DNA of 64,000 nucleotides, taken from contig OX393577.1 of assembly GCA_947652605.1 (NCBI GenBank), forward strand, positions 27,345,466-27,409,465. The letters run 5' to 3'. The notes under the pieces are model-generated. The model did no database searches. It was not told the origin of the DNA and saw nothing but the letters and a program-made list of their open reading frames with translations. The position numbers were made by a program, and so were the translations under genes. The DNA is from Elmis aenea (taxonomy: Eukaryota; Arthropoda; Insecta; Coleoptera; Elmidae). Below are positions 1 through 64,000 of this stretch, one piece after another (positions within the stretch are counted from its first letter, which is position 1; every line of letters starts with the position of its first letter).

Positions 1-780
1 AGACCCTGCTTGAAATCGTAAAATTTTGATAATGAGAAATTAACCCACTGCCTAATTGGTGATAATTAGGGATAACAGGGATGGCTCTGACACGCTATCT
101 ATACCAGATGTTGTACTCGATCAACTTGCACCGATTATAAATTGAGTACACGAGGGCATATCTCAACTGTGGTGATTTTAGCTGTTGAGTTACTTATTTA
201 CCGACTACAAAATGAATCTCCCTTATTTAAAGCATTCCAAATCTATTAATTTTTCGTCATCAAATTTTATATTCACAAAAAAAGTTAAATTCTTGAATAG
301 TTAAATGATTCATTTATTCCTGCAAATAAGTTTAATAATTTAAAAAAAAATTGAGGATACCTTGTAAAAATGCTAGACCAGTTGCAGATTCATCAGTACC
401 GGGTTTTTCCGTAAAAAGGCTCATGAGCCTGTATTTGGTTTTTGCAGATTTGAGGATCCCTTATAGTCCCCATATAGAAGCACATGCGCTTCTTATATAC
501 AGGGTAGGCCAAAAGCATGGAAACGCCGCCGTAACGGCGTAAATACAAGTTTTATGATAAACCTTTCATATAAAAAGTGCATAGCAAAATTGTTAGCTAC
601 ATTTTGACGTTGTTCAATTTTCTTTTGGTCAATCGTGTGCAACTGACAGGCGATTGTATATTTTTTTAAATCGCAAACTTATATTTTTTTTAAATTTTAT
701 CAACAGATTTTTTTTTTAACCATCTTAAGTTTTCTTAGTGTCATATAACAATGTTTTTGGGAAAAATGAGTTTCAATATT
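1..780. other. Non-coding left edge
   Basis: No coding signal is seen. The first 220 bases are less AT-rich than what follows and look unique. A sequence resembling a Tc1/mariner-type TE end (tatacagggtaggcc) starts near 497 and reads rightward into the fold-back at 0.8 kb. No matching right end was found, so it is either a lone terminus or the eroded outer end of that fold-back. The 63-residue reading frame over 351-542 has no family likeness. Confidence 0.4.
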
Positions 781-941
781 ATGTACTTATTATTTTTCAC
801 AAAATCGTTGTATTTGACTAAACAAAACACGATCGCTGTAGTAATTGACATTTTATGACTTGTCTTATTGTGTCAAATTTTTCGACAAAAAAATATTATT
901 TTGTGACTATTAAATTGAAAATGGACTTTCCGTCGATTTGC

Positions 942-952
942 TTCTGTGAAAG
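942..952. repeat. LINE target-site duplication, left copy
   Basis: The 11-bp sequence ttctgtgaaag is repeated exactly at 1791-1801. The two copies bracket the poly-A end and the 5'-truncated end of the Jockey fragment. Confidence 0.85.
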
Positions 953-1790
953 TTTTTTTTTTTTTTGTAACCCTTGTAGAGTTTATGACTTGCAATCTGG
1001 TCTTTGAGACCAATAAGCAGTTTAATTCTAGCCTAAATTAATAAAGTTCAAAGTCTAAGGTTTACCCAATAGTAGTCCTTAGTTTGCTAATAAGTATACA
1101 ATTACCTACACTAATTATTAACGTGCACACTACCGCACAGTCTCTGCTTTAAACTTTTACTTAAACTAACTCAAAAGGTTTAACTCTTTTGAGTCTTCTT
1201 AGTAATCCTGTAGTGTCCATGAGCTGGATCGCCTCGACGTTTACATGTTGATGGAGCATTTCTTCGTGACCCATGGCAAACTTCTTAATTGTGTCGGTTA
1301 CAGTGTCCATATTGAGGTTCTGATGTATGTCACTATTTCTGCAATACCAGGGTGCATCAGCAATATTCCTTAATGCTTTGTTCTGGAATCTCTGGATGAT
1401 CTGAGTATTACTCTGTTTGGTACATCCCCATAGCTGTATCCCATATGTCTATACAGGTTTTAAAATTAGCTTTTATAGCAAAAGTTTATTATGTAGGGAC
1501 AGAGGGGAATTCCTCCTGATTAGCCAGTACATTTTTTTATATTTCATGCCTATTTCTTTTTTTTCTTGACATGAGCCTTTCAGCGTAGATTAGCGTCCAA
1601 TGTAATACCTAAGTATTTTGCTGAGTTGGAGTATGGTAGGTATTTGCTTACTGTTTAAGTTGATTGGTACATGTTCAATTCTCTTGTTGGTGAAATTGAC
1701 ATGTACTGACTTTGTTTCGTTTAACTTTATACGCCATGTTTTTGTCCAGTTGTTGATCTGATCGGCAGCTGCTTGTAATTTCTCTGATGA
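953..1790 (-). mobile_element. Jockey-type non-LTR retrotransposon, 5'-truncated
   Basis: The minus strand carries the C-terminal part of a Jockey-like reverse transcriptase ORF. The frame from about 1790 to 1600 reads FTESSEKLQAAADQINNWTK and continues through WRIKLNETKSVHVNFTNKR. A frameshift near 1630 leads to a SAKYLGITLD-like stretch. Downstream lie the usual leucine/tryptophan-rich tail motifs, including an IQRFQ-like piece near 1390. The copy ends in a 14-base A tail (T tract at 953-966 on the plus strand). It is flanked by an 11-bp TSD, ttctgtgaaag, at 942-952 and 1791-1801. The 5' truncation, poly-A and TSD are what target-primed reverse transcription leaves. Frameshifts make it dead. 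Confidence 0.9.
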
Positions 1791-1991
1791 TTCTGTGAAA
1801 GTGGATTCAAAACATATCTATTTAATGCTCACAAAATAATAATTTTTAATCGAAAAATAATAAAACACAATTTAGACAAGCTATAAACTGTCAATTACTA
1901 CAACGATCGTGTTTTGTTTCATAAATACAACGATTTTGTAAAAATAATAATTAATTTTTATCCAAAGTTTACAATTTTGTTACAAAATAAA

Positions 1992-2125
1992 AGCCCAATT
2001 GGGCCTCTATATGGAAAAATCACGACACAAACGACACCCACATTTTAAAATTATGTATCATGGGCCGTTATTTGGAAACAAAAACCTAAATAGAGGCCCA
2101 ATTAGGCCTCTATACGGAAAAACCC
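1992..2125. repeat. Pair of direct repeats with gcccaattRggcctc core
   Basis: Two direct copies of about 29 bp lie 102 bp apart (1992-2020 and 2094-2122). Each has the core gcccaatt(g/a)ggcctctata(t/c) followed by ggaaaaa, and the core is a near-palindrome. They do not match the fold-back on their left. Origin unknown; possibly remnants of a TE terminus. Confidence 0.5.
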
Positions 2126-2129
2126 TAGC

Positions 2130-5100
2130 AATCCTATTTTATTTTAGATTATAAATACTATCTATAATACTATACCGTTCTAGTATCCGTTTCATTTGAT
2201 TAAAATCAAATATGGGTATATAAATGCATGAACTTAATCATTTATTTATTGTATGCTATATTCATATCCTTTCTGGCTCCAGAAATATAAATATATACAG
2301 GATGTTTCACCTTTTGACGTGGCACTATCTTCGTAAATTATGAAAATACAAGGTTGTGAAATGGGACAAAATTTTGCATTTTTCATTTATAAATAATCTT
2401 TTGAGGAAAGTAATTAATCATTTTTTAGATTTAACAAAAACACTAAAATTACTTTTGTATACAATTTATTCAGTTTCGTATTTAATTACACATTAATTAT
2501 TTTTATAAAAAGCTGTTAATAAACAACTGTACAACATGAATATAATGTTATGTAACTGGAACACTCTATGTAATTGTGAGTAGAATTTTATGAAAAAAAA
2601 AGAGTTACAGAGAAAATGAACAATTTAATTATATTTGTCGCACATATTGCGCCCGCGTATATCATTTGGTATGCAAATGTAGATGATATATATGTTGAGT
2701 AGATTCTCGTGTATATAAAGCTCTGACATATCATGTCCGGGGCTGGCTTACTAATTATTTGGGTTCTGTTAGCTAACGGATAAATTTCTGAGAAAAGCGC
2801 TCATGTGAAAATTCGTTCATTCCCAAGCTGTAATCCTCTGACCCACATCGCATCGTCAGATATCATCTAATATTAGTAACATACCCATTTAATTCTGTTG
2901 ACTGTTATATCGATCGCTAAGGTTTCCAAAAGAATTAACGATTTTTTAAAACAAACTCATTACAAAATTCCAAATTTGATTAGGCAGCACTTGACACAAT
3001 CCATGTCACCACTTACTGATAAACTAGATAAATTGCGTATTTGTTATCAAAGAAGACATGGGCAGTTTGTATTACTTGGGTTTTCAAATGTAGAAGCAGC
3101 AAGAAGTGACGTGATGAAATCTGCAACATACCTCACTCTCCCAAAGTACTTTCTAACATAATGTAGGCTGTACTTTGTAACGCACGATGACATTTCTGAT
3201 ATATTCACTAATGCATTCCATTTTACGGATGACAGTTACAAATGATCCTTTTTAAACAGAGGTTAATCCCAAAGTTATTTAGATGTCGTCCATCTCTACG
3301 ACAAATATATACGAATTTTCTAAAGCTTGTGGAAACTATTCTTCAAACTTGTACAAACATTAGCTCCCACTAGACCTAGAGTGTCCCTTATTTATACATG
3401 ATTTTTTTAAAAATTATTTTTCTATTGGTCTCACCCCCTAAAAAGGTTACAGTTGAAATAAGAATCACACATAAAATATATCAGTAGATACGCTGCCTTA
3501 ATTCCTTCCCGTGCCGACAAAGGCTTCAAGTTTGAAAAAAAAAAAAAATTTAAAAAAAAACATCAAAGTGAAATTTTTTAAATTGGGTAGGATAAATAAT
3601 ATTTTATAGCTAAAATAACTATTGAACATGATACATTAACAATATATTTGATATAATAATTACAAAAAAAATGAAAGCTCTGTGTGTTAAGAGTTCAAAA
3701 ATTTAAAAAGGCTAATAAGTTTGTAAAAAATATATTTTAATAAACCCGAAACAAAACATAACTTTTAAAATTAGTAAGGTTGTTTTAAAGTGTCTTTTTT
3801 TGCAGTCGGGATACAAACGTCTGTGTTCTTGCACACAAAGCAAAAGAAATTAATTCCATCAGATTTCCCTTTAAATTCTGCACAAATTTGCTAATTTAAA
3901 CGTTTCTGTATCTCTAATATTAACGGAGTTACCCATACAACAGGTTAGAAAAATGTATAGCCCACCCAAGGAATTCTCTGTAATCATGTCTAAAATTTTC
4001 ATTTTGCAACCTGCACCGTGTAAAATTAAGAATTTCTTCTTTGATATCAACCAAAGCAATGTAACACCCATTGTCTTCCATGCCTGACACATAATTCGTT
4101 TTATTAATACGATTCTAGTTGTTTTTAAGTTTTTGAATAGCGGAATATTGGGGCTTGATGGTACGTGTGGTAGTTTACATTCGAATAACAAGAAAAACAA
4201 AAAAATGTAAGATGAAAATAAATTTAATGATAAATAATATTATACATTAACGTGTATAGCTGTATATGTATAACCTATTCTGAAAACATCAGGGGCTAGT
4301 CGGCACCTGTTACCGAAGACAAAAAAATCTAAAAAATTCACAGCTTACTTTTATCCATATTGGAAACTTTTTAGGCACCTTTAATTCCGGCTTAAAATCG
4401 ACAACACATAGCAATAAATGAATAAATAGTAGTTTTTTTTGTATAAAAAATGTTTATGCAATGCTAACATATTCTTCTAGATTGAAAAATTTTGCCGTTT
4501 TTTTGTATGCAGGAGTATTTTATGCAATTAACTACATTAATAAAATCTCGTTCAAGACTTGAAAAACTGAAAAAATGCATTTTCTCCTTATTGAACTAGT
4601 TTTTGGTCATAAGATTAGCGTAACTGACCACTTTGCATCATTAGCATATACCGGAATTCTTAAAAAATTCAACCACTTCTGCTCCGAAAACATTGTTTTA
4701 ACAAGGAATTTAATTACAGCAAACACAAAAACGAATAACTTTACCTCTAAAATTTGCACTTTCTACAGTAGCTACAAAAACATCTTCAAGAATCATGATT
4801 AATTAACTTGGGCTCACGGTAGACTAGATATTGAGCGTCGACAAATGCAAACAAAGTTCTGTATAGCTGGATGGAGACATTTTCGTTTTATCAAACAATA
4901 CAAACTCAAGACATCTACATTGGCAAAAGTTTGTATTTAAAAATTATCATTTTCATTATCAGTCTGCTAATTGCTCCATTACCATTGTAATTATCATCCT
5001 AAACGGAAGGGAAGCGAGCAAGTTGGCTAGGAGAAAACGTTACGCTACCGGATAACTTTTAAATGTCGTTTCTATGTGGTTTGCTCTTAAAACTCATTAC

Positions 5101-6110
5101 AGTACTGCTGTAGATTACAGGATATGCCATGTAAAGTTAAAATTTTTTATTAACCCCAAGTACAAGAAGTTTTAGATTGTTAATGACTAGTTGTTATAAA
5201 TGTTTTAAAATTATTTAATTAATTTTTTTAGGGTTACGTTGTTGTATAATTACATTTAGATATAATTAAAAGTTAATTAGAAGTTAAATGCCGTACACAT
5301 CATTGAAATTTGTAGGAAAGGAATTAAATTTTAACAAGCTAAAGTAGTGCACTAATTTAAACATAAAATGATTCGAAAGCGGTTGATGTTTGGATTAGCT
5401 TTTCTTCAACACATCCTATTTTTGTTAGCGCTTTTACAGAAATATATTTTTTATGGGTGAATAGGATGTATATATGCTTGCAATATTTGTGGGAATGTAC
5501 GATACGTTAAAATAAAATAACAAATTGCTTAAACGAGGGTTGTATTTCTTTTTTGATCTGCTACCTTCTTTTCCATGCGAACCTCGTGTATTGTTTTGGT
5601 TGTTGGATTGTATCTTAAAAATCTACAATTTTGTTGTTTAGTTAATTGCTGGTTTCCTGTCCTTCTTTCCTTTGCCTTTTGGCTTAACTTTTTTTTTTTT
5701 TTATTTCATTTGGGAGTTAAATTACTTTCTTGGTTCAATTTTTCTTGCGTTTTTACTATTGTCTGCATCATATTTTGTATTTTATATTTGTATTAGCTTA
5801 TTTTAATTTCACTTTCCTTATTTTCGTTTTTGTTATGTCTGTAAAAGTTCCAATTCTGCCTATGCTTTTTTGTCGCTTATATTTTTCTTACTGTCTAATT
5901 TAGTTAACATTAAATTTAGTGCTTTTGTTCTTGGACCAGATTTTTTGTCTGTTTTTAGACAACTTATTTTCAAAGTAACTTTTGCAGTTTTTAAAGTATT
6001 TGCATTGTTCTTGTTTATTCACCATTAATTTTCATTTTATATTTAGTTACCTTTTTCTTATTAATATTTATTATTGGATTATTATAAGTTTGTTCTAACA
6101 ATGCTGATTG
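2130..6110. other. AT-rich non-coding stretch
   Basis: No gene is recognised. A TE-end-like motif (tatacaggatgtttcacc) occurs near 2294 without a partner. The frame over 2898-3161 (87 codons) lies in a slightly less AT-rich patch, but its product matches nothing I know. The interval 5540-6070 has a strong T-over-A skew on the plus strand. A-rich sense strands are typical of LINE ORF1, so a decayed minus-strand LINE is possible there, but no motif confirms it. Confidence 0.4.
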
Positions 6111-6112
6111 TG

Positions 6113-6298
6113 AGTACTATGCGATGAATGATGAAGTATAAGCAATATCGATATGACGTTCCAACAAAGTCTCTGATAGTTAGGTTAGTCAATTGATCCA
6201 GCAGTTACCGAATACATTCATAAACTAGTTTGTGGGCAATAAAAACAGTACATGATCGAAGGTAAGAATTATCGCTGGATTTTTACACGCATGCAATG
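6113..6298 (+). repeat. Dispersed repeat, copy 1
   Basis: This aligns by eye with 21758-21950. Shared blocks in the same order are cgataa/cgatga, atcgat, gtctctgatagtt, ggttagtca, ccagcag, cattcataaactagtt / cattcatgaactagtt, agtac, cgaaggtaagaa / cgaaggcaagaa and cacgcat. The type is unknown. There is no clear tRNA-type promoter, poly-A tail or TIR, so SINE origin is not shown. Confidence 0.65.
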
Positions 6299-6309
6299 TT
6301 CACAGCTAA

Positions 6310-7829
6310 CATGGTCTCTGGCAGCTCAGTATCGCCCGCTTAATCCTATTCATTGTTGTGTTAGTACTGCTTTCTTAAGATGTTTACACTTGCGATGCTT
6401 CAATTTTTATGAACTCAATAGAAATAAATGTCATTGACAATTAGGGATGTCGTTAAAGAGTTTCAGCAGTGGCTTATACATTTATTAGACCATAGTTAAC
6501 GCGTGTGCATAGACCAGTTCATGTATCATTTCGTGAGTTAAAACAAAATTTTATATTATCTACTTATGATAATGTCTGCAAGTGTACTGTTGCTTTCTGT
6601 ATTTAATTTTATATAGAATTGTCGTGTCCGTTGCTTTCATTATAGACAAAATAGCTGTAAGTGAGATAACAGTTAACTGGAAAATGTTATTACGAGTTTT
6701 TATCCCGAACGGATTCAACATTATCCCTATAATATAAATGAGCTCTAATTTCTCCGGAGAACAGCATCGTGCAAAATTAGTGATACCTAAAACTAAAGTT
6801 TCACAAAGAAATAGGAGCGTTCGGTGTGGTTACTGTAATCAGCTTTCTAAATACTGTAGTGTTACAGTGCTGCCAACCTATTTTCTAACCGTTGGCCGTA
6901 ATTGCATTCGACTAAATGAGGTGTATTTGTATAATTAGTCGATGCAGCCTCGTAGCTTCCATGGCACCGTTGCAATTGTGCAAATTTTATTTTCGGTTCC
7001 ATTAAACCAAATTTTCGTTTGTGCTTTGAACAATTCTACGTTCTCGTGTTATGATAAAATTGTTACGGATTATGTTAAGATAACGTTCTATTGTTTCCTT
7101 GTACAAAACTTAAGATACTCCGCAAAGTAAACATAAGGCATTAATGGGTTTTGTTTAAGATGAGCAATTATGCAAAGTGAGACATAAAACATTTTGTGTC
7201 AATGCCGTCATGTGCAAATCCCCGGCTAAAATAAACTGACTGAGACAACAGCCAACTTAGAAGTGGCATAATATAGAATAATAACACAGATAAAACTAAG
7301 CGCATCTGTGTTTACGGGATGTCTGTGTAATTACACTTATATGTGCCTGTTAACACTACATTCAACGACAGGATTACCGCAGTGCAAGAATAGTCCTTTA
7401 TAGCGCTTGGCAGCTAATTAGGCCCAATGCGCGTATCATCTGAAAAAATACATAAAATTATACAGTATCATTCAAAAAGTCTGCAACAATTGAAAAATAA
7501 ATATTATCGATCTCTCAGAAAATTGTGTTCTTTATAAAAGTTGAAGAAGTAACTTTTTGTGCGATCCTGTATTATTTTATGTATTTTCAAGTAATTTCTG
7601 TGCAAAGAAATACCTACATGCCCACTCAAGTTTTTAGTCTTTTTCTGTTTGTTACAAAATTAGACTTCGTCACTCATACTTATATTGTCAAAAAATTAAT
7701 TTGGTAACAATGAAACTAAAAATGTGTTTTTAAACTTCATTCACGACATTCTTAACTCAAAAATTCATAAAATATACGTTTGTGATTTATGGCGAAGGTA
7801 AAGCGCCTTCAATTTTTCATCTCAATATA
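6310..7829. other. Non-coding stretch
   Basis: AT-rich sequence with scattered short frames (for example 6738-6938 and 6942-7130) that have no recognisable product. No TE ends were identified up to the TA at 7828. Confidence 0.4.
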
Positions 7830-9060
7830 CAGGGTGTCCCCGTTATCACCGCAAATATTTTTGATAGAGGACTTTTTTCTAACAACAAATTTCAAGTACA
7901 ATTTTTTTCAAAAATATCAAAAGTTACTTGATTTTTGTACACTTCTGCATTTAAAAAGCAAGAAATTCTCTACAAAATTGATTATAATCATTTTTTGTCT
8001 ACAGGCAATGTTTTAAAAGTTATAAGGCAGTTTGTACAAAAAAATATGAAAAATTTAAAAACTTTAATTGTTTCTTAGACTTTACAACCTCTCTATCTTT
8101 AAAAGGTAAGGTTGTACAAAAAAACCGACGGCCCATTCCGGATAGCAAATTTTATGGGCTACAACTTTGGTCAAATGAAATTTTTGGAAAATCAAACCGA
8201 TTTTCCAGAAAAGCTGAAAATAAGGAACAGTGTTAAAAAAAAATCCGAGAAATGATGTTTTGTATTTAAAAATGCTTTTAAAGTGAGTGCGATTATGAAC
8301 TGAAAATGATGGAGGTCATTTTGAACACATACTGAAGAATTTTTTATGAATGGGCCGATGTTATGGCTTTTTTTAATACAAAATATAATTCCCCGGATTT
8401 TTTTTTCGAAAACGATAAAATGCAAAACAATGCAAATCCATCTTAACTCAATTAAAATTTACATGTAACCACAAAATTACTTCAGTAAGTGTTCAAAATG
8501 ACCTCCAACATTTTCAGTTCATAATCGCACTCTCTTTAAAAGCATTTTTAAATACAAAACATATCTCGGAATTTTTTTTTGCACTCTGTTCCTTATTTTC
8601 AGCTTTTCCGGAAAATCGGTTTGATTTTCCAAAAATTTTACTTGACCAAAGTTGTAGCCCATAAAATTTGCTATCCGGAATGGGCAGTCGGTTTTTTTGT
8701 ACAACCTTTCGTTTTAAAGATACAGAGGTTGCAGTCTAAGAAACAATTAAAGTTTTTAAAGTTTTCACATTTTCTTGTACAAAGTGCCTTATAACTTTTA
8801 AACCATTGCCTGTAGACAAAAAATGATTATTATCAATTTTGTAGAGAATTTCTCTATTAAAAAGCTTAAAGGTATTTTACGATAAAGTTTATATTTTCGG
8901 CGAAAGAGCCTTTTAAATGCAGAAGTGTACAAAAACCAAATAAGTGTTGATATCCGCTTTAGCACTTGATTTTAGAAAAAAATTGTACTTGAAATTTTTT
9001 CTTAGAAAAAGGTCCTCTATCACCACTTAAAATATTTGCGGTGATAACGGGGACACCCTG
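7830..9060. mobile_element. Long fold-back element with TA target site
   Basis: The termini are cagggtgtccccgttatcac at 7830 and its exact reverse complement ending at 9060, with TA on each side (7828-7829 and 9061-9062). The left half, to about 8370, is mirrored by the right half, from about 8480. Both contain the tracts gtacaacct, tttgctatccggaatggg and aaatcggtttgattttcc, or their complements. Arms are therefore about 500-600 bp with a short centre. TA duplication and caggg ends point to the Tc1/mariner superfamily. No transposase is encoded. Transcription through it would give a long hairpin RNA. Confidence 0.9.
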
Positions 9061-9061
9061 T

Positions 9062-9872
9062 ATTTTGAGAACAATTTAGCGCTATCAACTTCGATTTAAG
9101 ACAAAACTTTATATTAAACAATCGACTGGAACCTTACTTATGGTTTGAATCTCAACTACAAACATTCGAATTTGTCAAAGTCTAATAATATTTGTAATAT
9201 ATTTATTATTTTTGGAGAAATGTCTTTTAAGTTTGTTATAATATGTAAATATTTGTAACTCGTGACAGCAAACGGATTCATTTGCTTATATTTTAGGTTT
9301 TACGCTATATTTAAATGACATGTTACATTAGGGACACCGTTTCAAGGAATCAGATTAATATAAACAGTGAAATTTTACAGACTATAACAAATTGCCATAA
9401 TTTTCAACGAAAAGCAGCTGATATTTCTCACTCGATTATTATGCTCGGAAATTTCGTTGTTGTTTCATGAGCACCATTCCATAGGAGAAAAAACACGAAT
9501 GACAAATAGAATGGCGAAGCAATAGAGTCTGCAATAAATAGCGCGAAGTGTTGTTTGAGAGGGCATGAGATATATCGTCTCATATTCGGGACAGTTCAGA
9601 ACCAAGAATAGCTAGCAAGGTGATCGATGCGACAATTAGAGGGAAGCGGCCGCCATTCTACCGTGATTGAGTCCGTCTGATAGACGGCCTTTCGCTGGAC
9701 TTACTCATTGATTCCGTTTCAGGTCGACAAGCTCCTACCTCGCACCTAATTGTGGACTGCCGTATACAAAAAGTCTAGAAGCAATTTATATTTTAATAGC
9801 ACCGAAAAAAATGCAATTCAGCTTTGTGTTTTTGTGAAAAAAAATATTTAGATAGTAATTATAATTACTGTA
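9062..9872. other. Unique sequence with a GC-richer island (about 9480-9770)
   Basis: Most is AT-rich. The interval 9480-9770 has clearly higher GC and no repeat partner in the window. It includes gcggccgcc and a dyad (gtccgtctgatagacggc). A pyrimidine-rich stretch ending in ttcag (about 9703-9721) resembles a splice acceptor, but no reading frame of note follows. It could be a conserved non-coding element or a non-coding exon. Confidence 0.3.
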
Positions 9873-10929
9873 CCCTCATGTCCAAATTCAAATGTTTAAT
9901 GGTTACCGTCATAATTAGCGAAAATCTGATATCGATCTCTTGAGCTATTTTTTGAGATAAGAACGCCTATATAATCAGACTTTCTATATCGTTTTTCATT
10001 TTGGCACTATAGACAAAAAATGAAATTTCATAATTTTTTAAAATTTATAATAACTTCGTTTCTTAAAATAAAACAAAATGTTACAAAGGTACAGATTTTT
10101 ATGCTTAATTTTGCAATTAATAAACACGTAAACGTCATATCCAAGTAAATTTTTAACTTTTTAGCAAATCCGTGTGTTCTTTGGTAATTCATATTTGTTT
10201 ATTGTGGTATTGTGAACATGGCCAAATTTGAACACTTTGAAAAGTTTATTATGTTCGAACATTAAATATTTTAGCGACCTTGACTTTCGAGATATGAAGT
10301 AAACTTATATTTTTTTAAATGGAAATCCTAGTTGGCTATGACTTTATATAAAAGAGCGTATTTTAAGCTTTTCAAAAATATATAGTTTTATGTATGGCTA
10401 ATTTTGTGAAAATTTTGCTGTCGAAGTTTGCCATTGTTTCGTAAACAGGTGATATTCGCAATTAAAAAACAACTAAATGTCATGTTCAAGTAAATTCTGC
10501 AGCAGCCGCTACGTTTTTAGCACTAACAATGTAAATTTCTAATATATTAAACTTTTCAAAGTGTTGAAATGTAGCCATGTTCACAATACCACAATAAACA
10601 GTTATAAAATGCAAAAGAACACATGAATTTGCTTTAAAGTTTAAAAATTTACTTGGATATGACGTTTACTTGTTTATTAATTGCAAAGTTAAAGCATAAA
10701 AATCTGTATAAAAAACATTTTGTTGTATTTTAATTCATAAAGAAATTATAGCTAATTTTAAAAAAAGATGAAATTTCATTTTTTGTCTGTAGTGCCAAAA
10801 TGGACAGCGATATAAAAAATCTGATTACACAGGCGTTTTTTTATCTCAAAAAAATAGCCAAAGAGATTGATATCAGATTTTTGCTTACTATTACGGCAAC
10901 TGTAAAGCATTCGAATTTGGTCCACACTC
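9873..10929. mobile_element. Fold-back element, about 400-bp arms
   Basis: The left arm starts with cctcatgtccaaattc. The right arm ends with the complement-like gaatttggtccacactc. Further in, the mirrored blocks include gaaaatctgatatc / gatatcagattttt, ttttggcactatagacaaaaaatgaaatttc and its complement near 10770-10800, acgtcatatccaagtaaatttt and its complement near 10660, and tattgtgaacatggc near 10210 with its complement near 10580. TA lies at 9871-9872 and 10930-10931. The arms have more mismatches than the neighbour at 7.8 kb. No transposase. Confidence 0.85.
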
Positions 10930-10931
10930 TA

Positions 10932-12910
10932 CATATCGATATTCAACTGAAGTCCGTCCATTTTCTTTCTGTATGTTTGTTTTGGGTGTGACAATTATGG
11001 AAAATTGAAAATGCTTGCTCATTCATTAATTTGTGAACATTAATTTTTAAGGTACCTATTAATATCATTTCTGTTTTATTGATTTGATAACAACTCGTGA
11101 ACTTGCATAAGCATATTTGTAGTACGTAGACTTTGTTTTGATTTATCGGAAAACATTTCCTCATTTAATAATGGATAGCCATAAAAAGCTTTTAAAACGT
11201 TATAAATAAAAAAACCCTACCAAATATAGAATAATTAACTTTCTTATAATTTAAATGTAAAAAATTTCAAGGCTTATTTGGGAAAAGGGTTGTCCGACAA
11301 CAATGAGTTAGGTTTTAGCACCAACTTAAAAACACCACACGGTAAGCCGTGTCGAGTATACATTTTCTGTCGCCTTTGTTGATTTTTCATTCTTATCCGA
11401 AAATTCCACTATCCATCACCTTACACGTATTTGCTACAAATTTACTCTCGAAACTGTGTCTAAATAACAAGTCATATCATTACGGTTAACTCGTATATGA
11501 CGTCCTGGGTCAGATCGTCAAATACTTATCTTGATAATAAAAGTTACAATTAACATTTTATGTAAAAGTTTTCTTAAGACATTTCAAAAATAGGACACAA
11601 TACGCACATGTTTATCCTTTTAAATCTATGATTCCGAGTTCCTCATGTTCTTTATATTAAATCACACAGTTTTGTGCAAGATATTTTTTTCTGATCTAAC
11701 ATTTCGAATGAATCAAACTAAGACATCAAATTTTATTAAATTTTTTTATCATCAATCGTTGTTATCGAATGTGTGATCAATTTGGACAGAGTCACTACAG
11801 TTTTAAAGACAAAAGGTGCAGAACACTGAGCACTCAAATAATATATATTTATTTAAAGGGATTAAAATTTTTAAATATACCTTTCATAATCAGTAAAGTC
11901 TTCAGTTGAGGAGTTTGGGTTTGTTGTTAGTTGACGTCTGTATTATTGAACGTACTATCTATCATTTATGCACATCTTAGCTTGAAATTAAAGTGTCCGT
12001 TGTAAAAATTGTGACAATAACAGCAAAGTATAATACTTACAGTGCGAATGTTTAATTTTTTATAACCCTGGTCAAATGTTTCAATCTGCTCCATAATCAT
12101 GTTTACTTGTTAAATATTGTGCTTCAAGCTTTTTTCATTTTAAAGTTCTAGTCTTAACGAATGTTTAAACCCCAACGTTTGTTGCTGAAAGTTGGTTTTG
12201 GTGCAGCAGTGATTTATCACAAAAAGTCGTGTACTTTCAAACAGATAACATATACGTTTGCATGACAATGCGCGACCATATGTTTTAAGAATTATTCAGT
12301 TACTAATTATTGTTAATAACCACATGTTACGGTTAAATTTATATTATAAAAGTAAGAATTCTTAATAAAAATTCTTCACATGTCAAAATTTTATAAAATA
12401 AATTGTACACAACAAAGCCTTATGGGATTTGGTACTGATTAATTTACCTCGTTCAAAACAACAATAATTTGATTTTACAATGTATGAGTTGTGAGAGCTC
12501 ATAATCTAAAGGCCCCGTATTTCAAACTGGAAGTCACGGCTCGCAAACACTTTACGGATAAATGTTAAGATCTGCGAAATATTTCGTTTTGTGCGTTCAA
12601 AATCGAAAGTGTGTTTTATCAAAAACAAGGAAACAAAGGCCATAAATATAGGACTAGATAAAAAACATAGGGGCAACAAACACGTCTTTGACAAAAAAAT
12701 CATTACCAAGCTTTTTTTATGTGGCTCCTAACAGAATGTACACAAAGATATAACAATCTAGAATTTAAGTAGAAATAAATATTTTTAAAAAACCTATATT
12801 AATTTTTTTGTAAATAAGATATTGATTACTTTTTTTCCATACTATGTAATTGTTCATTCATCATTGAGCCGTATAATCCTTAAGATTATGGCTAACGCCG
12901 GAGCGTTTTT
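10932..12910. other. AT-rich non-coding stretch
   Basis: No gene, RNA or element terminus is recognised. Short frames on either strand have biased, low-complexity translations and no family likeness. Confidence 0.4.
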
Positions 12911-12919
12911 TAAATCCAT

Positions 12920-14262
12920 TTATTGAGGTGGATCGGTCCTCTCTCTCTGATTTTTAGAGTTCGTTGTTGATCCTGGCTGTCTCCGTCATTTTCTTCCATT
13001 CTTTCCTATCTTTGCATTTATTCACAATGCCTTTGTGTCGTCTTCCACGGCGTTTCTTTAGTAGGGTTTTGTTTTTGTCGTATGCCTGATTTCTTTTTAG
13101 CATTCTCTCCTTCACTCTGTTCTTTCCAGCTTGTTCCACTGTCACGCCCAAGTAATTGAAGATATATTGACCCCCTCGAAAGTATATTTTTGTATTTTTA
13201 GATCGTTCTTTGTGTGCATATTTTCTCTTCCTATCTTCATATAATTTAATTAATGTTAATTTATTTCCAGGCTCAGTTTTTTGCCTCATTGTCTAGTTGA
13301 TCTATAGCTCTTATTATGTCTATTATCTTCTATTTCCTATGATTGCTATATCGTCAGCATACGCTATTATTTATATTTGGTTGATCATAATGTTTTTCTT
13401 ATATGGTTTCGATCTTCGTAATACGCCTTTAAATATTAAATTAAATATGGTTGGCGATAGTGAGTCCCTTTGTTTTACACTTTTGTTTACTTTAAAAGAT
13501 TCCGTTGTTATTTCTTGGAATCTCACTTTTGCTGTTGTGTTATTTAGGGTTATTTCTAGCAGTGTTAGTCGATCCCAGGTATTTTCTAATAGTTCCAGTT
13601 TTCTTAGCGATTCTTTTCTGTTAACTGAATCAAATGCATTTTTAAAGTCTATAAAAGCTACATATTGTTCCCACTTTTTCTGGAGTATTTGTTCTAATGT
13701 GTGTATAGCATCCTATAGTGCAGTGGTCTCAAACTCAAATTGAATGCGGGCCGAATGCACAATCTAAACGTAGCTGACGGGCCGGATTTTTTTTTTTTTT
13801 AACAAAATGAGAGTGAATATACAAGCTATTGTCCTTCTTTATTTACAAAATTTTTCTTCGACATACAGAAAATAGACATGTTTGTATGTAAATAATTTAA
13901 TAATTATAAACTTCGTTATTTCTTACTACAACTAAATTTACTGATTGTACGGACGTAGGAAGTTCTCCCAAAATGTATTCGCGGGCCGCGTAAAATTGCT
14001 TTGGGGGCCGGATGTGGCCCGCGGGCCGCCAGTTTGAGACCACTGCAGTGGATCGACCCGATGTAAAGCCATTGTGGTAGTCTCCGAGTATTTTCTCAGC
14101 GTGCGTCTTTAGTCTCTTCTTTATCAACTTCGCGGTATTAACCAGAGCTATGGGTCTGTAGTTTTTACAGTTCTCGTTTCTTCCCTTATTGCGCAGTTGT
14201 ATGATTATACTGGTACCTATTTCAGTCCTTTGGCATCTTGTTTTGCATCCATATTTGCCTAA
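12920..14262 (-). mobile_element. LINE reverse-transcriptase fragment, broken
   Basis: On the minus strand, from about 14220 down, a frame carries the RT fingers region (NCKNYRPIALVNTAKLIKKR, then HAEKILGDYHNGFTSGRST). It is cut in the GRST motif by the MITE at 13721-14045. The other side resumes with DAIHTLEQILQKKWEQ, then the palm-A motif VAFIDFKNAFDSVNRKE, and further on the catalytic AYADDIAI box near 13335-13360. The 3' part (13289 to 12954) has the thumb-like YIFNYLGV motif and VKERMLKRNQAY, then jumps directly to a C-terminal KKRRGRRHKG...DRKEWKKM tail. That indicates an internal deletion. Frameshifts separate the blocks. It belongs to the insect RTE/L1-like endonuclease-RT class and is inactive. 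Confidence 0.9.
13721..14045. mobile_element. hAT-type MITE inside the LINE
   Basis: A 325-bp insertion with TIR cagtggtctcaaact at the left and its exact complement agtttgagaccactg at the right. The subterminal parts are G+C-rich (gcgggccg, ggcccgcgggccgcc) around an AT-rich middle. The left flank is ctatagtg; the right flank shares agtg, so an 8-bp TSD is only partly preserved. It interrupts the LINE RT between GRST and DAIHTL, which proves it is a later insertion. No coding capacity. Confidence 0.88.
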
Positions 14263-14289
14263 TTAAGTAGCATATTTGTATATGTAATT

Positions 14290-16095
14290 GCTGCCCTCCA
14301 TATTTTAGCAATTTTGCAGAGGTATTTTTTGTAATATCTTTCACAATACCTAAATTGCTCATAAATTTTGCACCAACAAGTGTGTTTTTTATCACCCCTT
14401 CTTTATGTAACGTTTGTCACAATATTTTTTTGAAGATTCATAATGATACATGAAATTTATTTACCAAAGTACGTTTGCGAAGTTTCTAAAAGTAAACTTT
14501 TACGGTCGTCACTGTTCTCTGAAAAAAAAACTTTCCCTAAGCCTGGAACTAAATAAAACAATAAATTTAAAAAAAGTTTAATAACTTTTTAATCTATTTT
14601 TGTTAATAAACATACGACTTCGTAAGTTTAAAAACTGTGTTAGTCAAAAAACAAACGATGTAATAATTCATGATAATTTTGTAATCAAAATGCAGTTTTA
14701 AAATAAGTCCTGACTCTGTAGGTAAATTTGATCAAATCAAAGTGATCTAAGTCTAAGCCGCTTGAAAAGATTTAGCATTTTATCTGGTTTCTGATTTGGT
14801 TATAGACACAAACTAATGGAATTGGATTTGGTTCTTACAACCAAATCACGTATTTGTCTACATAATGTATAAGTTACCGATATTACAAATTTAAATTGCA
14901 GGTTACGAACCCCCAACACTTTCCAATAACTTTTGATTGTCTTTATATCCAAACTAACGACAGGCCGCAATTTGATAATTTTATTTATCCCTTTGTTATC
15001 CCCACAGCTACTAATATTTCAACGTTGTTGCAACAGAAACAAATCGTATTTTCATCTTGTGTCCCTTCTAGCCAGCAAATAAATTTCCTGACCATTTGAA
15101 ATTCATACTAACGCTGAAACAAATGACATTTGAACTGTAAACAGTAAATTTGGCAAGTGTAATCTCGCAGATTAAATGGAATATAAGGCAGATTAATTTT
15201 CAAACCCGCTTCCTCGGCTCGCGCTCTCGAAGTTCGATATTACATGTAACACATGGCAGACACACTCGATTCGTTTTTCGATTAGAAAACCGTCAAAATA
15301 TGCTCCGAGACTTTTTACATCATTTTGAGTTTTTAGACAGATTTTTTTGAAATCAAATATTTTCATATTGTTCTTTAAGGTTTATACTACAACAAGGCAT
15401 GATTTAATCCTAGCAGAGTTTATTTGAAAACAACTTATATTTTATGTAAATAAAATCAAATAAATTTTATATGAAAATATAGATATTTTTTACAATTAGG
15501 CACTCACAATTAATTGTAAACAACATCGCTTAAGAAATTAGTATCAACAATAAATAAAGTGCATTTTAATTTATAAAATATATTAAACTTGATTTAATTT
15601 TGGTTTAAATTTAAATGATGCTACGATCTGGTCTTATTGTTAGACAAAAAAGCATCGCTTCAAACTACTGTCAATTTCATTTTTGGGTGATGACATCTCA
15701 TAAGTAAAATCATTAGGTAAAATATTGTGTGAATGTTAGAGATTACTAAATATAATAAATCTGTGATATATTTTTAAACTAGAATAAAAACCTTTGTAAC
15801 AGAGGTTAGCTGGTATAATAAAATATGTAAATAACCAATTGATAGAATAATGTGTTTAATTGTGGTTAATGAATTTTAAATAAAAAAATATACAAACATA
15901 GAACATACATCACATAAGTCTGATAAGGTTTAGCTGAATCTCATTTAATTTTCATAACGAAATGAATACAAAAAAGAAGTATTCTAATAAAAGAAGGTGC
16001 TACCTTATTAATAATAAAATTTTAAAAATTCAGTCATCAATCATCAATCTAATTTAAAATTCTTATTTTTAAGTGAATTTGAAGCAGTTTAAACA
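14290..16095. other. Non-coding stretch
   Basis: AT-rich. A less AT-rich patch at about 15170-15260 (cgcttcctcggctcgcgctc) has no repeat partner here and may be regulatory. Reading frames at 14896-15099 and 15150-15350 have no recognisable product. Confidence 0.35.
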
Positions 16096-16102
16096 GCAGA
16101 GC

Positions 16103-16918
16103 TAGGGTTTCTCATATTTGACAACTTTGCTTGTCCCGGGATTCCGGGATGAAAATGGTCTTTGTCCCGGGATCCCGGGATGTAATAAATTATGTCAATA
16201 TTTTTAAATAAATAACCCAAAAAAGGAAGGGAGCGGTTTATTACATAAAAACAACTCCGTCATATTATATGTGATAAAATTTTGCTCCATGATTATTATA
16301 AATAATAAAATAATATTGGTTAGAAAAGTATACATTTAAGAAATATCACAACTCTATTACAATTTCATTTTAATAAACACATAACATAATTTCTAATTTG
16401 AATTTTTCTAATATGATTAAAGAAAACAAGGGAATTCATGCTTCGATCATATAGTCTTATTTTTACTTTATTAACAGAAGTCCTGCTACATAAAATGCTT
16501 TCTTATTCTCTATCGCTGTACGTGGAATTCGCTTGAGAGCATATTGCAGCAAAGAGGCGTCGTTTTTATTAATAACATTTTATTTATAAGCTATTTTGCT
16601 TCGCATTGCCAGGGTACACAAAAATAGAACTATAAAACTATTTTGAAGATATAAACTATGTCATGGAGACCGGGCTTCTTTACGCCATACTACGGGTGTA
16701 CATAATTTGTTATTAAAAAACATAAACATTATTTTGAAAGTTTTTCCATATTTGAATGTTGGTAAATATATTGATTATAAAATCTGATAAGTTATGATAG
16801 TATTACAAACATCTTAGCACAAAATAAAGGAAAATAAAATTTTTAAAATATCCCGGGAATTCCCGGGACAAATATAAATTGGGTTAAAATGGACCGGGAT
16901 CCCTGAAGAGAAACCGTA
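16103..16918. mobile_element. hAT element with CCCGGG subterminal repeats (copy 1)
   Basis: The left end tagggtttctc pairs with the right end gagaaaccgta (10 of 11). The flanks agcagagc (16095-16102) and agtagagc (16919-16926) match at 7 of 8 positions, an hAT-size TSD. Just inside each end are palindromic CCCGGG motifs: tcccgggattccggga and tcccgggatcccggga on the left, tcccgggaattcccggga on the right. The middle is AT-rich with no transposase. It belongs with the elements at 26446-27579 and 31612-33873. Confidence 0.85.
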
Positions 16919-16926
16919 AGTAGAGC

Positions 16927-18287
16927 AATTAACGCGAGAGATCCCTTCTCGTCCCGACGCCCCGTTCGGTGCTTTTTAATTGGCAATACTTGCAGTATTG
17001 AAAATTAGGAGAATAAATAATATGTTATTTAAAAAAACTGCTTAAAAATTGGTCAAATAGTACCACTACAGTCGTGGTTTATAAGATTTTTATATTTTAT
17101 AAAACATACTGGATCTTACTCTTATTCAAAAATAATACCTCCAGTTATTCAATAGCAAACTTCCTTTTCATAGAAAATGTAATCTAAAACGTCTTGCTGC
17201 TTGCGTTTTTCGCAGACAGCTATAAATTGACTCGTATAAATAGATGACATTTTGTTTTGCATGCTCTTGTGTCATAAACACAGTCATCATCTAAAATCAA
17301 TAACGGTGTCTACTTCAGTGAAGTCGATAAGATCTCGAAAATTTCTTATCGTTATTTAAAACTTTAGCAATTGTTTATTCACCAACAGTCTTGGATATAA
17401 CGCACATTTTATGCTAAACAAATATATGTTCGAAGGCCTTTCGTGGAACAATCGGATTTTACGCCATGGCTATATCTGGCTTAAAAGAAAATCGATTCCA
17501 TGAAAATACGTCCTTAACTAAGAATCACATTTTATCGGTTCGTCTATATTTTGATATTTATTTTGTGTCTTGAGATTTCATTAAAACATACATTAAAAAT
17601 TTAAATATTAGTTTTAACGAATTACTACTTAAATATAACGGGTAGGTAATTTGTTACAGTAAAAACGAAAACGAATGTCTTTGAAATTCATCAATCAGTA
17701 AAATGTAAAGTTATTTAAAGCCTTTGAATTAAAAACTGGCTTCCAATTAAAGTTCTTGAATAGGTTTACATAGACACAAGATTTTAATTTCATTCAGATT
17801 ATTTCTCCATAAATCAATTAAAAACCTTTATTGGCAGTCGAAAGCGGTATTACCTTCTTTTTTGTCTTAGTAGTCCGATTTTTGCAAAAATAAGCTGTTC
17901 TTTTCTTCATGTTTGAAATAATATTGTAGCCCATATTTTGCTAAAACAATAATTTTGAGCAAAATACCTAACAGATAACAAAATGCGTTGTGAAACAAAT
18001 TTCTTAAAAAATGCATTATTATTGAGCACAGTATTTTTTTTTAAATAATGAATTCTAAATCTTATTACCTTTAAAAACTTAATAGGCATCTAACTTAATG
18101 CTAATATTATAATTCATGTTGTAGAAAAATCACAAACAATTGAATCTTTAATTGTAAAAACGTAACCACGGGGTCACCTCAATCTTTAACTATCTAACAA
18201 ACAAAAAACTACAATGTTTACTTAATCGATTTTTATAAGCGTATAATTATGTCTACTTGGTAATTTTAATTTTTAATAAATCAGCAG
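16927..18287. other. Non-coding stretch
   Basis: AT-rich sequence without recognisable genes, TIRs or long repeats. Around 16930-16980 is a short GC-richer patch (cccgacgccccgttcgg). Confidence 0.4.
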
Positions 18288-18289
18288 TA

Positions 18290-19348
18290 GGGGAGACCGG
18301 GGATGAAAGTAACACGGGTTGTAAAGGCTGTATTACATTACACAATTTCTTGTTCAAGAAATTTTATACTAGATTGTACAGCTGTTGCCAAGTTACAATG
18401 TCGTAAATTGACATACGCGAAGTGTCAGTTTACGACATAAGACGTGTTGTAACTTGACAACAGCTGTACAATCTAGTATAAAATTTTTTGAACAAGAAAT
18501 TGTACAAGAAATTGTATAATGTAATACAGCTATAACAGTGTCTATAGTTTCTTTAATTTTTGTTATATGTCGCCCCAAGCGCTTTAGCAATGTTCATTTA
18601 CATCCACCTATAACGTACCTACATAGAGGTTAAGTTTTTGCAAGCCAGCGTCACTATTTTCCGCCTAAAAGTTAATGCGTTGTGTCACCGGTCGAGTGAC
18701 TTTTAGGCGATCTCTAAAAGAGGAACAAAAAAGTACCTACATTATTGTGTTCTAAGTTTTGTTGGTTATTGATGGATGCAATACAACTTGACGTTGGAAT
18801 CGTGGTTAATTGTGGATTCCCTCCAATTTTTTTTGTGCACACTTGGGGTCAAAAGTAACAGTGTTACAACCAACCCCAATTAATGTTTTCACTTGCAAAT
18901 ATTGACTCAGCACATAGGTGGTTTTCTTCGTAGATGAGAACATACAAACTTGGTCGGATTAATTTTCCAATTTTTGTATTTTTTTGTTTCACATTTTTGG
19001 ATATTTTTTTCATTTTGCTAATGTGCATTTTGGAATCAAATATTAACTTTGTTGATGAATACTAATGTATTTACCCACTACTTATGAGATGTGTAAATTA
19101 TTTTGCCGTTACAACTTACCCCGACCATTGTTACTTTTAGCCCCAACGTTGAGGTTGGAAGTAACAACTGTCTTACTACAGAAAAAAAAAATGTCACATA
19201 TGCTTTACGAAACATATGAAATAAATATCTTGGAAGGAAGACAAATGTCCAATCTATCATGAAATCAATTTAGATGTAAAAAACTTGTTATACTCTATGA
19301 GAAATTAAATAAAAACAAAAAAATTTTACTTTCATCCCCGGTCTCCCC
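18290..19348. mobile_element. TA-flanked TIR element (GGGGAGACC family)
   Basis: The TIRs are perfect over at least 23 bp, starting ggggagaccggggatgaaag. TA lies on each side (18288-18289 and 19349-19350), as in the Tc1/mariner superfamily. Pieces of the terminal motif recur internally in both orientations: ggggtcaaaagtaacagtgt near 18845 and ttacttttagccccaacgtt near 19131, followed by gaggttggaagtaaca. A separate palindrome is nested at 18326-18531. The short overlapping frames at 19065-19262 on both strands follow from the inverted sequence and are not genes. Confidence 0.88.
18326..18531. repeat. About 206-bp palindrome nested in the TIR element
   Basis: The sequence starts ctgtattacattacacaatt and ends with the complementary ataatgtaatacag. 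The mirrored inner blocks ttttatactagattgtacag and ctgtacaatctagtataaaa flank a short centre near 18420 that contains tgacatacgcgaagtgtca. It is either a small fold-back MITE or an expanded hairpin of the host element. Confidence 0.85.
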
Positions 19349-19350
19349 TA

Positions 19351-20280
19351 CATTTGATATTTAGTCTGTTTAAATTTAGATGTAAAATGCTATTTTATCA
19401 AATAAATGTTTAAAGTAGCATTATATTTCTTTGACTCTTACATTAAGTATACTAGGTGAAAATTAAATTAAAATGAAGATTATTAAAATTTCGATTTAAA
19501 AAATATTGTACCTACTTTGGAATTATGATGCATCAGAAGCATAAGAACCACTTATTCAAGTACATTTACAGTTTAAGAATATCTCCTTCTACAACTTTAA
19601 GATGACACTGCTATAATCCTCATATATTTTTTTAAATCACAGGAAATTTTCTATAAAATACCGGTAAAATATTTTTTTACGATGCACATACCGGGTGATT
19701 CAGTTTGACTGTTGCACCCTTATAACTTTGTTATTTTAAGAGGGAATCCGGAAAATTATCTATAATATGGCGTTCCTATGTTTTTCTGCGATGAAATGTC
19801 AGATCGACGATAGTCAACTGTTTTTTAAATTACACAATTTTATTGATTCTAATACAGAATTTAATTTTAAATCCGATAGTGCATTAAAGAAATAATGGTT
19901 TTAGATCATTTGTCTTAAAAGTAATTAATAATCAAGTGTGCCATGACAAATTTCAAAATACATGTCGTGATACAGTAATTATTTTAATTGCTGTAGAATC
20001 TGCATAACTCTGTTTTTAAACAAGAAGTCGAAAAAGTGATGAGATAGGTTTCGTTAAGCACCAGTGTAGCATACGAAAGTTGTTTTTGATTAATTACAAG
20101 GGAAGTTTAACCGTATTTTTGACGTTATTCTGAAAATTTTTACCCTAAAGTCGTTCCATAAACTTGTTTTACATGTAGCGTAGCTCGATGTAGCTCATAT
20201 TTTATGTGTAATGCGATCGTTGTTGATGGTATCGCAACTAAACATTAGTGTTATATTCTTTACACCTCTTCGACGCGACG
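19351..20280. other. Non-coding stretch
   Basis: AT-rich. A motif resembling a TE terminus (taccgggtgattcagtttga) lies at about 19689 without a visible partner. No coding signal. Confidence 0.35.
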
Positions 20281-21757
20281 TGACAAAAATGTGCAACGTG
20301 CAGCCCCTAGCAAAATGGCCTTGTTAAGATATTTCAACCGCGGGTCTCATCTTCGATTTTTCGATTGGCCAATTTATAGCGACCGTGAAGATGAACGAGT
20401 TGGTGCCGGAAGTAAGGCAAAAATGAAAGGCTTAAGCTTCGTTCCCGTAGCTTTTTATAGCCGTTACGATTTAATAAAGAACGGAATAAAGAACGCCGAC
20501 ATGCTGACTTGTATGTATAGGGCCGTTTATTGTGCTGAAAGGATCTCTATAGCATGCTGCTATATGAATTATTCTGATGCACGATTTAACAGTCACAAAA
20601 GGGGGATGAATGTATAAAACTGTTGATAGTATATTGAGTTATAGCTTGGTATATTGTAAACATTTTTGATGGCAACGTTAAATTTCCTTAATTTGTATAC
20701 ACACAGAAATATTATTTCCTAGAATGTATATTAAACAACGTTAATATAATATCATTTTGGTCAGTTATGGTCGCAAACCAAAGTCGAATATCACAACATA
20801 AAATTTTCTTTTAGTTGAAAGTCGTAACTCTACTCTATATTTTAAGAAGCTTTACGATTTCGCATAAAAATATGTACCACGCAGAACTAAAGTTTATTTA
20901 TGAGTTATTTCGTAAAAGGATGAATAACAAGATAATACAAACAAGAGTCAAATACGGTACACATTACTTAGGAATTTGAGAGCAATCAACTTTTAACATT
21001 TTAAAACAACTTATTCGGCTAACTTCATAAAGACTTAAGATGTGTAGGAACTTCATGCAACTTAAGTGTAGTATTGGACTATAATTTAGACCGACTTAAG
21101 ATTTTCTTCTGCTGTTTCTTTCGCCGACATTTAATGTTTTATGTGAAAATGGGTGTAAATATCTAAATAATACCAAAACAGGTAACTATATTAAACTATT
21201 TTTTATATCTTTATAAATTATGGACAAAAAGGCTTACCGAGTTCAGGAAACGTTTAACAAGTTTTATGAGTTAGTTACTACGGAAATGAAGTTACTACGG
21301 AAATGAAATTTTCACCAGAGTTTTAAGTTAGTTGCTCAGCCTGAAGATGTGCATTCAGATTTGTTTATCAAATTTAATGAAATTGAGACAACAGTAGTAA
21401 TTGGTAATACCGGAGAATGGTGACAAGATCCCCGCCACAAAGCAAATATCGACGTTAACAAAGATTTTTTCATTCGTGAATGCATATGACGGCATGTTTC
21501 TACTACACTCTACTACTATGTATTAAGCGTGCAATGGCACTAGACCCATAAAATAGCGAAACTTGGGCAAAATAAATACATGGCTTGCCCTAAAATATAT
21601 ATTTCTTCACTTACAGTGACAAGTAGTGTACTTCTAGTACTCAAATGTTAAACTCGCATTGCCGACAAAGCGAGTGCGCGCAATTTAAAAGCGGCGCCCT
21701 TATAACCAATCGCCGTTATTGCGAGGTACCTACTATTAGGTTAGTTCTAGCAAGACT
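20281..21757. other. Unique stretch with GC-richer islands
   Basis: About 20260-20530 and 21650-21730 are GC-richer than their surroundings. The first holds a 108-codon open frame (20291-20617) with no family I recognise and no splice or poly-A context that supports a gene. The second contains gcgagtgcgcgcaa and agcggcgccc. Both could be regulatory elements. Confidence 0.3.
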
Positions 21758-21950
21758 ATGTACGATTCGATAAACAATCAGTGGTATGCCCAGTATCGAT
21801 TTCGCTTTCCAGCACAGTCTCTGATAGTTCATCGGACGGTTAGTCAGCTGTTCCAGCAGCTATCGAAACAATTCATGAACTAGTTGGTGGATGGTAATTA
21901 CAGTACCTGAACGAAGGCAAGAACTATCGCTGTATTTGTGCACGCATCCA
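21758..21950 (+). repeat. Dispersed repeat, copy 2
   Basis: Counterpart of 6113-6298 in the same orientation, with shared blocks cagtctctgatagtt, ggttagtcagctg, ccagcag, cattcatgaactagtt and gaacgaaggcaagaactatc. The two copies have diverged by many substitutions and a few small indels, so the family is old. Confidence 0.65.
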
Positions 21951-23796
21951 CCACAAATTTTCGAGATATTTCTAAAGCCTACTAGTTTAATTCTATTAAA
22001 TATTGTGTTTGCAACCGTAAATTATCAAGAAAACCGCAATAACTCGAGAAATACTAATTTAAGAAATTATCAATAAAAAAACTGCAAAAATATATAGGGT
22101 TTTCCATTTAAAAATCTTATTTATTCATGTTTGAAGTTTGACTAAATGGACCGGGCATAAGGAACAACCTGTGTTTTATTTTATCTAGTCAAAAATCACT
22201 ATGACACTACTGTCCTACAAAGTTTCAAAGAAATTCGTTCTGACTTAGCCAAGTTGTGAAATATCATTATTTTTTAGACTTCTGTGTCTGTTAATATTTT
22301 TATAAAAATATAACTCATTAACGACTGAGGCATATAAAACCTATATATTTTCTAAAGAGAATTAAATTTTATCTACATCTAAAAATTATAAAATATGTAA
22401 GGTGTTCTATTTAAAAAAAAAAGGGATATGAATAGTTTAAGGTTATGTAGTAAATGACCACAAACAACTTTTATAAAAAAAAAAACTTTTTTCTGTAAAG
22501 TTATCACAAGACAAGATATCGATCCGTTACGTTACTTTTCGTACACACTGTACGAAAGATAATACAAAACTCAACCAGGGCACTGAATCTTTTCGATTGA
22601 TCTCGTGCTGGCGAAAGCACCAATTGTCACGTTAAAAGAAACGCCTTTTTTTTTGTGCGTGTGGCATCCTCAAAATCTACCTCACCTTTCCGTTTTTCGT
22701 GCACAACTCGTTGCTAAATTCCGATAGGAGACAGTTGCAGCGAAGAATTCTTGTGTTTGCTGTTACAACCATACTAACATATTGTCTTTGCATTTTATCA
22801 TTTTTATGCTCACAGTTTAAGCGCTTTAGTGGTGGTAGCTTAAAATTTAAATAAACGGTACATGCACGATTATATTATAAAATTATGCTTACGTGCATTA
22901 CCTTTAAATACATTAATAGAAAGTATTATTTTTAACCACGTTGACTCACCAACCATCTGTTATTTTTATGTAAACCAACAAAAATATTTTCAAAATCAAA
23001 CTGTTTTCTCCAATTTAGCAAAAAACCAGCATCTGATAATTACATAATTGTAAAAGTCTACACTTATTTAAAACAGTGACAATTTTTTGTAAAACAAAAA
23101 CAATCACACAAGTTTTTAACTGTTTTTGTTGATAAAATGTGTAATCAATACGGATAATTTACTTTAAAAATTAAATGAGTGACTGAGGTTTTAAACGAAA
23201 TTCTCGAGTTGAAGGAATCCGGGTTAGCAAATGACAATTCCAGAAATGTTCCCAACTGTCCCTTAATTAATGTATTATTATAACTGAGACGGGATTAGCG
23301 GGTGTTTGTGATTGCCAATTAAAAACATCAGGCCGTAAAACAATCTCCGATTCGATAAAATTTGCTTTTAGGATACTTCGTTATGATCAGCTACTGTTGT
23401 AAATGTGATTTCGAATTTGTATAATGACGCGTAAACCAAAACTCATTGTGATATCGCTATGAAGCTAATGTTTAGGTGTGTACGTGACATGGCAGTTTAA
23501 AACAAGCTATTGGTTGCGAGAAATTGGGTTAACAGCTTTTTGTGAAAGAACAATTGTTTTTTAATATGCTGCTAATTTTCATTATTATTTTTAATTCCCG
23601 TTTTTTTTATACAAAAGACAGTAAATTAAAACTGCAGTCACGATCTGGTGCTGAAGTCGCCTTTTAACTCATCGAAAAGTTATTCATAACCACAAGTTTT
23701 TCCAACGTTGTCACTTTGGTGGGTTGCCTTTAAGGCATTATAAACACTTTAAAAAGTATGTTCGTTTATTTCATTTCCGTTTAACATAGAGCTTCT
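21951..23796. other. Non-coding stretch
   Basis: No genes recognised. About 22490-22760 and 23210-23420 are less AT-rich and contain no repeat seen elsewhere in the window. The latter has several homeodomain-like aattaat motifs. These are candidates for conserved non-coding sequence only. Confidence 0.3.
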
Positions 23797-24105
23797 CAAC
23801 CAGGGGCGGATCTACATAGGGACTAATAGGGCTTAAGCCCTGGGCACCCAAGTGTTGAATTATTATCATAAATTTTGTTTGTTTATACGTTTTTATTAAT
23901 AATATTTTTTTATTTCTTATGTTTTTTTATATAAGATATAATGTTTGTCATTCAACACCATTTCATAAATAAATATATTTCAACTCTGATTTTGATATTA
24001 TTAAAAATGAATTTTAAACCACAATTTAAAGATTCTTAATCTAACAACAATGGAGCCCCATTGGACTTCAATAAGCCCTAGGGACCGAAAAACCTGTTCT
24101 CGACC
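23797..24105. mobile_element. Probable MITE remnant (aggggcggatct end)
   Basis: The left part reads aggggcggatctacatag and continues with agggcttaagccctgggcac, a terminus style shared with non-autonomous DNA elements. The right part (about 24053-24085) has the partly complementary cccattggacttcaataagc followed by cctagggacc. A perfect terminal repeat and TSD were not found. Family uncertain. Confidence 0.5.
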
Positions 24106-24458
24106 AGTTTGCTTTGAAATATTGATAGGTTTTGACTTATTTTAGGTACATTATGAAGTTTCCGAAAACTAAAAGTGTTCATTGTTTACAGTATATTTTT
24201 GTTTCCATTGCGATTTAATTATTTATGTGTATGTAATAGGTAGATATAACTTAATTAATGTAAAGGAAGTATCCAAAACATATTCGTAATACAATTTTAT
24301 CAACCATTACCATATAGGCTTTCCCAAATTCGAGACACAACATGGGATTTTTAGGAGCAAAGTTACAATATTGATGCCGATTTTAAATCTAAAAAGAAAT
24401 TATTTCGGAAGTTAGTTAGAAGAAACTAAAAAATAAATGATTTTCGCTTGTTTACAAG

Positions 24459-24590
24459 CAGGGACTGAGAACGGAGCGAATACGAAAACGTTAAACGAAA
24501 TTAACCAAATATTTTATAAGAACGAAAACGAAATAAATAATTCCTAAAACCGGTTTTAATAGGTTCTAACCGGTTTTATCACTATTTAAT
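24459..24590. mobile_element. Truncated hAT-type end
   Basis: Begins cagggactgagaacggagcg followed by gaaaacg repeats, then aaaaccggttttaat and ctaaccggttttatc. The style resembles the element at 28419-28798 (cagggcttcgaa, then accgga repeats), but no right TIR is visible. Probably one end of a decayed copy. Confidence 0.45.
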
Positions 24591-26437
24591 TCTTATGCAT
24601 TGAACACAAACGCCAATTTATTTAGGTTTATGCTGAGAAGACTCTCACAAGGCAGTAGGATATTTCACTTGAAATAACCGAGCTTCACTTTTCTTCATAC
24701 ACATTATGTATTAACAACTTTATTGCTAATACTTGCCATTTTGTGCAACACAAGTAATGGTACAGATATTACCTCTTTCTAATGTGTTGATTGGGCCATC
24801 AATTAATAATAAACACTTCATTGAACAACAAAAGGGCGTGTAATAATCACGCCATTTTTTAACAGTTTAAAAATATGATATTTGACGTTGATGATCTATG
24901 GTTTGACAAACTAGTTTTTGCCCCTGACGGCTGTTATATTAAATAAAATACACTTAATTTATTTGGTTATATGTTAAATGTGTTTAACAATTTGGTAAAT
25001 TTAATATGGCGATTCGCTAGTCTAAATAATGCCGTCCATAATGATCAAAACCGAACATATCGCCGTTTACAATTTAGTGGGGACCAACGATTGCTAAGAA
25101 ACAAAATCAAAAATGTAAATCGATTTTAAATTTCATAACAAACATTTTATATCTCAGTTTTATTACCAATAGTACAAAATGATCTCGCCAAATTTGTATT
25201 TATTTAAAGGCAACATTTTTAGAAATTTTTATCCGTCTTTTAATGTATATTGTGTAATGCAATTACACTGCAATTTTGTTTATGCACTGCTTTTATACGT
25301 AAATAGAAGTCACCGAGCAAAATAAACCAATACTAACCAATTTGTAAATACATTCTGTTTCCAAGCACTGTTTTGACGGGAAACATAAGGTTTCTCAATA
25401 ATAAAAACTGTATATGACGAAATAATTTCAAATGATTCTTCCTGTAAATTCGAAAACATTTTATGCTATATCAGGTTTATGCAGTTTCAATGCGGAGATC
25501 ATGTTATCAGACGCTCGCAATGTCTATGGAATATGCTATTTTGCAGGGTGTATAAAATTTGTAATAACTTTTTATGAAAAATAAACTAACGCCAGGTTTC
25601 ACTAGTGTTGTGAAATGTATTATGGTTCCAGGCAGCGATCAATGTATCTTGTATTGTTTTATTTTGGAAGCTTTACATTTTGCTGCAGTCACGGTGCAGC
25701 ACATTGCACAATAGCCAAGTCAGCAAAATAACTCAGAGTTAGATCGGAATCCAAATGGTCCTTAAATGTTACAAAAACAGCCGAAACAAAAAAACGTATT
25801 TTCTTTTAAACTAAAGTAAAGAATGTGAGTTACATATGTAAGATTACTAAATGATTTTATTATAATGAGCAAAAGATATGAAAATATATTAAAAATGTAT
25901 TATGAAAATTTAGTGTAAGTAAGATGTATAGATTTTAGCAACTCAAGCCCATGTGTTGATGGAAAACAAATGCATGCTCCGATTCACAGAGCAACAGAAT
26001 GTAATAAAAATGATGGCAAGTTGTTGTACTCGTTTAGAAGTCAACATATTTATTTTACATTTGATCTAAAAACAGCAAATTTTTACACAAATTGGTTTTC
26101 ATTTCACTTCCTTTCGCAAAATTTTTAGAAATTATTTTGTGATTCAATTTTGTTGTTTTAAGTCCGATTTATCTAATACGAAAATATTTTACAGTTTTAA
26201 TAAGCCGATGGTTTTCAAAAATTGTGTGTTTCTATCCATATCCTATTAACATGGTACCCACATAAATGCATTTATAAAGACTAAAAATACATAAAGTATT
26301 AAATTTCTTAATAAAGAAACGGTGCGAAGATGCGCATAAAAACAAAGTGAATATTGTCTCTGACGTCACGGTAAACGGTAAAAACGGTATTTATTCGTGA
26401 CTTCATAAAGCTCTTTCTTGAATAAAATCTAACCCTA
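24591..26437. other. Non-coding stretch
   Basis: AT-rich with no recognisable genes. A lone terminus-like motif, gcagggtgtataaaatttgt, lies at about 25545. A mate could not be assigned. Confidence 0.35.
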
Positions 26438-26445
26438 CTCGCGAA

Positions 26446-27579
26446 TAGGGATTGCAAGAGATCCTCAAAGTTTTGACGTTTAGTCCTTTAATAAGCGTTA
26501 TTATTTAATACTTGCAAATGAAAAAGCTGCAATTTGGAATAAAAATAAATTTCGAATAGTATTTTTTCCTAGATATTGTGTTCTTCCTTTCCAAAATTGG
26601 TGTTGAAAATATGTAAATCACTGATTTGAATGAAAATAATACATATGGCAACATTGTCATTAGCTGTCATCTCTGTTTTTCTCGTAATTATTTCTAGTTT
26701 GTGTTTTACGATGCCAAAAAGTTTGCAGCTATGTTTACGAACTGAAGGCTTTCAGTTCGAACAAAAATTGTTAATACCTAAGTAAAAATTGCTGATAAAA
26801 AAATGTCCAAACGCAAATCAATGTATGCAATGTTGTTAATTTTTTTTTCTTTAAATGGTTCCTGAGGCCATAGGAAGCATGGTACCTACAACATTTTTGT
26901 ATCAAGATTTTCGAGTTAGAATTTTACGAAGAACATCGTCACGTGTAGCGCTTCCGCCAATTTATACACACCCTGTATAATGTGAAATATTTGCTTAAAA
27001 ACAGAAGCTAATGCAGTGTATACATTTTTTTTAGAATTACATAATTATTGAATAATTTAGTACCTAATTACCATTTATTTTTATTAGCTTTTTATTTAAT
27101 TTGTTTCCTCTATAACTTCTGTTAATTTGTTTTAATTATATCATAGGTGTAAAGATGTTAACAATAATTTAAAAATATATATATATATACCTACCGTATT
27201 ATGTTTTATTATTATAGAAATAATCGAATTACTAGATATAACATTTGAATAAATGAAATATATTTGAATAAACTTATTATACATTAGAATCCATAATTAC
27301 ATAAACATAAATTTGCTGAAACTGCTGAAAACTCAAACAAAGCACCACTTTAATTCACTAAAAATTTAAAAAATAGACTGTTTTATAAGTAACAAAAATA
27401 AAAGAAAGAGTAAATACCAACTATGAGCAATTTTTTTACAAAATAATGTACTTGTAGTTAAATTTTTTAAATCCCGAAAATCCCGGGATTCTACATTTAA
27501 AATCCCGGTATTTTCGGGACGAAAAAGCGACCGGGATCCCGGGATCCCGGGATCCCGAATCCTGGGATTGCAATCCCTA
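26446..27579. mobile_element. hAT element with CCCGGG repeats (copy 2), carrying a MITE
   Basis: The termini tagggattgcaa and ttgcaatcccta are perfect 12-bp inverted repeats. The target site ctcgcgaa is duplicated exactly at 26438-26445 and 27580-27587, the 8-bp size of hAT. The right subterminal zone (27470-27560) holds a run of cccgggatcccgggatcc-type palindromes. The left subterminal CCCGGG zone is missing: 12 bp from the left end the sequence passes directly into a truncated copy of the 0.62-kb MITE family seen at 60 kb. No transposase. Confidence 0.9.
26455..26975 (+). mobile_element. 0.62-kb TA MITE, left end missing (copy C)
   Basis: From gatcctcaaagttttgacg to the right terminus gccaatttatacacaccctg this follows the copies at 60285-60909 and 60959-61581 almost base for base. 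Shared internal words include tgtccaaacgcaaatcaatg. The first roughly 110 bp of the family, including the left TIR, are absent, and the break coincides with tgcaagag beside the hAT terminus. TA follows at 26976. Confidence 0.88.
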
Positions 27580-27587
27580 CTCGCGAA

Positions 27588-28189
27588 GTAAAGAACACTT
27601 AATATTTAAATCACTCGAACGCCGCACGCAAAATTATGAAGTCACAAAGGATACTGGCTGTTCATAATTGTAAAAATCAATTTAAAAAAATGACATACAA
27701 TTTGAGCTTTTAGCTATTTTTTGCTAATTGCATTGTCTTTATAATAAAAAAAGGTATTGTATCTCGTTATTTGTATTTAACATAATTACGCAAGTGTGGT
27801 TTAACAAGCTCCCTGAACAGATTATAAATACAAAAAGTACACAGCTTATGCATGCTTTTGTTTTTACGAATTGGTTCAGAGCCTGCTTGATAATAATTAA
27901 TAACAGAAATGTTTGCATTGAATGAGTTCTAAAAAATATTGTTCGTTAAGAAGTCAAAGCGTACCTATTTTATTGTAGGTAGGTATATATTTAAAGCATA
28001 CTTCGGATTGTATAGTATTTTATAAATTCGTCTCGTTTTTACCAAAATTTTTTATAATTTTTTTTTGTAAAAATCATTAAAAGTGTTATACAATAAATAC
28101 TATAATATACAGTGTGCGACATATGTCACTTCCCCGATTACGCTGTAGTAGATTTAAATGGAGGTTCAATTACACTGAATTTATCATGC
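27588..28189. other. Non-coding stretch
   Basis: AT-rich spacer between two nested TE groups. No genes or TIRs recognised. Confidence 0.4.
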
Positions 28190-28205
28190 TTCATGATGGG
28201 GATCC

Positions 28206-28315
28206 GGAAGATTCACCGAAAAGCAATTCACCGGCAGCAATTCCCGACAGCAATTCACCGAATATCAATTCACCGCATAAGAAATTCACCGCATACGCAA
28301 TTCACCGCACAATCG
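28206..28315. repeat. Array of attcaccg words, period about 15 bp
   Basis: At least seven units: attcaccgaaaagca, attcaccggcagca, attcccgacagca, attcaccgaatatca, attcaccgcataagaa, attcaccgcatacgca and attcaccgcac. The 8-bp core is conserved while spacers vary in sequence and length. That is more like reiterated protein-binding sites than a simple slipped tandem repeat. Confidence 0.85.
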
Positions 28316-28418
28316 AAAAATGAATGAATATAAATTACATGAAATATATTAATCAAAGTTCAGAAAGTAATATATTGTGACTGACCATCCTATCCTGTAC
28401 ATTGGCTGCACTTTTTGG

Positions 28419-28798
28419 CAGGGCTTCGAATCGGAACTGAACCCAAAACTGAAAACCGGAACTGAACCGGAAAAAAAATATCGGTTTATTACGGTTCGGT
28501 ACAGTTCAACAAACTCGCGCGTTTTGTTTACCTATATGTATATTGTATATGTTTCGTTTCATAAATTATATTATTATCATATGTTATATACTTCTATTTC
28601 CAATTATTATAACTTATTATTATACCAAATAAAAACATTTAAAAAATTAAAAAGCAATCACTCGGAGCTGAACCGAAAACCGAAAACCGAAAAAAACCTT
28701 TATTTTTTCCTGAACGAAAACCGGAACCGAACCGATATATTTTTTTAATTGAACCGGAACGAAAACCGAAACGAAAAAAATTACGGTTCGAAGCCCTG
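28419..28798. mobile_element. hAT MITE nested in the attcaccg element
   Basis: The TIRs are cagggcttcgaa and ttcgaagccctg. The target site ctttttgg is duplicated exactly at 28411-28418 and 28799-28806. The subterminal zones are runs of accggaactgaa / ttcggtt-type motifs. The ends and TSD are intact, so this is a young insertion in an older element. Reading frames across it are repeat-derived. Confidence 0.93.
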
Positions 28799-29314
28799 CT
28801 TTTTGGGGTTAAGTATTTTTTACTCAGATTTTTATTGTTTTTAAATATGGCTTTATAAGGTGGTTGGACACTCAAACGTTGTTTTACGTATAAATATCCA
28901 CAGGTCTCGAGCAATTATTACACAGTAAGAAACAAATAAAAGTTGTTGATAGACTTATCCCAAATACGGTACATACCTAGGTACTTGATAAAAGCAACTT
29001 TTCTGAATCGATTTTGGTTGTAATAGTTGCTTTTTTCGAATATTGTTACTTTTGTCAAACTAGGTGCACTATTTGAAAATAATTTGAATTAAAATTCGTT
29101 TATATTCAGATATTAAGAAAATATATTACTTTCTGATCTTTGATTAATATATTTTATGTAATTTATATCCATTTATTTTTCGACGATGCGGTGAATTGCG
29201 TATGCGGTGAATTGATATTCGGTGAATCTTCCTAGACCCTTCATTATGATTACTTTTTCTAAGAAATACATCTAAGTAACCTATTTTGCATGCGTATACA
29301 CTATTTAATACGGC

Positions 29315-29459
29315 CAGTTGCGGATTAAGCCTTTAGCTGGCCCTAGACAAAATTTACTGTTTAGGCGAAGTTTGCGATTTTATAAATTACATTTTTTGCC
29401 GGGGGACCGATCGGGCCCTAGACCCTTGTCATCTATGTCTATTGGCTAATCCAGCCCTG
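29315..29459. mobile_element. Short TIR element (145 bp)
   Basis: Left cagttgcggattaagcc and right ggctaatccagccctg are imperfect inverted repeats. Inside are a second complementary pair, ggccctagacaa and gggccctagaccc, and a GC-rich stretch. The 8-bp flanks aatacggc and agaatggc match at 5 of 8. Probably an hAT-derived MITE. Confidence 0.65.
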
Positions 29460-29505
29460 AGAATGGCTAGTTATGCTGTCCAAAATGTCCACCAACACTC
29501 TGTAC

Positions 29506-29553
29506 CAGCGGTTCTTAACATTTTGGTACACTACCACCGGTTGAGAATTGCTG
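29506..29553. mobile_element. 48-bp hAT terminal-repeat pair
   Basis: Only the two ends of an element remain: cagcggttcttaac at the left and gttgagaattgctg at the right, with about 20 bp between. The flanks ctctgtac and ctctacac match at 6 of 8 positions. This is either an extreme internal deletion or a very small MITE. Confidence 0.65.
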
Positions 29554-29579
29554 CTCTACACATTTTAAACAATGTTTGG

Positions 29580-30390
29580 CTACCGATATCAATATCTTTG
29601 TACACGGTACTGTGTTATTGCTGAAATTGTTTTCAAACTGTTCCCCAATCATCTCCTTCAAGTCTTCCAGATCTTTCTGTCGGGTAGCAAAAACTCTGCT
29701 TACATAATCTCTTACATGGAAAATTCACAAGGCGTAAAGTCTGGTAACTTGCAGGCCACTCAGTCTGCATGTCCATTCACTAAAACGATCAATAAGGAAA
29801 TCGCTTACTATATTTCCATAGTGGGGCCATCTTATTGCCAGATGTGGTTGTTCCTCTATCATGCCTTCATACATTATACTATTGTCTAATTCACCAATCA
29901 CTTTCGTCAAAATATCCCTCTAATTTTCAGAGTTCAAAGTAACTTCAAAAAAAAAATAGGCACCTATCACTCCAGAATTGCATATTCCTGCCCAGACTGT
30001 AAAACCACATACGTTTAATTTCTGTTGAATGAATTACTTGGTGTGAATTCTAGGAAGATCAGTGCACACGTCTGTTTATACTGCCATTTAATTTATAAAT
30101 CAAACCCTAAACGCTAGCTGAAGTCAATCGGGAGTAGGATTAACAGGAAATGTTACGGGGTAGTGACTTATGCTATGCACTGTATAACAATTAAAATAAA
30201 AATTTTGTTGTTAACCACAAATAAACGTTTTTATATCATACTACTAGTTTTTATTGCAACCACAAAAATGTTTTCAAATCTTGTTTGATGCTAATAAGTA
30301 CACTTAAAACATCTCAATAGTTTTGTTTCATGTTGATAAACAGTGTAATTTAATTTACTTAGTACATCTAAATTATGAATTCGGACACTC
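29580..30390 (-). pseudogene. Mariner-type transposase relic
   Basis: The minus strand holds the C-terminal half of a mariner-family (DDE) transposase in broken frames. From about 30025 downward one frame reads KLNVCGFTVWAGICNSGVIG, then AYFFFEVTLNSEN and a stop. Continuing, MYEGMIEEQPHLAIRWPHYGN is followed by SDFLIDRF and EW. A shifted frame then gives LPDFTPCEF, the equivalent of the family's SPDLTPLDF block. A further shift gives RDYVSRVFATRQKDLEDLKE. The order matches mariner transposases (VWAG, HYA, RSPDL, DLEDL). The catalytic residues cannot be assigned reliably because of frame breaks. A TE-end-like cggacactctgtatat near 30382 may be the 5' terminus. No right end was assigned. Confidence 0.85.
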
Positions 30391-30399
30391 TGTATATGC

Positions 30400-31490
30400 C
30401 AATCTGCCCATACATCGAAACTGTTGTTAATTTAATGAGCTTCTTAACTCAACACTCTCTTAATAGTTAAACAATTCAGAATAAAACCCATCTCTTGCAT
30501 TGGTGCGTTAAAGTCATCCATGCAGCCAACAGAAATGTCTGATTTTGAATAATTCATGTAGGTTGAGAAAGCAATATAACCATTGCGTTATCAGCAATAA
30601 AACTCGTTCCATATGGTTTTCATATACGATTCTGATAAAATAGCAATACCCTGATATAAACCAAAATAAAGGATCATGTAGGGACAACAATAAAGTCTTG
30701 GAGGATAACCTCCGGCAGAATAAACTATAGTTTGTGGACACCACATACCACATATAGCTATGCTAAAAGACGAATAATGCTGAATCGACAATAAAAAGCA
30801 TTATTACCATACAGGCACTTCCCTTCATAACCAAAAAATAAAATAAAGTTGGTTATAAAAATTCGTTTTGTAATTTCAAAGATAAATCGTGAGCTAGTAA
30901 AAAATGTACGATTGTACAAACATACACCGGTCTCATGGGCTTGGTAATTGAATCTAGTCAAACAGCAATACCTAATACGTTTTTAAAGACATGATAAAAT
31001 ATGGATCAAGAAAGGTCGGCAGTAAAAAAAAAGGCGCAGCAGTTTGCGAGAACAATCTGACCCTGCTCTCCATACAAATCTTGTTAAATATAAATCAGCG
31101 CGTGCATACCTGTATTAACATACAATTTATTGCAATTGGATTAACATCTTTCTATTTTTTAAGACGCTAATGGTACAATTTTAAATAAAAATATGCTTAC
31201 GAAAATACTCTTTTCTGATACGTACAAATTTATTAAGATTTTGTTGCATAAAACTTAAAATAATAAATTTTATTACATTTGCTTCTCAAAGTTATTACAT
31301 TTTCTTAAGCTACAAGTTGGCGCGCGGTGACGGTAGATTATGATTTGCTGATTTTTAAGTCATAGTTGACAAAACGCCAAATTTTACCCAAACTGTGCAA
31401 TTTTATTGACATGTATCGGGTGCGTAGCGCGCATTTGTAGTAAAAACATTTTTTCTGCGTCCGTCTCGAAAATCAGTTGTTTCCGATTAA
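30400..31490. other. Non-coding stretch
   Basis: No genes recognised. Frames at 30514-30961 on the minus strand overlap one another and have no family likeness. A GC-richer patch with gttggcgcgcggtgacgg lies near 31316. Confidence 0.35.
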
Positions 31491-31523
31491 TTTTTAGGCT
31501 GGAAAATACATAAACCCGGAAAG

Positions 31524-31597
31524 TGTCTTTACTGGACTCGTATGCTTCTAGAACTCGCCTACGGCTCGTCTAAGAACTACCTACTCGTCCAGTAAAG
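31524..31597. repeat. Small inverted repeat (ctttactggac)
   Basis: tctttactggactcg and cgtccagtaaag enclose about 45 bp rich in ctcg, including ctcgcctacggctcg. It lies just outside the COX15-bearing hAT element. Probably a short MITE or terminal fragment. Confidence 0.55.
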
Positions 31598-31603
31598 TAC
31601 CAC

Positions 31604-31611
31604 TTCCCACT
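31604..31611. repeat. Target-site duplication of the COX15-bearing hAT
   Basis: ttcccact occurs here and again at 33874-33881, exactly abutting the two inverted termini. It defines the insertion as a single 2262-bp event. Confidence 0.9.
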
Positions 31612-32040
31612 TAGGGATTCTGTCCCGGGAATTTCCCGAGACGTAAGTCCCGGGAATTCCCGGGACTTTCTTAGTCTCGAGTCCCGGGACATTTAGTTCG
31701 AGACTCGAGACGAGACTAAATGTTACAGAACACTGAAATTAATTTTTTATACTTTTAATTTTTACAAATTTTACTGCCACGAGTTTAGCAAATACATTTT
31801 GTTTCATAATTTTTTATGTTTATAGATTATACTAACAATAAGTATTTACTTAGCTTTATTTAAATTTTTTGCCTGCCATATTTAATAATTTATGTTTATT
31901 TCTTGTCTGCTTTAAAGCTAAAGGATAATTTATTGTTAAGTTTATTAGTAAAAATATATTTTACTTATGCTTGTTATGTTTTAAAGTTTAATGAAAATTG
32001 TTAAATTTATTTAAAATAGGCATTAACTTGGAAATATATA

Positions 32041-32927
32041 GGGGAAGATGGTATATACTGGGACATGGTATATAGTGGGACAACAGAGATTTTGGCCATC
32101 TGTTACCCCGTACTTGAAGTTTGTTTACATCAAAATAGCGGTTAAGTAGTCCCATTATATCCTGTCTACAGTATGTGTCGTAAACAATGTCATAGTGACT
32201 TGCACATGTGAGGCATGTTTGGTAACTGCGCATTGTTTTTTTGTGGTTATTCAGTTTATGTGCTAAAACTTTTTAATTTATTTAACAACAATTAGAAAAT
32301 TTGGCGTAGGTGTACCTTACAGTATATTAAATGTATGTACAATGTTAAAACTTAAAATAATCATACAAGTTTTTCATTAAATCGTTGCTTTTAAAAATTG
32401 ATCACATGGTGCATTGTGGGACAATGATGATAATCAGGTAAATTTTCTGAAAAAGACTTCCGACTTTAGATTTTCTTTCTCTAAAAACAGAGATAAAGAC
32501 TGTGTTAAAAAAAAATACACAGAATATTTTCTTCGGTGCGACTACGTTTGGGGGCACTGAAAAAACAAAGAAACATTTTCAATTTTAGTTTGATTTTTCA
32601 AAGTACAATGTCTAAATGCCCATGAAAAGTGAAAGTTTTTAAAATAAAAAATTAAAATTAAGCTTTTTTTTAATTACTTATGCTTTATCAAATTTTTTTT
32701 TTGCTGTCCCACAATGTACCACGGGGTGGTGTATGTGGGGACAAGTGGTGTATAGTGGGACAGTCCCTCTATTTGTGTACCTTTATTTTTAAAAAATATT
32801 TTTTTGTATATGCAATGATAAACTAAAGCAATATGAATATCTCATATCAATTTGAGGTATGCAAATTAAGCCGTTCAAAAGTTACGCAAAATTTAAAAAA
32901 AGTGTCCCAGTATATACCACCTTCCCC
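32041..32927. mobile_element. TA-flanked TIR element with ggtatatagtgggaca words
   Basis: The ends are ggggaagatggtatatactg and the complement of ggggaaggtggtatatactg, with TA on each side (32039-32040 and 32928-32929). The subterminal word ggtatata(c/g)tgggaca occurs twice in tandem at the left (32049 and 32065). Variants lie near 32726 and 32744 (ggtgtatgtggggaca and ggtgtatagtgggaca), with inverted forms near 32149, 32704 and 32903. The architecture parallels the element at 18290-19348: a GGGGA start, TA site and reiterated terminal word. It lies inside the hAT at 31612-33873 and directly abuts the truncated 3' side of the COX15 fragment. No transposase. Confidence 0.88.
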
Positions 32928-32947
32928 TACTTTATTTACTGTAGAAT

Positions 32948-33418
32948 GTGCCATATCCATTTAAACTCGGATAAAGTGATGTCTTTATTTTTTATTTGGA
33001 ATTCTGGATATTCTTTATATTTTTCAAATTCTCTCAGCCATTGTTTTTCTGTTCGAGGCATTTGTTCTCCGAATAATTTCCATGTAACCATTGATAACCC
33101 TGATTCTGTCAGTCTTGTGACACCACCTAAAACCACCGCTACAAACACCATTCCACTTCATGATAGAAGCCAATAACCCACAGCCTTTTTTGCTGTTGTA
33201 GAAACTTCTGATGTAAGTTCAAGAGCCACGGTTCCACTACGTCGTAACAAATTTGATAGCTTAAAGTTTTTTATTAATTGCCCTTTGTTGTTTAAGTTAT
33301 AAAAAAGTTTGCGTTGTGAACCATTTTTAAAAATCGGCTGTATTATTTTATTTCCAAGTAATTGCTTTGAGTAAGGTAATAGCAGTCTCGAAGAACATTG
33401 TCGAGCAATACTTAACAT
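32948..33418 (-). pseudogene. COX15: COX15 (heme A synthase) 5' fragment, captured
   Basis: About 157 codons on the minus strand match the N-terminal part of COX15, the inner-mitochondrial-membrane enzyme that converts heme O to heme A for cytochrome c oxidase. Residues 1-70 (MLSIARQCSSRLLLPYSKQL and on) are basic and serine-rich, as expected of a mitochondrial targeting sequence. Then come AKKAVGYWLLS, a TGA codon (33158-33160) where the family usually has Cys, and in the same frame SGMVFVAVVLGGVTRLTESG. The family signature GGVTRLTESGLSM lies in the first membrane helix. Next are FEKYKEYPEF and ITLSEFKWIWH. Homology stops there, before the EYxHR heme-ligand region, and 19 bp short of a MITE. 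There is no intron in the part present. With one in-frame stop and no frameshift, decay is recent or limited. It is a pseudogene fragment inside a transposon. The functional parent gene should lie elsewhere. Confidence 0.9.
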
Positions 33419-33780
33419 TGTTATAATTACTTAAAAATCTCCCTACTCATGTTATCTTAATTAAAAATAATAATACTACTACACTTTATAAAATAAATGC
33501 TTCAAAAACAAAATCCGTGAATTTGGTTTAATTTAAAAAAAAAAAACTGTCAACTGTCACGACCGATTCACGATCACGATACGTGCAAAGAAGCAATTTT
33601 AAATATGTAGCGGGTGCTTTCAGAAACAATGTCACTGTCAAGAAAACTTATTTTTTACAGTGAAAATAGCCGATGAATTTTGAGTACATGAATATATCAG
33701 CATTTTTCTTGCACCATATAAAATCTTCCGTCATTTTTGACGGGTTATACCACCATTTTCTAGTATGTAAATAAAATTCG
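33419..33780 (-). promoter_or_regulatory. Possible captured upstream region of COX15
   Basis: This non-repetitive sequence lies between the COX15 start codon and the hAT subterminal repeats. It includes the near-dyad aactgtcaactgtcac and GC-richer gaccgattcacgatcacgat (about 33545-33580). It is plausibly 5' UTR and promoter DNA taken along with the coding part, but comparison with the parental locus is needed to show this. Confidence 0.4.
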
Positions 33781-33910
33781 CAAAAGTCTCGAAGTCCCGG
33801 GAATTCCCGGGACTTTGATAAAAAAAGTCTCGAGTCCCGGGACTTCGAAAATTGTCGAGACTCAGAATCCCTATTCCCACTGTTGTCACATAAATAACTA
33901 CTAGGTACAA

Positions 33911-34290
33911 ATGTAATTTTTGCGATCGCGTTGGCCATGAAACCGTCAAAGACAAAATTAAAATTTTTCTATTTACCAATGAGTGCATCCTTTTCAAGTA
34001 AAATGGTGCAAAGTTTTCCGGAGAAAAAGGTCAAAAACGAAACCCCTGCAAAAGTGCTATGATTTGAGAAGTTGTAGTATATCTGTATAACTATGTCTAT
34101 GGGACTTGCATAGGCGTTTAACATAGGGAAAACTGTTTTTACAAAGGCCTCGTTTTTCGAGTTTTTCCCGTTTAAGATTTTTTTAAAACTTTACACCATT
34201 TTACTTGCAAAGGAGGCGCGTATTGGTAAATGGAAAAATTTAAATTTTGTCTTTGACGGTTTCATGGCCAACGCGATCGCAAAAATTACT
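33911..34290. repeat. Fold-back repeat, about 110-bp arms
   Basis: The left arm taatttttgcgatcgcgttg followed by gccatgaaaccgtcaaagac is mirrored at the right by gacggtttcatggccaacgc and gatcgcaaaaatta. The inner parts (tcaagtaaaatggtgcaaag / ctttacaccattttacttgc) pair too. The middle holds gaaaaaggtcaaaaacg-type sequence with partial complementarity. The short frames seen at both ends (both starting MANAIAKITF) are the same arm read from either strand. Confidence 0.85.
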
Positions 34291-34634
34291 TTTATTATTC
34301 AACTTTTCAGTTTTTCCCCTATTTTTTCGAAGAAAATGGCCAGTGGCACGTATAAATCTGCAAAACATTCAGTTTTGATATTCTTGATGCATAAACACAG
34401 CCTTCATAGGCGCCGACTACACGGGGGCAACGGGGCTCGTGCTCACGTGCCGATTAAACTAGGGGGGCATTGCCCCCATGCGATGCGACATCGCAAAGGC
34501 TAACTTATGCAATTCACATTTAAATTATGCCAAACAGCACATATCACGTTCGAGTTCGAGTACAACTTTATTTAGTGCCATACTTTTTTTCGTCCATTCT
34601 GAGACTATGTACTAATAATACCTATCGTGTAGGT

Positions 34635-34947
34635 CAGGGATGGCAAATAGGTGGTACGCGTGCCAAAGTTGAGAGATTTTCGACGGCACCCTAAAGAATT
34701 GTATGAATAAATTTGTTTTTAAATTAGTACGCTAAGTATCTTTTTTTCTGTGTTGAAAAAGTCACCAGCGGTCTAACCTAACTAGTTTTGGAGAAAAGTC
34801 ACCAGCGGTCTAACCTAACTAGTTTTGGAAAAGTCACCAGCGGTCTAACCTAACTAGTTTTGAAAAAGTCACCAGCGGTCTTTGGAAAAGTTACCAGCGG
34901 GAAAAATTTGTATCAAATTTTATGTTATTTTGGCACACACATCCCCA
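34635..34947. mobile_element. hAT MITE (inner), with tandem repeat
   Basis: The left end cagggatggcaaa and right end acacacatcccca are imperfect inverted repeats. The target site gtgtaggt is duplicated exactly at 34627-34634 and 34948-34955. Further in, cgtgccaaag on the left pairs with ttttggcac on the right. About half of the element is a tandem repeat (34755-34910). Confidence 0.9.
34755..34910 (+). repeat. Tandem repeat, about 35-bp units
   Basis: Three near-identical units of the form gaaaagtcaccagcggtcta followed by acctaactagttttg, then two shortened units (gtcaccagcggtctttgg and gttaccagcgggaaaa). Units differ mainly in the length of the A run, so the expansion is recent. Confidence 0.9.
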
Positions 34948-35092
34948 GTGTAGGTACTTGTTACACTCGTGCATCGTACATTTATCCCCTGCCACCCTAG
35001 CGAGTTTAGAAAGTCGGCGCCTATGACAGCCTTAATCAAATTCTAGCGACAACGTATCGTGACCTTCCCTGGTGAATCTAAGCAGGGGTTCC

Positions 35093-35446
35093 CAAAGTAC
35101 GGCCCGCGGGACAAATGCGGCCCGCGAACCCTAAAAATACGGCACGCGCGATGTCAGACCATCCGCCATCTTGAAATCATTCCAGATAATTTTCTTTTTA
35201 CAAAACCAAAATTAAATCGTACCACATTATAAATTTAAAAAAGTATTCAGTTAAAAAAATATAAATTTTATGTGCAATAAGTGTTGTTTTACGATTTATT
35301 GCTGGTACTCTACTAATTTATTATTGTTACTACCGTTCTCAGTTGATTGGGCTACTCGCGCGTCTCAAAAACCCTTCTTTGTTTGGCCCCCCAAATATTT
35401 CGGAGTCTACAATTTGTCCCGCTGGTCAAAACTTTGGGAACCCCTG
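35093..35446. mobile_element. hAT MITE, caggggttcccaaag ends
   Basis: Left caggggttcccaaagtacgg and right actttgggaacccctg are inverted repeats of 15-16 bp. The subterminal GC-rich words (cggcccgcgggac, gcggcccgcg) resemble those of the MITE at 13721-14045. The 8-bp flanks aatctaag and gtccaaag match at only 4 positions, so the TSD has decayed or a flank was altered. Confidence 0.8.
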
Positions 35447-37720
35447 GTCCAAAGAGTTCTGCACGGCGACATTCCGTATCATTAGGATTTAGGATTGTCC
35501 CACCGTACTTTGAGTAGAATATTGAAAAATAGTTCAAGATTCAAGTAGTGCAAGAAATAAAATCATTGTGTAATCAAAAACTGCATCATTTCCAGAATGG
35601 CGATCTACTTTGGCCAGCGACATCACCAGACCTATTATTGTGTGATTACTTTTTATGGAGATTTTTAAAAGGTTGAACTCATCTTCCTGACAACACCGAT
35701 GAGTTAAAAGCAAGGATTTGTTGTGAAACTGACACGTTGAGATTTTGCAGCGAAATGCGGGGAACCTACATTTGCAAATGTAGGACTGCTTACACAGAGA
35801 ATGTGGTCATCTAGACTCTAGACAATAATATCTTTCGCAAATGACGTTTACGTAGTCATTTATCAATGGCGTAGTTTTAGCCTTCCGATAACCAGGTTTG
35901 TAATGATTTAAAAACTATTTAACATTGCAGTAAAGAGTTTTTAAGATATTACATTCCCGTGCGCCATTTTGCATAATTTTAATAAAAATTGTGTTCCTGC
36001 GGTTTTTATTTCCAAATGCTGACAATAACGGTTTCACTCGGGGCAACTTTAAGAAGTGCTGGGATTTAACGAAAAAAAATTGACTCCATCAGGCGCAGAT
36101 AGGCTAAATATTGAGAAACACGAAAATTTCTGCCCTTGACTTCCTTTCGAACTGCAAGCTGCAAGTCCCCCATCATTTGTACTGACTGCCTCTCTTTCGG
36201 TGCGTTTGATGCCAAATGAACATTTCCTTTATTTATGCGACTTAAACCATAAAATGTACTTTTTATTTGCCGGTATTACAAATAAATATTCAGTATATGT
36301 ACCTCCATTTTTACAGAAAGTATGTAATTAAATTTATTTATAATTAATTTTGCCTTTTATCGCTTAATATTATAATTGGCACTTGTATTGTATGTACTTG
36401 AAGGGATTTGTTCTGCTTGTTCATAATTGTTTTTATTCATTTAACATAACTAACCGTAGAGAATCATCCATGGTTCTATTTTCCTTAAATGTTAAAAATA
36501 TTTATTAACACGAAAAACCGTAAACGTCTAAAAGCACAAAGAAGAAGTCATTTTTCACGGTGTATAAAATAATGTGGTTCATAGATTTTTAAAATAGCAT
36601 AGCGTGTTTTGTGAACGAATACGCGGCCACTGACTGTCAGTATGAACTGGTTCCGGGGCCTGTATGGCTCGCACTTAATTTCACGTCCCGTCGACCCGTT
36701 GAGAAACGATCCGAACTGGCCAGCTATTTTATGACAAATAATCTACATTACTTTACCACAAATGCTCGTGAATTTTAACTTAAATATTTGCTGGGATTTA
36801 TTTCGATCGTTTATGGTGCTAACCAAACGCTATCATTCTTTTACGTATTGTTTGAATTCATAACCGTCGGTTTTACGAAGGGGTAAACATTTTACGAGAG
36901 ATTTAACAAAAATGCAAGGTATAAAACATTATGGTCGGTTCTACTGATAAATGGTGCTGTCGTAGAAATATGAAAATATTTATTAGTACCTACAACTTTT
37001 GCTCTTAAAGCAATGGTCCTTACCGTGATGGGTGTATATCAGGTGTAAATAATATCAAATGATTTCCAATTAGCAACTATTTGTATATTTACGCGTATCA
37101 TTTCGAAAGAAAAAAATACAACAGAATTTAATCCTGAAAATTTGATTTTGATTTGTAGTTATTTTTTGGTGTTGAATAATTTACTATAAAATATTTGTTG
37201 AATATGAAGTTGTAATTGCCAATAATTTTGAGTTAATTTTTTTACACGAACTCTGTTATTAATCGTTAAGATTCTGTTTAGACTAAATCTTCGTGTAAGT
37301 CTTCATACAGCATTATATGTACGTTACTTCAGGTCAAAAAAATGATTTTGTACCCTTTTTAACACATCTCAAATCAAACAAAAATTTTAATAACATATTT
37401 AGTATTAATATTAAGCAGTGTTATTTTGAAAAACGAATTAGGGGTATTACATTAATCTATATACATCTTAGATATACGTAACCGTTTTTATGCAAAAAAA
37501 TTTGTGATTGTTTTAAAATAGACGATGAAAATAAAGCAACAGTAGCTATTCTGCCCATTTCAAAAATGTGTAAATACTCAGAATACAGTAATAAACGTAT
37601 TTTAAGTATCTTGGTACAGATGCATCGATAAGTAGGTATTCTTAAAGCAAGTATATAACCTTTAAAATAAACACTTTCAATCAAATTTAAAACAATATTT
37701 ATGTCTTTTAAAAATTGGTA
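35447..37720. other. Non-coding stretch with GC-richer islands
   Basis: No genes recognised. About 36000-36220 and 36620-36740 (including cggccactgactgtcag and cacgtcccgtcgacccg) are less AT-rich, unique here, and could be conserved regulatory DNA. The rest is AT-rich. Confidence 0.35.
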
Positions 37721-37726
37721 TGAAGC

Positions 37727-37930
37727 AGTAGCGGACTTAAGGGTGGAGGCAGTCCGCCTCGGGTATCAAGATAGCAACGGTACCATAGAATGAACTATAT
37801 TATTAAGAATAAAACATCATGTCGTTTTTTTTTTTTTAATTTAACTGAATTATTCGCAAAAAAAAAGGGAGGGGGTGTCGCACAATATTGCGCCCCGGTT
37901 GTTAACCTTTCTTAGTGCGCCGCTGGTGTT
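37727..37930. mobile_element. Probable short MITE (cagtagcggac end)
   Basis: Left cagtagcggacttaaggg and right cctttcttagtgcgccgctg form an imperfect inverted repeat. Between them lie ggcagtccgcctcggg on the left, a T-rich centre and gcgccccggtt on the right. No clean TSD. Similar in style to the elements at 23797 and 29315. Confidence 0.5.
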
Positions 37931-38391
37931 GGAGCAACGATTATTTAAATAAACTTATAAAATATATTTATCTCAATTGGAACTAGAACTGGCTTACAAA
38001 TGATGTTTTTAGGGCAAACATTTTACTTGAATGGGCTAAACGACAAAATAAAGAATTTTGATAAATACTTATTACACTTTTTAAATCAAAATCAAAAAGA
38101 TCGTCGGTACTTTGCTGCTTCTGATAAATGGGAAATGTTCTTGCATAGCATACGAACGTGGCAATGATAAATTGATTATCGCAGCGAATGTTTTCCAACA
38201 CCATCGTGCAACTGACCAAGTGAAAAATTCGTTGCACGCCTTATTACAGTTTAGAAAAACCCAAAAATCATCGACTGTATAAAATGCAACCTCAATTATT
38301 GTCTTTAAAAGTAATATTTAAAAAAAAAGCACAATAACTGCGTGAATTGTAAATCCACAGAAAGAGGTATACAAAAATTATGATCGCTATA

Positions 38392-39397
38392 CAGGGTGTC
38401 CCGTATAAAATTTCCAGCATGGGGATCTCGCCTATTATAAGAGATACAGGTTTGCTTAAATTAGATAAATTATTAATAAGTACGAGAGGAAATTCAATCT
38501 ATGTTTAAAAATACAAAATTCCTCTTACTTTAGATATTATAGCAAAAAAATTACAATGTCGAATTTCTTTTCTCTCTCGTAACTTTTTCGTGTTAATTCT
38601 TAATCATAATGATTAATTTTATTAAAACTTTCTAAAGGTACTTTTTAATAAAGAATATAACTGTTATTTTAGATCTTTTTTATCACTTACCATTTTTTAA
38701 ATGTTAACCTAACTTCGTTTTTTCTTATCGACCGCAAATTTGGCTAAGGAACAGTTAAATGTTTTTTTTTCTCTCTTTTTATTGGATATTATTTGCTATC
38801 TATTTTCATAAATAAGTCACAAAATGAGAAAGAATCGTATTTTACCAATCACCTATCAAGTTATCTATGAAAATTAAAACAAAAAACAACTAACTAAATG
38901 TCAAATGACAGGATCAATTGTCTGCGGTATTATTTATAAGAATATTGTAGTATTGTTGTGTATTTCAATACTTTGTAGTAGTTGATTATTTTTTTTTTTT
39001 GATTTTGTGACTTATAAAAATAGATATAGCAAGAAATATCTCATTAAAAAAAAAAAAAACATTTAGCTATTCCAAAGTCAACTTCGCAGCCCGTAAGAAA
39101 AAATTAAATTAGGGGTAATATCTCGAAAATTGCAAGTGATAAAAAAAATCTAAAATAACAGTTACATTCTATATTAAAAAGTATCTACTTTAAAAAAGTA
39201 CTACATAATTGAATAAAAAAAGTTATGAGAGTAAAAATAAATTAAACATTTTCATAATTTTTGTTATAACATCTGAAGTAAGAGGAATTTTGTACTTTTA
39301 AAAATAAACTGTAACTCCTCTCATCCAATTTAAGCAAACCTGTATCTATTATAATATGCGAAATCCCCATGCTGGAAATGTTATCTGGGACATTCTG
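38392..39397. mobile_element. Fold-back element, agcatggggat family (copy 1)
   Basis: The left end cagggtgtcccgtataaaat is followed by ttccagcatggggatctcgc. The right end is the complement, tttcgcatattataat-type sequence running into catgctggaaatgttatctg and ggacattctg. TA lies on both sides (38390-38391 and 39398-39399). The mirrored arms, about 430 bp each, share aataactgttacattctat, gtttgcttaaatt and aagtcacaaaat-type blocks and meet near 38900-38990. No transposase. Confidence 0.85.
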
Positions 39398-39428
39398 TAT
39401 CATATAGTCTACCAAGGATAATAACGAA

Positions 39429-39490
39429 CAGCATGGGGATCTCATTTATCATGAGATATACGAAGTTGGTTAAACTAAAATGTTTTATAT
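39429..39490 (+). repeat. Fragment of the agcatggggat family end
   Basis: acagcatggggatctcattt, then atcatgagatata and gttggttaaacta, repeats the subterminal order of the element to its left, 30 bp after that element ends. It is a separate broken terminus in the same orientation as the left end. Confidence 0.6.
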
Positions 39491-41380
39491 TCGATTACGG
39501 TATTTTTTTTACATTGTGATGCGTCACAAATCGGGCTTAACATTTTTAATGTTCATTTGTTTTTTTAAATTAATACAAAACTTTATATGGATGTCATATT
39601 GTAATATGTCGTCGTTACATTGAATTTTTTATTACATTTTTAAGGATTTGAAACACTCTAGAATACATAATATAAGAAAATTGCAATTAAATGCTATAAA
39701 ACAAATAAAAGTAATAAAAAACGTTTGTGACATTTGTTTTTAACGCATTAAATGTAGTCATAATTAAATAGTGTCGGTAAAAAACTACCAGTAGTTATTG
39801 TTCGTTGTGAAGAAACAAATGAGGATACAAAATTTAAAAAAAAAACACCCTTTTTAACATCCGACGATCTGGAAAAGGAGCCCTGAGCTTAATTTTAGTT
39901 ATACGAGTATATTGGACTCCAAAATGCGCGACTTATCTCTAATTTAACCGACTTCGTATCTTTTAATAACCGAGATGCTCATGTAGTTCATTCTTATCCC
40001 AGAGTGTTTGTAACTATTGTTCCATTTTGATTTCTTGCACACCACAATAGGTAATGTCTAATCTTATTTTACAGTTAGTGATACTCAGGATTAACTCAGT
40101 CTTTTAAAGACTGACTGTTGTTAAACTTGATTATCCCCAGAATTAGTAAAATTCTCTCAACAAAGCAACATTCAGCTCCACGATTATACGTATACTACTA
40201 CATTTAGTCAGTCCATCTAATTTCAACTCAATTACAACAATCTAGGGATTGTTGCCGGGATTCTGCATTATATGTTTGCAAGAATACATTTCACTGAACA
40301 ATACTACGCCTGCATTCCCGCCATTCTAGTTCGGCACTTGCATATATCACTAGGTATTACATTACATAACCGCGTTTCGCTGCCTGTCACACGCCAGTGC
40401 ATGAATTCAGAGATTTCAATTGATATTTTGCTGCTGTCTCTGACGCCTTTCTACGCAAGAAAAAAAAAGACTAATGATCTTGCTCAGAGGAAAATGGCAA
40501 ACAATTCGAAATACAAAGCGAGTTCGTTTTTCTGTATATTAGTTGTGTGTAGAAGAGATTCATCACTTCGTTTTAAAACATTAAAAGTATATATTATAAA
40601 GTATGAAACTGGATTCCGAAATGTCAAACAATATACTGCGGCGTTGGTAATATTATTTACGCAGATACAAGTAATGTTAAATGTTCAAGCTATAAATTAT
40701 TTTATGCTGTTTTTGGCATTTTTGCACCATTTTGTAGGGAAAATAATTTTTTTATCTGAACATTTTCAAGTTTTTCCATTGTTTAATTAATAATAATGCT
40801 TTCCTCATCACCAACCCTTGTTGCTTATATTAGTTTAATAAAGTATTATACCAAATTCATTGAAAAAACCGGACTAACTTTACAATAATTTTAAAACAAT
40901 TGTTTTATGATTCTGTTCTACTTATTAAATATAATTAAGAAAACCTTACAAACGATGTGTACGAAATGTGAAAATTTAAATAAACAATTTGCACTAGAAT
41001 CCGTGATTTTTATATTCCCACCGGTTGCATCCCTGCCAAAGTGGTAAATTTCTTGTATATTTCATGACTCACTCAAGGTCCACGTCTACTCTTGAGTTTT
41101 GGAATTGCCAATGCACACTGCGATGATGAAATTTTCATGAGTGTTCATCTGGATCTTTACAACATGCATGAAGTCTTAATTTGTCGCTTCGGGATATGTC
41201 CAACAGACAACTCATGTAAATTGATGCGGTGCATCAAACAATGACTGGTAAGGACATAAAAATCAATATGTTTAAACTGTTAGAGTCAATTTTATTTATC
41301 ATATTTTAAAAGAGATATTAGGGGTCGTATAGTTTTCACTAAAATATTATAAAAATTCGTATGAACATCTGCAAATAAAA
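39491..41380. other. Non-coding stretch
   Basis: No genes recognised. The longest uninterrupted frame of the window (40272-40790, plus strand, 172 codons) lies here. Its translation has low-complexity hydrophobic runs and no family likeness. The part at about 40280-40460 is less AT-rich and could be a regulatory island. Confidence 0.35.
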
Positions 41381-41389
41381 ATCTTCAGA

Positions 41390-42010
41390 GGTGCATGGTA
41401 TTTAACTTATAAAGGGTATATTAGGAAATTGACTCTTAGGGTCCAGTTGGTATAGCAAACAGACTGAACTTTTAGCAATAAGGTTTAGCCAAAGTTTTAG
41501 CATATGTGCCCCCTGCTGGAATAGCACGAATTTGATTTATGCACGATGGGTTCCACTTCATTTTCAATTATTCGACAGACAGTGTCTTATCAAAAAATAC
41601 AGTGAAATTGGATAGGATGAAAAGATTTCATCTGAGGGATCTTAAGGTCTTCTGACCTAAATCCCATAGACTTCTTTGTAATAATACTTAAAAAGTTTAG
41701 TTCATTTATTTCCAATCAATGACTTGGCAGATTTATTGCAACGAATGGAGAATTCTTGTTATACCAAGCATTTTTGAAAGAGGACGCAGTTTCACGCATC
41801 TGAAAGCTATGTTTAAGCCGAAATTCATTACATATAACATTTTTCAAAATGATGCAAGGTGTTACATAACCATGATTATCGTATTTTTTCATGAAAAATG
41901 AGAGGCAAGTTAACTTAAATAACCTACATCTTTAAAAGAACTGATTTACAACCTGTTCGCCTAAACTTGTTTTCTTTTAGTAGGAACTATGTGTCCCTTA
42001 AATTATTGTT
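41390..42010 (+). pseudogene. Second mariner-type transposase relic
   Basis: The plus strand has broken frames matching the C-terminal half of a mariner DDE transposase. Near 41535 one frame reads FMHDG and, after a one-base shift, VPLHFQLFDRQCL, the counterpart of the family's QDGAPPHF block with the second catalytic Asp. Near 41650-41700 SSDLNPIDFFVIILKKF corresponds to the RSPDLNPLDFFLWG block. Past 41760, ERGRSFTHL is like the family's C-terminal G.HFEHL motif. Several stops and shifts separate these. It differs in sequence and strand from the relic at 29.6 kb. TIRs were not identified. Confidence 0.75.
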
Positions 42011-43835
42011 TTTTTTTAACACTCTGAATATTCACGTGCACAAGCGAGTTATGGAACCCACGTTTTACGCTATATTAATTTTATTTTTTAATAGTAAATA
42101 GCTTCATGTTTTCCTCTTACGTTGTCAAAGCCTATGTTACCATGATTTGATACAGTTTAGTTACAATGTTGTAGTTTACTTAAATGATATTATCGTGAAC
42201 GTAATAAACTCTGCAAATTCTTTTGCTTTTAAAAATACATAATAAAAGCTTATTGATTTTTTAAAAGTTAATGTAAACAATCTCGATGTGTAAAAAGCTT
42301 TGTAACAGTTGTACTCTTCAGTTGCTATACATCTCTAATTAGTTTTGGTTTGTTTCCTTAACTCTAAATAAGTAGTACCTCCGTTTAAAGTTTTAATAAT
42401 TTTATTCTTTAATCGACGAACAAAATACTTGGCGCAATCCCGTAGGATTTTACAACAAAATAACTAGTGTTACTTACTTGTTCTTATTAGTTGGCAATTA
42501 TGTAGAAGCCACAAAAACTTTAAATCTACCGGTTTGTATTAACATTTATGCGCATTGTTATGTACGTGTGTATATTTATATAGCTGTATATATTCCCTAA
42601 TTGATTATTCTGCACTGTGCTCCACATATTTCGGTAATAATTTGAACATCTGTTCTGGGTTGCTTTGCATAATACTGTTTTCTGTTTCCAGGTCTCACCG
42701 GCGACCGCCAGAATCCTGATTAATTAGGTGAGTGTTGATGATCTCGGTCATTAGTATGATTCATGTCACCACCGCTCGGTAATTAGGAGGGTTACTCTAC
42801 CCGTTGCGGTAACTGATGAACTGAGCCAGCACAAAATTTTAATCGCCAGGGACAACGTTATTTAATTGGCAATGTGCGATAAGTTTCACTTTATTATGGA
42901 AGGTTTTTTAAATTATGTCCTACCTTTTCATCACTACATTAGCAATATATCAATAAATGAAATGGCATTTATAAATTATTACGCTTTTCCTAAATAAAAG
43001 CAATAGGTAATTTTAAAATTTTATTTTTGTCATCTATATTTACCGTATTCCCTTCAATTGGTCATCTGCCGAACATAGAGGTAGTTTTGCTTATGAGGAT
43101 ACCGCTAAAAAAGGTCTCTGTTGGTATGTTATTAGAATAGCTCGAATTTTTCCACATATTGGAGCATTTTTCGCGATTGGAAATAAAATGAAGCCGAATA
43201 CAAAATTGTGTAATACGGTGAATGTTTGAGAAAAAGAATTCAATTTTTTGCTTAATGTGATCGCGCACAGAGAGCGCTCCTTGGTAATGGATTATGGTTA
43301 TGGAAAAAGCATTCATTACTTTTTGGTTTTTCTCATTTAAAAAAATAAATATAGTAATAAGGTTATTGCGGTTAAAACACAAATTTGGCCAATAAAGCAC
43401 TAAGCAAGTCGCATAACTGACCACGATACAAATTATTTTGAAAGCCAAACCGATGTGTCACGGGGTGATGAATAATTATAACGATGACGGCCATGTAGCA
43501 AAAGGCACCTGATTAGGCGTTTAATGAAATAAACTGCGAATCATACACATTACATTAAATAATAATAAAATTAGAGACAAATAATAAAAATCGTGTAAAA
43601 ATTGTACTTTTTGTCTCGGTTTTCTACAAATGTATATTTAAATTAGTGTGTCATGGATTTTTACCTATGTATTCTTTAATTATCGTTATAGATATTTTTG
43701 CACTTTCTCTAAGTTTTGGTGCAATGTAATAGTTTTTATGCGCTTATAAGTTTTAGTAAAATAACGTTTCCATCAAAACATAATTTCTATTTTATTATTG
43801 TACCTATTCGCTAATTGCCGAGCTGCATATTTGTA
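42011..43835. other. Non-coding stretch, with a possible microexon near 42.7 kb
   Basis: Mostly AT-rich, without TE ends. About 42680-42860 is GC-richer. It contains a pyrimidine-rich acceptor-like tract ending in ttccag at 42691, a 36-bp segment, and then a donor-like gtgagt at 42728. The segment is too short to assign to any gene. Confidence 0.35.
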
Positions 43836-44422
43836 CAGGTTGGCCTATTTTCGATGCCCATACAGGGTTATCTCGGTTATTTACAGAGAAAGAAAAAAAC
43901 TAAGTACGCAGTCGCAAATTATTTTTTCGAGAGAATGCATTGCCGTAAACAGATTTTTGATATCTTTTTTAATTTTCGAAATATAGCCAAAAACCGATTT
44001 TTGGCAATTTTCAAAAATGTTAAATATCTCGCTTAAACGAAAAGATAGAAAAAAGCTTTGAAGAAATTTTTGGCATGGTTTTTTGTCCTTAATAAGAAAG
44101 CGATATTCAATTTTTTTTACTCAAACGAATATCGATATATTACAACTAACTTTCTTATTCTTAGGACAAAAAACCATGCCAAAAATGTCTTTAAAGTTTC
44201 TTTTTGTTTAAGCGAGATATTTAACATTTTTGAAAGGTGCCAAAAATCGGTTTTTGGCTATATTTCGAAAATTAAAAAAGATATCAAAAATGTTAAATAT
44301 CTCGCTTAAACGAAAAGATACAGAAAAACATTAAAGACGTTTTTGGCATGGTTTTTTGTCCTCAATAAGATAGCGATGATCAATTATTTTTACTCATTTA
44401 AATAGCGATATATTACACTTAA

Positions 44423-46020
44423 GGCCCTCTGCACACGGAGCAACTCAAAACAAACTGATCACCGACGCAAATCACCAACCGGTCCGCAATGAGTTGCAAC
44501 CTGTGTAATTGAATGGGACACTGCAGACGGGGCAACTCGTTACAAACCAGTCGGCAACGCGTTGGCAATCAGTTGTAGGCAACTCAACCTGTCAACTCGT
44601 TTTGGACTTGAATCACCAACCAGTTGCTTGTTCGGCCGATTGCATCAGCGGGGAGAATATCTTGTATTGTTTTTCTTGTACAGATTTCAATATAGAATTA
44701 CAAACGTTTGAAACTGTGTGTGACACGGAGACATATTTTATATACAATTTACTAACCATGCACATGCGCCTAAACAGTATAAACACAGATAAGACCCAAA
44801 CAGAATGCGATTTTCGGGTTTTTAGTTTTGGGTTTTGATGGTAGAAGTACAGATTACAAAGAAAGAATTGATAGGGGTGGTAGTGGCATATGGCTCGAAT
44901 GAGAATGCGGCAGAAGAGGATAAGAGTAGTGGTATACTACGGTTCCTGCGACAGTTCGATGGCATATTCATCCGGAGCTTACTATGATCGATGTTTAAAG
45001 GTCGCGAAGAAGTCTTTCAAGGTCGTCGACAATGACCAGAGGGTGGTTGCTGAAACATTTCAAAGACTCCTTCAGCAACCAAGCAACCACCCTCTGGTCA
45101 TTGTCGACAACTTTGAAAGACTTCTTCGGCAAACCCTAAAACCACGCCCTCAAACATTTCAAAGACTCCTTCAGCAACCACCTTCTGGTCATTGTCGACG
45201 ACCTTGAAAGACTTCTTCGCGACCTTCAAACATCGATCATAGTAAGCTCCGGATGGACATGCAATCGAACTGTCGCAGGAACCGTAGTATACCACTACTG
45301 TTATCCTCTTCTGCCGCATTCTCATTCGAGCCATATGCCATTACCACCCCTATCAATTATTTCTTAGTAATCTGTACTTCTACCTATATGCACTCCCTCT
45401 AAAACAAGGTATTTATCCCTTATAATTACCATTTTAAACAATAACATCATCCTACTTCGGATTACCAAAAATTAACTGTTAACAGGAATTTCTATTGCTT
45501 TTATTTCCTTTAGCTGCAGATGTTCAAAATCAGCCGCTATTATTCACGAACTGAATACGCATCTGTAGCACGCATTTTCTATATCAAAACTTATATGGAA
45601 ATAGGAAAAGTCGTATAGTATTTTCTGTGCAAGAAACTATACAGAATTTTGTACGAAAAACCTGTATGACACGATATAAGATTTTCTGTATAGTATTTGG
45701 TACAGATTTCTATATAGAAAACTATACCGTGCCACACGGGGCTTAAGAATGTTTTAACCGAATTTTTAAGTCAGTTTTGTTCAAAATAAGATTCCACCCA
45801 GTGCAAGCAGAGGTTCTTAAACTTATCGCCATCTAACGAATTTTTAGCCCACAAAGTTTGTGATGTTCCACCATCCATGACCACACAGAAACTACCGATT
45901 TCGATCACTTCTGAGTTGCCCCGTGTGTGGAGCTACATCACTAATGAGTTTGTAACCGGTTAGTAATTTTAATCACAAACCAGTTGCGTTTGTTTTGAGT
46001 TGCTCCGTGTGCATAGGGCC
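44423..46020. mobile_element. PIF/Harbinger-type element nested in the fold-back
   Basis: The termini ggccctctgcacacggagca and tgctccgtgtgcatagggcc are inverted repeats with one mismatch. taa is duplicated at 44420-44422 and 46021-46023, the 3-bp TWA-type target site of PIF/Harbinger. The other arm of the host fold-back (near 46130, acctaacttt when complemented) shows the uninterrupted site. The subterminal zones are arrays of gcaactcgtt / aaccagt-type words. A 545-bp palindrome sits inside. No recognisable transposase or Myb-like ORF. Confidence 0.88.
44840..45384. repeat. 545-bp palindrome with open frames on both strands
   Basis: ggtagaagtacagattac at the left is mirrored by gtaatctgtacttctacc at the right. 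Arms of about 240 bp are nearly identical and GC-richer than anything nearby. Each arm read inwards opens a frame starting MARMRMRQKRI that continues VVVYYGSCDSS and AKKSFKVVDNDQ. The arms differ by a few substitutions (for example M/I and R/K). The centre contains a direct repeat of catttcaaagactccttcag. I do not recognise the product. It may be a duplicated, inverted piece of captured exon, or simply open by composition. Confidence 0.8.
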
Positions 46021-46442
46021 TAACTTTCTTATTTTAAATAGCAACCATAGTTGCCTTTGACATGAATCTAAAGCTTATTTTTTGCGTTTTTAAAAAATAT
46101 ATAATTTGCTTATGGTTGCTATTTAAAATAAGAAAGTTAGGTGTAATATATCAATATTCGTATAAGTAAAAAAAAATGAATATCGTTATCTTATTAAGGA
46201 CAAAAATGTCTTTAAAGTTTTTTTTATCTTTTTGTTTAAGCGAGATATTTAATATTTTTGAAAAGTTTGAAAAATCGGATTTTGGCTATATTTCGAAAAT
46301 TAAAAAAGATATCAAAAATGTGTTTACGACGACAATGAATTTCACTCGAAAAAAAGAACTCGAGACTACGTACTTAGTTTTTTTCTATCTCTAATAATAA
46401 CCGAGATGCCCTGCATGGGCATCGAAAATAGGCCACCCTGTA

Positions 46443-47853
46443 GACGCTAATGGATACCCATTTTCAAAAATCATAGGATTTTTTTGCAGTTTATTTCATT
46501 CAACGCCTTTTGCATTACGGCAGTCATGGGTTCAATTACTCGTCGCCCTTCTTTCACACACTTTTTTTTTCAAAATTGCGTATTGTGAGTCACGTATGCG
46601 ACTTACTTGGTTCATTTTTGGCCAAATTTGTTTTTCAACCTCGACAGCCCTACTAACTATTCAGCCGCAAATATTACAAAGCACCTAAATAATTTTAAGA
46701 TTTATCACTTCATTGACAGAAAAAGTTCTTCGTCCATAATATCATGCAAATTGAAAAATAAATCAAGCCATGTGCATTCGTTTTCATGCGCCTCTCATAC
46801 AATCGCGTTTTGTAAATAGTGCCGTTTTTGTAAATTTTTTGATAGCAAATTGCTTAATTTGGTTCATTCTCAAATGTATACATTTTAACGAAAATCGTAG
46901 AAAATAGAGCAGTCTGCGAAACGAGAGATTATAATTCGACCACAATGTAAACTGTAAACCGATTTGCCGAGGCCTCCCCTCCACCATAATTGCTTAAGTA
47001 ATGCTAGTCGAGTAAGAGATTCTATGCGACTTTAGTTTTTAATAAGTTGAGGTGCACATAATAAACCCAAAGTGAGCACTACATTACGAGTAGCGATGAA
47101 AATCTCAATATTAAATTTTCTTAATAGTCGAAACATTTTGTATATTTCACATCAACTGTTGTGATAACAATTTTAATTGATGCGTCCACATAACAATCCC
47201 AAATAAACTTGTAATGCCACATGTATAACACGATATAATTGAATAATTATTCACAAATAAATATTATTCCAACACGTATTAGTACGTTTTGCAGTAAGTA
47301 CTTTTGTATATAATTTATGACAGATATTACATTTGTCATTAATATTATATATTCACATGAAACATTAAACAAACGTTTTAATGTCACATAACACGTAATG
47401 TGTAATTAATGTTTGGTAACACAAGGTATAATGTTAATTTCAATAATTGTATCTCAAAATATAGCATTCAAATGAACTTATCCTTACGAAAAAAATCATT
47501 TATTCACCTCAAGGATCACAAGAAATAACGCAGTTAAATCATAAAGGTAATAATTTTAACACAAAAACAAACCAATGTCATGAGAGGTAAAATTAAAGTA
47601 ATACATTTGTGACCTAATAAAAAGTACAATTTTACGAATACATGTAAAATCATAAGTTGAATAGCTCTATATCAGATTTTTTGTTAAAGAACAAACGCGT
47701 CTTAAAAATACTATAGATTTACTTATCAATAAAGAATCAAATATTTATCACAAATAATTTTTAAGCATGTTTAAACATATTTATATTAAAAAAATAATCG
47801 CTTGAAACATAATTCGTCTAACATTGGCTATTTAAAATTGGTTTGACTGGTTG
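46443..47853. other. Non-coding stretch
   Basis: AT-rich sequence. Frames at 46607-46987 have no recognisable family, and no TE ends are seen. Confidence 0.4.
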
Positions 47854-47861
47854 GTTTACAT

Positions 47862-48609
47862 TAGAGTCCTGCAGTCGGGTCGGGACCCGCTGGTACCCGC
47901 GGGTTACCCGCAAAGCGGGTCGGGTTGCGGGTCTTTAAATAATGAAGTTTGCGGGTAGCGGGTCGGGTATCGGTCATTCGTACACAATAAAGTGGGTATT
48001 CGTTCTGATACTATTTTTTTAATAAAATGGTACAGATCAAGTGAAGCGAGTTTTTTATGGAATTTATTACTATTTTTAAATATGAATGAACTGTATAATA
48101 TTATCGCCTGCTTATTATAATTATTACACTGTTTAAAACAACAAATATATAATTTGGAAAACAAATATGATTAAAAATGTATACGAAGCAATTTTTATGT
48201 ATTTACACGAATACTATCGTACAAACGCACAATGAACAATACAAATACGAAATACTTTGTAAGCAAGTCGAACATGCTGTTTCGCATTTAACTCATTAAA
48301 GCCTTCCACACACAATCTAACGCGCGATTCAGCAAGATTGAACCGATTTGGACGGCAGACAAACAAGTCTGCGAGTCGGGTGAAAGTCAAACAAATTACA
48401 ATAAAGCGGGTAGCGGGTCGGGTACGGGTAGCGGGTCGGGTGCGGGTAGCGGGTCGGGTGCGGGTCTAATAACTTAGAATTATGCGGGTAGCGGGTCGGG
48501 TGCGGGTCTATTAAACCAGAATCGTGCGGGTCGCGGGTCGGGTGCGGTATCAACATCAGCTTTGCGGGTCGGGTGCGGGTCCGAAAAATTGGACCCGCGC
48601 AGGACTCTA
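47862..48609. mobile_element. hAT element with GCGGGT tandem repeats
   Basis: The TIRs are tagagtcctgc and gcaggactcta, followed inside by cgggtcggg / ggacccgc. The target site gtttacat is duplicated exactly at 47854-47861 and 48610-48617. Both subterminal zones consist of gcgggt / gcgggtcgggt words, more extended on the right (48408-48590). The centre is AT-rich with no transposase. The frame of repeated HPTRYP residues on the minus strand (48329-48556) is the tandem repeat translated. Confidence 0.93.
48408..48590. repeat. Tandem repeat of gcgggtagcgggtcgggt
   Basis: Repeated 18-bp units (gcgggtagcgggtcgggt) occur here, with two AT-containing spacers (ctaataacttagaattat and ctattaaaccagaatcgt). 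Shorter inverted versions lie near the left end (47878-47970). Probably the reiterated subterminal binding zone of the hAT element. Confidence 0.85.
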
Positions 48610-48617
48610 GTTTACAT

Positions 48618-49239
48618 ACGTCTGCCTACTAAAAACAGCCCACATTTTTATTAATAAAAGTAAAAAACTTTTTATGCCCCTATGACTTTTAGACATAAAT
48701 ATCAAAAATTTCGATGATTAGTAGTTTTTCATCCCCAAGATCTAAAGTATATTATAATTTTAAGCAAAACAAAAAATTGTCGCTTAGTGAACAAAACAAT
48801 TGCTTCACTGTACGATATACCAGGTTGTATCTCAACAAAAAGCCACCGAATTGCATCCAGTTTTAGTTATTAAATGTATATGTGGTTAAGCAGAATGTGT
48901 TTGATTACTGAAGTTTGTATCTTAATATGTGATTACGTTTAACCAATTCATCGGAAATGATGTTTACAACTTGGTTGATATAAGTGTGACAGATCTATTA
49001 CGGTTAGCGAATAACAAATGACTCTATTACAAGTTGGGTAACTTCTACTGTCTCCTCGTCATATTAACTTCAAGTACCATACATGCATATGTTTCTATAT
49101 ACAATGAATACACATATACAATAAACGCGGTTGCCTTACAACATGTGGTCTTTTGTACAGATATTATATATAGTCTTCTGCAGGCTATCGCGGTGGGTTG
49201 TTTGTGCTACATTGTTTTTAAAAAATACGCTTAATAAAT
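48618..49239. other. Non-coding stretch
   Basis: AT-rich, with no gene, TIR or repeat recognised. Confidence 0.4.
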
Positions 49240-49243
49240 TAAC

Positions 49244-50268
49244 AGTGGGTGTCCGAAATTTTAGACTTATCGTTGATAACTTCTAAACCGCATAGATATA
49301 AGGAGGTTAAATGAAACAAACGTTATTGTATCTATTTTATAGAGTAACTCAGTGATGCTTTCACAATATTCAAAAATTCTTTGGCGCCATAGATATGCTA
49401 AAAAAAACTAAATCCCTCAATATTTCAAACCTAAGACATCCTTTGATATTTGAAACGGCACGGTATCACAAGTAACAAGTAATTACAGTGATACAGGGAA
49501 ACTTCTAAATTCGTCAATATGGCCGTAGAAAAAAAAACATTACGCAAATAAGCGAGCTGTACTTAATTAAACACACACAAAAATAAAACTTTAATAATTT
49601 AAAATATTTTGTTTATTCAAAATAATTTATTATTTTCCACTTACTTTTACTGTTAAATATAAATTATAACATACGTTTAAAGTGTAGCCCTCTCCCGATG
49701 GGCAATAGATACAAATTTGAGAGAAAAAAGTAAAAAATTATAAGTCATTATAAAACGTATAAAATATCTTAAAATATTCAAATTTTAATTTTTCATGGGT
49801 TAATTAAGTACAGCTAGCTTATTTGTGTAACGTTTTTTTTGTAATGGCCACTTTGATTAAATTTAATAAATGCAGAGATATTGCAACAACTTACTTATTA
49901 TTTATTTAAGATTGACCTAACAACCCATACGTCAATTAAACTAGAAAAAAAAACTTTTTTTGATAGTGTCACAGCCAACTACAAAGTTGGTGTAACAAAA
50001 ACAAATTAAGATACGTAAAACTTATTAAAGAATTCCAAGTTTACGCAAAAATGTGTTTTGATAATGTTGAAAAATATTGTGAATTTAAATAAGCAAACCT
50101 ATAATCCCTGTTTGTTATTTATCAATAGCGCAAAAACTATTAATAAATTTATTTTTTCATAAAATAGTTACTCCTAAATCATAAATCATTTTGGCCCATT
50201 TAACCAACTTTGTATCTCTTGCCGTTTACAAGATTCCCATACTGTTTACGATAACTGGGACACTCTGT
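49244..50268. mobile_element. Diverged fold-back of the agcatggggat family (copy 2)
   Basis: The left end cagtgggtgtccgaaa and right end aactgggacactctg are followed inwards by aligned sequence: cgcatagatataaggaggtt plus aaatg on the left, and on the right the complement of agagatacaaagttggttaa. TA follows at 50269. The middle is a clearer palindrome: acgcaaataagcgagctgta near 49540 against acagctagcttatttgtgta near 49810. The family link with 38392-39397 rests on the shared subterminal agtatggga / agatacaaagttggttaaa order. Confidence 0.65.
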
Positions 50269-50270
50269 AT

Positions 50271-51722
50271 TTTTATGAAAAACTATTCATTAATTGAATT
50301 TTCTTTGTGTTCATACCGCCAGCGAGGCGCCAGCAGTAGCGAAACAGACTTTAAATGTGCGTCGATTCCATGAATGTGACCGCGCCCAGTAAAGTTTAGT
50401 TGCTCTCAAATTAAAATAGATAACAATTAAATTTGCCATAAATATTTTTGTGTAAAATAAATATTCAAATAAAATTTCTACTGTTTTTATTTGCCCTTAC
50501 AATTACAGCTAGTCTTTCACAATGAGCGCGTCAGAACAAAAAAAAAACCAAAAAGTTCCGCGGCATATACGAATGCTTGCTATGAAAGATGCGTTATAAA
50601 CGCTATAAACAATATTCACGGAATAATTTTGTTTTTATTTCATTTAATTCTTTATTTGTGTAATTTACTTCCGTATATGTATCTTTAACATTCGAAGAGA
50701 TGTAATTGTTGGTTCTATTGACTCTTGTTAGGTTGAAATCGGAAATTATTAAATTGTTATGAATATATTTTTTAAATGTTGTGTTCAGAAATTTTGTAAA
50801 TATTTTAAATTTGCATACGTAAAGCTTTTTTTGTGTGCCTTTTTAGAATATTTTGATTTCCACTTCGCAGCTCCACCTGCTCTCATATCAGTAATGGAAA
50901 TCTTCCTTGGTGGTGCAATTTTCCTAAAATACCTTGTAACTACACTCTAATATCGTATAGTGCAACTATACTGTACAATAAAGTGTTGCGGGAAATTTAT
51001 ACGGTCGTATAATGCCTGTCTGATTGTGTCTACCGCAATAATTTCTCAAGAAACTTGCAAATCGATTTCGCAAACGTCCGCAGTGATGCTTTTCTTTACA
51101 GTTTCAGTAAGATAAATTTCAAACCCTGGTCGCTAATCGTGTTAGTAAATCATTGTAGATCATATTATCTTGCAGTAAATCATTTATCGCCCCATATTTC
51201 ATTACCGCACGCTGCAAGACGCTAAACGAAAAATAATGCAATCTGGGAATTGCGACCTGATATTGAATGGTATTGGATGGTCCCAATTCATATTCTGATT
51301 TTTATGGCTTTTCCATTTCCATCGATATAGAACTAGATTCAATCAGTCTTGCCCAAGACTTAAGACACGGTTGAAATATTATAAAGTAAGAGGTTTTTCG
51401 GTTGACATTGCATTCACAGAACATACCCAAATTGCAATGTGATATAAAAATTGTTGTTAATCTAAAATTTTGCTGACATCTTGCGTCACCCTCTGTCATC
51501 TGTGCACCAACTGTAGATTTCAGTTCGATAAAATTATCTGATTTAGAGATAATGTAAACATTTTTGATGATATAAGTGAATTACTAAAATATTCAAGCTT
51601 TGTTATAATCTGTGTTGTTGTTTATAAAGTAGCTGGATACAAAAATCGTATATACAACAATAGCGATACTTTGACATATTGCAAGAAGACTTTTTTAAAA
51701 AATACTTTATGCCTTAAAAGTA
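50271..51722. other. Non-coding stretch
   Basis: No genes recognised. Short frames on both strands have no family likeness. Confidence 0.4.
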
Positions 51723-51786
51723 GTTCACACGGTGACATTTGATGTCGCGACTTTTGCTGTCGCGACATCAAATGTCACCGGTGAAC
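51723..51786. repeat. Near-perfect hairpin with gatgtcgcgac arms
   Basis: gttcacacggtgacatttga followed by tgtcgcgac is mirrored by gtcgcgacatcaaatgtcac followed by cggtgaac around a 7-base loop (ttttgct). Arms are about 28-29 bp. Immediately to the right, gatgtcgcgatgccacgatg and tcgcgacatcgat carry the same core again. The cacacgg style recalls PIF/Harbinger ends, but no element body is present. Confidence 0.85.
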
Positions 51787-52735
51787 AGCCTGATGTCGCG
51801 ATGCCACGATGTCGCGACATCGATATTGACAGTTCAGCGTTTGACGTGTAAGCCTACCATATTTGGGTAGTTCATACTACACATTACTTATTGGCGGCAC
51901 TTTTTTAAATGATCTATTTGTTGCCAAGAAATCTTTGCTGTTTTATGGAAAATTGAAAATTACCTTACAAACACTTACCCATTGCCCAACCAAGCTTTTT
52001 TTAGGATGAATTCCCTATTCTATTAATAATGAGTTTATTTAAGTGATATCTGTTGTTGTTATGAAGCAACGCTCTTAAAAAACGTGAGAAGATTTTAAAG
52101 CAATTACTTTGCATGAGCATGGCTGTTCTTGTGATTTTCGATTATTTAATGCATTTCGGTATAACTTGCTTTACCATTTTTAAAATGCTCAAACGCGTTT
52201 GACAGACTCTTTTTTTAAAGGTTTCATCTTTGACAATCTTCGAGTGGAATTGATCCAATTACATTTTTAATCTTGTCCTGATCTTTTTTTATGGTGTATT
52301 AAAGCGTAGTTTATCCTATTAGAAAAAATAGTAACGAAATTTTGCTCACTAATTTGACAACATCCTGAAGATCCTTTCTGTATTAGAAATAAAGTCTATA
52401 ATGACGAATGTATTTCTTAATAAAATAATATCTACTAGTATTAGTAGTATTTGTTACTTTTACAACTCAATACAAGTAAATACGATACATTTTTATTGTT
52501 TAATGTCAACTTTATGACTAAAATATGTAACATACAAAAATTGTGTAATATTCAATATAAAATGCAGTTAACTAATGAATAAATTTAGTAGGCTGCACTT
52601 TTATAGTACGAAATAACCGCTTGTTCTTACAATTCATTCAGTATTTAAAGGCAGTGTAATATACTGCTTCTTAAACTTAGATAATTTTAAGTTTGCCAGT
52701 TAGTTACCTGAATATGCATTTTACTTGATATTGTT
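51787..52735. other. Non-coding stretch
   Basis: Apart from the short gtcgcgacatc repeats at its left edge, the sequence is AT-rich and shows no gene or repeat. Confidence 0.4.
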
Positions 52736-52739
52736 ATAA

Positions 52740-53466
52740 TCGGAGCCGCATGAAAAGTTGGAACATTCAAATATGAAATGTTCAAATCTGGATAATGCAC
52801 CGGTAGAATCGTTCAATGCTGGAATCACAACGCAGGAATCATGCAACGATGAAACCGTGCAACACAGGAATCTTTCATCGCTGGAAAGCACAAATATGGA
52901 ATACAAAAATTAAGAATTTTTGCTGCCCTCTATATTACAACAGACAAAGTATAATATAAATAAAGAACACTTCATTTTATATTTTATCTTAAGTATTGTA
53001 CATAGCAAGATAAAAACATAGTGTTAACGGTAACTCAAGGGCTACAACTTGGAGCAAAGTTCCGTAATTATAATGCTTAGGCAATTTTAAAAATAAAGTA
53101 AAAGAATTGACTAAGTACATATTATAATTACGCAACATTGCCCTAATTTGTAGCCCTTGAGTTACCATTAACACGATGTTTTTATCTTCCACTGTACAAT
53201 AGTTAAGATAAAATATAAAACGAAGTGTTCTGTAATTATATTATACTTTGGCTGTTGTAATATAGAGGGCAGCAAAAATTCTTAATTTTTGGATTCCATA
53301 TTTGTGCTTTCCAGCGATGAAAGATTCCTGTGTTGCACGGTTTCATCGTTGCATGATTCCTGCGTTGAGTGATTCCAGCGTTGAACGATTCAAGATTTGA
53401 ATAATTCTCTCAGTGCATTTTCCAGACTTGAATATTCCATATTTAAATGATCCAGATATAAATGGC
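52740..53466. mobile_element. Fold-back made of inverted 15-16-bp word arrays
   Basis: The two halves are reverse complements over nearly the whole length. The outer parts (52745-52905 and 53291-53465) are arrays of a 15-16-bp word with consensus gattccagcgttgaat. The inner parts share aattaagaatttttgctgcc, attttatattttatcttaag and taactcaagggctacaact, with a short centre at about 53070-53110. There is no transposase or obvious TSD. The family is not one I recognise. A third half-copy lies at 57104-57345. Confidence 0.85.
53291..53465 (+). repeat. 15-16-bp periodic array, right arm
   Basis: Consecutive units read gattcctgtgttgcac, ggtttcatcgttgcat, gattcctgcgttgagt, gattccagcgttgaac, gattcaagatttgaat and aattctctcagtgcat, then three 15-bp units ending gatccagatataaat. 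Each pairs a gattcc-like half with a gttga-like half. The mirror array in the left arm spans about 52745-52905. Confidence 0.85.
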
Positions 53467-56395
53467 TTACCGTTTTAAACAAAATTAAAGTAAAAACTTT
53501 ATATCGATTTTTTTTAAGGTTTAACGCTATTTGTCAACGAGAGTATACAAATGTTTTATAACAAAAATTCACATTAATATTTAAATAATGTTGCAGTCTG
53601 TCCGATTACTTAATAGTGAAATTCACTCTTAAGGTAAATTGAAAATGTGTCATTCAATTAAACTGTACAAAACTAAAAGTGTTAGTTTCTTTGGCATTAC
53701 TTAAAAAGACTTGTAAGAACGACGCTTTTATCTCTGGTAGCCGGGTAAATAGAACTTAAGTTGTATATATAACAGCTCAATGCATTTAAAGACGAGAAAA
53801 TCTCGCAGCACGTTTTAGACTTTCAAGAAATCGTCGTCGTAAAATAAAACATACATTTTGGAAGCGAAGTGCGAAACGACAGTCAAATAAAGGCAAAAAG
53901 TTGCATAAATTACATTTATTATTAGAGAAATTAAAGCAGTTTCTCAACTTCCGTAGTCGTTTATCAAATTCATTAAATTTTACTTGTTAAATAACTTAAA
54001 CTTATTTTAATTATTTTATTGTTTCTTATTAAAACAGTATGCCAAAAATACGACGAAAACAATAATTTTAAGCGTAATTCCGACAAACAATTTTTTTTTT
54101 TGATTACGCTGGTTAAACTTTTAATGCTATGATTAAAATGTTAAATATTTAAACATTAATATGATAAAATTACACAAAACCTCACAATGTTTGTACAGAA
54201 AATATCACCTATCACTTACTTAAATATTTTTATTATTTGCTGACCTTTAATGTACAATACCGCAGATAACCGTGTTTAAGTCGACTTTTAAATTTTCATT
54301 TTAGTCTGTCTCTAATTGTAGAAGCGTATCCGGACATAAAATTTAGTTTTTGATTACCTTTCGCATCAATTATTTAATAATGTCAAACTAAAATGGTTTT
54401 ATTAATATATTTTAAAAATATTTATTGATGTTTTATCTCTAGTAAGTATACATTCCTCGGCTGATTAATTGATTATGTTCTTCTGCTGTGTAGTTACAAG
54501 CCAAACAAAAGACTCGTAAGGGTTACTCGTGTGTAGGATCAACCCCAAAATTTAAAAGATAAAAATTTGTCTTCAAAATTCGAGCTACACACGGTAAGTG
54601 TGTAATTATAAAATATTAACATTTAACTTATTTAGATTTTTTACCAACCTTTATTGCTTACCTACGCCAAAATAGAGACTTTTTTAAGTTAGAATCAATT
54701 CGTGAACTGTAAAATAAACATAATAATTGTCAATTCAAATAAAAATCATTTAAAAAGCAACATACTTAAAACAATGTAAACATATATTTTACGTTATATC
54801 GTAATATGGAGATTTTTAAATGACTAATGTAAACAATATATTAAATGATAACAATAAATATAAATTGAAAATATTTGAATATTGAGTATTAAAACGCGAA
54901 GAAAAATTCATTATTGATAAAAGTTAAAGGTACATCGACAATTCGTTTAAGGGATATTTATTATTTAGTGTAAAACTTCCGTTATCGCCTCGTTGCCACA
55001 CTTGATTATACTATACCTTTCACACACAACCTAAGGGAGGTTTGACAAACTTGTTGAATTATTCACGTTAAAACATGCAAGAGGCGTTACATGTATAATA
55101 TTTTTGTAAATCTCAAGAAATTACCCTGACACGTTTTACTTTATTGCTTATTTAATTAGACGTGTGATTTATAACCACTTTCCAGCAACGAAATACGTGG
55201 GGAAGTTTTATTTGTTATAACAGTAAGGACATTTTCTTACAGCATTTTTGATCGTCTCTTAGATACGATTTTCAACTTTGTTTTTCTCATCATTCTTCCC
55301 ATTCTAAACCTGTCTTCCATGACTTTTTCATTATTATATTATCCCCTTTTTGTGGTCGTCTGCTCTTTTTTCGTTCTCTCTCCCTCTCCATTTACTTGCC
55401 TTTAAGTGTAAAATCGTTACGTAACCGTACCACAATTTTTTTTTTACTGGTTCTTGTTTGGTCAACTTTCATTCGTTCTCAAATTTCTTGGATTTTGCAA
55501 ATTTTATTAACAGTTATAAGTTGGATACATTATTTTTTTAACTATAGATCTTATTTTAATTGTAAAATAAAGTAATGACCAGTTGTAATAATGCGTAATG
55601 AAACTGAATGATATTTAAGTTGGGAGCTACGATTGGTTCTTAGTGATAAGTCGTTAAACAAAAACTAGATACTTTATTAAAGATTTTTGGTTGTATATAA
55701 AACTATGAAAAGACTCTCCCTCTATCAATCTGAGTCTTTGAAGGAGTCTTTTATCTTCAAAACAGAGGAAACCCACGATTGATGTCACAGCTAGGTGATT
55801 AATTGCATCTATTTTCACACATAATGCGTACCTACCGCCTCTTCTCGTCGCCGATTCTGTGCGTTCTTAGAATCTACACGTGCGTTATATTTTCAATTTG
55901 TCATTAAAATTACGTTGTTTTAGATTAAAAATTCATTTAACACAAAAAATTTAAGATGATGTTAAAATAGCACCAAAAATATGTTTCATAAAATTAAGAT
56001 GTATAAAAATGAAATATACTCCTAAATATAAACAACTTAAAATATTTATTAATACAAAATTTGAACAGAAAAAGTAGAAAAACTTGAATGTCAAAGTTAA
56101 TGTAAAGATGTTACTTTAATCAAATCTTAAAGCAGTTTGAAATGTAACACTATTGTATTGTTAAATAAATATTAACTGACGAAGCCCACGCCAGGGCCTC
56201 AAAAACGTAAGGCAAAACATTACATTCAAGAGCATCTTTAACTTACGACCGCGAAATCTACGAAACAACATTTATGATGCTGATAATAATCCTGTACGCG
56301 ATTACCGGTTGTTAAAATATTGAAATATTTTTCCGTATCGGTTATTAAGATTAAAATTGATTGTAAAATAAACGGTATTTTATTTTTTATTTAGT
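53467..56395. other. AT-rich non-coding stretch
   Basis: No genes recognised. At 55250-55430 the plus strand is strongly pyrimidine-rich (ctctctccctctcc). The minus strand there reads as an Arg/Lys-rich peptide, possibly a LINE remnant, but without motifs. A small hairpin (agactctccctc / gaaggagtct) lies near 55708-55750. Confidence 0.35.
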
Positions 56396-56399
56396 CCTT

Positions 56400-57060
56400 A
56401 GTCCTTCTTCTCTAAGGTGTAGGACTGTTGAGTTTTTATGTGTAGTAAGTTAGTTTCCGTTATTCTTAAAATCCCTATATTGTGTTTTATCATTTCTTTT
56501 ACCACATCTTCTTTTCCATTTATCCTTCTAAGCATTCCAGCTTCCTATTCTTATTTTGGTTTTAGCTTCTCTATCTTGTTCTTTACGTGCTCGGTTTTTT
56601 CCCTCTTAATACCCTGCACATTTAATAATCCCATTTTTTCAATTTGATTTTGCCCTTTATTATTATGCATTCTCATAGCCTGTTTTTTTATAACTTTTCT
56701 TTATCTTTGTTCCATTTCCATTCCATTCCCTCGATTATGCTTTTATTAAATCCCACTTTAAAATTTGTACCACTCTTTTTTCCATCTTTTCTCTTGTTCT
56801 GATCTGCTTTTGCATTTATTACTCCGTCTTGGTTTAATCGTTGTCGATGAATATTTGACTTTTCATCTTTTATTCAATTTCGTCCTATTTGCCATGAGTC
56901 AAGATCATGTCCTTGTTCCTGTGGTCATCTAGTTCTATCAGACAAATCTTTGCACCACGTTCATGCACTTTTTTATTCTGTTTCTTAGCATTCAAATGTT
57001 GACCCATAAACTTAGTCATTGCTCTAAGGCTTTGAAGTCTATTATGGAAATGAGTAGGCC
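56400..57060 (-). mobile_element. LINE fragment: end of ORF1 and start of endonuclease
   Basis: The minus strand is A-rich and carries decayed LINE coding sequence. Near 56880-56850 it reads SQIFIDND, the motif of the ORF1 C-terminal region in insect L1/RTE-like elements, with stops after it. Near 56765-56690, in another frame, FKVGFNKSIIEGMEWKWNKD continues the same ORF1 domain. Then near 56640-56590 comes GLLNVQGIKREKT, the beginning of an endonuclease ORF (family NVQG/NVRG start), and near 56520-56420 VVKEMIKHNIGILRITETN, the endonuclease ILGITET block. The order is colinear with a real LINE. Several frameshifts and stops make it dead. Reverse transcriptase is absent on this strand beyond 56.4 kb. 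Confidence 0.75.
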
Positions 57061-57103
57061 TGTCACTATTATATTAACGGTAAAGAAATATAATATAATC
57101 TAT

Positions 57104-57345
57104 TATTACCCAAAAGAAAGTAACTTCTGAAATTATGTTATACTTTGGCTTTTGTTATATAGAGGACAGCAAAAATTTCAGATTTAAATTTTCCAGATTT
57201 GAGCGTTTCAGCGCTGAATGATTCCTGTGTTGCATGGTTTCATCGTTTCATGATTCCTACCTGATTCCAACGCTGAATGATTCCAACTTTGCAATTTCCA
57301 GATTTGAATATTTTATATTAAAAGGTTCCAACTTTTCAAACCTTT
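57104..57345 (+). repeat. Half-copy of the 15-16-bp word-array element
   Basis: tatactttggcttttgttat, then atagaggacagcaaaaattt and the array gattcctgtgttgcat, ggtttcatcgtttcat, gattcctacct, gattccaacgctgaat, gattccaactttgc follows the right arm of 52740-53466 in order. It ends gttccaacttttc, which complements the left terminus of that element (gaaaagttggaac). This is one arm only. Confidence 0.8.
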
Positions 57346-57499
57346 AAAACTATATCCCAAACTAGTCTTTTTTTCGGCCGAAAGGGATACGCCGGTAGAA
57401 TAAACTCTTAACAGGGTACAAGATTGTTGTAAGTTTAGTAAACACTGGTTTAGAGAAATCACTACATTTATAAGAGTTTTAATGTTTTTATCGCTAAAC

Positions 57500-57990
57500 T
57501 CGATCTTGTGGGACAAAACAATCGCAAAGGAAAACAAAAAACGAATATATATAGGATAGTACAAAGTATAATCACATACGGAGCCGAAACATGTGATATG
57601 ACAAAAAAGAATAGAAACAAACTCATGACGACGGAAATGAATTACCTTAGGAGAAGTTGTAGAACATCAAGAATAGAAAGAGTCAGAAACGACACGATCA
57701 GAGAAAATATGAACATGGACACCAACATAATAGAGGTTGTCGAAAAGAAGCAACTAAAATGGTTCGGACATACGAAAAGGATGAAAAATACAAGATGGCC
57801 AAGGAGAATTCTGGAATGGATACCGGCCGAAAGAAGAAAAAGAGGACGCCCTAGAAGAAGCTGGCGGGACGATATAGATGAGGCCATGAAAACAAGACAA
57901 TTAGAGGAGGACATGTGCTATGACAGAAGAGAATGGATACTGGGGACGGAGAAGCGGCGCAGACCGTAAAGAAATCCGTTATATATATAT
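57500..57990 (+). mobile_element. LINE 3' end (RT C-terminal region)
   Basis: An open frame on the plus strand (57508-57969) reads YRIVQSIITYGAETCDMTKK, then NYLRRSCRTSRIERVRND, KKQLKWFGHTKRM, RWPRRILEWIPAERRKRGRP and a CYDRREWILGTEKRRRP end. This is the characteristic C-terminal region of insect RTE/L1-like reverse transcriptases (YGAETW, RRSCRISR.., RWFGHV.RM, RKRGRP..W). The stop codon is followed by a short 3' sequence and a TA microsatellite (57976-57990), a usual LINE 3' end. The copy is 5'-truncated, with ORF intact over about 150 codons, so it is younger than the fragment at 56.4 kb, which lies in the opposite orientation. Confidence 0.9.
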
Positions 57991-59284
57991 ATGTTTTTAT
58001 CATACCGGTTGTTAAATATATCGAATGTCTTGCAGTAAAGCTTGTGGTGGTATGATAGTAAGACATTAATAAGCTAGCTTTATGTTGCAATTTAGAATGT
58101 AATTATTTACACTTAAAAAGAAAGTCTATATACTTTTAATAACATTAAACACATATGATAAGCTTAATAGATTATCTGATCACTTTTACTTTAAGACTGA
58201 TAAATTTCGATTATGGCAAAAGTTATTCAAATTAATAATTACAATCTAGATTCATTATTGTGACAATAATTTCAAAGGATGCGTTAAGGGAAAGGAATTG
58301 ATAAGCAATGACCGCAGTTTATAGTGATTGGCGCCAGTGGCAGGGCAAGCATTATTCCTACGACCAATACTTTCCCCAAAGTCCCGCCCTAAAGTTAATT
58401 GGTTTTGGGGCAGTTTAGACCGCTAGTGAGTGTGATGAGGTATTTCGCGAACTTAATAGCTAACATATTGAATATAGCGAACGGCGAATTATATTACTAG
58501 AGGTGGAGAAAGTGGGGTTGTTTTAGTTAGTGGTGAGTGTTAACTTCAGAGAATAGCGTCAACTTTCAATATACGAGACACTATGAAATTGCTAAATTAC
58601 ATACACATTAAAACTAAGTTAGTGTAACGTGTAGGAAAATTTATTTACGTTCATCTTTTTAAATTAAGTAAATCAAAATAAAACTTAAATTACTTTGTTT
58701 TATAGTACAGTTGTTTTAATAAAATTGTCCATTTAAAGACACCAATTTAAAGTTTAACCAAGAATGTATTTTTTATTTGTACAAATACGATTACCAATTA
58801 AAGTTTATAAATTTTTCTTTTTTGAATGTATTTGTGTTTTGTTATTACCCAAAACACATAATTGTAGTCTGTGATGCCTTGTATTGTATATTTTATATAG
58901 CTGTTAAGATTACGAAGGTAAATATAAAGCACAACAGTAGCAGCTGAACATTCATCATAATTTGTACAACTAAGCAACTAATGTCATAAATTTAACAAAG
59001 AAAGTGGTATTAAAGTTGTATTTAGCTACCTATGAAACATGTTAAACGGCAAGTTTGATTTGGAATAATTAAATGTGCTTTTTTCTCCTATTTCTAACAA
59101 TATATCACATGTGTATCTATTGTTATAAATAACTCAAAAATCAAGGAAAATCGTATATTATTGGTATAATTCTAAGTTTTTGAAATATGATAACTTAGCT
59201 AGAATAATATGGGCAATATATGATTTTTGATTTTCCAAGTAATTTACTTAAATAAATATGACAAGTGTTATATCAATAAAAGGA
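57991..59284. other. Non-coding stretch
   Basis: AT-rich. About 58300-58450 is GC-richer (ggcgccagtggcagggcaag, ccccaaagtcccgccc), unique in the window, and a candidate regulatory island. Confidence 0.35.
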
Positions 59285-59590
59285 GTACAAAAAAGCTCGT
59301 TTAAGTATTCCAAAGCCAAGTTGACGGTCCATAAGAAAAACTGAAACTAAGGGTAATAGTCAAAAATGGAAAGTAATAAAAAAATCTAAAATAATAGTTA
59401 CATTATACATAGAAAGGCACCCTAAGACAGTACAAATAAAATTGATCTAAATATTAAAACAGAACACTTAAGAGAGAAAAAAATAAATTCTAGATTTTCA
59501 ATTTTTTTGCTATAACGTCTGTACCTGAAGTAGGTACGAGAAATTTTGTACTTTTACGAATACATTGTAGCTCCTCTCATACTAAGGAGT
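59285..59590 (+). repeat. Half-copy of the agcatggggat fold-back family (copy 3)
   Basis: attccaaagccaagttgacg, then gtccataagaaaaactgaaa, taagggtaata, aaaatctaaaataatagtta and gctcctctcata run parallel to the right arm of 38392-39397 (about 39068-39320). The copy is cut at its right side close to the hAT at 59604. Diverged, with an added tacctgaagtaggtac insertion. Confidence 0.75.
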
Positions 59591-59603
59591 AATTCTTCTA
59601 AGT

Positions 59604-59790
59604 TCGTGATCTCCAACCGTCGATCGCGACGTCCTTACTGGTCGATCTCGAGAATTTTGTATTTTTAATAATTAATTTTCCCCCATATTTACCTTTGTTA
59701 TGCACAATTTTACAATTTTTTAAAAGTAGATCTCGGGTACGAATTTGACATAAAAAGTGATCCTAGACCACAAAAGGTTGGAGACCACAG
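59604..59790. mobile_element. hAT MITE, ctccaacc ends
   Basis: Left tcgtgatctccaaccgtcg and right aaaggttggagaccacag are imperfect inverted repeats. Complementary subterminal words gtcgatctcgag / tagatctcggg-like sequence surround an AT-rich middle. The flanks (ttcttcta.. and atcttagt) suggest a decayed 8-bp TSD. Confidence 0.7.
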
Positions 59791-60284
59791 ATCTTAGTTA
59801 TACAAACCTGGGATGGAGTGAAGACACTAATATAAACAAAACACTAAAACCCGATTGCATAAAAGCTAAACCTGGGATTAACCCCGGCATGAAACCACGT
59901 TAGCCCTATACCACGGCATAACGACAAGTTTGGTTCCAGACCGTTGTCGTAAAACGAAACTCATCGCATTGCGGAAGACTGTTTTTTTTTTAACTTATCG
60001 ATTTACGTACTTCATTGCAATTGCCATTTTCTAATAATTGTACAATTATTGACGTAATTTGAGCATTTTACTATAATAAACATTTTACTGTCAAAATTTC
60101 GCCATACTCCAATCTTAAAATTAATTTTCAGTATTGTTTTTATGTCACAAAAGTGTCCTATCGGCGAATCATGTCGCAAAATTGGGGAATTGCAACATTA
60201 TGTGTACCTAATGAGAATAGGGAATCTAAACATACCTACGTCTTAATACATCAACGGACATTACCAAACATTTTAAACGTTATA

Positions 60285-60909
60285 GAGGGTGTGTATAAAT
60301 TGGTGGAAGCGCTACACGTGGCGATGTTGTTCGTAAAATTCCAAGTCGAAAATCTTAATACAAAAATGTTGTACCATGCTTGCTGTGTCTGCAAGAGGTC
60401 CTCAAAGTTTTGACTTTCAGTCCTTTAAAAAGCGTTATTATTTCATATGTTTTAATGAAAAAGGTGCGATTTGGAATAAAAATAAATTTCGAATAATATT
60501 TTTTCCTAGGTATTGTGTTTTTCCTTTCAAAAATTGGTGTTGAAAATATGTTAATAACTGATTTTAATGAAAATAATACACATGGCAACATTTTCATTAG
60601 CTGTCATCTCTGTTTTTCTCGTAATTATTTCTAGTTTGTGTTAGACGATACCTAAAAGTTTGCAGCTATGTTTACGAACTGAAGGCATTCAGTTCGAACA
60701 ACTAATATAAATACCTAAGTAAAAATTGCTGATAAAAAAATGTCCAAACGCAAATCAATGTATGCAATGTTGCCAATTTTTTTTTTCTTTAAATGGTTCC
60801 TAAGGCCATCGGAAGCGTGGTACAACATTTTTGTATAAAGATTTTCGACTTGGAATTTTACGAAGAACATCGTCACGTGTAGCGCTTCCGCCAATTTATA
60901 CACACCCTG
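60285..60909 (+). mobile_element. 0.62-kb TA MITE, copy A
   Basis: Left gagggtgtgtataaattggt and right ccgccaatttatacacaccctg are the ends of TIRs about 97 bp long. These also contain ggaagcgctacacgtg and aaaatgttgtaccatgct. The left terminal C has changed to G. TA follows at 60910. The body shares nearly every base with copies B and C. Frames on either strand are short and not conserved as protein. Confidence 0.92.
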
Positions 60910-60958
60910 TATAGGTAAATAAGTTTAAAAGTATGATATAAAATCACTTATATAGTTA

Positions 60959-61581
60959 TAGGGTGTGTAAAAATTGGCGGAAGCGCTACACGTGGCGATG
61001 TTCTTCGTAAAATTCTAAGTCGAAAATCTTGATACGAAAATGTTGTACCATGCTTGCTGTGTCTGCAAGAGGTCCTCAAAGTTTTGACATTTAGTCCTTT
61101 AATAAGCGTTATTATTTAATACTTGCAAATGAAAAAGCTGCAATTTGGAATAAAAATAAATTTCGAATAGTATTTTTTTCCTAGATATTGTGTTCTTCCT
61201 TTCAAAAATTGGTGTTGAAAATATGTAAATCACTGATTTGAATGAAAATAATACATATGGCAACAGTCATTAGCTGTTATCTCTGTTTTTCTCGTAATTA
61301 TATCTAGTTTGTGTTTTACGATACCCAAAAGTTTGCAGCTATGTTTACGAACTGAAGGCCTTCAGTTCGAAAAAAAATTGTAAATACCTAAGTAAAAATT
61401 GCTGATAAAAAAATGTCCAAACGCAAATCAATGTATGCAATGTTGCCAATTTTTTTTTCTTTAAATGGTTCCTGAGGCCATGTGAAGCATGGTACAACAT
61501 TTTTGTATCAAGATTTTCGACTTAGAATTTTACGAAGAACATCGTCACGTGTAGCGCTTCCGCCAATTTATACACACCCTG
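60959..61581 (+). mobile_element. 0.62-kb TA MITE, copy B
   Basis: Same orientation as copy A and 49 bp from it. The left end is tagggtgtgtaaaaattggc, the right end gccaatttatacacaccctg, with TA at 61582. Internal words such as tgtccaaacgcaaatcaatg and gcagctatgtttacgaactg are shared with copies A and C. The closeness of A and B could reflect insertion preference or a local duplication. Confidence 0.92.
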
Positions 61582-61583
61582 TA

Positions 61584-63734
61584 TATCATTAAATGTGAAC
61601 AATCGCTTTTTTACAATCAAACTATAATATTTACGATTCCCGTCTCTTCATCGGTGTTTTTTTTTTAATACAAAACATCTACATAGAAAATTTTACAAAC
61701 GATGTCTAATACTACTAAAACCATTTAGTAACATTCGTTTATTTAATCCCCTCTTCAGTGAGCGTGACATTATTTTAAGCAATGTTTTTTTGTGAAGTGT
61801 TAATTAATAATTCACAACAGATGTTGCGAAATGTTTTGTTTTAGACTTGTTTTAATAGCGCAGTCGCTCCAAATCTATGTTTAAACCTTAAACCGGTCCT
61901 GAGCATTGGCGAAAGGCGGATCATTGTACACTCTACACTGTAATGTAAAGTAATATTTAGTATGCAACAAGTGAAATATTTAGCCTTTTACAAACAAAAT
62001 TTGCTTCCTATTGTATTATTTTAAAAAAAAAGTTAATTTACACACCACCGAGCAGGGCCAAACAAACAATAATAAATTATGCCAACGAAAGACGGCGCCT
62101 AGAGTAGATATAAATACGCGGCGTCGACAAATCAAATTAAGCCGCAAATTAAAGCAATTCAAGGTCGAAAACCAACAATCTTCAATTTAATAACAAAAAC
62201 TCACATCATGTACCCTTCAATTGTTATAATTACAGAAGCGAATTGCACGCGGCGCCAGCGTCAAGAGTAATTGAAATAAGTGGAGTGTTGTGGAGACATA
62301 CTTATAACTGTTTACGTACCCCGCCTGTTTCTATCAATTTAGGAACAAACGACCTTTATTGAATTGCGGTTTCACAAAATGTTTTTATACGCTGGAGAAA
62401 TTATATTTTCCATTGATTGCTAGAGTCGTTTATTTTCAATTTCAAATTAATTTAAGAGTCTGTTGATATTTGTAATGCACTTTAAATACCGTTTTTGAGC
62501 TTTAGAATTAATCATTTTTATACCAATTATACATGCACTTCATAATTATTAAAAGTTGTTAATTTTATGAATTTCATTTTTAAATCCATTTTATCACTGC
62601 ACTAGAGTTTTTAATGGAACTAGGTATTGGATTATAAATTAAGAATTTGTGAGTTGGAATGGACTAATGTTATGCAGTAAGTACAAACACATTAAAACAA
62701 TCAAGGCTTTCTCTAGCATTTTAATTTCCATAACACTTAGTTATTTTATTTTGCAATTTTATATACCCAATGTTTTCCCGTTAATAATTTAACGTTGAAT
62801 AAATCTGCTATGAAATTATATAAAAGCGGTTGAAACAATCTAAAACAGGGTTCAGCTGTATTAAAAAGAGAGGGATTTTTTCTACACCTGAAAATTTTTA
62901 CAGTTCTAATCAATTTTAGAACTGTTAAGTGTACAAATTTTCACAATTCTTATGTAAGCTTGTACAAATTCATTAAAAATATTTAGTGATAAACTAATTA
63001 GAAGGTGAAACCCCGAACACCTTGTTTTATTTAGAGATTCTGCTATAACTAGCTATAAAACTTATTGTTATTGTACCAATCTTAACTAATTTAATATATT
63101 TTTATTTAACAAATAGCGGTTTATTACGAATTTATAGTAATTTGCTCTAATTGCATGCCAAGTTTGTCAAAATATTTAGGGTAGAAGTAGGAAAAAATTA
63201 AGTGCACTTGGCGTAGTAGTCGACTATAATTATTCAAATGTTTACGAACTTTATAACGAGCGCTTAAAAAATTAATAGTAAAAAACTTGAGGTTTAGTTG
63301 TGTTAATTACCTACATTTAGTTTATTGCTAACATAATATTTCTAAAAGTACATAGGTGTAAGAGCGATATATTCTACTCCGTTGGGATTGGGGTAAACGA
63401 TAAGTGATTTACTGAGTACTATAATTAATTGTATACATCCATAGAGAAACATTTGCAGTATTTGTTATAAAAAACATTACAATTTAAGATTTTTGGGGTT
63501 TGCCGTTCACTACACTTTGTATTCCTTCTTTCCATTGGTGTTCTTTCGGTATTTGGAAATGCAGTTTTTTAGAAGCATTTTGGTACAGATACATCACTTA
63601 TGGATGTGCCCAAAATTATGTGAACGAATTTAAAACGGAACAGAAGTCATACATGTAAATAAAAACAACACCAACTTGTTGCTGGTACCAAAATATGGAA
63701 AAAAAAATCAGGTGACTCAACTGTTTATCCCACT
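61584..63734. other. Non-coding stretch with a GC-richer island
   Basis: Mostly AT-rich. About 62040-62330 is less AT-rich (caccaccgagcagggcc, acgcggcgtcgacaaatc, cacgcggcgccagcg) and contains several aattaa-type homeodomain-like sites. It has no repeat partner here and is a candidate enhancer. No gene recognised. Confidence 0.35.
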
Positions 63735-63938
63735 CAGAGCTGGCGATAGGGCGATAGGGGAGTGCAAGGTGTGCACCGCACACGGCCCCACGGATAGACC
63801 GGTTCCACGTTGATGTTTTTTATAATAAAAAAATATTTAAAAAAAAACAATTATCTTTAATGAGTAAGTAAAAGTTTATTTTTTTGGTCCCGAATTAATT
63901 TTCGCACATAACCCCGCGAACCCTATGACCGTCTCTAA
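63735..63938. mobile_element. Probable MITE at the right edge
   Basis: Left cagagctggcgataggg and right ccctatgaccgtctctaatc form an imperfect inverted repeat. GC-rich subterminal words (gtgcaccgcacacggcccca / ccccgcgaac) surround an A/T-rich middle. No clean TSD. Likely hAT-derived. Confidence 0.6.
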
Positions 63939-64000
63939 TCTCATCGTCTTATTTGGAATAAATTGAAACACTTACAAGTAGGTAATTCTAACGTTATTGT

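Follow-up and report, generated by a model that had tools for sequence, protein, structure and literature searches.

The window, by which we mean the whole 64,000-nucleotide stretch of DNA that was analysed, contains a hAT-like unit of 2262 bp (31612-33873) that encloses the 5' part of a COX15 gene and a second, nested element. The features recognised in and immediately beside the unit were as follows.

31604-31611: left target site duplication (TSD), TTCCCACT, read directly and identical to the right copy
31612-31622, + strand: left terminal inverted repeat (TIR), TAGGGATTCTG, complementary to the right end at 11/11 positions
31612-31710, + strand: left hAT-like end with CCCGGG/TCTCGA motifs, about 99 bp, the inner edge being approximate and set by the last motif
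31711-32038: stretch of 328 bp without a Pfam match and without a COX15 match
32041-32927: nested TIR element of 887 bp, with 25-bp TIRs (GGGGAAGATGG..) matching at 24/25 positions and TA at 32039-32040 and 32928-32929
32946-33418, - strand: COX15 fragment from the start codon to codon 157 (..EFKWIWH) plus two bases, with a putative presequence and the first membrane helix (from PF02628, tblastn and alignment)
33158-33160, - strand: in-frame TGA at codon 87, a position occupied by Cys in the aligned beetle proteins except one, which has Ser
33419-33783, - strand: 365 bp lying 5' of the COX15 start codon, by position either 5'UTR, perhaps together with promoter, or DNA of another kind
33784-33873, + strand: right hAT-like end with CCCGGG/TCTCGA motifs and the TIR, about 90 bp, the inner edge being approximate
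33863-33873: right TIR, complement of TAGGGATTCTG, 11/11 match
33874-33881: right TSD, TTCCCACT, 8 bp, identical to the left copy

An earlier note on this DNA had reported perfect 11-bp termini and a perfect 8-bp TSD around these 2262 bp, and on re-reading both were found to be identical on the two sides. Beyond 11 bp, the complementarity between the two ends of the unit was 14/20 and then 16/30. A 24-bp palindrome that contains CCCGGG, AAGTCCCGGGAATTCCCGGGACTT, was present in identical form near both ends (31645-31668 and 33792-33815), and more TCTCGA/CCCGGG motifs were located within each. This subterminal layout of palindromes and motifs is usual for hAT ends. No transposase domain was detected in the unit by Pfam searches of all six frames at E<=0.1, hence the hAT label depends on the termini and the TSD. 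hAT elements are defined by an 8-bp TSD and TIRs of 10-25 bp (PMC3942097); the unit has the 8-bp TSD TTCCCACT on both sides and perfect TIRs of 11 bp.

A scan for perfect 11-bp TIRs flanked by a perfect 8-bp TSD, over spans of 100-5000 bp, returned 10 pairs in the window, whereas 100 first-order Markov windows gave 0. Five of the ten pairs were set aside, four for a palindromic TSD and one for a poly-A terminus, and those retained were the 31612-33873 unit and the pairs at 26446-27579, 28419-28798, 34405-35025 and 47862-48609. The sequence TAGGGATTCTG was encountered 20 times in the window when up to two mismatches were permitted, relative to an expectation of 9.43, and none of 100 shuffles reached 20; exact matches were confined to the two ends of the unit. 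No second copy of the unit was found within the 64-kb window, and the hAT end pattern returned 0 stretches in viral contigs.

The nested element ends 16 bp from the break in COX15 and went unmentioned in the earlier note. Neither a Pfam match nor a transposase domain was detected in 32041-32927, so its superfamily depends on the TA duplication and the TIRs, by which it is classed as a separate Tc1/mariner-like insertion. When this element and one TA are subtracted, the unit comprises 1373 bp, of which the hAT-like ends account for approximately 189 bp, COX15 coding sequence for 473 bp and upstream sequence for 365 bp, while about 345 bp match no named part. The hAT capture proposed in the earlier note thus stands as far as a 5' piece of COX15 within a transposase-less hAT-like unit is concerned, but the 2.26 kb cannot be kept as one piece, given that 887 bp of it are a separate TA-flanked insertion.

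The identity of the COX15 piece was established with several types of search. PF02628 matched it with E=4.8e-21 and was the sole Pfam match at E<=0.1 in the six frames of the unit, whilst tblastn of COX15 proteins (the best 120 of 1248) against the window gave a best E-value of 2e-57 at 33418-32945. A protein search with the piece retrieved 1248 proteins at E<=1e-5; all ten named proteins in the first 12 of the best 120 of these were from beetles, headed by Nicrophorus vespilloides at 62% identity. Solved structures yielded 0 matches to the fragment at E<=0.001. Searches for COX15 relatives in genome contigs via the protein P0001 produced 42 pattern matches, and those in viral contigs via the alignment 41, of which 0 were confirmed in either case. 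The first 79 residues of the fragment carry 14 K/R and 2 D/E, and mitochondrial targeting of the piece was judged by homology and charge only. PF02628 and tblastn together bore out the COX15 targeting sequence and first membrane helix that had been read on the minus strand from the letters alone. The piece had also been described as intronless and open apart from one TGA, and its coding part was indeed continuous over 33418-32946 with a single TGA at 33160-33158.

The upstream stretch, 33419-33783, may possibly represent the COX15 promoter. A run of 12 A residues was observed on the + strand (33535-33546) inside this stretch.

The capture reading would have fallen, according to the earlier note, had COX15 sequence continued past the unit; this was examined by tblastn within the window and no such continuation was found. 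The best match outside the unit, obtained with the same best 120 of 1248 proteins, had E=0.016 and lay at 40134-40439 on the opposite strand. By these searches the 64-kb window contains no other convincing COX15 match, and a parent gene is absent from the 30 kb on either side.

The age of the copy was gauged from positions that do not vary amongst beetles. For this purpose 15 full-length beetle proteins were chosen by hand from the listed matches (P0121 was left out, as it ends early), and all 41 columns that were invariant in them were retained by the window copy (41/41). These columns amount to 97 non-synonymous site equivalents, and 0 changes in them cap neutral divergence at 0.031 substitutions per site (upper 95% limit). 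The TGA was counted separately, its column being one that varies (Ser for Cys in one beetle); as 1 event in 34 stop-site equivalents, it gives a rate near the 0.031 limit. In a tree of 47 rows, consisting of the window copy and 46 comparison proteins chosen by hand from the listed matches, the end branch of the window copy was 0.26 long, that of Nicrophorus was 0.27, and Nicrophorus was the nearest sequence by path (0.52). No well-supported clade in this tree contained the window copy. The host is probably a beetle, judging by this tree and by the closest of the named proteins. With all 41 invariant residues intact the copy appears to be young, and the COX15 piece resembles a normal gene that was copied only recently.

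To locate introns, COX15 proteins of other species that end early were utilised, the early end probably marking the point at which a gene caller had met an intron. In a first set of short proteins, 37 of 119 lost their alignment at positions 139-141 of P0001 (PEFK|), among the matches listed, and P0040, the 120th protein of this set, had no stop at the PEFK site. The named proteins of the first set that stopped there were from Gonioctena (P0121, a beetle), Culex pipiens, Euphydryas editha and Diaphorina citri. The short-protein sets were picked by a length filter and represent, among the matches listed, 120 of 271 and 120 of 164. In the combined set, 109 of 206 short COX15 proteins lost alignment at positions 139-142 of P0001, among the matches listed, a figure that is to be read with the fact that the query for the second set ends exactly at the PEFK site and favours proteins stopping there; another 92 of the 206, also among the matches listed, aligned to position 150 or further. 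The last aligned residue was M or L at position 141 in 83 of the 109, as would be expected from AT|GTAA or CT|GTAA, and whereas 74 of the 109 terminated outright, 35 continued as unrelated residues. P0299 and P0301, which match Sitophilus at 100% identity along 46 residues, likewise stopped at the PEFK site. Homology in these two starts only at LGGVTRL, which could be a further intron site. It had also been considered that the piece was an exon followed by the start of an intron, based on a human COX15 intron placed after WIWH, at the 3' break of the piece, and this was dropped when the early-ending proteins placed the conserved intron at PEFK.

A second intron site is indicated at window codon 53/54. 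The Dendroctonus proteins P0050 and P0037 were identical over 360 residues and differed before this point, and the homology of the beetle-like P0041 began at the same point, after ..ILQ; errors of annotation or assembly could also account for the fronts of P0050 and P0041. At codon 53/54 and at PEFK alike, the window copy runs on without interruption. However, P0041 runs on through the PEFK site, and since this protein passes it, as do 92 of the 206 short ones, an intron at PEFK is not universal and the lean towards an RNA template is weak. On this comparison of proteins, the odds that the source was a spliced COX15 template (cDNA or an existing retrocopy) would be slightly better than even, and those of a host gene without the two introns slightly worse.

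Considered together, these observations argue that the unit is a transposase-less, hAT-like transposon with a recently acquired 5' copy of the host's own COX15, a reading to which we assign a probability of roughly 0.8. A break within the hAT element would have been repaired by copying COX15 sequence in, after which a hAT transposase from another source may have carried the composite to its present site; alternatively, COX15 may have been captured where the unit now stands. The TA-flanked element would have inserted into the unit either before or after the capture of COX15. Since no COX15 parent lies within 15 kb of the unit, movement after capture, or else a distant template, is mildly favoured. 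Any product of the piece would be restricted by the TGA to a presequence peptide of 86 residues, and the piece is most likely a non-functional passenger.

A plain DNA-level Pack-TIR, in which only DNA was involved, is the other variant of this reading and a serious contender whose chances fall somewhat short of even. It would require that no intron interrupts the first 157 codons of the host COX15, and that upstream and coding DNA were taken up together by gap repair. The 365 bp before the start codon resemble genomic upstream DNA rather than 5'UTR, and their length, which seems long for a 5'UTR, favours either capture at the DNA level or a retrocopy that brought flanking DNA along. DNA-level hAT capture is moreover the documented route, the survey of animal genomes having kept only captures that did not resemble retroduplicates (PMC8277862). 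The beetle-like P0041, which is without the PEFK intron, is consistent with such a host gene; against this, the host gene would have to be without two intron sites for which there is some beetle evidence. The branch in which the piece was copied from spliced RNA (cDNA) straight into a broken hAT element, bypassing a LINE-type retrocopy, we regard as unlikely.

Insertion of a processed COX15 pseudogene into an existing hAT element by LINE-type machinery would amount to two nested insertions with no capture at all, and appears improbable. The copy is free of introns, a reverse transcriptase fragment above the Pfam cut-off occurs in the window at 13374-13712, and a 7-bp repeat, ACTTTAT, lies on both sides of the COX15 piece (32929 and 33483), all of which such an insertion would accommodate. 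However, the 5' end of COX15 was kept and the 3' end lost. Truncation of the usual LINE type is the opposite, with the 5' end being lost. On its 3' side the COX15 piece shows no poly(A), and 32928-32950 shares no direct repeat of >=8 bp with 33419-33790; together these results argue against a plain LINE-type insertion. A wider repeat scan of 32895-32960 and 31990-32045 against 33420-33800 produced one 9-bp match, within the end of the nested element, and one of 8 bp, ATTTAAAA. The hallmarks of a LINE-type pseudogene, poly(A) and a flanking duplication, are thus absent from the copy, and part-capture of an older retrocopy would also lack both. That the locus is the host's real COX15 gene, its first part lying between hAT-like ends by chance, would agree with the 41/41 intact beetle-invariant residues but is very improbable in view of the in-frame TGA at codon 87 and the lack of any further exon in the 31.6 kb of window past the left end of the unit (tblastn, best 120 of 1248 proteins).

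A Pack-TIR holds host sequence that is not of transposable element origin between the ends of one TIR element, as the COX15 piece is held within 31612-33873, and on this arrangement of sequence the unit is a Pack-TIR-like element. The definition of a Pack-TIR also takes in a known parental copy at another genomic location that is unlinked to the transposable element. In a survey of animal genomes, 370 Pack-TIRs were reported in 55 of 100 animals, with hAT being the commonest superfamily (208/370), and one hAT case was found to hold part of the CAPSL 5'UTR (Tan et al. 2021, PMC8277862). The likeness to the present unit lies in a TIR element that encloses a piece of a host gene, whilst the captured sequence, at a median of 224 bp in the survey, is at least 473 bp here (PMC8277862). 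Of the unique cases in the survey, 160 of 281 (56.9%) lay <=15 kb from the parent, gap filling tending to copy nearby sequence, whereas no parent is present within 30 kb of the COX15 unit; two models have been put forward for animal captures, one in which a gap is filled in place and one in which fork switching precedes transposition (PMC8277862).

The same survey describes Ssk-FB4 from Drosophila melanogaster populations, an insect TIR element that, in likeness to the COX15 unit, contains the larger part of a host gene, without its 3' end, together with DNA from upstream of it (PMC8277862). It differs in being transcribed, present in several copies and MULE-like with TIRs of ~700 bp, relative to the 11-bp TIRs and one copy in the 64-kb window seen here (PMC8277862). 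Plant Pack-MULE and Pack-TYPE elements also carry a gene fragment between transposon ends, and are likened to the unit by description only (PMC8903248). In the openly accessible literature, judged by titles and the openings of abstracts, no hAT gene capture from an insect was found. Plants and animals other than insects are known to have similar captures, and reports from insects seem to be fewer. MER20, a hAT element, supplies a further comparison. The human ARF6 retrogene lies inside MER20, a retrogene copy within a TIR element, for which the survey authors considered that recurrent retroposition could be the explanation; this retrogene is nearly complete, whereas the COX15 unit holds a 5' part only (PMC8277862).

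The survey of 100 animal genomes records no Pack-TIR in insect reference genomes (PMC8277862). The COX15 unit, by contrast, offers a hAT-like capture from a probable beetle that appears young, has clear boundaries and involves a host gene that can be named. Intronless copies of multi-exon parents were thrown out of the survey, a filter that could have removed a case like the COX15 unit (PMC8277862). Should the template have been RNA, the unit would hint at a class of captures hidden by this filter, and at a route by which DNA transposons could mobilise intron-free mitochondrial presequences.

Several other elements were observed in the window. Of the window's 182 stop-to-stop ORFs of >=60 aa, 10 were searched with Pfam; one match exceeded its cut-off, and four others were weaker and fell short of theirs. 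The former was a reverse transcriptase on the minus strand (RVT_1, 13374-13712, E=9.5e-09), with a second RVT_1 segment at 13900-14262 below the cut-off (E=0.0079). Rfam at gathering scores and a tRNA scan each returned 0 matches in the window. A 19-bp exact match to the subterminal palindrome of the unit was present at 16851-16869, with no TAGGGATTCTG end within 16780-16960. Just left of the insertion site, a 16-bp inverted repeat at 31527-31597 is possibly the end of another element, and a long imperfect palindrome of fold-back type (33922-34280) starts 40 bp right of the TSD of the unit.

The retained TIR/TSD pairs other than the COX15 unit correspond to four further elements. That at 26438-27587 (pair 26446-27579; TIR TAGGGATTGCA, TSD CTCGCGAA) has a right end rich in CCCGGG and is possibly a distant relative of the COX15 unit; matches between its body and the unit were short and at chance level only. 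A TIR element with CATAGGCGCCG termini and the 8-bp TSD ACAGCCTT extends over 34397-35033 and contains a 35-bp tandem array (34753-34881). Two hAT-like elements were also recorded, one at 28411-28806 (TIR CAGGGCTTCGA, TSD CTTTTTGG) and one at 47854-48617 (TIR TAGAGTCCTGC, TSD GTTTACAT), the latter of which carries tandem arrays of the GCGGGT type at 48406-48547.
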